A stretch of 46,230 bases of DNA. Origin: an uncultured Mycoplasmatota bacterium. Its GTDB lineage: Bacteria > Bacillota_I > Bacilli_A > RF39 > UBA660. Location of the stretch: contig CAMMMG010000005.1 in NCBI GenBank assembly GCA_946497925.1, positions 1-46,230 on the forward strand, written 5' to 3'. The notes beneath the pieces were generated by a model, which was given only the letters and a program-made list of their open reading frames with translations, did no database searches and had not been told where the DNA came from. Below are positions 1 to 46,230 of the stretch, in pieces. Position 1 is the stretch's first letter. Each line of letters begins with the position of its first letter. The position numbers were made by a program, and so were the translations under genes.

Positions 1-68
1 AATTTATCACACTTTTTTAATATTTACCATAGAATAATGTGAACACTAGAAAAAAGGAGGATTAAGTT

Positions 69-149
69 ATGGGTAATTGTAATTCAAACAGCGCTATTAT
101 ATTAGTATTATTTATCTTACTAGTTATTATAATAGGTGCTGTCTGCTAA
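69..149 (+). CDS. YjcZ-like tiny transmembrane protein (26 aa)
   Basis: ATG..TAA encoding MGNCNSNSAIILVLFILLVIIIGAVC, preceded by AAAGGAGG; resembles the YjcZ/tiny_TM_bacill family. Not in the ORF track because of length. Confidence 0.75.
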   Translation: MGNCNSNSAIILVLFILLVIIIGAVC

Positions 150-171
150 GGTATAAAAAGGAGGTGTAAAA

Positions 172-300
172 ATGTCTTGTTCAAATAATCAAACAGTAAC
201 TACTAGCTGCTGTTCATCAAGACCAAGAAATAGTTTTCTAATCATAATTGTATTATATATTTTACTAGCTATCATCTTAGGTTCTTGCATGAGTTATTAA
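172..300 (+). CDS. Second YjcZ-like small membrane protein (42 aa)
   Basis: Encodes MSCSNNQTVTTSCCSSRPRNSFLIIIVLYILLAIILGSCMSY, preceded by AAAGGAGGTG; hydrophobic C-terminal helix similar to the upstream gene. Confidence 0.7.
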   Translation: MSCSNNQTVTTSCCSSRPRNSFLIIIVLYILLAIILGSCMSY

Positions 301-303
301 TTA

Positions 304-330
304 AGAAGCTCTTTTTTAGAGTTTCTTTTT
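304..330 (+). terminator. Rho-independent terminator after the YjcZ-like pair
   Basis: AGAAGCTC-TTTTTTA-GAGTTTCT (one G-U) followed by a T-tract. Confidence 0.65.
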
Positions 331-388
331 GTATTATATAAAGAAAATTGTTAATAATAATAATAATATAGAAAAGAGCGTGATAGAT

Positions 389-889
389 ATGTATTATTAT
401 TTAAATAATTTTCTTTTTTTCGCTATCCTAGGATTTATCTATGAAAATATATTACAGTTAATATTAACAGGAGAATTTACTAGTAATCCTTTCTATGGGC
501 CATGGATGCCTATTTATGGTTTTGGGGTAATTATTATGATTTTTCTAACAAGATTGATATTTAATAATCTAAAGATAAAAAGATGGCAAAAAATAATTAT
601 CTTATTTATAAGTGTTACAGTAATATTAACAATTATAGAACTAGTAGGGGGATATTTAACAGAGTTTATTTTCCACAAAAGTTTTTGGGATTATACTGAT
701 ATGAAATATAACTTTGGTAAATATATATCTTTAGAAGTAAGTCTAGTATGGGGAACTGCATGTCTAATATTCTTATATGTAGTAAAGCCTCTAACTGATA
801 AGTTTATTAAAAAGATTCCTAAATTTATCTCAATAATTCTTTTAATATTAATAATTACTGACTTTATCTTTAGTTTCTTTTTAAAATAA
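389..889 (+). CDS. CmpB-type putative ABC transporter permease-like membrane protein
   Basis: Multi-TM; GPWMPIYGFG and SFWDYTDMKYNFGKYISLEVSLVWG motifs typical of this family. ATG at 389 preferred over the TTG at 329 in the track. Confidence 0.65.
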   Translation: MYYYLNNFLFFAILGFIYENILQLILTGEFTSNPFYGPWMPIYGFGVIIMIFLTRLIFNNLKIKRWQKIIILFISVTVILTIIELVGGYLTEFIFHKSFWDYTDMKYNFGKYISLEVSLVWGTACLIFLYVVKPLTDKFIKKIPKFISIILLILIITDFIFSFFLK

Positions 890-1105
890 CTTGTAATCGC
901 AAAAAATAGAAAAATAAAAAGTTTTGCGATTATAACCGTAAAACTTGTCCTAGTAATTAATGATATAAAAAATAAATATTATAGATTTATTATTAGAAAA
1001 CATATGCATTTCTCTTCAAACACTATCTTACACATTCACTTCAAAATAATTGACTAAGATAAGTTGATATTATATAATATAACTCGCTATAAAGGAGGAG
1101 ACTAT

Positions 1106-1408
1106 ATGTCAAATACATTATTTTCGTCAACAGTAACAGCAGCGCTTTGTGGACCTTATACAACTACTGGAAGTTTTTTAAATGATGATGGGCAAAATAC
1201 TTTACTTACTACATATCTTTCTGCGACTACAAGCATATCATCTAATTTTAATTTAGATGACCATATTAATATAACAATAAGTAGTGCCGAAGAATATGTT
1301 GAATCTTTATCTGATGAAGAACTTGCAAAATTAGCAGAACTAGCAGATAATAAGATTGCTACCTTATCAAAAGATAATACTGTTGCAAAAGTTAAGACGC
1401 TAAAATAA
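1106..1408 (+). CDS. Hypothetical protein
   Basis: ORF with AAAGGAGGAG upstream of ATG at 1106; no recognised family. Confidence 0.6.
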   Translation: MSNTLFSSTVTAALCGPYTTTGSFLNDDGQNTLLTTYLSATTSISSNFNLDDHINITISSAEEYVESLSDEELAKLAELADNKIATLSKDNTVAKVKTLK

Positions 1409-1432
1409 ATTAGGTAATTAGGGGGAAAGGTT

Positions 1433-2272
1433 ATGAGTGATATTATAAGAGATTTAAAATTGATATTTTTTTCTAAGAAAATTAATGTGCCTAAAGAATT
1501 AACAGAGGAAGAAAAAAGAAAATATATAAAGAACTTATATAAGAGAAAAAAAGAACTACATGAAAAATTAGGAGCTTTAAAGTTTAGAGAGTTAGTGCTT
1601 AAAGTTGAGAAACTAAAGTTTAAAGTTATGAAAAAAATATGGCCTAATTTTATTAACCATTATGAAAAATGGTGCGATTTTAATACTAAGAGATTAGTAA
1701 AAAATGCAAATAGTAAAGAAGAAGCAGACTTAATAGAATTTAATAATAAAATGGCTAAATTAAAAAATCGTAAAGAATGGAACAGAGAAGAAAATAGAAA
1801 CTATCATATTGATAATAGATATCCAACAGAGATTATTAATTATTTAAATTGGAATAAAGAAGTCCATCAAAAAAGCTTAAAAAAGGATATTATATTTATT
1901 TCTCTTTTTGGTCTAGGGACTTGTTATTCACTTCCTTTAGCATTACCATTACTAATAATCAGTTGTGGTAGTGCCGTTGTCGATTTAGAGTGTATAAATT
2001 TACAAGAGCATAGTATTGCCGAGTATGAACTATGTAAACCTGCTTTAATTAAAAAAGAAAGAAAAGATACATTAAAAAGAAATAGTGAATACATTGAAGC
2101 AAAGAAATTAATAGGAGATATTACTTTACAAAACAGAAGGATTTTAACAGTTGAAGAAGTAATAGGAAGTATTAAAACTAAAGAACAAGCTGAACAAATT
2201 AAAGCATGGGCTACATCTATGCAAAATAAAAATAACTCAACAACTATTTCTAAGAAAAAAGTAAAAAACTGA
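1433..2272 (+). CDS. Hypothetical protein with central hydrophobic segment
   Basis: Long ORF, AGGGGGAAAGG SD; one hydrophobic stretch (FISLFGLGTCYSLPLALPLLII). Confidence 0.7.
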   Translation: MSDIIRDLKLIFFSKKINVPKELTEEEKRKYIKNLYKRKKELHEKLGALKFRELVLKVEKLKFKVMKKIWPNFINHYEKWCDFNTKRLVKNANSKEEADLIEFNNKMAKLKNRKEWNREENRNYHIDNRYPTEIINYLNWNKEVHQKSLKKDIIFISLFGLGTCYSLPLALPLLIISCGSAVVDLECINLQEHSIAEYELCKPALIKKERKDTLKRNSEYIEAKKLIGDITLQNRRILTVEEVIGSIKTKEQAEQIKAWATSMQNKNNSTTISKKKVKN

Positions 2273-2300
2273 GTAAAGAATAAACCTCTACTCAGTTTTT
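2264..2300. terminator. Bidirectional terminator shared by convergent genes
   Basis: Perfect 12-bp inverted repeat AAAAACTGAGTA...TACTCAGTTTTT; both stop codons lie inside the stem. Confidence 0.8.
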
Positions 2301-2686
2301 AACTTTTTATAAACATCTTTAATATCACTAACTTTACTACTATCAAAAGTACATTTAAAACTATCACTATTATATCTTGGTATTAAATGAATATGATAAT
2401 GTTTAACATCTTGTCCATAATAATTATTTTGACAAATAGTTAAACCATCAATATTAAGTTTCTCTTTTAATATAGGATAAATATGAGTCTTAATAGTATC
2501 TATCATATAAATTATTAACTCATTAGGTGTCTCAAATAAATTTTCATAATGTTCTTTAGGTATTACTAAAGTATGACCATCACTATTAGGATTAACATCT
2601 AAGAAAGCTAATACTTTATCATCTTCATAGACTTTATAAGATGGAATATCACCTTTAATTATTTTACAGAATAAACAATCATTCAT
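2288..2686 (-). CDS. HIT family protein (histidine triad nucleotide hydrolase)
   Basis: CLFCKII N-terminus and HYHIHLIPRY histidine triad; AGGAGG SD upstream of the start at 2686. Confidence 0.93.
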   Translation of the reverse strand: MNDCLFCKIIKGDIPSYKVYEDDKVLAFLDVNPNSDGHTLVIPKEHYENLFETPNELIIYMIDTIKTHIYPILKEKLNIDGLTICQNNYYGQDVKHYHIHLIPRYNSDSFKCTFDSSKVSDIKDVYKKLKTE

Positions 2687-3353
2687 TAAAATTTCCTCCT
2701 TCAACTATCTTTATTATACCATTATTATCAAAAGTAACACTATAATTATTTGTAACCAAACCATTATCAGCAGCAATAGTATTAAAACTATTAATTAAAT
2801 TATTAAGATAAACTTCATCTAAGCTATCTACTTTAACATAATAACTAACAGAGTAATAACCTGTATTATAAATATTACCTTCTAAGATATCTATCGCTTC
2901 AGCTTTATTATACTCATCTAAATCTTTAAACTCTACTTTTATATTTTCATAATTAGTATTAGAAAAAATATCTTTATATTTATCTAATACATCTTTACTT
3001 GCCCTCTTAAGAACATCTTTTCCTTTTACATAGTTATCTTTATAATTATCAGTAATCTTATTATTTAAAGAAGTAATAGTAAAGTTTAACTCTTTATAAT
3101 CTTTATCATAATAGGTAATGCTATAACTATTATCGTCTTTATTATATTTTAAATCTCCTTTAGATACATCTAAATCATGATAGTTATCTTCATAATAAAG
3201 ATTGATATCTTCCTCTACATTTTTAGACTTTAAACTAGGTACTTTTTCTCTAACAATAATAATACCAAAAAACACAATAATAAGCCCAAAAAGCAATGCT
3301 TGTCCTATCATTAAACTATTCATCTTTCTTTTACTCATAAAATCACTATCCAT
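2679..3353 (-). CDS. Hypothetical protein with N-terminal membrane anchor
   Basis: N-terminal TM helix (MIGQALLFGLIIVFFGIIIV) then hydrophilic region; overlaps the HIT gene start by a few nt. Confidence 0.75.
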   Translation of the reverse strand: MDSDFMSKRKMNSLMIGQALLFGLIIVFFGIIIVREKVPSLKSKNVEEDINLYYEDNYHDLDVSKGDLKYNKDDNSYSITYYDKDYKELNFTITSLNNKITDNYKDNYVKGKDVLKRASKDVLDKYKDIFSNTNYENIKVEFKDLDEYNKAEAIDILEGNIYNTGYYSVSYYVKVDSLDEVYLNNLINSFNTIAADNGLVTNNYSVTFDNNGIIKIVEGGNFNE

Positions 3354-3427
3354 TCTAGTTTATTTTATCAAATCCTTTAAATATAAGCAATTATGTGTTA
3401 TACTAAGCATGTCTTTTAACACAAATA

Positions 3428-3455
3428 TTGACAATTTAATAATATAATTTATCAT
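3428..3455 (+). promoter_or_regulatory. Candidate promoter of suf operon
   Basis: TTGACA-N16-TATCAT upstream of sufC. Confidence 0.5.
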
Positions 3456-3476
3456 ACAATTAGAAAGGGTGATAAT

Positions 3477-4238
3477 GTGTTTAAAATAGATAAATTAAAT
3501 GTAAAAATAAAGGATAATGATAAAAAGATCTTAAAAGATTTTTCTCTTACTATTGATAAAGGAGAAATCCATGCTATTATGGGACCTAATGGAGTAGGTA
3601 AGAGTACTTTATCAAAAGCAATAATGCATCATCCTGATTATGTTATAGAAAGTGGTTCTATTACTTATAATGGAAAGACTCTAAATAATTTAACAACTGA
3701 TGAAATAGCAAGAAGTGGTATATATTTACTTATGCAAGATCCATCTATTATTGATGGTGTAAGTAATAGTGAAGCCCTAAGAACTGCTTTAAAAGAGCGA
3801 GGTAGTGATACTAATCTATATTCTTTTATTACTAAGATGAAAAATGAGTTAGACTCCCTAAATCTACCAAAAGATGCTATGCATAGATCTATTAATAAAG
3901 GTTTATCTGGAGGAGAAAGAAAGAAAAATGAAGTTTTAGGACTAAAAGTCTTAACACCTAGTTTTATTATTTTAGATGAATTAGATAGTGGACTAGATGT
4001 AGATAGTCTAAAAGTAGTTGCAAATAATATTAATGATTACTTAAAAGAAAATAAAGATACAAGTGTTTTAATCATTACCCACTATAGTAGAGTTCTAGAT
4101 TTAATTAAACCAGATTTTGTTCATGAGATGAAAGATGGTAAGATAGTTAAAACAGGAGATATAAGTTTAGCAAAACAAATAGAAAAAACAGGTTTTACCG
4201 GGGTAAATGAAGTGGAGCCTAGTGAAAATTATGAATAA
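3477..4238 (+). CDS. sufC: Fe-S cluster assembly ATPase SufC
   Basis: Walker A GPNGVGKST, LSGGERKKNEVL signature, ILDELDSGLD; GTG start; syntenic with the other suf genes. Confidence 0.95.
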   Translation: MFKIDKLNVKIKDNDKKILKDFSLTIDKGEIHAIMGPNGVGKSTLSKAIMHHPDYVIESGSITYNGKTLNNLTTDEIARSGIYLLMQDPSIIDGVSNSEALRTALKERGSDTNLYSFITKMKNELDSLNLPKDAMHRSINKGLSGGERKKNEVLGLKVLTPSFIILDELDSGLDVDSLKVVANNINDYLKENKDTSVLIITHYSRVLDLIKPDFVHEMKDGKIVKTGDISLAKQIEKTGFTGVNEVEPSENYE

Positions 4239-4902
4239 TATATTATTAGATAGTGCTAAATGTTTTAGTAAAGAAGGCACCTTTAAATTAGAACTAGATA
4301 AAGATACTACTATAAGTGTTGAAAGTGATAATGTAAAACTATATCTTGTAACTAAAAATAATATAAAAGTTGATTTCAATATTTTAAACTCTACAACTAT
4401 TTATAATATTACAAGAGAAAGTATTACTGTTAATATTAATATCTATAATAATGCTAAACTAGACTTTTATGAAATGACTGTTACTGATAAAAAGATAACT
4501 AACGAAGTAAATGTTTATCATAAAAATAAAGAAACAACAAGTAATGTTACATGTCATGGAATTAGTTATGGTAAAGGAGATTTAAAGTTTAGTGTTAATG
4601 GTTATATTAAAAAAGGTATGATAGGTTCAGTATGTAATCAATCTAGTAGAATAATTAATTTAGATGATGGTAAAAGTTCAATAAAACCAAATCTTTTTAT
4701 AGATGAGTTTGATTCTATTGCTAATCACTCTGCATACACAGGACCCTTTGATGAAAAATTATTATTCTATTTAGAAACAAAGGGAATAAGTAAAAAAGAA
4801 TCATTTAATCTCTTATTAAATGGCTTTATGAAAGTGGTAGAACTACCAATTGATTATGAAAGTGTACTTGATAATATTTTAGATAAAGTAACGAGGAGGT
4901 GA
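4207..4902 (+). CDS. sufD: SufD-like scaffold protein (short, 231 aa)
   Basis: SufB/D C-terminal pattern NHSAYTGPFDEKLLFYLETKGISKKESFNLLLNGFM; follows sufC. Start could be 4231. Confidence 0.75.
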   Translation: MKWSLVKIMNNILLDSAKCFSKEGTFKLELDKDTTISVESDNVKLYLVTKNNIKVDFNILNSTTIYNITRESITVNINIYNNAKLDFYEMTVTDKKITNEVNVYHKNKETTSNVTCHGISYGKGDLKFSVNGYIKKGMIGSVCNQSSRIINLDDGKSSIKPNLFIDEFDSIANHSAYTGPFDEKLLFYLETKGISKKESFNLLLNGFMKVVELPIDYESVLDNILDKVTRR

Positions 4903-4907
4903 TTACA

Positions 4908-5576
4908 TTGAAATTAGTTTTAGCATCGCAAGGATTTACTACTGACGAAATTGCTAAAGAAGTAGAAAAAATAGTAGGAAAGCCTCTAAAAGAAATAAAC
5001 ATTGCTATAATTAATGAAGCCTATGTAGGACTTGATGGTACAAAAGATAAAAGATGGTTAATAAAAGAATTATCTAACATTGAAAAATATATTGGTGGTA
5101 TTATAGATTTTATTAACTTTAGAGCATACACCAAAGAAGAGATAAATAAACGTCTAAACATGGCAGATTTAATTTATATAGTTGGAGGCAAACAACATTT
5201 ATTAGAAAAGCTTTTTAGAGAAACTGATACTATAGATATAATTAAGAATATAAGTAATACAAAAGTAATAATGGGTACATCAGCAGGTTCAATTGTTCTT
5301 GGCAAGAAAATTACAAGTAAGAAGTTTTGGGAAGAACGTTATCCACAAGATAAAGAACTTGCTAAAACTCATGAAGAACTCAACTTAGTAGATTTCAATA
5401 TAATTCCCCATTACATGAGAGAAGACCGTAAAAAGTGGACTAAAGACTTTTTTGAAAGAGTTTTAGAAGATAATGAGTTCAAAGTATATGCCATAAAAGA
5501 TAGTCAAGCTGTCGTATATAATGATGGAAAAATAGAATTTATTGGTGGTACACCAGATATTTTTGGAAGAAAATAG
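4908..5576 (+). CDS. Peptidase E-like protein (S51 family)
   Basis: GTSAGS nucleophile motif, Rossmann-like N-terminus; AGGAGGTGA SD supports TTG start at 4908. Confidence 0.85.
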   Translation: MKLVLASQGFTTDEIAKEVEKIVGKPLKEINIAIINEAYVGLDGTKDKRWLIKELSNIEKYIGGIIDFINFRAYTKEEINKRLNMADLIYIVGGKQHLLEKLFRETDTIDIIKNISNTKVIMGTSAGSIVLGKKITSKKFWEERYPQDKELAKTHEELNLVDFNIIPHYMREDRKKWTKDFFERVLEDNEFKVYAIKDSQAVVYNDGKIEFIGGTPDIFGRK

Positions 5577-5692
5577 AAAGTGTTGAATAATAAATAAAAT
5601 AATATTTAATGAATAATATTAAATTGATGAAGAATGGCAACAGCTTGTTGCCAAATTACTTTATAATCGATTTAAAACTAGGAGGTGAAATT

Positions 5693-6889
5693 ATGTATAG
5701 AGAAGATTTTCCTATTTTAAACAATAACATAATATATTTTGATAATGGAGCGACAACTCTAAAACCAAAATGTGTAGTAGAAGCGATGAATGATTATTAC
5801 TATAACTATGGAGCGAATATTCATAGAGGAGATTATAAAATATCTTTAAAAGCAAGTGAAGAATATGAGAAGGTTAGAGATAAAGTAAAAGACTTTATAA
5901 ATGCTAAAAGTAGTAAAGAAATAGTTTTTACTAGTGGTACAACAGACTCACTTAATAAGATAGTCTTCGGTTTTATGAAAGATTATTTAAATGAAGGAGA
6001 TGAAGTCCTACTTACCAAAAGTGAACATGCCTCAAACGTCTTACCTTGGTTAGAACTAGCTAAAATAAAAAATATAAAGATAAGTTATATTCCTCTAAAT
6101 GATAATCATGAACTAACTCTAGAAGCATTAACTACTTCGATAACAGAAAAGACAAAAGTGATCTCTATTGCAAGTATTACTAATGTTGTAGGAGATGTAA
6201 GAGATATTAATGAAATAAGTAAAATCGCTCATAAACATAACATAATATTAGTAGTAGATGGAGCCCAAAGTGTTCCTCATATGAAAACAGATGTTATTAA
6301 AGATGATATTGACTTTTTAACATTCTCAGGTCATAAGATGTTAGGACCAACTGGAGTAGGGGTACTTTATGCTAAAGAAGAATATTTAGAAAAGATGAGA
6401 CCTATAGAATATGGTGGTGGCATGAATCAATACTTTGAAGTAACAGGAGAAGTAGAATATAAAAGCATTCCTACAAGATTTGAAGCAGGAACTCCTCCTA
6501 TCGCCGAAGTAATAGGACTAGGCGCTGCCATTGATTACTTACAAAGTATTGGTATGGATAAAATATACGAACATGAAAAAGAACTAAAGAAATATCTTGT
6601 TTCTAAACTAGAAAGTAATACTAAAGTAATTTTATATAACAAAAATAGTGATAGTGGTATTCTAGCTTTCAACCTAGAAGGAATATTTAGTCAAGATACT
6701 GCTATCTATCTAGACCACTATAATATTTGTGTAAGAGCAGGTAATCACTGTGCTAAAATCTTAAAAGATGAAATAAATATTAAAAATACTTGTCGTATAA
6801 GCCTATATTTTTATAATACTAAAGAGGAAATAGATAAACTTGTTGAAGCATTAGAAAAGTCAGATGATTTATTTAAAATAATATTGTAG
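5693..6889 (+). CDS. sufS: Cysteine desulfurase SufS
   Basis: YFDNGATTLKP, SGHKMLGPTGVGVLY, RAGNHCAKI motifs; GGAGGTG SD before ATG at 5693. Confidence 0.95.
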   Translation: MYREDFPILNNNIIYFDNGATTLKPKCVVEAMNDYYYNYGANIHRGDYKISLKASEEYEKVRDKVKDFINAKSSKEIVFTSGTTDSLNKIVFGFMKDYLNEGDEVLLTKSEHASNVLPWLELAKIKNIKISYIPLNDNHELTLEALTTSITEKTKVISIASITNVVGDVRDINEISKIAHKHNIILVVDGAQSVPHMKTDVIKDDIDFLTFSGHKMLGPTGVGVLYAKEEYLEKMRPIEYGGGMNQYFEVTGEVEYKSIPTRFEAGTPPIAEVIGLGAAIDYLQSIGMDKIYEHEKELKKYLVSKLESNTKVILYNKNSDSGILAFNLEGIFSQDTAIYLDHYNICVRAGNHCAKILKDEINIKNTCRISLYFYNTKEEIDKLVEALEKSDDLFKIIL

Positions 6890-6900
6890 GAGGAGTAATC

Positions 6901-7332
6901 ATGGATGCAGAATTAAAAAGAGAAATAATACTAGATAATTATAATAATCCTTATCATAAAGGACTAAAAAATGAAGCTGAATATAAAAAAGCGAATACTA
7001 ATAATGAATCTTGTATTGATAATATTGATATTGAACTAAAAATAGAAGATGGCAAAGTAGTAGATGCTAATTTTGATGGAGAAGCCTGTGCTATCTCAAC
7101 TTCTGCTACCTCTATTTTCTTAAGAAAGATAATAGGAAAGAGTGTTAGTGAAGTTAAAGATTTAATAGAAAACTATGAACACTTAATAGATGAAAAAGAC
7201 TATGATGAAGAAAAATTAGGTGAGCTTATGGCCTATGATACTATCTATATGCAACCTAATAGAAAACACTGTGCTCTTCTTCCTGTCGATACAATTAAAA
7301 AGATTTTAAAGGAGGAAACAAGTGGAGATTAA
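6901..7332 (+). CDS. sufU: Fe-S assembly sulfurtransferase/scaffold SufU
   Basis: IscU/NifU-like: DNYNNPYHKG, FDGEACAISTSATSI, RKHCALLP. Confidence 0.93.
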   Translation: MDAELKREIILDNYNNPYHKGLKNEAEYKKANTNNESCIDNIDIELKIEDGKVVDANFDGEACAISTSATSIFLRKIIGKSVSEVKDLIENYEHLIDEKDYDEEKLGELMAYDTIYMQPNRKHCALLPVDTIKKILKEETSGD

Positions 7333-8632
7333 AGGACTAACTAAAGATAATATAATAAAGATATCAACTCATAAAAAAGAAGAAGCTTGGGTAAAAGATT
7401 ATCGAATAAAATCATATGAATACTTTGAAAAGATGAATAAGGACTTACCATTTGGACCTAAGTTTAAACTTAACTTTGATGATATTATCTATTATAAGAG
7501 TGCAACTGATGAACTAACTGATGACTGGAATAAAGTTATGAAACCAATTAAAAGTGAATTAGATAAATTAGGTGTACTTGAAAGCGAACAATATATGGAT
7601 GGTATGGGTGTTCAATATGAAAGTGAAGTAATCTATCATAATATGCTTAAAGAACTTACAGATAAGAAAGTAATCTTTACATCAATTGATAATGCTATTA
7701 AAGAATATCCTCTTCTTATAAAAAAGTATTTTGGTAAGATAGTTAAAAATACTGATAATTTATATGCAACCTTAAATAGTTCTGTTTTCTCAGGTGGAAG
7801 TTTTATCTATATACCTCCTCATACTAAACTAAATAGACCATTACAAAGTTACTTTAGAATCAATAGTAAAGGAATGGGACAATTTGAAAGAACTCTAATC
7901 ATAGTAGATGATGATAGTGAGCTTCATTATATAGAAGGTTGTACCGCTCCTACTTATGCTACTTCTTCACTTCATGCTGCAGTTGTAGAAATATACGTAG
8001 GAAAAAATAGTAAATGTCGTTATACAACAATTCAAAACTGGGCTCCTAATGTCTATAACTTAGTTACTAAAAGAGCTTTAGTAGAAGAAAATGGTACTAT
8101 GGAATGGATCGATGGTAATATTGGAAGTAAACTTACTATGAAGTATCCATGCTGTATACTAAAAGGAGATAATTCTACAGGTACCTGTATTAGTATCGCT
8201 GTCGCAAGTAATAATCAAATCCAGGATACTGGTGCTAGAATGATTCATCTTGGAAAAAATACCCACAGTAAAATAGTTTCTAAAAGTATTTCAAAAAGTG
8301 GAGGAAATGCTACTTATAGAGGAGATGTCAAGATTAAAGAAGAAGCAAGAGATTCTTATTCTATGATAAAATGTGACACTTTAATACTAGATAAAGATAG
8401 TATTAGTGATACTATACCTACAAATATAGTCTCTAATAATAATAGTACTATCGAACATGAAGCGACTGTTTCTAAGATAAATGATGCTAATATATTTTAT
8501 TTAGAAAGTAAAGGTATTCCAAAGGAAAAATGTGAAGAGATAATAGTTTTAGGATTTCTTGAAGAATTTAGAAAAGAACTACCAATGGAGTATGCTGTTG
8601 AATTAAATCAAATTTTGAAAAGAAACTTGTAA
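7322..8632 (+). CDS. sufB: Fe-S cluster assembly protein SufB
   Basis: SufB core: VFSGGSFIYIPPHTKL, IEGCTAP, IQNWAPNVYNLVTKRA, HEATVSKINDANIFYLESKGI. Confidence 0.95.
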   Translation: MEIKGLTKDNIIKISTHKKEEAWVKDYRIKSYEYFEKMNKDLPFGPKFKLNFDDIIYYKSATDELTDDWNKVMKPIKSELDKLGVLESEQYMDGMGVQYESEVIYHNMLKELTDKKVIFTSIDNAIKEYPLLIKKYFGKIVKNTDNLYATLNSSVFSGGSFIYIPPHTKLNRPLQSYFRINSKGMGQFERTLIIVDDDSELHYIEGCTAPTYATSSLHAAVVEIYVGKNSKCRYTTIQNWAPNVYNLVTKRALVEENGTMEWIDGNIGSKLTMKYPCCILKGDNSTGTCISIAVASNNQIQDTGARMIHLGKNTHSKIVSKSISKSGGNATYRGDVKIKEEARDSYSMIKCDTLILDKDSISDTIPTNIVSNNNSTIEHEATVSKINDANIFYLESKGIPKEKCEEIIVLGFLEEFRKELPMEYAVELNQILKRNL

Positions 8633-8690
8633 TTTTAAAAATTCTAAATAAAAAGAAAGTGAATTTTCAAAAAAGTATAGTATAGATTTT

Positions 8691-8736
8691 AAGAAACTGG
8701 CTATAAATAATAATAAATTACCAGTTTCTTTCTTTT
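8691..8736 (+). terminator. Terminator of suf operon
   Basis: Perfect 10-bp stem AAGAAACTGG/CCAGTTTCTT, 20-nt loop, then T-rich tract. Confidence 0.7.
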
Positions 8737-8784
8737 GCAACTAATTTTATTATGTGTTACTTTAGTGGCGAAAGGAGAGATAAA

Positions 8785-9132
8785 ATGTTAAATAGTTTAA
8801 TATTAGTTGGTCGCTTGACTAAAGAAATTGACATTAAAGAAACAGAATCTGGTAAGAAAGTAGGTACACTTTCTCTAGCAATACCAAGAAGTTTTAAAAA
8901 TATGAATGGAGTTTATGAAACTGACTTTGTAAACTGTACTCTTTGGGAAGAAAAAGCTAAAATTACTAAAGAGTATTGTAAGACAGGTGATATTGTGGGA
9001 ATTAGAGGTAGACTTCAAAGTAATATTGTTAAGACAGATGAAGGTACAAAATATTATTTAGAAGTGGTAGCAGATAAAGTGACTTTTTTGTCAAATAAGA
9101 AGAAAGAAGATGTCAAAAATACCGATAATTAG
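8785..9132 (+). CDS. ssb: Single-stranded DNA-binding protein
   Basis: OB-fold pattern MLNSLILVGRLTKEI...FVNCTLWEEKA...VGIRGRLQSNI; GGAGAG SD. Confidence 0.92.
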   Translation: MLNSLILVGRLTKEIDIKETESGKKVGTLSLAIPRSFKNMNGVYETDFVNCTLWEEKAKITKEYCKTGDIVGIRGRLQSNIVKTDEGTKYYLEVVADKVTFLSNKKKEDVKNTDN

Positions 9133-9233
9133 CCATTTTTAGACTTATTTTTCAATAATTTTAAAATAACGGTTGACTTTTGCTAGAAAGAAGATTTATA
9201 TTTTAATAAATAATTAAATAAGGAGAGACAAAT

Positions 9234-9590
9234 ATGCTTTTAAGTAAACGTTTAAAAGAGTTGCGTATATCTAATGGATTAACGCAACGAGAGTTGGGCG
9301 AGCGTGTAAATGTTACAAAAGTAAGTATTTGTTGTTATGAAAATGGCACAAGAACCCCAACTTTGGACACATTAACAAAATTAGGAAAGGTTTTAGATGT
9401 AGATGTAGACTACCTATTGGGGTATGATAGTCCTGTTAAAGAAAAAGGCAAAAGTAAAAAAGTTATTAATATGGCTAAAGAAGAAATAGAGTTTATTACT
9501 GAAATACGTAAACTTGAAAATATTCATCAAGCCATTATTGAAAATCCCAAAAGAATAATAGAATTGATAAGTAAGGAATTAAATTTTTAA
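9234..9590 (+). CDS. XRE family HTH transcriptional regulator
   Basis: N-terminal HTH: LKELRISNGLTQRELGERVNVTKVSICCYENGTRTPTLDTLTKLGKVLDVDVDYLLG. Confidence 0.93.
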   Translation: MLLSKRLKELRISNGLTQRELGERVNVTKVSICCYENGTRTPTLDTLTKLGKVLDVDVDYLLGYDSPVKEKGKSKKVINMAKEEIEFITEIRKLENIHQAIIENPKRIIELISKELNF

Positions 9591-9618
9591 TTTCGTGCTT
9601 ATATTGTAAAAAAATGTT

Positions 9619-9645
9619 AAGAGTCTTGTAATTTAAGACTCTTTT
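9619..9645 (+). terminator. Rho-independent terminator
   Basis: AAGAGTCTT-GTAATTT-AAGACTCTT followed by TT. Confidence 0.7.
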
Positions 9646-9672
9646 AATTATTATTAAAATAGGTGATTAACT

Positions 9673-10896
9673 ATGATACTAGATATAATTAATAAGAAAG
9701 CAAATAACTATGAATTAACTAAAGAAGAACTAGAAACCATTTTCATGGGCTATCTAAAAGATGAAGTAAAAGATTATCAAATGAGTGCATTTCTAATGGC
9801 TATATGTATTAATGATATGAGCGATAGCGAAATATTCGCTCTAACTGATATCTTTATTAGAAGTGGAGAAGTTTTAGATTTAAGTTTTATTGATGCTATT
9901 AAAGTAGATAAACATTCAACTGGTGGTGTAGGAGATAAAACAACCCTAATAGTTGCACCCCTAGTCGCTAGTTGTAATGTTCCCATCATAAAAATGAGTG
10001 GAAGGGGATTAGGATATACAGGGGGAACTATAGATAAATTAGAATCAATACCAGGTTTTAAGGTTGACCTAACAGAAGAGGAAATAAAAAGGCAAGCTAA
10101 AGAAATAGGTATTGTTATAACAAGTCAAACTAAAGACTTAGCACCTCTTGATAAAAAAGTATATGCACTTCGTGATGTTACCGCTACAACTAATTCTATT
10201 CCTCTAATCGCTAGTAGTATTATGAGTAAGAAAATAGCAGGTGGTGCAGATAAGATAGTAATAGATATCAAAGTAGGTAATGGCGCTTTAATTAAAACAG
10301 AACAAGAAGCAGAAAGACTATCAAGTCTACTTATTAAAATAGGATCTTATTATCAAAAAGAAGTAAGAACAGTTATATCTAATATGGATAGACCCCTAGG
10401 ACATAGTATAGGAAACAAATTAGAGGTTTTAGAAGCAATAGAAGTTTTAAAAAATAAAGAGAAAGGACATCTTTTAGAACTTTCTATAGATCTTGCTACT
10501 AAAATGGTTTCTATGGGCAAAGAAATAATTGAAAGTGATGCTAAAAAAGAAGTAATAGAAAATCTAGAAACAGGTAAAGCCTTAAATAAGTTTATAGAGT
10601 TCGTTAAATATCAAGGTGGTGACTTAGAAAGCTTAACTATAGAATCTAAAGTTTATAATATAAAAGCTAACAAAAGTGGAGTTCTAAAAGATATTAATGC
10701 TTTATCAATAGCAAAATTAAGTGAAAGCCTAGGCGCTGGTCGTAAAAATAAAGAAGATAATATAGATTATAATGCTGGTGTAGTAATAAAAAAAGAAATA
10801 GGAGATGAAGTAAAAGAAGGAGACATCCTTGCTAATCTTTATACAAACATTGATAATCCAAAATTCAATTTAGAAAAAATATTTGAAATTTCATAA
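9673..10896 (+). CDS. pdp: Pyrimidine-nucleoside phosphorylase
   Basis: KHSTGGVGDKTTLIVAPLVA signature, SGRGLGYTGGTIDKLE; about 407 aa. Confidence 0.93.
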   Translation: MILDIINKKANNYELTKEELETIFMGYLKDEVKDYQMSAFLMAICINDMSDSEIFALTDIFIRSGEVLDLSFIDAIKVDKHSTGGVGDKTTLIVAPLVASCNVPIIKMSGRGLGYTGGTIDKLESIPGFKVDLTEEEIKRQAKEIGIVITSQTKDLAPLDKKVYALRDVTATTNSIPLIASSIMSKKIAGGADKIVIDIKVGNGALIKTEQEAERLSSLLIKIGSYYQKEVRTVISNMDRPLGHSIGNKLEVLEAIEVLKNKEKGHLLELSIDLATKMVSMGKEIIESDAKKEVIENLETGKALNKFIEFVKYQGGDLESLTIESKVYNIKANKSGVLKDINALSIAKLSESLGAGRKNKEDNIDYNAGVVIKKEIGDEVKEGDILANLYTNIDNPKFNLEKIFEIS

Positions 10897-10911
10897 AAAC
10901 ATGTAACTTAT

Positions 10912-10945
10912 AAAATTGATGCTAGAAACTAACATCAATTTTTTA
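10912..10945 (+). terminator. Rho-independent terminator
   Basis: AAAATTGATG...CATCAATTTT then T-tract. Confidence 0.75.
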
Positions 10946-11065
10946 TTTCTTTTAGATGAATTTAATAAATTAAAGATCTTCTTTATCAAATATTAATAAT
11001 TAGTGATTTGTATTACTTTTCTTCCTATGTTAGAGTGTATTTACTATAAAGAAAGGAGAAACTTT

Positions 11066-11896
11066 ATGAATAAGAAACCAAGATTTATCCCACTACTATC
11101 AGATACAACTGCAAAAGCATTAATTAAAGATGAACACTATAGATGGTTCTATGAGGATATTATTAAATATCTTACAGGAATTGATTTAAGAGGATATAAG
11201 CTAATAGATAATGAACTTAATAGTGGTAATAAAGTTAAAGACTATAGAACTGATTTAATCTTTGAGAAAGGAAAGCATCTTGTAAATCTAGAATTAAATC
11301 AGTTTGTCTATAGATATACATTAGTAAAGAATAGATCGTATGCTCTTCGCCTAGCCGGTTATGGATATTTATCAGGAGAAGATTATAAAGAAAGATATGT
11401 AACCCAAATTAATTTAAATAATAAGATTGTAAATGATGGAAAAAAGGAAAAGAGTATCTTAAATTATAAGTTACAAGATCCAAAATATAAAAGAGTATTA
11501 AAAAATATAAAAATAATGGAAATATATCTTTTAAATTACAAAAATATAGTATATAATGGAACTAACAAATACGATACTTATGTATCAATGCTAACAGCTA
11601 CGTCTTTTAAAGAGTTAGAAGAAATAGTAGGAGATTTAGAAGAAGGGAGAAGAATTATGGAAAAGTTAAAAGAATTAGGATTAGATGATAAGTATGGAGC
11701 ATATTATGATGCCGAGATAGTAAGGAAGAAAGAGATAAATTCTGCAAGAAGTGAAGGTTATACTGATGGTAAAAAGGAAGGTAAAAATGAAACATTAACT
11801 TCAATAGCCAAAACAATGTTAAAAGCTGGAGAAAGTATTAATAAAGTAATGACTTATACGGGATTAAAGAAAAAAGATATAATGTCATTAATGTAA
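11066..11896 (+). CDS. Rpn family recombination-promoting nuclease / PD-(D/E)XK transposase-like protein
   Basis: Rpn/PDDEXK_2 layout: DYRTDLIFEKGKHLVNLELNQ, then YVTQINLNN, C-terminal EGKKEGKNE low-complexity tail; AAAGGAG SD at 11066. Confidence 0.85.
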   Translation: MNKKPRFIPLLSDTTAKALIKDEHYRWFYEDIIKYLTGIDLRGYKLIDNELNSGNKVKDYRTDLIFEKGKHLVNLELNQFVYRYTLVKNRSYALRLAGYGYLSGEDYKERYVTQINLNNKIVNDGKKEKSILNYKLQDPKYKRVLKNIKIMEIYLLNYKNIVYNGTNKYDTYVSMLTATSFKELEEIVGDLEEGRRIMEKLKELGLDDKYGAYYDAEIVRKKEINSARSEGYTDGKKEGKNETLTSIAKTMLKAGESINKVMTYTGLKKKDIMSLM

Positions 11897-11976
11897 ATGT
11901 TTTTAATAAAATTCTAGTAATTATTTTGGCAATATCACAAATTTACATTTGCTTTTAAGATAGTGTTTAAAACTTC

Positions 11977-12005
11977 TTGAAAAATATATTATCTTTTGTT
12001 ATACT
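11977..12005 (+). promoter_or_regulatory. Candidate promoter of thioester adhesin gene
   Basis: TTGAAA-N17-TATACT. Confidence 0.5.
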
Positions 12006-12027
12006 TGCTATAAGGTAAGGTGATTAT

Positions 12028-13452
12028 ATGAGTTCTAAAAAAATGAATCAAAGAAGTCAAATCAAAAGAGGAAAGACAAAAAGAAGTGAAGATAAAATGG
12101 ATAAAGCAATGAGTGATATAAAGAAAATTGGTATTATCTCTTGTTGTTTAGTAGCAGTATTATTAGTAGTTGGTATTTTTATTAATCCAAAAGAAAGTTA
12201 TGCAGCAGGCTTTTTACAACAACTTCCAGATAGTTTTTATTCAGGAATGACTACTGAAACTCAAATTTTAATAGGTGATATAGAATTGCCTAAAGAGTTC
12301 TATGGAACTAATGGCAATGAAAGATTGAGTTATATTTATTGCATGGATCATCGTTTGGGGATGATGGGTGCTACACCTGAAAAACCAGAACTTGCTCATT
12401 TATATGAAAAAGGAACTTCAGTTAAAGATACATATAGTTTAGATACTAGTGGCCGTAGTGCTACTTACAACGGTTTAATCTATATTTTACAAAATGACTA
12501 TATTACTGGCGATGGTACTAAAGATTATTATTTAACACAATTAGCAGTATGGTGGTATTTAGATAGAGCTAACGGATTTGATGATGAACATAATTACACA
12601 TCATATGATTTATCATCTGCTACAACAAGTGAAGATGGTAAGTATAAAGATGGAAACTATGCATTTTATAACAATTTGTCAGCTGCTGATAAAGATGCAA
12701 TAATAGCAGATCAAACATATGGAAAAATTGTTCAAGATTTAGTAGCAGGAGCAGTTGCTAATCAAAATAATTATACACAAGTTTCAGGAAGTCAAGATAT
12801 TAATGTTGATACTTCTAATATTACATATACAATGACAGGAGATTATATAGAAACTAGTGTTATAAAGCCAACTAGTAGCAATCAAAGTTTTAAAAGTTAC
12901 ACTGTTCAAATTAATAACTCAGTTGGTAATATTGAAATTGTTGATGAAAACAACAACCCTATAGCAGGTACCTATATAAATGCTAATCAAGGATTCAAAT
13001 TGAGAGTACCAGCAAGTGAAGCTCAAAATGAAAACTTTAAAGCGAATATTACTATAGTAGGATATTTTGAAGATCTTTATGATGCATTTGTTTATATGCC
13101 AAATCCTTCATATCATGAAAAATTATCTGGAATAAGAAGTGAAGGAACTTGTGAAAATGAAGGCCCTAAAAATCTGTGTTTTGAAAATAAAGAAGCATGT
13201 ACGAGTGCAGGAAATGTATTCGATGAGGAAACAAGAAAATGTTTAGTTAAGAAAGAATTACAAAGAGCTTTATTAGGAAAAATAGAAAGCCCTTCAACTC
13301 CTACAACTATTGATTTAGAAGTTCCTACAATCGATGTCCCAGATACAAATAGTACATCATATATAGTATATGGAATAGGTGCACTTATTATAATCGCTGG
13401 TATTGTCTTAATAGTTATGGCTAAAGGTCCAAATAATGCAAAGAAAAAATAA
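12028..13452 (+). CDS. Cell-surface protein with Cys-Gln thioester domain, sortase-anchored
   Basis: N-terminal signal/TM, YCMD (Cys) and TQLAVWWYLD (Gln) thioester-domain motifs, C-terminal VPDTN + TM helix + KKK; adjacent sortase. Confidence 0.85.
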   Translation: MSSKKMNQRSQIKRGKTKRSEDKMDKAMSDIKKIGIISCCLVAVLLVVGIFINPKESYAAGFLQQLPDSFYSGMTTETQILIGDIELPKEFYGTNGNERLSYIYCMDHRLGMMGATPEKPELAHLYEKGTSVKDTYSLDTSGRSATYNGLIYILQNDYITGDGTKDYYLTQLAVWWYLDRANGFDDEHNYTSYDLSSATTSEDGKYKDGNYAFYNNLSAADKDAIIADQTYGKIVQDLVAGAVANQNNYTQVSGSQDINVDTSNITYTMTGDYIETSVIKPTSSNQSFKSYTVQINNSVGNIEIVDENNNPIAGTYINANQGFKLRVPASEAQNENFKANITIVGYFEDLYDAFVYMPNPSYHEKLSGIRSEGTCENEGPKNLCFENKEACTSAGNVFDEETRKCLVKKELQRALLGKIESPSTPTTIDLEVPTIDVPDTNSTSYIVYGIGALIIIAGIVLIVMAKGPNNAKKK

Positions 13453-14086
13453 AAACATAAAAAGCCAACTCTTTAAAGTTGGCTTTTTCTTCCTTATAGT
13501 AGGTATTTTAGTAATTTCTATTACACCTTTGAAAAAACTAAAGGAAGAAGTATTTGAAGAAATGAGACTTGCTATCTTTCAGTCTAATATTAATAGTGAA
13601 AATACAACTATTAATGATGTAAATACAGAAAACTTGAGTGTAACTCCAGAAAATACAGAAATAGCTAAAGAAAACGATAAGAAAGCTAACTATTCATACA
13701 TAGGACAATTATCAATACCGAAAATAAAATTAAAAAGAGGCTTTGTATCTAAAGAATCAAAATATAATAATATAGAACATAATATAACTATCGCTAAGGA
13801 AGCAGATTATCCAGATGTACCTATGGGTAACTTTATATTAATGGCTCATTCAGGTAATGCTTATATTTCCTTTTTTGATAAGCTATACAAATTAGAAATA
13901 GGGGATGAAGCAAGCGTTAGTTATAATGCAGTTACTTATAATTACCGTTTAACTAATATATATAATCAAGCTAAAACAGGTACAGTAGCAATATATCGTA
14001 ACCCAAATGTTAAAACCTTAACCTTGATTACATGTACTCGTAATGATGATTATAATCAAACCATTTACATTTTTGAAGAAATATAA
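13436..14086 (+). CDS. Sortase
   Basis: N-terminal TM, IPKIKL, MAHSGN (catalytic His), TLITCTRN (catalytic Cys); overlaps adhesin by 17 nt. Confidence 0.9.
   Translation: MQRKNKNIKSQLFKVGFFFLIVGILVISITPLKKLKEEVFEEMRLAIFQSNINSENTTINDVNTENLSVTPENTEIAKENDKKANYSYIGQLSIPKIKLKRGFVSKESKYNNIEHNITIAKEADYPDVPMGNFILMAHSGNAYISFFDKLYKLEIGDEASVSYNAVTYNYRLTNIYNQAKTGTVAIYRNPNVKTLTLITCTRNDDYNQTIYIFEEI
13460..13491 (+). terminator. Rho-independent-type terminator inside the sortase CDS start
   Basis: Perfect 11-bp stem AAAAGCCAACT-CTTTAA-AGTTGGCTTTT followed by TCTT; 7 nt after the adhesin stop codon. Confidence 0.75.
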
Positions 14087-14106
14087 GAATAAAAAGGAGA
14101 ATAGAT

Positions 14107-14685
14107 ATGGATTTAAGTATAATAGAACAAATAATGACATTTATAACCCTTCCGTTTCAATCTTTTTTAACGATTGAAATACTATTAATCTTTATCATTC
14201 TCTATATATTTCTTTTATATAATGAAAAAAGGCAAAGTAAGAAAGTAAAAGTTACTTTAACTGCCTTAATTATTTTCTTCTTCTCACTATTAGTATTTTA
14301 CTTTTCAGACGATATAATAAATGTATTAAGCGAAATTATTAAAACTATAATGAGATGTTTCTATTTTCCAAATATTGTCTTTTATATTCTAACAGTTATA
14401 ATCTCTTTAATTATACTAATATATACAGTACTAAAAGAAAAAATAACTAAATTAAATAAAATCATAACTTACACTTTTACTATAATTCATCTTTTCTTAT
14501 TTACTAACTTTATAACACTTGCCATTACAAATAATTTATCATTAATAGATAGTGCTAATATCTATCAACATGATCAAATGTTTGTAATAGTTTTATTCAG
14601 TCAAATTATCTTTATACTTCTAATTATATACAAACTAATCTATCATTTTTGTTATATTAGACATGAAAAATTGAAAAATAAATAA
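14107..14685 (+). CDS. Multi-pass membrane protein, unknown function
   Basis: Several hydrophobic helices; AAAAGGAG SD. Confidence 0.75.
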   Translation: MDLSIIEQIMTFITLPFQSFLTIEILLIFIILYIFLLYNEKRQSKKVKVTLTALIIFFFSLLVFYFSDDIINVLSEIIKTIMRCFYFPNIVFYILTVIISLIILIYTVLKEKITKLNKIITYTFTIIHLFLFTNFITLAITNNLSLIDSANIYQHDQMFVIVLFSQIIFILLIIYKLIYHFCYIRHEKLKNK

Positions 14686-14719
14686 TAAAATGCTATAATG
14701 TCTAGGAAGTGAGGTAATT

Positions 14720-16798
14720 ATGAAAAAGAAATTAATTAAACTTAAAGATAAATTAATAAAAACTATAAAAAGAATAAAAGATGAAAAGATTATAAGCAGT
14801 TATTTAAAAAATAATCGCTTATTTATTGTCTACATAGTAGTATGTGTCCTAAATTCTACTTTACTTAGAATATTTACTATGCCAACTATGGAAAACTACC
14901 TATCATTTAAATCAATAATAGCAGATCTTGCGGTTGTTACTATCATAGGTTCTTTTTCATACCTATTCAAAGGTAAAAAAAGATATATTTACCTATTAGT
15001 ATGGGCAGTTATTTTTACAGCAATATGTACTATAAATTCAGCTTATTATACATTCTATACATCGTTTGCAAGTGTATCTATGTTATCTCTTACACAATAT
15101 ATAGGGGAAGTAGGAGATGCTGTTGTTGAAAATGTCTTACAAATTAAAGATTTAGTATATATTCTACCTTTAATTTTCTTTATTTACTATTACCATCGTC
15201 TTGCTAAAAAAGATAAATATAAAATATATAGTAAAACAACTCGTATGAAAAAATTTAAAAATACAATTATAACAGGAGCAGTTATCCTATTTCTTTTCAT
15301 AATTTCTTTATCAAGTCTTGAAATAAGTAGATTTGTAAAACAGTGGAATAGAGAATATATTGTTATGAGATTTGGTATTTATATGTATCAAGGTAATGAT
15401 ATCATAGCAAGTATTCAGCCAAAAATATCTGCCATGTTTGGTTATGATGATGCTAAAAAAGAATTTAATGAATACTATAAAGATAGAAAAGATGAACAAG
15501 ACTACAGTAATGAATATACTAATATCTTTGAAGGACGTAATGTCATTGTAATTCATGCTGAATCTATGCAAGATATTGCCTTAAATAGAACTTTTAATGG
15601 AGAAGAAGTAACACCTAATTTAAATAGATTAATTGATGAAGGGCTATTCTTTACAAACTTCTATTCACAAGTAAGTGTTGGAACAAGTAGTGATACAGAA
15701 CTTACTTTCAATACCAGTTTAATGCCAACCCAAAATGGAACTGCTTTTGTAAGTTACTTTGATAGAACTTATATTGCAACACCATCACTAATGAAAGAAA
15801 AAGGATACTATACCTTTAGTATGCATGCTAATAATGCAGACTTTTGGAATAGACGTGCCATGCATGAATCTTTAGGTTATGATAAATTCTATAGTAAAGA
15901 AACATATGATGTTGATAAAGAAAATGTTATTGGTCTAGGTTTATCAGATAAAGAATTCTTTGCAGAGTCAGTAGAAAAAATAAAGAAAATAAGTGAAGAA
16001 CATGAAAAATATTATGGACTTTTAATAACATTAACAAATCATACCCCATTTTCAGATACTGATAAGTATGGAGAATTTGCAGTTACTATGAAAACAACAA
16101 TTACAAATGAAGATGGAACTACAGAAGAAATAGAAGCTCCATATTTAGAAGGGACTAAACTAGGTAATTACTTTAAATCAGTTCACTATGCTGATGCAGC
16201 TTTAGGAGAATTCTTCCAAGCAATGGATGAAGCAGGACTTCTAGATAATACCGTTGTAATACTTTATGGTGATCATGATGCAAGACTTCCAAGAAGTGAT
16301 TATAACTTAATGAATAACTATGATCCTGTTACTGATAGTGTTAAATCTAAAGATGATGAAACTTATGAAGAATATGATAGTTTTGATTATGAATTAGATC
16401 GTAAAGTACCATTATTAATTTGGACTAAAGATGGTAAAGTAAAAGGTAAAGTTGATTATACAATGGGTATGTATGATGTTATGCCTACTATTGGTAATAT
16501 GTTAGGATTTTATAATAAATATGCTCTAGGACATGATATCTTCGAAACCAAAGAAAATAATATTGCAGTATTTCCTAATGGTAACTGGATAACAGATAAG
16601 ATGTATTATAATAGTCAAAAAGGAGAATATAAACTTCTAAAAGATGAAATTATAGATGAAGATTATATTAGTAAGAATAATGAATATGCTGAAAAGTTAT
16701 TAGATGTTTCTAATAAAGCGATTGTCTTTGACTTATTTAATCCAAATAGTGAAGAAAAAGTAAGTGAAGTTAATAAAACTGAAGCAGGAGAGAATTAG
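14720..16798 (+). CDS. LTA synthase family (sulfatase-fold) membrane protein
   Basis: N-terminal TMs, then NVIVIHAESMQD, VGTSSDTELTFNTSLMPTQNG, YGDHDARLP, extracellular alkaline-phosphatase-like domain. Confidence 0.92.
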   Translation: MKKKLIKLKDKLIKTIKRIKDEKIISSYLKNNRLFIVYIVVCVLNSTLLRIFTMPTMENYLSFKSIIADLAVVTIIGSFSYLFKGKKRYIYLLVWAVIFTAICTINSAYYTFYTSFASVSMLSLTQYIGEVGDAVVENVLQIKDLVYILPLIFFIYYYHRLAKKDKYKIYSKTTRMKKFKNTIITGAVILFLFIISLSSLEISRFVKQWNREYIVMRFGIYMYQGNDIIASIQPKISAMFGYDDAKKEFNEYYKDRKDEQDYSNEYTNIFEGRNVIVIHAESMQDIALNRTFNGEEVTPNLNRLIDEGLFFTNFYSQVSVGTSSDTELTFNTSLMPTQNGTAFVSYFDRTYIATPSLMKEKGYYTFSMHANNADFWNRRAMHESLGYDKFYSKETYDVDKENVIGLGLSDKEFFAESVEKIKKISEEHEKYYGLLITLTNHTPFSDTDKYGEFAVTMKTTITNEDGTTEEIEAPYLEGTKLGNYFKSVHYADAALGEFFQAMDEAGLLDNTVVILYGDHDARLPRSDYNLMNNYDPVTDSVKSKDDETYEEYDSFDYELDRKVPLLIWTKDGKVKGKVDYTMGMYDVMPTIGNMLGFYNKYALGHDIFETKENNIAVFPNGNWITDKMYYNSQKGEYKLLKDEIIDEDYISKNNEYAEKLLDVSNKAIVFDLFNPNSEEKVSEVNKTEAGEN

Positions 16799-16811
16799 AA
16801 GGGAGTAAATT

Positions 16812-17429
16812 ATGAGACTAAAGAAAAAAGTAAAAGTAATATTAGTATTAGCAATTATATTAATAATAGCAGGACTAGCATTCCTTGCTTATGAAAGCTT
16901 TAAACCTAAAGCAACAAAGACTGCAACTGTTGAAAATGAAATAAAAGATTATGGATATACCCTAAAATCTACAAGAAATGATAGATATAAAAAGATGTTT
17001 CAAGAATTACAAGACATTTTGAGTAAGAAAAAAGTTGATGAAGAAGCTTATGTTGAACAGATTAGTAAAATGTTTATAATGGATTTCTATACTTTAAATG
17101 ATAAACTTGCTAATACAGATGTAGGTGGAATTGATTTTGTACATGCTGATGCTAAAACTAACTTTTTAGAAAAGGCTGAAGATACAGTATATAAGTATGT
17201 AGAAAGTGATATTTATGGTAATAGAGACCAACAATTACCAGAAGTTACTGAAGTAACTGTTGAAAATGTTGAGAATATAGAGTATACTATAGGAACAGAT
17301 TTTACGGATGATTTTGCTTATCAAGTAGAAGTTTCCTTAAAATATAAAGAAGATATGGATTATCCTACTAAAGCTACACTTATCTTTGTGCATGAAGATA
17401 ATAAACTATCTCTAGTAGAAATGGAATAA
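16812..17429 (+). CDS. Hypothetical membrane-anchored protein
   Basis: N-terminal TM and extracellular domain; same operon orientation as LTA synthase gene. Confidence 0.75.
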   Translation: MRLKKKVKVILVLAIILIIAGLAFLAYESFKPKATKTATVENEIKDYGYTLKSTRNDRYKKMFQELQDILSKKKVDEEAYVEQISKMFIMDFYTLNDKLANTDVGGIDFVHADAKTNFLEKAEDTVYKYVESDIYGNRDQQLPEVTEVTVENVENIEYTIGTDFTDDFAYQVEVSLKYKEDMDYPTKATLIFVHEDNKLSLVEME

Positions 17430-17463
17430 TATCTTCTTTTTCTTTAAAATGGAGTGATGAATA

Positions 17464-18180
17464 ATGGAAAGATTACAAAAAGTAATAGCAAATGCAGGAG
17501 TTACATCAAGACGTAAAGCAGAAGAATTAATTAAAGAAGGTAGAGTAACAGTAAATGGTGTTATAGTAACTGAACTTGGTACTAAAGTAACTAACAAAGA
17601 TATAATCAAAGTAGATGGTAAAGAAATAGAAAAAGAAAAAAAGGTTTATTATCTACTTAATAAACCAAGAGGTATTATTACTAGTGTTACTGATGATAAG
17701 GAAAGGAAGACAGTAGTTGACTTAATACCATGTAATGAAAGAATCTATCCTGTGGGTAGACTTGATTATGATACAACAGGAGTCTTATTACTTACTAATG
17801 ATGGAGAGTTTGCAAATATACTTATGCATCCAAGTGATTTGGTAGAGAAAGTGTATATCGTTAAAGTAAAAGGCATTATTAAAGGAGATGCTATTAATAC
17901 TATTAAAAATGGTGTAACAGTAGATGGTGTTTCTTATGAGAAAGCTAAAGTTAAGTTAAGAAAAACTGATTATAAAACAAATACTTCTATGCTTACAGTA
18001 ACAATACATGAAGGTCGTAATCATGAAGTTAAGAAAATGTTTGAAGCAGTTGGTTTTCCTGTTTTAAAGCTTAGAAGAGATAGAGTTTTTATCTTTGATT
18101 TAAAAGGATTAAAGAGTGGTGAATATAGAAAACTAACTCCTAAAGAAGTAGCAATTGTTTATAGTTTAGAAAAAAAATAA
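17464..18180 (+). CDS. rluB: RsuA/RluB family pseudouridine synthase
   Basis: S4 domain (ERLQKVIANAGVTSRRKAEELI), GRLDYDTTGVLLLTNDG catalytic motif, EGRNHEVKKMF. Confidence 0.92.
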   Translation: MERLQKVIANAGVTSRRKAEELIKEGRVTVNGVIVTELGTKVTNKDIIKVDGKEIEKEKKVYYLLNKPRGIITSVTDDKERKTVVDLIPCNERIYPVGRLDYDTTGVLLLTNDGEFANILMHPSDLVEKVYIVKVKGIIKGDAINTIKNGVTVDGVSYEKAKVKLRKTDYKTNTSMLTVTIHEGRNHEVKKMFEAVGFPVLKLRRDRVFIFDLKGLKSGEYRKLTPKEVAIVYSLEKK

Positions 18181-18200
18181 GAGCAATAGTCGCTCTTTTT
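18175..18200 (+). terminator. Rho-independent terminator
   Basis: AAGAGC-AATAGTC-GCTCTT followed by TTT. Confidence 0.65.
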
Positions 18201-18220
18201 AATTTTTTTATTTTTAACGA

Positions 18221-18240
18221 TTTTGGTGTTTACACCAAAA
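18221..18240. repeat. 20-bp palindrome, copy 1
   Basis: TTTTGGTGTTTACACCAAAA; reverse complement equals copy 2 at 19992. Confidence 0.9.
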
Positions 18241-18407
18241 TGGGGAATCTAAATGATTACTCATTTTCTTATGCTTCAAGTCTATTTTGTTGCTTATTTT
18301 AGCCTAATCAATAAATTACTTAAAATCATATCATTTATGATAATTAGTATTTTTCAAAAATATAACATGGCATTATCACAAAATGGTTACACTACAGCAC
18401 ACTATGA

Positions 18408-18436
18408 TTGACTTTTTATATAAAAGATGGTAAAAT
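18408..18436 (+). promoter_or_regulatory. Candidate promoter
   Basis: TTGACT-N17-TAAAAT upstream of 18469 ORF. Confidence 0.55.
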
Positions 18437-18468
18437 ATAGCTACTATTTTGATTAAGGGGGATTTTTT

Positions 18469-19863
18469 ATGAATAAAAAGGAATTAACTGCAGATGCTAG
18501 AGAATTAATTGCTGATGTGTCTTCTAAATTTTTACAAACACGTATAGAGACATCGCAAGATATATTAAATAATGATGGAAAGCCAAATATTACCTTAGAT
18601 GATTATATTAGTACAATAGAAAAATACAAAAATGATAGTAATCTTTTAAAATCATTTATAGATCAAAATTATAATAGAATATTATTTAATTCTTTAGAAA
18701 TAAAAGAATTAGTAGACTTAATTTATGAATCATTAAAAAAATATAATATAGATTTTGATTACTACTTTTCTTGGTATAGTAGATTTAGTAGTTTAATAGA
18801 ATTAGCTTTTTCAAATATCAAAAAAGCTTATGAAAATAAAATTCATGAGCAAACTTTAACAGAAAAAGAGTTAGAAAAATATGAAACTATTACAAAATGG
18901 AAATATGTGGCTAATAGTAATTACTCTTTTGGTATAAATCCAAGAGTTGATGGAGAAGTGTATTATGAAAAATCAGAAGGAGTTTTTACTATTATTAATT
19001 CCGAAAGGTTTATAGTGGCAAAAATTAATTATGATGGAACAGAAAAAATGGTTATAGAACTTATAGAAAAAGATGATATCTTTCCTGCTAAAAATACTTT
19101 TCTACACTCATCATTTCCAAATGATACATATAAAATAGAAGAAAATTCTATTGACTTGATCTATTTAAAAAAAGCAATTAATGGTAAAGAGGAAATGTTA
19201 CCATTTGTATGTTTATATGATATTGGGTATATTATAAGACCTGATGAAGTAGAGGCCTCAACTTCTTTTGCAATTAATATAACTGATTATTTGAATACAA
19301 TAGGTTTTTCGAACCATATAGACACAGTTTATACAAAAAAAGAATTGTTTTATATATTAAAAAGATGTAGGACATTTTCTTTGTTAACTGAAGAAAAAAA
19401 AGAACAATTAGATTTAGCTGTTAAACATGCAGCCGATTGGTGGGTTAATGCTATAATGATGAATGAAGAATATAACATTAAAGACCTCAATCTTTCCTTA
19501 ATTGTGCATGCATTAACAGGTAAAAAAATATTAATAATAGAAGAAAGTAAAATAGAAAAATTTAAAGAATATTTAGTTGATGAAATAAAATTCGATATGT
19601 ATCTTCATGATTTTTCATCGTCTATATACTATCCACAAGAAGATGATAATCTTGATGGGCCTTTAAATATTGCAGCTATTAAAGCTGGTATTGATTTAAC
19701 TCACTTTGCTTCTATGAAACTTAGACATACTATCATGTATGTAACACCAGAAATAATAAGTATAAGAATTTTCTTTAGTGATAAAATAATAATTTATGAT
19801 ACTAGCAAAAATAAAGAAGATAACGATAAAATTTTGAAAAATAGTAAAAAACTAACTCAATAA
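18469..19863 (+). CDS. Hypothetical protein (464 aa), orphan
   Basis: Long ORF with AAGGGGG SD; no recognised motif; flanked by palindromic repeats. Confidence 0.8.
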   Translation: MNKKELTADARELIADVSSKFLQTRIETSQDILNNDGKPNITLDDYISTIEKYKNDSNLLKSFIDQNYNRILFNSLEIKELVDLIYESLKKYNIDFDYYFSWYSRFSSLIELAFSNIKKAYENKIHEQTLTEKELEKYETITKWKYVANSNYSFGINPRVDGEVYYEKSEGVFTIINSERFIVAKINYDGTEKMVIELIEKDDIFPAKNTFLHSSFPNDTYKIEENSIDLIYLKKAINGKEEMLPFVCLYDIGYIIRPDEVEASTSFAINITDYLNTIGFSNHIDTVYTKKELFYILKRCRTFSLLTEEKKEQLDLAVKHAADWWVNAIMMNEEYNIKDLNLSLIVHALTGKKILIIEESKIEKFKEYLVDEIKFDMYLHDFSSSIYYPQEDDNLDGPLNIAAIKAGIDLTHFASMKLRHTIMYVTPEIISIRIFFSDKIIIYDTSKNKEDNDKILKNSKKLTQ

Positions 19864-19991
19864 TTTAGATTTAGTAAGAAAAAGAGCCTCTTTTTAATAT
19901 TGGTCTAATTTATTTAACTGGTCCTCTTAGTTATCGGCTTTTCAACGCAGGAAAAACGTTTTAATAATTTGTTAGTACCTCGTTTTAACAA

Positions 19992-20011
19992 TTTTGGTGT
20001 AAACACCAAAA
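19992..20011. repeat. 20-bp palindrome, copy 2
   Basis: TTTTGGTGTAAACACCAAAA; shares flanks TTTTAAC(A/G)A / AT(A/G)GG with copy 1. Confidence 0.9.
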
Positions 20012-20048
20012 TAGGAATTAATTACATTACTACTTTTAGAATAAAAAT

Positions 20049-20085
20049 AAAGAAGATTTAGAAAAATATTAAATCTTCTTTTTAT
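20049..20085. terminator. Terminator hairpin
   Basis: AAAGAAGATTTA...TAAATCTTCTTT followed by TTT. Confidence 0.7.
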
Positions 20086-20166
20086 TATTGTGAACTATTT
20101 GGGGTTCACTTCAAATAAAGCTTCTTCTAAAAATACATTTACTATTTTATCAAGATTAAGCATTTT

Positions 20167-21369
<1,203 letters not shown>

Positions 21370-21388
21370 AATTACATTTAAAATATAC

Positions 21389-21412
21389 AAAAGACCACCT
21401 AGTCTTTTTTCT
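21389..21412 (+). terminator. Rho-independent terminator
   Basis: AAAAGAC-CACCTA-GTCTTTT then TT. Confidence 0.65.
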
Positions 21413-21479
21413 TTTAGACACTTTAATTATTAGCAGTTTTATGATAAACTTGAAATATAAAAGTTAAGGGGGCATTTAT

Positions 21480-22319
21480 ATGAACTTAAATTTTGTTTTA
21501 AATGATTATATTTTAATATGGAATTTACTTTTTAAAGCATCTATTTCTTCTGATATTCAGAAATTTAAACAAAAGTTGTGGAAAAACTATCGTCATAGTT
21601 ATAATGATTTATATAAAGAAGAAGAACATATTTTAAAAGATCCAAAAAATTATATACCAGATGATGATACTATTTTTGATATGGTTAAAAATAGTGAAAC
21701 ATACCAAGAAATAAGAGAAGAAACTGAAAAGTATCGCTTAGAACTTCTACATACTTGGGACTCTTTAAAAAAAGATATAAATAAAAACTTAAAAGAAATA
21801 TTAAAATTTGATATTAAACTATATCATGTTTTAGTTGTTGATAAAAAGTTAGATATAATTGGTATGAACATTCCTACAAGTAGAAGAGTTAATACTATTA
21901 CTTGGGGTAATAGAAAAGATAGTGATAATTATACTCTTGCTATCCTTAATATAATTGAACACATTGTAAGAAAAGAACTAGCCAACTACAAAAGTGACTA
22001 TAAAGATATAGTAGATGCTATCATTGAACTTGCTATTGATAATGAACTAACATCAAGAACGTTAAAAAGAAGTGTCTATTTAAGAGGAGATAATTCCCTA
22101 AAATTCTTAAAAAGACAATTATACCCTTACTTTCTTATGTATTTAGGATATTCTAAAGAAGAAATTTTAAATAGAATGTTAGAAGATAAAATTGTTTTTG
22201 AACTTGATAAATACACCTTTGAAAGGCACCTTGCAACAGTTGATTTAAAAACATTCATTGATTTTTGTATTAAGAATCAACGTCATATTTTAAAAATAAA
22301 TGAGTTAGAAATAATATAG
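21480..22319 (+). CDS. Hypothetical protein
   Basis: ORF with AAGGGGG SD; no recognised family. Confidence 0.75.
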   Translation: MNLNFVLNDYILIWNLLFKASISSDIQKFKQKLWKNYRHSYNDLYKEEEHILKDPKNYIPDDDTIFDMVKNSETYQEIREETEKYRLELLHTWDSLKKDINKNLKEILKFDIKLYHVLVVDKKLDIIGMNIPTSRRVNTITWGNRKDSDNYTLAILNIIEHIVRKELANYKSDYKDIVDAIIELAIDNELTSRTLKRSVYLRGDNSLKFLKRQLYPYFLMYLGYSKEEILNRMLEDKIVFELDKYTFERHLATVDLKTFIDFCIKNQRHILKINELEII

Positions 22320-22342
22320 TTATTTAAACGGAGGCATGTAGT

Positions 22343-25300
22343 ATGGACAGCAAGTTAAATTTGTTTTTAGAAAAGATTAATCTAAATAAAGATTATTTTG
22401 ATTTTTTTAAGAATTCTACTTTAGATAAAATAGTTGTTAATAAAAACAATAAAAGTTTTTTAGTTAAAATAACTATCGATAAGTATTTACCTAAAGACAT
22501 ATTATCTAACCTTGTAGAGAATAAGTCTTTATTTTCGCCTAATTTAACCTATAACTTTACAGTTAGAAATCCTGATAATAATATATTACTCGACTATTAT
22601 CCATATTTTCTAGATATTTTAAAATCTAAAGATAAAATAAAATTAATAGATGTTTATAAAGATTCACTAGTTTATGAAGATGATACTTTAAGACTTATCG
22701 CTTATAATAAAAAAGAAGAAGATAGACTAAAAGAAATAACAAGTGATATAAATAATTTCTATCATAATATAGGTTTTAATGACTATATACCTGTTATTTT
22801 AAGAGAAGATAATATAATAGAAGAAATAAGTAATGAACTTTCTAATGTTACTATTCCTGAACCTATTAAGAAAGATGTTATTAAAGAAGAGCCTAAACGT
22901 TATAATAATAGTGGAACTCCTAGAAGAAGAAAAAGTACTGATGAAGGATGTATACTAGGTAAGACTATAGATAGTGATCCTATTAAGATGAGTTTATTAT
23001 TAGGAGAAGATAATGATGTAACAGTAGAAGGATATATCTTTGGTACTGATTATTTTGAGTCTAGTAAGACTAATTTTAAGATTATTACTTTAAAAATAAC
23101 AGATGAAACAGATAGTATCGCTTGTAAAGTATTTTGTAATGAAGATGAAGAGTATGCTAGACTTTGTAAAGCTTTAAAAGTAGGTACATGGCTTAAGATT
23201 AGAGGATATACGAAAATAGATAATTTTTCTAAAGATGAGTTAGTACTTAATGCTAGAGATATTATGCCAGTAGAGCATGAGGAAGAAGAAATTACTGATG
23301 AAGAGACAGAAAAAAGAGTAGAACTACATGCCCATACGATGATGAGTCAGATGGATGGAGTAGCAGATGAAGTAAAACTAGTAAAACAAGCGATGAAGTG
23401 GGGACATAAAGCAATTGCAATTACAGACCATAATGGTGTTCAAGCTTTTCCTCATGTTTATAACTTAGTAAGAGATTATAATAAAGGTAAAGAAGAAAAA
23501 GATAAGTTTAAAGCCTTATATGGAACAGAACTTGTTATGGTAGATGATAATGTAGATATCGTTATTAGACCTAATGATGGTAAACTATTAGACCAAACTT
23601 ATGTTGTTTTTGACTTTGAAACAACTGGTTTTAATGCCGGTGGTGCGGACTCTATTATTGAAATTGGTGCGGTTAAGATGAAAGGTGGAGAGATATTAGA
23701 ACGTTATGATGAACTAATTAATCCAGGAAGACCTTTACCTGCTAAAATAACAGAGATAACAAATATAACAGATTTAATGCTAGAAGATAAAGATAATGAA
23801 GAAAATGCTGTTAAAAGATTTATTGAATGGTTTGGTGACTTACCTATGGTTGCCCATAATGCTAAGTTCGATGTTTCTTTCTTAGAGATGGCTTATAAAA
23901 AATATAATCTAGGTGAGTTTAAGAATCCTGTTATTGATACCTTAGAATTATCAAGAACCCTAGATAATAACTATGCTCGTCATGGTCTATCCGCTCTAGT
24001 TAAAAGATATAATGTTCCATGGGATGAAGAGAGCCATCATAGAGGAGATTATGATGCTGAAGGTACTGCATTAGTCCTATATAAGATGTTAGAGAAACTA
24101 GATAGTAGAAATATAGAGACAATGGAACAACTTTCAAATATAGTAGATTCTAAAGAGATGTATAAATATGGTAATACTAATCATATCAATATTATCGCTT
24201 TAAATAAGAAAGGCCTAAAGAATCTATTTAAAATAGTCTCTTTTGCCAATACAACATATCTATATAAAACACCAAGAATACCAAGAAGTGTTATTAATGA
24301 ATATAGAGAAGGTCTTTTAATTGGTAGTGGTTGTTATGAAAGTGAAGTCTTTAAACAAGCGACTAGTAAGAGTGAAGAAGAACTATCTAATATCATTAGA
24401 TTCTATGACTATGTAGAAGTACAACCACCTGAATGTTATTCTCACTTAGTAGAAACAGGTGACTTTGCCAATGAAGGTGAAGTAATTAGTAATATCAATA
24501 AAATTATTAATACAACTATTGATGCCGGTAAACTGATTGTTGCAACAGGAGATGTTCATCACTTAACAAGAGAAGATAAAATATATAGAGAAATCATTGT
24601 TAATCAAAAAGTACCAGGAGGAGGACGTCATCCTCTAGCAAGAGGGGGTATTAAAAATATTCCATCAAATCACTTCAGGACAACAACAGAGATGTTAGAA
24701 GACTTCTCATTCTTAGATGAAGAAACAAGAAAACTAATAGTTATAGATAATCCTAATAAAATCGCTGATATGACAGAGATTATAGAAGTTATTATTGAAA
24801 CAGGAGGAATACCTTTCTCTCCTAAAATTGATAAAAGTGTAGAGACAGTTACTGACTTAGTCTTTACAAAAGCTAGTGATATGTATGGAGAACCACTTCC
24901 TTATAATATTGAAGAGAGAATTAGTACAGAGTTATATGGAGATGGAGTTTTTAAAGCAGTAGAAGCTAAGTTAAAAAGAGAAGAACCTAATCTAAATGAA
25001 GATGAGTTTAAGAAGAAGTTATTCGCTAACTTACATAATACTCTTTTAAAAGGCTTTGATGAAGTAAAGAAAGTAATAAAAGAAAATCTTAAAATAACTG
25101 ACCCTGAAATAACAGATGAAGACTTAGAGAAAACTCTTAAAAAGAACTTAGGTGGTGTAATAGGTGGAGGCTTCGATGTTATTTACCTAATCGCTCAAAA
25201 GTTAGTTAAACATTCTAATGATGATGGTTATATCGTTGGTTCCCGTGGTTCTGTTGGTTCATCTTTCGTCGCTACCATGATGGGAATAACTGAAGTAAAT

Positions 25301-26953
25301 CCTCTTCCAGCCCACTATCTATGTCGTAATAAAGACTGTAAGTACTCAGAATTTATTAATGATGAAGGAGTTTCTTATGGAAAAGATTATCCATCAGGTT
25401 ATGACTTACCAGATAAAACTTGTCCTAAATGTGGACAGCCTTTAGGTAAAGAAGGACAAGATATGCCATTTGCAACCTTCTTAGGTTTCAATGCTGATAA
25501 AGTTCCCGATATCGACCTTAACTTCTCAGGAGAATATCAATGGAAAGCTCATGAATATACAAAAGTACTATTCGGAGTTGATAATGTATATAGAGCAGGA
25601 ACAATTGGTACAGTAGCAGAAAAAACTGCTTACGGTTATGTTAGAGGTTATTTTGAAGAACATGGAATTGTTGGTAAAAGAAGTACAGAGATTGAGCGTC
25701 TTGCTAAAGGATGTACAGGTGTTAAAAGAACAACAGGACAACATCCTGGAGGTATCGTTGTAATACCAGGATACATGGATGTCTTTGATTTTACACCATT
25801 CCAGTATCCTGCCGATGATAATACATCACTTTGGCGAACAACTCACTTTGATTACCATGCCATCGATCAAGACGTTTTAAAACTAGATATACTAGGTCAC
25901 GATGATCCTACAGTTTTAAGAATGTTACAAGACTTATCAGGTATAGATATTACAACTCTACCAATGGATGATAAAAAGATATTCTCAATTCTTTCTAGTC
26001 CTGAAGCCTTAGGAGTAACAGAAGATGAGATTCTTTGTCCTACTGGAACATTAGGACTTCCTGAACTAGGAACTCGTTTTGTTATTCAAATGTTAGTAGA
26101 GACAAAACCAAGTACTTTCGCTGAACTTGTTAAAATATCAGGACTATCACACGGTACTGATGTTTGGGCAGGAAATGCTAGTGAATTAATTAGAAATAAT
26201 ATTGTTCCTTTTAAAGATGTTATAGGCTGTCGTGATGATATCATGGTTAACTTAATGAACTGGGGCATGAAACCTATTAGAGCCTTTAAAATAATGGAGC
26301 ATGTTAGAAAAGGTAAAGCGACTAAAGACCCTGAAACATGGAAAGGTATGGTCGAAGAAATGAAAGCTGCTAACGTTCCAGAATGGTATATCGAGTCATG
26401 TCATAAAATAAAATACATGTTCCCAAAAGCCCATGCTTGTGCCTATGTTATGAGTGCTATTAGAATCGCTTGGTTTAAAGTTTATAAACCACTATTCTAC
26501 TATGCAGCCTTCTTCTCAATTAGAGTAGATGATTATGATATAGAAACTATGATAAAAGGCTATAATGCTATTAAAACAAGATATGAAGACTTAATGGCTA
26601 AAGGCTTTGAAGTTACTAATAAAGAGTCTAACATTATAGATTCACTTCATGTTGCCCTAGAAGCGACAGCACGTGGTATTAAATTCGCACCAATTTCTTT
26701 AGAGAAAAGTGATGCGACAAGATTTGTTGTTGATACCGAACATGAAAATACTTTAATACCACCATTTAAAACTATCGATGGTCTAGGTTTAACAGTTGCA
26801 AAGACTATAGTGGAAGCAAGAGAAAACGGACCTTTCCTAAGTAAAGAAGATTTACAAAAACGAGGTAAGGTTTCAAAAACCTTAACAGATAAGATGTCAG
26901 AGATGGGAATCCTTAATGAATTACCTGATTCTAATCAGTTAAGCTTATTTTAG
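22343..26953 (+). CDS. polC: DNA polymerase III subunit alpha, PolC type
   Basis: 1536 aa; PHP domain (ELHAHTMMSQMDG), exonuclease (YVVFDFETTGFNAG), DIDLNFSGEYQ polymerase motif, GQHPGGIVVIP. Confidence 0.97.
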   Translation: MDSKLNLFLEKINLNKDYFDFFKNSTLDKIVVNKNNKSFLVKITIDKYLPKDILSNLVENKSLFSPNLTYNFTVRNPDNNILLDYYPYFLDILKSKDKIKLIDVYKDSLVYEDDTLRLIAYNKKEEDRLKEITSDINNFYHNIGFNDYIPVILREDNIIEEISNELSNVTIPEPIKKDVIKEEPKRYNNSGTPRRRKSTDEGCILGKTIDSDPIKMSLLLGEDNDVTVEGYIFGTDYFESSKTNFKIITLKITDETDSIACKVFCNEDEEYARLCKALKVGTWLKIRGYTKIDNFSKDELVLNARDIMPVEHEEEEITDEETEKRVELHAHTMMSQMDGVADEVKLVKQAMKWGHKAIAITDHNGVQAFPHVYNLVRDYNKGKEEKDKFKALYGTELVMVDDNVDIVIRPNDGKLLDQTYVVFDFETTGFNAGGADSIIEIGAVKMKGGEILERYDELINPGRPLPAKITEITNITDLMLEDKDNEENAVKRFIEWFGDLPMVAHNAKFDVSFLEMAYKKYNLGEFKNPVIDTLELSRTLDNNYARHGLSALVKRYNVPWDEESHHRGDYDAEGTALVLYKMLEKLDSRNIETMEQLSNIVDSKEMYKYGNTNHINIIALNKKGLKNLFKIVSFANTTYLYKTPRIPRSVINEYREGLLIGSGCYESEVFKQATSKSEEELSNIIRFYDYVEVQPPECYSHLVETGDFANEGEVISNINKIINTTIDAGKLIVATGDVHHLTREDKIYREIIVNQKVPGGGRHPLARGGIKNIPSNHFRTTTEMLEDFSFLDEETRKLIVIDNPNKIADMTEIIEVIIETGGIPFSPKIDKSVETVTDLVFTKASDMYGEPLPYNIEERISTELYGDGVFKAVEAKLKREEPNLNEDEFKKKLFANLHNTLLKGFDEVKKVIKENLKITDPEITDEDLEKTLKKNLGGVIGGGFDVIYLIAQKLVKHSNDDGYIVGSRGSVGSSFVATMMGITEVNPLPAHYLCRNKDCKYSEFINDEGVSYGKDYPSGYDLPDKTCPKCGQPLGKEGQDMPFATFLGFNADKVPDIDLNFSGEYQWKAHEYTKVLFGVDNVYRAGTIGTVAEKTAYGYVRGYFEEHGIVGKRSTEIERLAKGCTGVKRTTGQHPGGIVVIPGYMDVFDFTPFQYPADDNTSLWRTTHFDYHAIDQDVLKLDILGHDDPTVLRMLQDLSGIDITTLPMDDKKIFSILSSPEALGVTEDEILCPTGTLGLPELGTRFVIQMLVETKPSTFAELVKISGLSHGTDVWAGNASELIRNNIVPFKDVIGCRDDIMVNLMNWGMKPIRAFKIMEHVRKGKATKDPETWKGMVEEMKAANVPEWYIESCHKIKYMFPKAHACAYVMSAIRIAWFKVYKPLFYYAAFFSIRVDDYDIETMIKGYNAIKTRYEDLMAKGFEVTNKESNIIDSLHVALEATARGIKFAPISLEKSDATRFVVDTEHENTLIPPFKTIDGLGLTVAKTIVEARENGPFLSKEDLQKRGKVSKTLTDKMSEMGILNELPDSNQLSLF

Positions 26954-26982
26954 TTGACAAAGTTATAAAGAAGTGCTATAAT
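26954..26982 (+). promoter_or_regulatory. Consensus sigma-A promoter
   Basis: TTGACA-N17-TATAAT directly after the polC stop; near-identical to the one at 27700. Confidence 0.8.
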
Positions 26983-27014
26983 ATGGCTACATTCATGGAA
27001 GGGGGAATTTAATA

Positions 27015-27644
27015 ATGAATAGTAATATCATGAATGAATGGTCAAAAGTTTTACCAGCCGCTATTTCTACAGAAGGAAAATTTTCTTATTTTTCTACTAT
27101 TAGTAGTGATGGTACAAAAGAAGATTTACCTGAAATAAAACCAATTAGTAGTTTTATAAAAGAAGATTCAGGAATTACAATTGATAGGGAAAATAAGCTA
27201 TTTATAAAAAATAATATGGCTATACTAGGTGCTTATGATTTTTCTGATCAAGATGATGAAGCAATTGCTAAATTTGTTTCAGAATTACAAGAGCAATATT
27301 CTGGTTATAATTTACAATTAGTTTCTGGAGCTTTTCCATTATCAATAAGACGTGGTGCTTCTTATCAAGACTATGATTTAAAAGATTGTACTAATGAAGA
27401 GGAAGTCCATATGTCAACTCATCTAATATGTGTTTCTAATTATAAGGATTATATTAGAACTCATAAACCTTTAGATAACTTAAGTCTTGCTAATAAGTTA
27501 GGTGCATTAGGATATTATAAATGTGGACCCGAGGCACTTAGTTATGGAAGATTTAATCCAAGAGGTTTAACTCTAGAAGAGATTGATGAATTATATGAAC
27601 ACGAAATAGATGTTCTATATGGTGGTAAAGAATATTGTAAATAG
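27015..27644 (+). CDS. Hypothetical protein (209 aa)
   Basis: ORF with GAAGGGGG SD and strong promoter. Confidence 0.75.
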   Translation: MNSNIMNEWSKVLPAAISTEGKFSYFSTISSDGTKEDLPEIKPISSFIKEDSGITIDRENKLFIKNNMAILGAYDFSDQDDEAIAKFVSELQEQYSGYNLQLVSGAFPLSIRRGASYQDYDLKDCTNEEEVHMSTHLICVSNYKDYIRTHKPLDNLSLANKLGALGYYKCGPEALSYGRFNPRGLTLEEIDELYEHEIDVLYGGKEYCK

Positions 27645-27648
27645 ATAG

Positions 27649-27674
27649 AAAAGGATAGGAAACTATCTTTTTTC
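27649..27674 (+). terminator. Rho-independent terminator
   Basis: AAAAGGATAG-GAAA-CTATCTTTTTT. Confidence 0.65.
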
Positions 27675-27699
27675 TATCTCCGTCGAAATCAGTTAGAGC

Positions 27700-27728
27700 T
27701 TGACAAAGTAACAAAAAAGTGCTATAAT
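27700..27728 (+). promoter_or_regulatory. Consensus sigma-A promoter
   Basis: TTGACA-N17-TATAAT with GTGC before -10 and TACATTC after, as at 26954. Confidence 0.8.
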
Positions 27729-27761
27729 GTGAATACATTCGAAATGAAGGGGGAATAAAGA

Positions 27762-28640
27762 ATGGAAAATTTAAAATTTGTAGTATTTAATACTAATAAT
27801 ACTTATGGTAATACTAAAGGAGGAGCAGGTAAAGCAAATCGTTTAAAAATAGCTGAAGAAGTAGGGTTTGACTTAAATCGTCTATTTATGGCTTTACAAC
27901 CAAAAGAAGCTAAGGATAGAGGCTCAGTTTATGTTTTAACTCCTGAAGATTTAGCTAATTATGCAAACTTATATGATTACGATGTATATGCTGATACACC
28001 AAAAGTTACACCTGATACACCTGGAGTAGCAATTGGTTTTAATATTTACGATGGTGCTAATATAGTTGCTATGAACACAAAAACTATGGAAGCTACTTCA
28101 ACTTTCTGTCCTGGTACTCATATTGATGCTGAAGTGCCAAAAGGTATAGCAGAAATTACTGGTGGTAATCCAGAAGATATAATTGTTGATGTATCACCTT
28201 TCGCTCATGAATTACCTTTATTTAATCCAAATGATAAAAACTTTACACCAGGATATGTAAATAATGGAAAAGTATGGGATGGAGCATTACGTAGAGATAA
28301 AAATACAAACATTTTATATCTTAATCAATTAAAAGCAATAAAAAAACAATTGCTTGAAAGTGGTATTAAAGAAGAGAATATTAATTGGGGTGAAGATTCT
28401 TTCTATACAACAGATGCTAATGGTAATTTCCTTTATCCATCTTTGCAAAGAACAAGAATGGTTCCAGATTTAGCTCATCCAGGACAATTCTTAATTGATT
28501 CTGAAACTGGTACATACTTACATGATGATAGTCAAAATGGTAGTTATATGCATGGTGTTGCTTTATTAGAAGAAACTAAAGAACCATATGCTAATGAAGA
28601 TATTAAAGTTTATAGTTATGGTTCTTCTAGAAGAAGATAG
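27762..28640 (+). CDS. Divergent PgeF/YfiH-like (laccase-domain) protein, active-site residues apparently lost
   Basis: PGVAIGFNIYDGANIVAMN... and LNQLKAIKKQLLESGIKEENINWGEDSFYTTD resemble the YfiH fold; aligns by eye with 29694 product. Confidence 0.5.
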   Translation: MENLKFVVFNTNNTYGNTKGGAGKANRLKIAEEVGFDLNRLFMALQPKEAKDRGSVYVLTPEDLANYANLYDYDVYADTPKVTPDTPGVAIGFNIYDGANIVAMNTKTMEATSTFCPGTHIDAEVPKGIAEITGGNPEDIIVDVSPFAHELPLFNPNDKNFTPGYVNNGKVWDGALRRDKNTNILYLNQLKAIKKQLLESGIKEENINWGEDSFYTTDANGNFLYPSLQRTRMVPDLAHPGQFLIDSETGTYLHDDSQNGSYMHGVALLEETKEPYANEDIKVYSYGSSRRR

Positions 28641-28665
28641 AGTCAAAATAGACTCTTTTTTCTTT
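28639..28665 (+). terminator. Rho-independent terminator
   Basis: AGAGTC-AAAATA-GACTCT then TTTTTCTTTTT. Confidence 0.7.
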
Positions 28666-28711
28666 TTGTGTTATTATCATAATATGAAAGATATTTACAA
28701 AGAGGTATGCT

Positions 28712-29632
28712 ATGGAAACACTAAAAGAAATATTAAATACAATTATGGAAGTTTATAATGAAGATTTAGATAATGATAAAAAACATCAATTATTATCAAC
28801 TTTATGGACTAGATATTATAAACTAAGTGAAAAACTTAATATTAAATTAGATGAAGCTTATAATCTATATTTAATTGGAGAAAATGAAAGTTATATAATT
28901 TATCAAGAACCAGAAAGAAAAAGGATAGATAATAAAAAATTAGAAATAGCTTTAAATCACTACAATGAAATAAAAAATAATGGATTTAAAGAAGGACTAA
29001 CAGAGGAAGAAATTAAGATACTATTAGACTATAGTGTTGAAAATGCTAGAAAGTCTTTTGAGAACTTAGGTATTAATGTAAAAACAAATTCTTTAAATGG
29101 TTTATGTGAACTTGGTCAAGCACTAACAATTATGCCTTTAGAAAATTTAGGAATAGAAGTTACTAAAAATAGTGCAACTGCCTGTTTTAATTATCCATTT
29201 AATCATGTATTTGGAACAGTTACTTTTCCTTATCAAGATAATGGTAGAGTAATAGATAAAACATATTTGATAGACTCAACCTATCGTCAGTTCTTTTCAA
29301 CTATGCGGTGTAATGAAGGAAGATATTACACAGAAGAAGAAAATACTAATTTAAAAGTAGCTCCAGATCCAGGATATTTTATAACAGACATAGACTTTGC
29401 TAAAACCATAATGAAAGATGGATATATTGAATTAACAAAAGAAAATGCTAAAAAATATGGAGAGGCTTTTTATAAAGCTAGTATTCCTTTAAAAGATAAT
29501 AAATTATTCCAAAAAAATGATATTAATTATTACCACAATATTATTTTTGATAATGAAAATTATAGAGTTAATAACTCTGAATTAGAAGGATTTAATGTGT
29601 TGTTCCCTAAAAATAACAAAAGAATTAGATAG
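28712..29632 (+). CDS. Putative transglutaminase-like fold protein
   Basis: Ordered C-H-D: SLNGLCELGQ ... FNHVFGTVTF ... TYLIDSTYRQFF, as in transglutaminase-like cysteine enzymes. Confidence 0.5.
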   Translation: METLKEILNTIMEVYNEDLDNDKKHQLLSTLWTRYYKLSEKLNIKLDEAYNLYLIGENESYIIYQEPERKRIDNKKLEIALNHYNEIKNNGFKEGLTEEEIKILLDYSVENARKSFENLGINVKTNSLNGLCELGQALTIMPLENLGIEVTKNSATACFNYPFNHVFGTVTFPYQDNGRVIDKTYLIDSTYRQFFSTMRCNEGRYYTEEENTNLKVAPDPGYFITDIDFAKTIMKDGYIELTKENAKKYGEAFYKASIPLKDNKLFQKNDINYYHNIIFDNENYRVNNSELEGFNVLFPKNNKRIR

Positions 29633-29693
29633 TAGCATATTTACTAAATCAATACATACAGTATAAAGAATACTTATTGAAAGAAGGAAATAC

Positions 29694-30545
29694 ATGGAAA
29701 ATTTAAATATTAGAGAAAATATTCTAAAAAAAGGACATTATGCTATTTATAAACAAGGACCGGCTAGCTTTAAAAATCTACGTATCTTAAACACCGGTAA
29801 TAAATATGGGATTATGACAACTAATGCTCTCTTTTATGAAGATGGAATGTCTTTTGATGAGAGAAAAGCTATCTTTTTAGAATGCCGTAAAAAGGTTGCC
29901 GCAGATAATAACTATGCTTTTGACCCATATAAATTTTATATACCAAAACAAGATGGTAAAGGCAAAGCAGTAGAACTTACAAGAGACATGGTAGAAGCTT
30001 ACGAAGACGGTTGGGATTTAGATATAGAAGCTGATATTCTAATTACAACAGATAAAGTTCCAGGAGTAGTAGTTGGCTTCCCAGTTGCAGATTGTCCTGT
30101 TGTTGTAGCAAGTGACTTAAAAAACGGTGTAACTGCCACTGCTCATTGTAGTGCTGCAATGATTGATAATTATTTACCTAAAATGACTATAGAATCATTA
30201 CAAAGTATGTATAACAGTAAAAAAGAAGATATTTTCATTTATATAGGGGCTCATGCAGGAAAAGATTGGCCTTATGATAGATATCCTGATTTTGCCTCTG
30301 AAAGTTTCTGGAAAAAAACAGAGGCAGTTAAACAAGTATCTGCTAATGATTTTAGAATTAATATGGATAACGCATTACTTTATCAGCTTCATCCAGAGGA
30401 ATATGAAACATATATTATAAATACTGATAACACTAGAACTAATCCAAATTATTATTCTCATAGTGTTTATACTAATGAAGGTATTAAAGAAAAATATGGT
30501 AGACACTTTGAAGGTGCATATTATCAAAAAACAAAAAGACTGTAA
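29694..30545 (+). CDS. Divergent PgeF/YfiH-like (laccase-domain) protein
   Basis: ADILITTDKVPGVVVGFPVADCPVVVAS...TATAHCSA retains Cys and His of the YfiH metal site. Confidence 0.6.
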   Translation: MENLNIRENILKKGHYAIYKQGPASFKNLRILNTGNKYGIMTTNALFYEDGMSFDERKAIFLECRKKVAADNNYAFDPYKFYIPKQDGKGKAVELTRDMVEAYEDGWDLDIEADILITTDKVPGVVVGFPVADCPVVVASDLKNGVTATAHCSAAMIDNYLPKMTIESLQSMYNSKKEDIFIYIGAHAGKDWPYDRYPDFASESFWKKTEAVKQVSANDFRINMDNALLYQLHPEEYETYIINTDNTRTNPNYYSHSVYTNEGIKEKYGRHFEGAYYQKTKRL

Positions 30546-30575
30546 AGAAGAGTTGAAATAAGACTCTTTTTTCTT
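30546..30575 (+). terminator. Rho-independent terminator
   Basis: AAGAGT...ACTCTT followed by TTTTCTTTTT. Confidence 0.6.
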
Positions 30576-30612
30576 TTTCTATGATATCATTAATAAGAAA
30601 GAAGGTTTTATA

Positions 30613-31058
30613 ATGCAAAGAGTAGTTGCAGTTGATAAAGATGGTAACATTTATAGTAAAGAGGATGAAAAAATAGGACATAATGAACTTATTTATGAAT
30701 TATTTGAAGAGTTTTTAGAACCATTACAAGATGAAGTATTACAAGGAGATGCTTATATAAGAATTTGGCCTAATGCTGGAATTATTACTAAATATTTAGA
30801 TATGATGCTTTATTTAGAATAGAAACGTTTGATGATAAAGCATCGATTGATAGCACAATTTGTATTATTCCTGAAGAAATAAATGATATCCTCTTAAGTT
30901 ATTATGAAAATAATTATTTAACCCACGATGAACCTTTCTTAGGACTTCACTATCATAATGGAGTATTTAATACATTAAGCGAAGATAGAACTAAAGACTT
31001 TACTGCCAAAGAAGTACATAACTTTTTAAATGACATGGTTAAATCAAAGTCAAAATAA
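30613..31058 (+). pseudogene. Frameshift-split hypothetical gene (69-aa N-part, then continued -1-frame ORF)
   Basis: Frame 1 ends at TAG 30820-30822; the -1 frame is open from 30792 to TAA at 31056-31058 (..FRIETFDDKASIDSTICIIPEEINDILLSYYENNYLTHDEPFLGLHYHNG..). Confidence 0.6.
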
Positions 31059-31124
31059 ATAAAAAAAAGTTAAAATATAAAGACTCTTTTTTATTTTTGT
31101 GATATACTTCTAATAGGAGGAAGT

Positions 31125-31853
31125 ATGGAAAAGGTTAACCTAGATAAAGTAAATTACATACAATATGGTAATGCTAAAGGTAAGGATATTATTTTACTAC
31201 ATGGTTGGGGACAAAATATTGAAATGATGGAACCACTTGGTAATCCGCTATCTTGTAAATATCATATTACAATATTAGACTTTCCTGGCTATGGAAAAAG
31301 TGCTGAACCAGATGAGGTTTGGACAGTATCTGATTATGCCGAACTAGTCCATGAGCTAGTGAAAAAGTTAAAGATTAAGAAACCTACATTAATAGGACAC
31401 TCTTTTGGAGGTAGAGTTGCTATAGTTTATGCTTCAAAATATGAAGTTGATAGAGTAGTATTATTTGGGGCCCCTTGTGTTAGAACTAAAAAAAGACTAA
31501 CTCTAAAAGAGAAAATGTTAAAGAAAGCGAAAACATTACCAGGTATGGGTAAAATTGCAGAGATTGCTAAAAACTATATAGGATCTGAAGATTATAAAAG
31601 TGCCACACCTAAAATGCGAGAAATCTTAGTTAAAACAGTTAATGAAGATTTATCTGATTATGCTAAAAAGATAACTGCTCCAACTCTTCTAGTATGGGGA
31701 GAGATGGATGAAGCAGCTCCACTCGAAGAAGCGAAACTTTTGGAGAATTTACTTACTGATGGAGCCTTAATTGTTCTACCTGGAACACATTATGCTTATC
31801 TTGAGAATTTAAACCAGGTAATAAATATTATAAATAATTTTATGGAGGGATAA
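31125..31853 (+). CDS. Alpha/beta hydrolase
   Basis: LLHGWGQN, GHSFGG nucleophile elbow, C-terminal GTHYAYLEN. Confidence 0.92.
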   Translation: MEKVNLDKVNYIQYGNAKGKDIILLHGWGQNIEMMEPLGNPLSCKYHITILDFPGYGKSAEPDEVWTVSDYAELVHELVKKLKIKKPTLIGHSFGGRVAIVYASKYEVDRVVLFGAPCVRTKKRLTLKEKMLKKAKTLPGMGKIAEIAKNYIGSEDYKSATPKMREILVKTVNEDLSDYAKKITAPTLLVWGEMDEAAPLEEAKLLENLLTDGALIVLPGTHYAYLENLNQVINIINNFMEG

Positions 31854-31856
31854 AAA

Positions 31857-33476
31857 ATGATTGAAATAATTTTAATTTTAGTTGCTGTGATAGCAATTAT
31901 CATCAAATCTAAAAAAAGTTTGCATATGTTACAACAAAATTTATATAATGAAAACAACCGTTATGTTAAATGGGTTGTTAATAATAGTTCTAATTTCTTT
32001 TCACTAGAACTTTTAGCAGTACTTATAGTAGCAGTCGCTAATGTCTTCTTAATTAATGATAAAACTATAAGTTTAATCTTAAATATAATAGCAATTATTC
32101 TATATGTAGTTTATGCTATCAAATTTAGAAAAGACTTAAAGAATGAACAAGTAAAGAAACCTTTAGTAATAACTGCAAGAGTAAAAAGATTAATTGCAAC
32201 TACAACAATATTACATTTAATACCAATAGTATTTATTATTATATATAGAGATAATCTATTAATTAGTCATTTCTTAATCTTTATCTTTATACTTTTTGCC
32301 TATCTAAATACTTTTATAATTCTACTTACCAACTTTATTAACAAATATACTTTAGAAAAATATGTTTATCATCATTTCAAAAGTATGGCAGTTAAAAAGT
32401 TAAAGAGTATGCCTAACTTAAAAGTTATCGGTGTAACAGGTAGTTATGGTAAGACAAGTAGTAAAAATATTCTAGCAGATATATTAAATATTAAATATGC
32501 AACACTACCAACTCCTCGTAATTTAAATACTCCTTATGGATTAATAATTACTATTAATAATCACTTAGATAAATTTACAGAAGTATTTATCGCCGAGATG
32601 GGTGCTTATGTTAGAGGAGAAATTAAAGATTTATGTAATTTAGTTCATCCTAAATATGGTATCTTAACACGTATTGGTACTGCTCACTTAGAAAGTTTTG
32701 GTAGCGAAGAGAATATTCAAAAGACTAAATTTGAACTTATTGAATCATTACCTCTTGATGGAGTAGGAGTACTTAATAGAGATGATCCTAAGCAAGTAAG
32801 TTATGATTTAAAAAATAAATGTAAAATACTTTGGATAGGAATAGACGAAAAAGATGTAGATGTTCATGCTAGTAATATAAGATGTTCTAGTGTTGGAACT
32901 ACCTTTGATGTAACATTTAAAGGTGATAAGAAAAAATATGAATTTGAGACTAAACTATTAGGTAAACATAACGTTTATAATATATTAGCAGGACTTGCTT
33001 TAGGGCGTGAATTTGGTATATCAATTCCTAAACTACAACAAGCTGTTAGAAATGTTAAACAAGTAGAACATAGACTAGAACTTAAGAAAATGGGTTACTT
33101 CTATCAAATAGATGATGCTTATAACTCAAATCCAGTAGGTGCTAAGAGTGCTTTAGAAGTTTTATCTATGATGCCAGGACTAAAAGTAGTAGTAACACCA
33201 GGTATGATAGAGTTAGGTGATAAAGAAGAAGAACTTAATAAAGAGTTTGGAAAACAAATCGCTACTATTTCTAAAGCAGACTATGTAGTTCTAATTGGTG
33301 AAAAGAGAACTAAGCCAATTAAAGAGGGATTAAGGGAAGCTAAATATAATATGGATAATTTAATTGTTTACAATGATGTTAAAGAAGCATATAATTTTAT
33401 AAGAGGTATAAAAACAAAGAAAGAAATCTATGCCTTATTTGAAAATGATTTACCTGATACATATAATGAAAAGTAG
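31857..33476 (+). CDS. Mur ligase family protein (MurF-like) with N-terminal membrane domain
   Basis: GVTGSYGKTSSKN ATP loop, AEMGAYVRGEI, IDDAYNSNPVGAKSAL; first about 170 aa hydrophobic with several TM helices. Confidence 0.85.
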   Translation: MIEIILILVAVIAIIIKSKKSLHMLQQNLYNENNRYVKWVVNNSSNFFSLELLAVLIVAVANVFLINDKTISLILNIIAIILYVVYAIKFRKDLKNEQVKKPLVITARVKRLIATTTILHLIPIVFIIIYRDNLLISHFLIFIFILFAYLNTFIILLTNFINKYTLEKYVYHHFKSMAVKKLKSMPNLKVIGVTGSYGKTSSKNILADILNIKYATLPTPRNLNTPYGLIITINNHLDKFTEVFIAEMGAYVRGEIKDLCNLVHPKYGILTRIGTAHLESFGSEENIQKTKFELIESLPLDGVGVLNRDDPKQVSYDLKNKCKILWIGIDEKDVDVHASNIRCSSVGTTFDVTFKGDKKKYEFETKLLGKHNVYNILAGLALGREFGISIPKLQQAVRNVKQVEHRLELKKMGYFYQIDDAYNSNPVGAKSALEVLSMMPGLKVVVTPGMIELGDKEEELNKEFGKQIATISKADYVVLIGEKRTKPIKEGLREAKYNMDNLIVYNDVKEAYNFIRGIKTKKEIYALFENDLPDTYNEK

Positions 33477-33487
33477 GAGGAGATAGA

Positions 33488-34708
33488 ATGAAAATTAAAT
33501 TAGGAGTTGTATTCGGTGGTGAATCCGTTGAACATGAAGTAAGTATTATTTCAGCAGTTCAAGCCATGAATAAAATAAATCAAGAAAAATATGATATTAT
33601 TCCAATCTATATAACTAAAGATGGTGAGTGGTATACTGGTAACATGTTAATGGATGTTGAAGTATATCAGGATTTAGATTTAATTAAGAAATATGCAAGT
33701 AATGTCATATTATATAAAAAAGATGGAGCCTTTGTATTACAAAGTAAGGGACTATTTAAAAAGATAGTTACAGATTTAGATGTAATATTTCCAATTACCC
33801 ATGGTACTAATGTAGAAGATGGTGTATTACAAGGATATTTCCAAACAGTAGGTATTCCATATGTTGGACCTAATGTTTACTCAGCAGTTGTATCACAAGA
33901 TAAAGCATATATGAGAGATATCTTTAAAGCTAATGATATTCCAGTTCCAGCATATACATGGTTCTATGATACAGATTATAAAAATGACCCTGATGAAGTA
34001 ATTAAAAAGGTAGAGAAAATTAAATATCCAGTTATTGTAAAACCTGCTACAACAGGAAGTAGTGTAGGAATAGGTGTTGCAAACAATAAAGATGAGTTAG
34101 TTAAAGCTATTGAAGAAGCTATTAACTATGATAGTAAAATAGTAGTAGAAGAAGTAATTAAAAATTTAATGGAAGTAAATATCTCTGTTTTAGGTAATTA
34201 TGAAAATCAAGAAACAAGTGTTATAGAAGAAGTATTATCTAAAAGTGCTTTTCTAACATATGATGAAAAATATATTGGTAGTGGTAAAGTTAAAGGAAAA
34301 CTAGGAGCCAAAATGACCCCTCTTAAAGGATCTAAAGGAATGGCTTCAGCTGATAGAAAAATACCAGCAGACCTTACAGATAAAATGACTAAAGAAGTAG
34401 AAGAACTTGCTATTAAAGTATTTAAAGCTTTAGGAAGTAGTGGAGATGCTCGTATTGACATGTTAATTGATAATAAAGCTAAAAAAGTATATGTTAATGA
34501 GATTAACTCAATACCAGGTTCACTAGCATTCTATCTATGGGATCCTAAAGGAAAAGATTATACTGAACTATTAGATGATATGATTAGTATTGCTATTAAA
34601 GATTATAAAAAACGTGAAAGTAAAACACATTCATTCAATACAAACATTTTACAAGGTTTTGCTAAAAATGGTCTAAAAGGAATGAAAGGTAAATTACAAA
34701 ATAAATAG
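33488..34708 (+). CDS. ddl: D-alanine--D-alanine ligase
   Basis: GGESVEHEVSIISA, PITHGTNVEDGVLQGYF, KPATTGSSVGIGVA, VNEINSIPGS. Confidence 0.93.
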   Translation: MKIKLGVVFGGESVEHEVSIISAVQAMNKINQEKYDIIPIYITKDGEWYTGNMLMDVEVYQDLDLIKKYASNVILYKKDGAFVLQSKGLFKKIVTDLDVIFPITHGTNVEDGVLQGYFQTVGIPYVGPNVYSAVVSQDKAYMRDIFKANDIPVPAYTWFYDTDYKNDPDEVIKKVEKIKYPVIVKPATTGSSVGIGVANNKDELVKAIEEAINYDSKIVVEEVIKNLMEVNISVLGNYENQETSVIEEVLSKSAFLTYDEKYIGSGKVKGKLGAKMTPLKGSKGMASADRKIPADLTDKMTKEVEELAIKVFKALGSSGDARIDMLIDNKAKKVYVNEINSIPGSLAFYLWDPKGKDYTELLDDMISIAIKDYKKRESKTHSFNTNILQGFAKNGLKGMKGKLQNK

Positions 34709-34738
34709 AACTTAGATAATTGCTAAGTTCTTTTTTTA
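34708..34738. terminator. Terminator between convergent genes
   Basis: GAACTTAG-ATAATTG-CTAAGTTC then TTTTTTT. Confidence 0.8.
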
Positions 34739-35517
34739 ACTTTACTAAATCCTAAATCTATACCTTTATCAATATTTTTACTATTAAACTTCTCAAGTCT
34801 TTCATAAATTAAATCTATATAATCATCTAAAGACATATTAACTAGTTTTCTTGCTGCAATTACTTTCATATCATTAAATACATTGTTAACATTATTTATA
34901 GTATCTTCAAATCCTTTTTCTAAAATAAAGTCACCACTATTAACATTAAACTCATCAAGACCAATATGAGTATTTTGATTATATAAAGATATTATCTTAG
35001 CAGTAATAACTTCTTCAATAACATCTTTATCATCTTCCTTAAACTCTTCAAAGTGATAATCAGGTTCAGGTACATAAATACCTAACTTTTCATCTAAATA
35101 ACTTATACATCTAGCTTGATAATAGTAAGGAGTCATATAAATTTCTCTATTATACTTAGGACTACCATAATAAAGTAGGGGACTAACTACATCATCATTA
35201 TTTTTACTAAGGATTTTTAAGTTGTCATATTCACTCTTTACTTTACCATATTCTAAATTAGGTTGTCCCATTAATAAAGTATATTTTTTATGCCCATTAT
35301 CTAAGACATAAACAACTTCCATATGTCCCCAGTTTATAAACTTAATTCTTATGTTTTTACTATAATAATTAGGATAATTTTCCTTTAGATAATTAGCAAA
35401 GTCATTTTCAATAAATTCACTTGTTTTAATTACTTCTTCAATAGGCTGTTGTTCTGGACTAAGTTCATAATAAATAAAGTCATAATCATTAATACCTAAA
35501 GCTTCTTTTTCTTTCAT
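34723..35517 (-). CDS. Hypothetical protein
   Basis: Long ORF, GGAGGGAG SD; no recognised family. Confidence 0.75.
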   Translation of the reverse strand: MKEKEALGINDYDFIYYELSPEQQPIEEVIKTSEFIENDFANYLKENYPNYYSKNIRIKFINWGHMEVVYVLDNGHKKYTLLMGQPNLEYGKVKSEYDNLKILSKNNDDVVSPLLYYGSPKYNREIYMTPYYYQARCISYLDEKLGIYVPEPDYHFEEFKEDDKDVIEEVITAKIISLYNQNTHIGLDEFNVNSGDFILEKGFEDTINNVNNVFNDMKVIAARKLVNMSLDDYIDLIYERLEKFNSKNIDKGIDLGFSKVKKRT

Positions 35518-35634
35518 AGTACTCCCTCCATGCTAGTTATTATAATGAAAAAAAGAGAAAATAGCAAACTAATTAGTGTGAAACATATAAAAATGTGATA
35601 TTATAAAACTAATTTATTAATTGGAGGAATATCT

Positions 35635-36399
35635 ATGACTTATTATTATGATAACTATGTTGAAAGATTTGGAAAAAGAGATAAAAATGATAAGAAGTGG
35701 TGGAATGATGGAACTTATATTACCCCTGAAGGAACACTTTTTGATGTCGATGGTTATGCAAGAGTTGCTCACGCAGGTGGATTCGTTCTTCCATTTTTCA
35801 TGAGTTATACTAATCCAGATGAAGATGAATTAAGATACTTTACTAAAGAGGAGATATTACAAAATTTAATAGATTGGGAACATGCTCTATGTACAAGAGA
35901 ATATGATGTTAATCCCAAAGAACAAAAAATGCGTTTAGCTTTAGTAAAATATTTAATCAATGTTTATAAAAGTAAATATACTATTTGGGATGACATAAAT
36001 GAATATGTTGATTTGTCTTATGCTACTGGGATAAAGAAAGAAACAGAAAACTTAATAGGAAGAGATAGATTTTTAAAAGATATTTTAGTAATGGCTTGTA
36101 ATTATGATTCTGTTGAAAGTACACTTTATAGAACGATTACTACATCAAAATTTAATATCTATGAGACCTTCTATGATTATATTTTACATGACTATAAGAT
36201 ATATCAAATCCCTAAACAAGTCTATAATGAAAAACAAGGTAAGTATGTTAATTGGTCTTTACCCGATTATATGATTTCTGATAAAGAATTAAGATTAAAA
36301 ATGGAACTTGAGTCAATCTGTAAAACTGTACCTTTAGAAAAACGTGATAAATATAGAAGAAGTAAGGTAAAAATAAAAGGTTTTGACTTCATAGATTAA
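35635..36399 (+). CDS. Hypothetical protein
   Basis: ORF with TGGAGGAAT SD. Confidence 0.75.
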   Translation: MTYYYDNYVERFGKRDKNDKKWWNDGTYITPEGTLFDVDGYARVAHAGGFVLPFFMSYTNPDEDELRYFTKEEILQNLIDWEHALCTREYDVNPKEQKMRLALVKYLINVYKSKYTIWDDINEYVDLSYATGIKKETENLIGRDRFLKDILVMACNYDSVESTLYRTITTSKFNIYETFYDYILHDYKIYQIPKQVYNEKQGKYVNWSLPDYMISDKELRLKMELESICKTVPLEKRDKYRRSKVKIKGFDFID

Positions 36400-36430
36400 A
36401 ACTACTGAAAATTTACTCAGTAGTTTCTTT
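36398..36430. terminator. Terminator between convergent genes
   Basis: AAACTACTG...CAGTAGTTT followed by CTTTT. Confidence 0.7.
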
Positions 36431-37504
36431 TAATTTCTCATTAATTATCTTTAAGTTATTATTAAGCCTCTCATCGTTTGGCTCTATCTTTATTGCTTTC
36501 TCTAAAAATACCTTACTAGCTTCTATCTCTCCTTTATTATAGTAAGAAATACTTAATAAGTCATATGGAGTATAGCCAAAACTAAAAGTCTCATTTATAT
36601 AACTCTTAGTATGGCTTTTTATATTTAAAGCAAGATTTACATAATGAATAGTATTATCATAATCTTCTAAAGAATAATAGAGTAGAGCCATTTCCATATA
36701 AGGATCTCTCAAATAAGGAGCTTCCTCAATCGCTTTAAGAAGCCACATTTTCGCTTCATCATATCTTTTTAAGTACTTATAACATCTACCAATAAATCTC
36801 ATAGAAGCACATCTTTCATCTTTCCAAGTAGCATTTTCCAAATTTAAATGTCTAATCAAAGTATCAATCGCTTCATTATATTTACCATAATACATATATT
36901 CACGACCTAAATAGTGCATATTTCTATCATCATTAGGATCTTCTTTAACGCTCATTTCAAGTAAAGGAAGATAACTACTTCTAGACTTAGATCTATCAGG
37001 ATAATGATTTAAAATAATATTATCAGTAACATTAAAAGTTTCAACACCATCATACTTTAATATCTCATGAACTGGATGATACCAGGAATAACCTAATCTT
37101 TTATGAATCTTCTCATAATAAAAACTAATTATAGGATTATTGTTTTCATCTAAATACCAGTTATAAATATATCTAAGTCTAGTAGTATTATCATGCCAAG
37201 CTTTCTCTAATTCATCTCTCCAACCAGGTAAAAATACTTCATCTAAATCAGTACATACACAAATATCTGCATCTTCTGGTACTAATTTTAAAGACTCATT
37301 CCTTGCCACATCAAATCTCCAAGGCTCTATTTTTTTAACCTCTACATGAACACCTTTTTCTTTTAGTTTTTCTACCGTATTATCAGTAGAGCCTGTATCA
37401 AGAACATAAATCTCATCAGCTTCTTTCATAGATTCATACCATCTATCAACAAATTTCTCTTCATTTAGACATATAGTATAAACACATACTTTATATTTAC
37501 TCAT
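36413..37504 (-). CDS. GT2 family glycosyltransferase with TPR repeats
   Basis: CLNEEKFVDRWYESMKEADEIYVLDTGSTDNTVEKL, DLDEVF; C-terminal TPR-like repeats. Confidence 0.9.
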   Translation of the reverse strand: MSKYKVCVYTICLNEEKFVDRWYESMKEADEIYVLDTGSTDNTVEKLKEKGVHVEVKKIEPWRFDVARNESLKLVPEDADICVCTDLDEVFLPGWRDELEKAWHDNTTRLRYIYNWYLDENNNPIISFYYEKIHKRLGYSWYHPVHEILKYDGVETFNVTDNIILNHYPDRSKSRSSYLPLLEMSVKEDPNDDRNMHYLGREYMYYGKYNEAIDTLIRHLNLENATWKDERCASMRFIGRCYKYLKRYDEAKMWLLKAIEEAPYLRDPYMEMALLYYSLEDYDNTIHYVNLALNIKSHTKSYINETFSFGYTPYDLLSISYYNKGEIEASKVFLEKAIKIEPNDERLNNNLKIINEKLKETTE

Positions 37505-37579
37505 AAATACACCTCTCTATATTTTATGAAAAACTTATAAAAATGTAATAGTCGCATATAAATGTATTAAGGAGGCCTT

Positions 37580-38026
37580 ATGTTAAAAAGAATAATTTAT
37601 AGTTTAATACCAATAGTAGGAGGAGTGTTAGTAGGCTTTATTATATCAGGTTATATGAATTACGGGGATATAATAAAACCTCCACTTAGCCCTCCATCCT
37701 ATATATTTCCTATAGTTTGGACAATACTTTATATTTTAATGGGAATCTCTTACTTTATTGCTACCAAAGACAAAGAAAATGATAAGGAATTAAATCAAAT
37801 ATACATATTACAACTTTTAGTAAATTTCTTCTGGCCAATAATCTTCTTTGTTTTAAGAATGTACTTTACCGCTTTCTTTTGGATAATTTTATTACTTATA
37901 TTAGTTATATCTATGATTAAAGAATTATTAAAGAATAATAAAATTAGTGGTTACTTACAAATACCTTATTTTATCTGGTTATTATTTGCAACTTACCTTA
38001 ATATTGGTATATTTATTCTCAATTAG
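37580..38026 (+). CDS. TspO/MBR family protein
   Basis: PPLSPPSYIFPIVWTILYILMGISYF signature; five TM helices. Confidence 0.9.
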   Translation: MLKRIIYSLIPIVGGVLVGFIISGYMNYGDIIKPPLSPPSYIFPIVWTILYILMGISYFIATKDKENDKELNQIYILQLLVNFFWPIIFFVLRMYFTAFFWIILLLILVISMIKELLKNNKISGYLQIPYFIWLLFATYLNIGIFILN

Positions 38027-38027
38027 T

Positions 38028-38049
38028 ACAGCTTAAGCTGTTCTTTTTC
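38028..38049 (+). terminator. Rho-independent terminator
   Basis: ACAGC-TTAA-GCTGT then TCTTTTTCT. Confidence 0.6.
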
Positions 38050-38100
38050 TATATTGTTAAAAAAAACAAAATATCTTATAATATTGGCGGAGGTATAGAT

Positions 38101-39390
38101 ATGGATAATAAAGTATTAGAAATATTAGAAAGTAAAGAATGGAAAGACTTTTATAATTACTATTTAGATATTGGTATTATAGAACAGATAGGATTGTTTC
38201 GTTATGAAGATATTCATACTAACTTTTTGGCATCCCTATTAAAGAAAGATAACATTTATGGATATGGTCTTAAATCAATGAAACAATTATTAAAGTTTAT
38301 AAAAGAAAATCAAAGGCAAGATAAAAAAAATAATGAAGATTATTTTGAAGGTATTAATTTATCAGAAGATTATGATATTATTGATTTTTCAGAACCAGAT
38401 ATTAGGAAAAAAATAGGCAAATATATTCCAGATTTATATATTACTTTTGGTATAAAACAAGGAAATATAAAAAAATATTTTATTATTCTTATAGAAGCGA
38501 AACTTGAAAGTCCTGAACATTCTAACCAAACAAAAACATATTATGAAAAATTAGAAGGTAATAAAGAATTAAAAAAATATAGAAAAATATACATATATTT
38601 AACTCTTGATGGAAAAAAAGGTAAAGACTGTAGTTGTAAGAATACATATGAACTTTATTCATATCAAGATTTAATAGATAACTTATATTCAGAACTTTCA
38701 TCTAAAAATACAAGAAAAGTTCCTCTTAAAATAGAAGATTATCTAATAACTTTTAATATTTTATATCGTGATGGTATATATAATATTCCAGTTACAAAAG
38801 AAAGTGCTAAGTTAACTCGTAATTTATTTAAAAAAATAGAAGATAATTTAAAAGATGATTTAAATTATTATATACAAGAAATATATAATAGTACTAGTAA
38901 TAATGAATGGCATAAAGAAATTATAAGAGTATTTTTTTCTAATATTAAATATTTAAATAGTAAAAATGATTCGTTTTTTAAGGACAAAGATACAAGTTTT
39001 ATTAATAATTATGTAAAAAGAGGAAATGAAATAAATAGAATAGATAACAAAAGATACAATAATTCTGAATATATTTATCAAGTATTTAAAAAAATAATTA
39101 AAGATTACAAGGTTACATATAAAGATTTAGAAAATATAAATAAAGGGAAAAATAATTATCAGTATATTTATACAGAAGAAGAATTTAATAATATAAAAAA
39201 TTATAAAGATTGTTATACTATTGATAAATATGGTAACTTGAAAATCGGAGATAAAAAATACTATTATTTATATAGGACTAATAGTGAGGAAATAAAGCTT
39301 TTAATTGAAAATATTAAAAATGATGATAAATTTATTAAGTATAAACAAGAAAACACTTTTGAAATACTTGAACAATTAGAAAACAAATAG
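38101..39390 (+). CDS. PD-(D/E)XK nuclease superfamily protein (PDDEXK_4-like)
   Basis: RYEDIHTNFLASLL then PDLYITF...KKYFIILIEAKLESPEHSNQTKTYYEKL, D-(X)n-E-X-K core. Confidence 0.75.
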   Translation: MDNKVLEILESKEWKDFYNYYLDIGIIEQIGLFRYEDIHTNFLASLLKKDNIYGYGLKSMKQLLKFIKENQRQDKKNNEDYFEGINLSEDYDIIDFSEPDIRKKIGKYIPDLYITFGIKQGNIKKYFIILIEAKLESPEHSNQTKTYYEKLEGNKELKKYRKIYIYLTLDGKKGKDCSCKNTYELYSYQDLIDNLYSELSSKNTRKVPLKIEDYLITFNILYRDGIYNIPVTKESAKLTRNLFKKIEDNLKDDLNYYIQEIYNSTSNNEWHKEIIRVFFSNIKYLNSKNDSFFKDKDTSFINNYVKRGNEINRIDNKRYNNSEYIYQVFKKIIKDYKVTYKDLENINKGKNNYQYIYTEEEFNNIKNYKDCYTIDKYGNLKIGDKKYYYLYRTNSEEIKLLIENIKNDDKFIKYKQENTFEILEQLENK

Positions 39391-39397
39391 TATAGTA

Positions 39398-39907
<510 letters not shown>

Positions 39908-40006
39908 AGCAATTCTCCTTTCCAATATAGTTTATTCTTAATAAGAAAATAAGTTATTATTATAGTCTAGTAAATGATATAATTGTAACAAAGGGAGGAA
40001 ATTATT

Positions 40007-40393
40007 ATGAAATTTAACAAATTAATACCAGAATTAAGTGTAACTAATATAGATAAAAGTAAAGAGTTTTACCTTACTCTAGGATTTAAAATAATGTATG
40101 AAAGAAAAGAAGATAAGTTTGCCTTTTTAGAACTAGAAGGTAATCAATTAATGATAGAAGAAATTAATGATAACTGGAATACAGGTAAGTTAGAGTATCC
40201 TTTTGGTAGAGGTATTAATATAAGCATGACTGTAAGTGATATAGATAACTATTATCAAGATTTAGTTAATAAAAATATAACCTTCTTTAAAGATATAATG
40301 ATAAATGAATATGATGTTAATGGTAAAACGTATTTAGATAAAGAGTTTTTAGTAAAGGATCCTGATGGCTATTTATTACGATTTAATAATTAG
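40007..40393 (+). CDS. VOC/glyoxalase family (bleomycin resistance-like) protein
   Basis: IPELSVTNIDKSKEFYLTLGFKIMYERKEDKFAFLELEGNQLMIEE ... VKDPDGYLLRF. Confidence 0.9.
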   Translation: MKFNKLIPELSVTNIDKSKEFYLTLGFKIMYERKEDKFAFLELEGNQLMIEEINDNWNTGKLEYPFGRGINISMTVSDIDNYYQDLVNKNITFFKDIMINEYDVNGKTYLDKEFLVKDPDGYLLRFNN

Positions 40394-40516
40394 AAAGAAA
40401 AATACAATTAAAATATAAAAAACGAAGACTAGCCAAAATACGAAGTAAAAATGAGCCAAAATGTAAAATAGATTCTTAATATATAGTATTTATATGCTAT
40501 AATTCTTTATAAGAAG

Positions 40517-41422
40517 GTGTTATTTATGAAAACATATTATATTGATTTAGGTTCATCAACAATAAAAGTTTATTGTTATGAGAATGAATTAAAACTTATA
40601 GAAGAGCATTCTATATATTTTAAAAATGACTTTGATAGAGAAAAAGGCATTAGTGAGAGTAATTTAAAGGAGTTATGTGATTACTTTGAAGAAATAAAAA
40701 CTAAATATGATTTAAAGTATTATAATACAAATATTTTTGTTACTGGTATATTTAGAAATTTAACACAAGAAAGAAAAAAAGATTTAGTTAAGTTATTTAA
40801 TGAAAGATTTGATTTACATTTTAATATTATTAGTCATGGTATTGAAAATTATTATTTAGCAAAAGCTATGGAGAATGATTATAATAACAAGAAAGTCTTA
40901 ATTATTAATATGGGAGGCAAAACTACTGAGTTAGTAACCTTTGTAGGTGATAAAATAACTGATACTAGGAATCTAACTATTGGAGTTGGTGACTTATTAA
41001 ATAACTTTGATAAAGTTAATGATAAATATAGTGGTAATACTGTTGAAGAGATGGAAAAATTTGTTAGAGAAAAATTGTCTAATATTGAATTAGATAAAGA
41101 TTATGACTGTGCAATATTTACAGGTGGAGAAGAAAGATTTGAATTGCTAACAGGATTTAATTTAGTAGACAATACTTTATTTAATGATAATATTCATAAA
41201 TATATGCTTAGTTTAGAAGATTATATTGATGGTACTAAAAAGGTATTTTATAATATCTCGCTTGCTGAATTATATAAGTTAATGCCTGATAATCCTAAAT
41301 GGATGAATGGGGCAAGAAGTGGTGCTATTATACCTTTAGTATTATTTAAAATGGCAAATGTAAAATGGATTATTCCGTCTGATTTAAATTTAATAAATGG
41401 AGTTATTAATGATTTAAAGTAA
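40517..41422 (+). CDS. Divergent Ppx/GppA-like ASKHA phosphatase
   Basis: IDLGSSTIKVY, FVTGIFRNL, IISHGIENYYLA, IINMGGKTTELVTF mirror Ppx/GppA blocks; possible start at MKTYY 40526. Confidence 0.65.
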   Translation: MLFMKTYYIDLGSSTIKVYCYENELKLIEEHSIYFKNDFDREKGISESNLKELCDYFEEIKTKYDLKYYNTNIFVTGIFRNLTQERKKDLVKLFNERFDLHFNIISHGIENYYLAKAMENDYNNKKVLIINMGGKTTELVTFVGDKITDTRNLTIGVGDLLNNFDKVNDKYSGNTVEEMEKFVREKLSNIELDKDYDCAIFTGGEERFELLTGFNLVDNTLFNDNIHKYMLSLEDYIDGTKKVFYNISLAELYKLMPDNPKWMNGARSGAIIPLVLFKMANVKWIIPSDLNLINGVINDLK

Positions 41423-41443
41423 ATCTTAATTAAGGGGGATGTT

Positions 41444-42817
41444 ATGGTTAAAAATGTTATATCAGTAATAGATGGTGAAGCTGGTAGTTGTGGTAAAGCT
41501 AAAGTAGTAGGTGAAATAGCAACTGATAAATCTATTAATTTAGGTGCTGCTATTACTAATTGTATGCCAAATGCAGGACATACTTTTGTAGATGAAAATG
41601 GTAATGCTACTGTTTTTAGAAATATCCCCGTATCATCAGTTAATCCTAATACAGAGTTATTTATTGGACCAGGTTCTGCTATTGATATGGAAGTGTTTAT
41701 TAATGAATATGAACAAGTTAGAAAATATCTAGGCGATAGAAAAATTTATGTTCACGAAATGGTTCCTTTAATTGAAGAGAGACATAAACAATATGAAAGG
41801 GAACATATTAAAACTGGTTCAACATTTAAAGGTGGTAATGCTGTTACTTGTGAGAAAATTCTTAAAGATAAAAAAATAGAGTTTTTTAAGACCTTTAGAA
41901 ATGCTATTGTTTGTTCAAATGATGAATGGCATGAGAGATTATATAAACATCTTGAAAATCCTTTAGAATATGTAATATTAGAAGGTTCACAAGGTTGTGA
42001 TTTAGATATTAATCATAGTGGTCATTATCCTAATACTGTTTGTAGGGAAGTTTCTACTATGCAATTACTTGCAGATTCTGGAATTTCTGCAGAGAGATTA
42101 TTACAAACGATTATGGTTATAAGGCCATTCCCAATAAGAATAAGTAATATAACAAAATCTGGTGAATATATTTATTCAGGAAATTATGGTAAAGGTGAAG
42201 AATTAACTTGGACTCAAATTAATCTTGCATCAATGTATGGAAGTTATCCTTGTCGTGGCGATATTGAATGTTTTCCTAATTATTTAAATATTAAAAGATT
42301 AAAGAAAATTATTAGTCATTGTCCAGAAGTGTGTTTAAAACAAATCTTTGGAGAAAATTATAAATCAAAGAGTTTAGATACTATAACATTACTTGAAGCT
42401 CTAGAATTAGAACGATTAATGTATAAATCTAAGGGATTATCTGAATATGAAACAAAAATAATTGAACTTCCGATGGTAGATGGTGATTTTCCACCTAATA
42501 CTGTATTTGATCAGTCTGAACAAACGACAGTAACAAAAATGGAGAGAAGAGTATTTGATTTAGATATAAAAAAGTTAAAAACAAATTGCCAAATTAATAC
42601 TCCATCTAGTTTATATTTAAACTTTTTTCAACATTTAGGATTAGATTTTAAGGGTGAAAGTGGTAATTTTGAAGATTATTATTTTAATAGATATTTAAGA
42701 GAATATTTTGACTGGTTAGAAAGAGAAACAGGAGTTGAAATATCTGCTTTAGGAACTGGTGCTAAAAATAAAGAAAGAATTTTAAAAAAGGAATTAGTTA
42801 AAAATATAATAAAATGA
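41444..42817 (+). CDS. PurA/PurZ-like (adenylosuccinate synthetase superfamily) protein
   Basis: IDGEAGSCGKAK P-loop-equivalent, PNAGHTFV, IGPGSAID, EGSQGCDLDINHSGHYPNTVCREVSTMQLLADSGI, IRPFPIRISN...EELTW. Confidence 0.75.
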   Translation: MVKNVISVIDGEAGSCGKAKVVGEIATDKSINLGAAITNCMPNAGHTFVDENGNATVFRNIPVSSVNPNTELFIGPGSAIDMEVFINEYEQVRKYLGDRKIYVHEMVPLIEERHKQYEREHIKTGSTFKGGNAVTCEKILKDKKIEFFKTFRNAIVCSNDEWHERLYKHLENPLEYVILEGSQGCDLDINHSGHYPNTVCREVSTMQLLADSGISAERLLQTIMVIRPFPIRISNITKSGEYIYSGNYGKGEELTWTQINLASMYGSYPCRGDIECFPNYLNIKRLKKIISHCPEVCLKQIFGENYKSKSLDTITLLEALELERLMYKSKGLSEYETKIIELPMVDGDFPPNTVFDQSEQTTVTKMERRVFDLDIKKLKTNCQINTPSSLYLNFFQHLGLDFKGESGNFEDYYFNRYLREYFDWLERETGVEISALGTGAKNKERILKKELVKNIIK

Positions 42818-42888
42818 TATTTTATTAAACATAATTGTATCTCTATAAAAATATTGATATAATACTTATAGAATAGAAGGTGTTATTA

Positions 42889-43053
42889 ATGAGAATTGGT
42901 ATGATTGTTTTATTTGCGATTCTTTATATCGCTTTAATCGCTTTATTTTTATTAGGTTATAAAAAGAAACAAAAGAAAGTATGGGTAACTAGTTTAGTGT
43001 TATTTCTAGTCGCTTTAGTTGCAACTATTATCATTACAAGCATCTATGCTTAA
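42889..43053 (+). CDS. Small membrane protein (54 aa)
   Basis: MRIGMIVLFAILYIALIALFLLGYKKKQKKVWVTSLVLFLVALVATIIITSIYA; AGAAGGTG SD; followed by terminator. Not in ORF track. Confidence 0.65.
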   Translation: MRIGMIVLFAILYIALIALFLLGYKKKQKKVWVTSLVLFLVALVATIIITSIYA

Positions 43054-43082
43054 AAAATACTGTCAAGAATAGTATTTTTTTT
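43054..43082 (+). terminator. Rho-independent terminator
   Basis: AAAATACT-GTCAAGAAT-AGTATTTT then TTTT. Confidence 0.75.
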
Positions 43083-43134
43083 AATGAAATTATATATTTA
43101 ATGGTATAATAAGAATGCAAGGAGGTATGAAAGA

Positions 43135-45366
43135 ATGAGAGAAGAATGGAAAGGCTTCAAAGAAGGAGTCTGGACTAAAGAAATAAATGTTAGTGATTTT
43201 ATTAAAACTAACTATAAGGGATATGATGGAGATGAAAGTTTCCTAGAAGGTACTACAGAAAAAACTGATAGAGTTTGGGGAAAATGTAGTGATTTATTAA
43301 AAGAAGAATTAAAGAAACATGTACTTGATATTGATGTTGACCATATGTCAGGGATTAATGCTTTTAAGCCAGGTTATATCAGTAAAGATGATGATGTAAT
43401 CGTAGGACTTCAAACAGATGCCCCACTAAAAAGAATAGTTAATCCTTATGGTGGAATTAGAATGGTTTATCAAGAATTAGATGCTTATGGATATAAATTA
43501 AATCCAGAAGTTGATAAATATTTTAATGAATACCGTAAAACTCATAATCAAGGTGTTTTTGATGCTTATACACCAGAGATTAGAAAAGCAAGACATGTTG
43601 GTCTATTAACAGGACTACCTGATGCTTATGGTAGAGGTAGAATAATAGGGGACTATAGACGTGTTGCACTTTATGGTATTGACTATCTAATGGAACAAAA
43701 AAAGTACGAGTGGGATAATAAACTATTAGGACCAATGACTAATGAGTTAATCCAATTAAGAGAAGATGTTTCTATGCAATATCGTGCTTTAGATGAAATT
43801 AAGAAAATGGCTAAAGGTTATGGTTTTGATATCTCAAGACCAGCACGTAATGGTAAAGAAGCAGTACAATGGACTTACTTTGGTTATTTAGCATCAGTTA
43901 AAGAAAATAATGGCGCTGCTATGAGTTTAGGTAGAGTTGATGCTTTCTTTGATATTTACTTTGAAAGAGATTTAAATGATGGTACTATTACTGAAAAAGA
44001 AATTCAAGAAATTATTGATCAGTTTGTTATTAAACTAAGATTAGTTAGACACTTAAGAACACCTGATTATGATGAATTATTCTCAGGTGATCCAACTTGG
44101 GTAACTGCATCTATTGGTGGTGTTACTAATGAAGGAAAGAGCATGGTAACTAAGACGAGTTATCGTATATTACATACACTAACTAACTTAGATACTGCCC
44201 CTGAACCAAATATGACCGTATTATGGGCGAGAGGATTACCTGAAAACTTCAAGAAATATTGTGCTAAGATGAGTATTGAAACAGATGCTATCCAATATGA
44301 AAACGATGATGTTATGCGTCCAGTATATGGAGATGACTATGCTATCGCTTGTTGTGTATCTGCAATGAGAGAAGGTAAAGATATGCAATTCTTTGGAGCT
44401 CGTTGTAATCTTGCTAAAGCACTTCTATATGCTATTAACGGTGGTGTTGATGAAGTTAAAGGTGACCTAGTTGTTGAAGGATTCCCTAAGATGACTGATG
44501 AAGTACTTGATTATGACAAAGTAAAAGATGCATATTTCAAGATGATAGAAAAAGTTTCCGAAGTTTATTCTAATGCAATGAATGTTATTCACTATATGCA
44601 TGATAAATATGCTTATGAAGCAGGACAAATGGCTTTGCACGATACAAATGTAAATCGTCTAATGGCTTATGGTGTTGCAGGATTATCTGTTGCAACAGAC
44701 TCACTTTCTGCAATTAAATATGCTAAAGTAAAACCAATTAGAAATGAAGATGGTATCGCAATAGACTTTGAAGTAGAAGGAGACTATCCTAAATATGGTA
44801 ATGATGATGATAGAGTAGATAATATCGCTAAAGAAATACTTGATAAGATGTATAAAGAATTATCTAAACATAAATGTTATCGTAACGCTACACCAACATT
44901 ATCAGTATTAACAATAACATCAAACGTAGTTTATGGTAGTAAGACTGGGTCTACTCCAGATGGACGTAAGGCAGGAGAAGCATTCGCTCCAGGTGCAAAC
45001 CCAATGCACGGAAGAGATTCAAGTGGGGCCATCGCATCATTAAACTCAGTTGCAAAACTTAACTATGCTGACTGTTGTCGTGATGGTATTTCTAATACAT
45101 TCTCAATTGTTCCATCATCCCTAGGACATAATAAAGATGAACAAATTGACAACTTAGTAAGTCTACTTGATGGTTACTTTGTACAAGGAGCACATCACTT
45201 AAACGTTAATGTTTTACAAAGAGAAATGTTAATAGATGCTATGAATAATCCAGATAAATATCCATTATTAACAATTAGAGTATCAGGTTATGCAGTTAGA
45301 TTTAATCGTCTAACTAGAAAACAACAAGAAGAAGTTATTTCAAGAACTTTCCACGAGAAGATGTAA
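43135..45366 (+). CDS. pflB: Formate C-acetyltransferase (pyruvate formate-lyase)
   Basis: IACCVSAM Cys pair, glycyl-radical [26 protein letters not shown]. Confidence 0.97.
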
Positions 45367-46089
45367 ATGAAAGCAAGCGTTGACTCAATTGAAACCTTTG
45401 GTCTTGTAGATGGACCAGGAATTAGAACCGTAGTATTTTTAGATGGTTGTACTCTAAGATGTAAATACTGTCATAACCCAGAAACTTGGGCTATGAATGA
45501 AGTAAACTATGATACAGATGAACTAGTTAAAAAAATTCTTCGTAACAAACCATACTTTAAAAGAAACAATGGTGGTGTAACTTTCTCTGGAGGAGAACCT
45601 CTTTTACAAATTAATTTCTTATTAGATATCTGTGAGAAACTAAAAAAAGAAGGTATTCACATTGCCTTAGATACTGCAGGTGTTGGTATTGGTAAATATA
45701 AAGAAATATTAGAGTTAATAGATCTTGTTATTTTAGATATTAAACACGTTACCAAAGAAGGTTATAAAGACTTAACAGGAAGAGATATAGAAGAGTCAGA
45801 GAAGTTTATCGAAGAGTTAAATAAGAGCGATAAACCAGTTTGGATTAGACAAGTAATTGTTCCAGGTATTATGGATAATGATGAATATTTAGATGGTTTA
45901 GTAGAATATTTAAAGAAAATAAAAAATATTGAAAAAATAGAATTTCTACCATTCCATCACTTAGGTTTTGAAAAGTATCAAAAACTTAATATTCCTAATC
46001 CATTAAAAGATACACCTGAGATGGATGCTAGTAAATGCGATGAACTATATAAAAAGTTTATGAAAAAATATGAGAAGTCTAGGAAATAG
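45367..46089 (+). CDS. pflA: Pyruvate formate-lyase-activating enzyme
   Basis: Radical SAM CTLRCKYCHNPETW, VTFSGGEPLLQ; starts immediately after pflB stop. Confidence 0.96.
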   Translation: MKASVDSIETFGLVDGPGIRTVVFLDGCTLRCKYCHNPETWAMNEVNYDTDELVKKILRNKPYFKRNNGGVTFSGGEPLLQINFLLDICEKLKKEGIHIALDTAGVGIGKYKEILELIDLVILDIKHVTKEGYKDLTGRDIEESEKFIEELNKSDKPVWIRQVIVPGIMDNDEYLDGLVEYLKKIKNIEKIEFLPFHHLGFEKYQKLNIPNPLKDTPEMDASKCDELYKKFMKKYEKSRK

Positions 46090-46099
46090 GCTTCTTTTA
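46073..46099 (+). terminator. Rho-independent terminator after pflA
   Basis: AGAAGTCT-AGGAAAT-AGGCTTCT (one G-U) followed by TT. Confidence 0.55.
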
Positions 46100-46230
46100 T
46101 GTTAGAATAAATTTACTTGGAAAGAAGTGAGAATATGCAAAATAATACTAATAAGGAAAGTTTAAGAGAAAAAATATTGGTTCTTGCATAAAAGTTGTGG
46201 GATGACTATTTAGTTCTAGATATATCAAAT

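Follow-up and report, generated by a model that had tools for sequence, protein, structure and literature searches.

We propose that two adjacent genes in the 46,230-nucleotide stretch of bacterial DNA analysed here (the window) combine a captured PurZ with a partner protein of the Ppx/GppA fold, and that the two together would produce a dead-end succino-nucleotide, causing conditional nucleotide depletion or toxicity, with phage defence as the leading candidate role. The probability of this proposal as a whole is put at about 0.38. The synthetase would act as a (d)GMP:aspartate ligase, in which ATP or dATP drives the joining of aspartate to C6 of (d)GMP, and its product would be N6-succino-2-amino-(d)AMP. 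The partner would supply or gate the guanine nucleotide; MazZ has this role for phage PurZ, turning dGTP into dGMP. Because nearly all hosts have neither PurB nor another Lyase_1 enzyme, the adduct would stay unprocessed to a 2-aminoadenine (Z) or A nucleotide, and the system would end in the succino-nucleotide, draining (d)GMP and (d)ATP. The initial annotation of this locus had suggested that the pair makes or processes an unusual purine nucleotide, and this is upheld as the best inference. Known PurZ enzymes come from Z-genome phages and a few archaea. A phage-descended PurZ that is chromosomal and under selection in bacteria unable to complete the Z pathway would mean that the enzyme has a second use. 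The pair lets the idea of a dead-end succino-nucleotide be tested and, if the proposal is true, nucleotide-based immunity or stress arrest would gain a new kind of chemistry.

Both genes lie on the plus strand. The first (40526-41422; 298 aa) encodes a Ppx/GppA-like ASKHA protein, and the second (41444-42817; 457 aa) a PurZ-like (amino)adenylosuccinate synthetase homologue. The open reading frames read from the window sequence agree with the two-gene operon and 21-nt gap described initially. The upstream frame had been given a start at GTG 40517; the frame is present, but ATG 40526 is the more likely start, because AGAAGGTG at 40512-40519 (plus strand) fits a ribosome-binding site. Within the 21-nt gap, AGGGGG at 41433-41438 (plus strand) probably serves the second gene as ribosome-binding site.

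The product of the second gene matches the adenylosuccinate synthetase family PF00709 at 71.7 bits (cut-off 27), and PurZ is its best match in both NCBIfam (NF038379, 7.1e-49) and PHROG (PHROG 1211, 1.6e-46). The score against NF038379 is 166.6 bits, under the curated cut-off of 300 bits, and the PurA equivalog gives 77 bits against a cut-off of 395.55. Among solved structures, its closest PDB relatives are phage PurZ enzymes, those of S-2L and phiVC8 first, and an AlphaFold2 model built from the family alignment (pLDDT 88.3) has its best fold matches in P. horikoshii PurA and phage PurZ/DgsS. The fold and most catalytic motifs are shared with housekeeping PurA (bacterial and P. horikoshii), which differs in keeping the catalytic Asp, in its purine-donor pocket and in its separate place in the tree. 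Residues, scores and tree thus rule out a canonical PurA and support the initial view of a PurZ-like rather than housekeeping enzyme.

The motifs GEAGSCGKAK, NAGH, IGPG, EGSQG, PFPIR and TTVTK..RR are seen in the product, and they include the PurA-superfamily blocks and the unusual first loop that had drawn attention to it. Ser15, within GSCGK (41483-41497, plus strand), corresponds to the catalytic Asp13 of PurA; this replacement had also been noticed, and the Ser is kept across the relatives. In an alignment of 53 relatives, Ser15, Cys16 and Lys18 are invariant, and conservation is at least 98% at N43-A44-G45-H46, Q183, T361, V363, T364, R368 and R369. The same Ser is found in all phage PurZ and PurZ0 enzymes and rhizobial homologues compared, and vL179, which reads GSGGK, also keeps it. 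The Cys that follows is present and conserved, as stated at first, but it is not special to this family, since some phage PurZ enzymes also read GSCGK.

In PurZ structures, the adenine pocket was assigned to N305/F306/Q308, and ribonucleotide exclusion to Val241 and the insertion after it (PMC8342488). The 41444 product has N393-F394-x-Q396 within YLNFFQHLG (residues 391-399; 42614-42640, plus strand), matching the S-2L PurZ residues, and, at the place of Val241, Ile233, which faces the ribose 2' position according to the alignment and PMC8342488 and is followed by a PurZ-type insertion (PFPIRISN...ELTW; 42128-42217, plus strand). The loop after the ribose-facing residue is long in this product and in phage PurZ, and shorter or absent in PurZ0, the rhizobial homologues and PurA. 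Because of the NFxQ pocket and of Ile233 with its insertion, the enzyme should use ATP or dATP as energy donor and may prefer deoxynucleotides. The aspartate-binding loop TTVTKMERR (residues 361-369; 42524-42550, plus strand) holds the invariant T361, V363, T364, R368 and R369. The family usually carries an insertion of its own, about 95 residues long (residues 263-356; 42230-42511, plus strand) and mostly helical in the model, which neither its short form (L069-L072) nor phage PurZ has. The product therefore resembles phage PurZ (S-2L, phiVC8; DgsS; NF038379) in the Ser at the catalytic Asp position, the aspartate loop, the NFxQ pocket, the ribose-side insertion and descent; it differs in being chromosomal in bacteria, in the extra insertion, in its score under the NF038379 cut-off, in having a Ppx/GppA-like partner where phages have MazZ/DatZ, and in hosts that lack PurB. 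The PurZ0 enzymes of Arthrobacter, Microbacterium and Gordonia phages (7vf6) share the Ser, but they belong to another clade, lack the NFxQ pocket and have a short loop. It is fairly probable that the 41444 product takes (d)GMP, or a guanine nucleotide close to it, as substrate.

In a maximum-likelihood tree, the family is nested inside the phage PurZ clade, clearly apart from PurA, as the sister (100/98 support) of GSCGK-type PurZ from large phages (L170, L172 and L173). A tree keeping phage PurZ as a clade without the family was rejected (p-AU 0.0002), and the same separation gave p-AU 0.009 when the bacterial protein L181 was counted with the phages. This place in the tree, together with the Ser, the NFxQ pocket and the loop insertion, makes a phage-derived PurZ-type synthetase highly probable, and most likely Bacilli acquired a phage purZ and have retained it in the chromosome as an accessory gene. 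An active Z-genome prophage was rejected, as there are no phage genes beside the pair, and a search of viral contigs and phage records did not find the exact pair.

No DatZ homologue was found in the three sister phage records, which may be fragments, and these phages possibly carry an unusual DNA purine other than plain Z. ThyX lies beside PurZ in L170 and, as read by eye, in L172 too. L181 comes from another Bacilli chromosome (G374), where, at 8602-11609, a PurZ-like gene directly follows a NUDIX gene. The other genes of this operon, assigned by eye only, are CYTH phosphatase-like and dCMP deaminase-like, with a serine recombinase nearby, and the whole looks like a mobile nucleotide-modification cassette.

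The metabolism of the hosts bears directly on the fate of the product. Canonical purA is absent in all 35 same-genus genomes, the window's included, and in 40 of 45 carriers of the PurZ-like gene, while the remaining five have it. The gene purB is absent in 28 of 28 same-genus genomes searched and exceeds the cut-off in only one of 45 carriers, leaving 44 without a match over that score; no Lyase_1 protein was found in 33 of 34 carriers, with controls positive in 14 of 14. Searches for purA, purB and apt in Onthousia genomes G000, G022, G025 and G027 found none of them, and purA and apt were not found in G030. Incompleteness of metagenome-assembled genomes (MAGs) weakens single absences among these, but not the overall purA/purB/Lyase_1 pattern. 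The initial annotation had reserved a doubt for the case of a canonical PurA with no second purA in the genome; there is indeed no canonical purA, and the doubt does not apply because the 41444 product is not canonical PurA.

These absences could suggest a replacement PurA that converts IMP to AMP in hosts that lost purA, the more so as apt is missing in the five Onthousia genomes. This explanation is improbable given the Ser in place of the catalytic Asp, the simultaneous absence of purB, the fact that most members of the genus live without the gene and the five carriers that also hold a canonical purA. Equally improbable is that an unrecognised enzyme performs the lyase step and that a finished Z nucleotide results for use in DNA or RNA. 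The PurZ hallmarks and phage descent would fit it, and most polymerases accept Z (PMC8342488), but nearly all carriers lack purB and Lyase_1, and PurZ by itself would not replace A. Furthermore, no DatZ, MazZ or DpoZ was recognised among the neighbours of the gene, just as the initial annotation had reported. In Z phages, host enzymes finish the succino-adduct (PMC8342488). With purB and Lyase_1 absent from nearly all carriers, these hosts appear to lack the reaction that normally leads on to Z or A nucleotides, and the product is probably a dead end in its native host; together with the absence of purA, this speaks against completion of a Z or A nucleotide. A lyase of a different type could still carry the adduct further.

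The Ppx/GppA family acts on guanosine polyphosphates and polyphosphate. The partner matches PF02541 at 34.1 bits, over the gathering score of 27, and its AlphaFold2 model from the family alignment (pLDDT 79.7) has the A. aeolicus Ppx/GppA structure 1t6c as best solved fold and top match (E 3.5e-17, TM-score about 0.59). With the phosphatases of this family it shares the ASKHA fold and conserved Glu residues that align with those of A. aeolicus. It differs from them in its short, one-domain form and in the phosphate-2 motif, which reads NMGGKTTE (residues 128-135; 40907-40930, plus strand) in place of DIGGGSTE; the motif aligns with DQGGGSTE of A. aeolicus and retains the final E. All 22 aligned family members have NMGGKTTE unchanged, and the mean column identity of their alignment is 87%. 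The partner is thus a divergent Ppx/GppA-like ASKHA protein, as first described; a close Ppx orthologue is ruled out by scores far below the exopolyphosphatase cut-off. Lacking the Asp and one Gly of the phosphate motif, it may not be a hydrolase, and it is possible that hydrolysis was lost while binding was retained. Close orthologues were found only in carriers of the PurZ-like gene; the single exception (G023) is truncated by the end of its contig.

The alarmone (p)ppGpp is bound by GppA and PPX and degraded by the NUDIX enzyme MutT (PMC5845004); the PurZ of Z phages receives its (d)GMP from MazZ (PMC8342488). By analogy, the partner might feed or gate a guanine nucleotide for the PurZ-like enzyme, a role we infer tentatively, at somewhat less than even odds. 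A different version of the chemistry is that, at least in the window's subclade, the enzyme has moved on to a different guanine compound, for instance a breakdown product of (p)ppGpp, which the partner prepares. The window and L017-L021 share an altered 5'-phosphate site, to which L032 comes close, with R replaced by K in CEKILKD (residues 136-142) and YPYVTSRN by YPNTVCRE (residues 195-202; both within 41849-42049, plus strand). Because these phosphate-binding residues are altered, the substrate in this subclade may have changed and be other than plain (d)GMP. The concerted nature of the change, the Ppx/GppA partner and the RelA/SpoT proteins, whose domains occur in 16 of 16 carriers searched, agree with such a shift. 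However, this site is unaltered in other paired members, so pairing does not depend on the shift, and the explanation is considered unlikely.

Two distant relatives of the partner were also observed. A second short Ppx-like family (about 30% identity) stands alone in Onthousia genomes (L110-L114, L119), and on a mobilizable Nostoc plasmid (L169:7995-9849) a Ppx/GppA-like protein with 24% identity overlaps an MFS transporter gene, with no PurZ-like gene nearby.

A genome scan gave 59 PurZ-like loci, all in MAGs and nearly all labelled as Bacilli or close relatives, including Ca. Onthousia. In about 33 of the roughly 60 loci, the Ppx-like gene is the immediate upstream neighbour and lies about 14-25 nt away, while in L069 about 1.1 kb separates the two genes. 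Roughly half of the PurZ-like loci stand alone, at other genomic places. The pairing expected in relatives is therefore conserved in part, and with about 11 changes of state on the tree it is labile; an obligatory pairing is ruled out by the same count. Across close pairs, dN/dS is 0.06-0.16 for both genes, which are thus under purifying selection, and these values together with the conserved linkage argue that the pair is not due to chance.

Within the genus, six of the 35 genomes searched (the window's own included) have a PurZ-like match, and one of these is a deletion remnant only. Deleted or broken copies are frequent (G025, G415, L074, L073). In L007 (G025), the first part of the Ppx-like gene runs on into the last part of the PurZ-like gene at the 12-bp repeat ATTATTAGTCAT, which in the window occurs in the Ppx-like gene (40826-40837, plus strand) and again in the PurZ-like gene (42308-42319, plus strand), so that recombination between the copies would yield the same fused deletion gene. 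In L150 (G415), a separate deletion produced a similar fusion, Ppx-like on its 5' side and PurZ-like on its 3' side. The few holders in the genus, changing neighbours, nearby mobile and defence genes and recurrent deletions make the PurZ-like gene an accessory one. Broken and fused copies would also be expected if the gene were a selfish or decaying leftover of phage capture that no longer has a function, but the low dN/dS and the conserved catalytic residues already disfavour such a remnant, which we regard as very improbable.

Neither gene matched a catalogued defence protein in PADLOC, and a literature search found no PurA/PurZ-type defence system and no PurZ-Ppx pair. PADLOC matches near paired loci comprise AbiA (twice), DUF1016 (twice) and PDC-S01 (twice), and stand-alone control loci give matches as well. 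Because stand-alone loci are not clearly poorer in such matches, enrichment in defence islands is only suggestive, and a strong claim of this kind was dropped. AbiA lies 57 nt upstream in L030 and is also present at G023; other neighbours of paired loci include an AAA_15 ATPase, a Mob_Pre relaxase and a transposase, and a 5-hmdU-kinase-like gene precedes the deletion-fused copy in G025. Defence or conditional toxicity is a possible role, at clearly less than even odds. It is unlikely that the pair instead makes a succino-purine that acts as a signal or is secreted as a metabolite, and not as a toxin or a means of depletion: dead-end chemistry and a patchy accessory distribution would suit this, but conservation beside the pair does not extend to any exporter, regulator or further biosynthetic gene.

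In the window itself, a PDDEXK_4 nuclease-like gene at 38101-39390 corresponds to the PADLOC candidate PDC-S26. A collagen-like Gly-X-Thr repeat protein is encoded near the pair on the minus strand (39440-39925), and similar genes occur in a few related loci.

A wider set is indicated by Ser-type PurA homologues in mobile islands of Bacilli and Rhizobiales, paired with nucleotide-handling proteins. The Rhizobiales-plasmid homologues resemble the present enzyme in the Ser (within GSEGKG), the accessory islands and the presence of a partner gene. They differ in forming a separate clade and in their associated genes: some are P-loop kinase fusions partnered by DUF7002, and others have a dCTP-deaminase-like membrane protein encoded after them. 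The broadest form of our proposal, which is speculative, is that bacteria have domesticated a Z-genome enzyme which, with a Ppx/GppA-like protein, would turn guanine nucleotides into an unprocessable succino-nucleotide used as a weapon or switch, and that the Rhizobiales counterparts arose independently. In these plasmids (L127, L133, L135-L137, L125), the P-loop kinase is N-terminal in the fusions, and the genes around the Ser-type homologues include SIR2/HerA, AbiE, AbiJ-NTD4 and RelA/SpoT.
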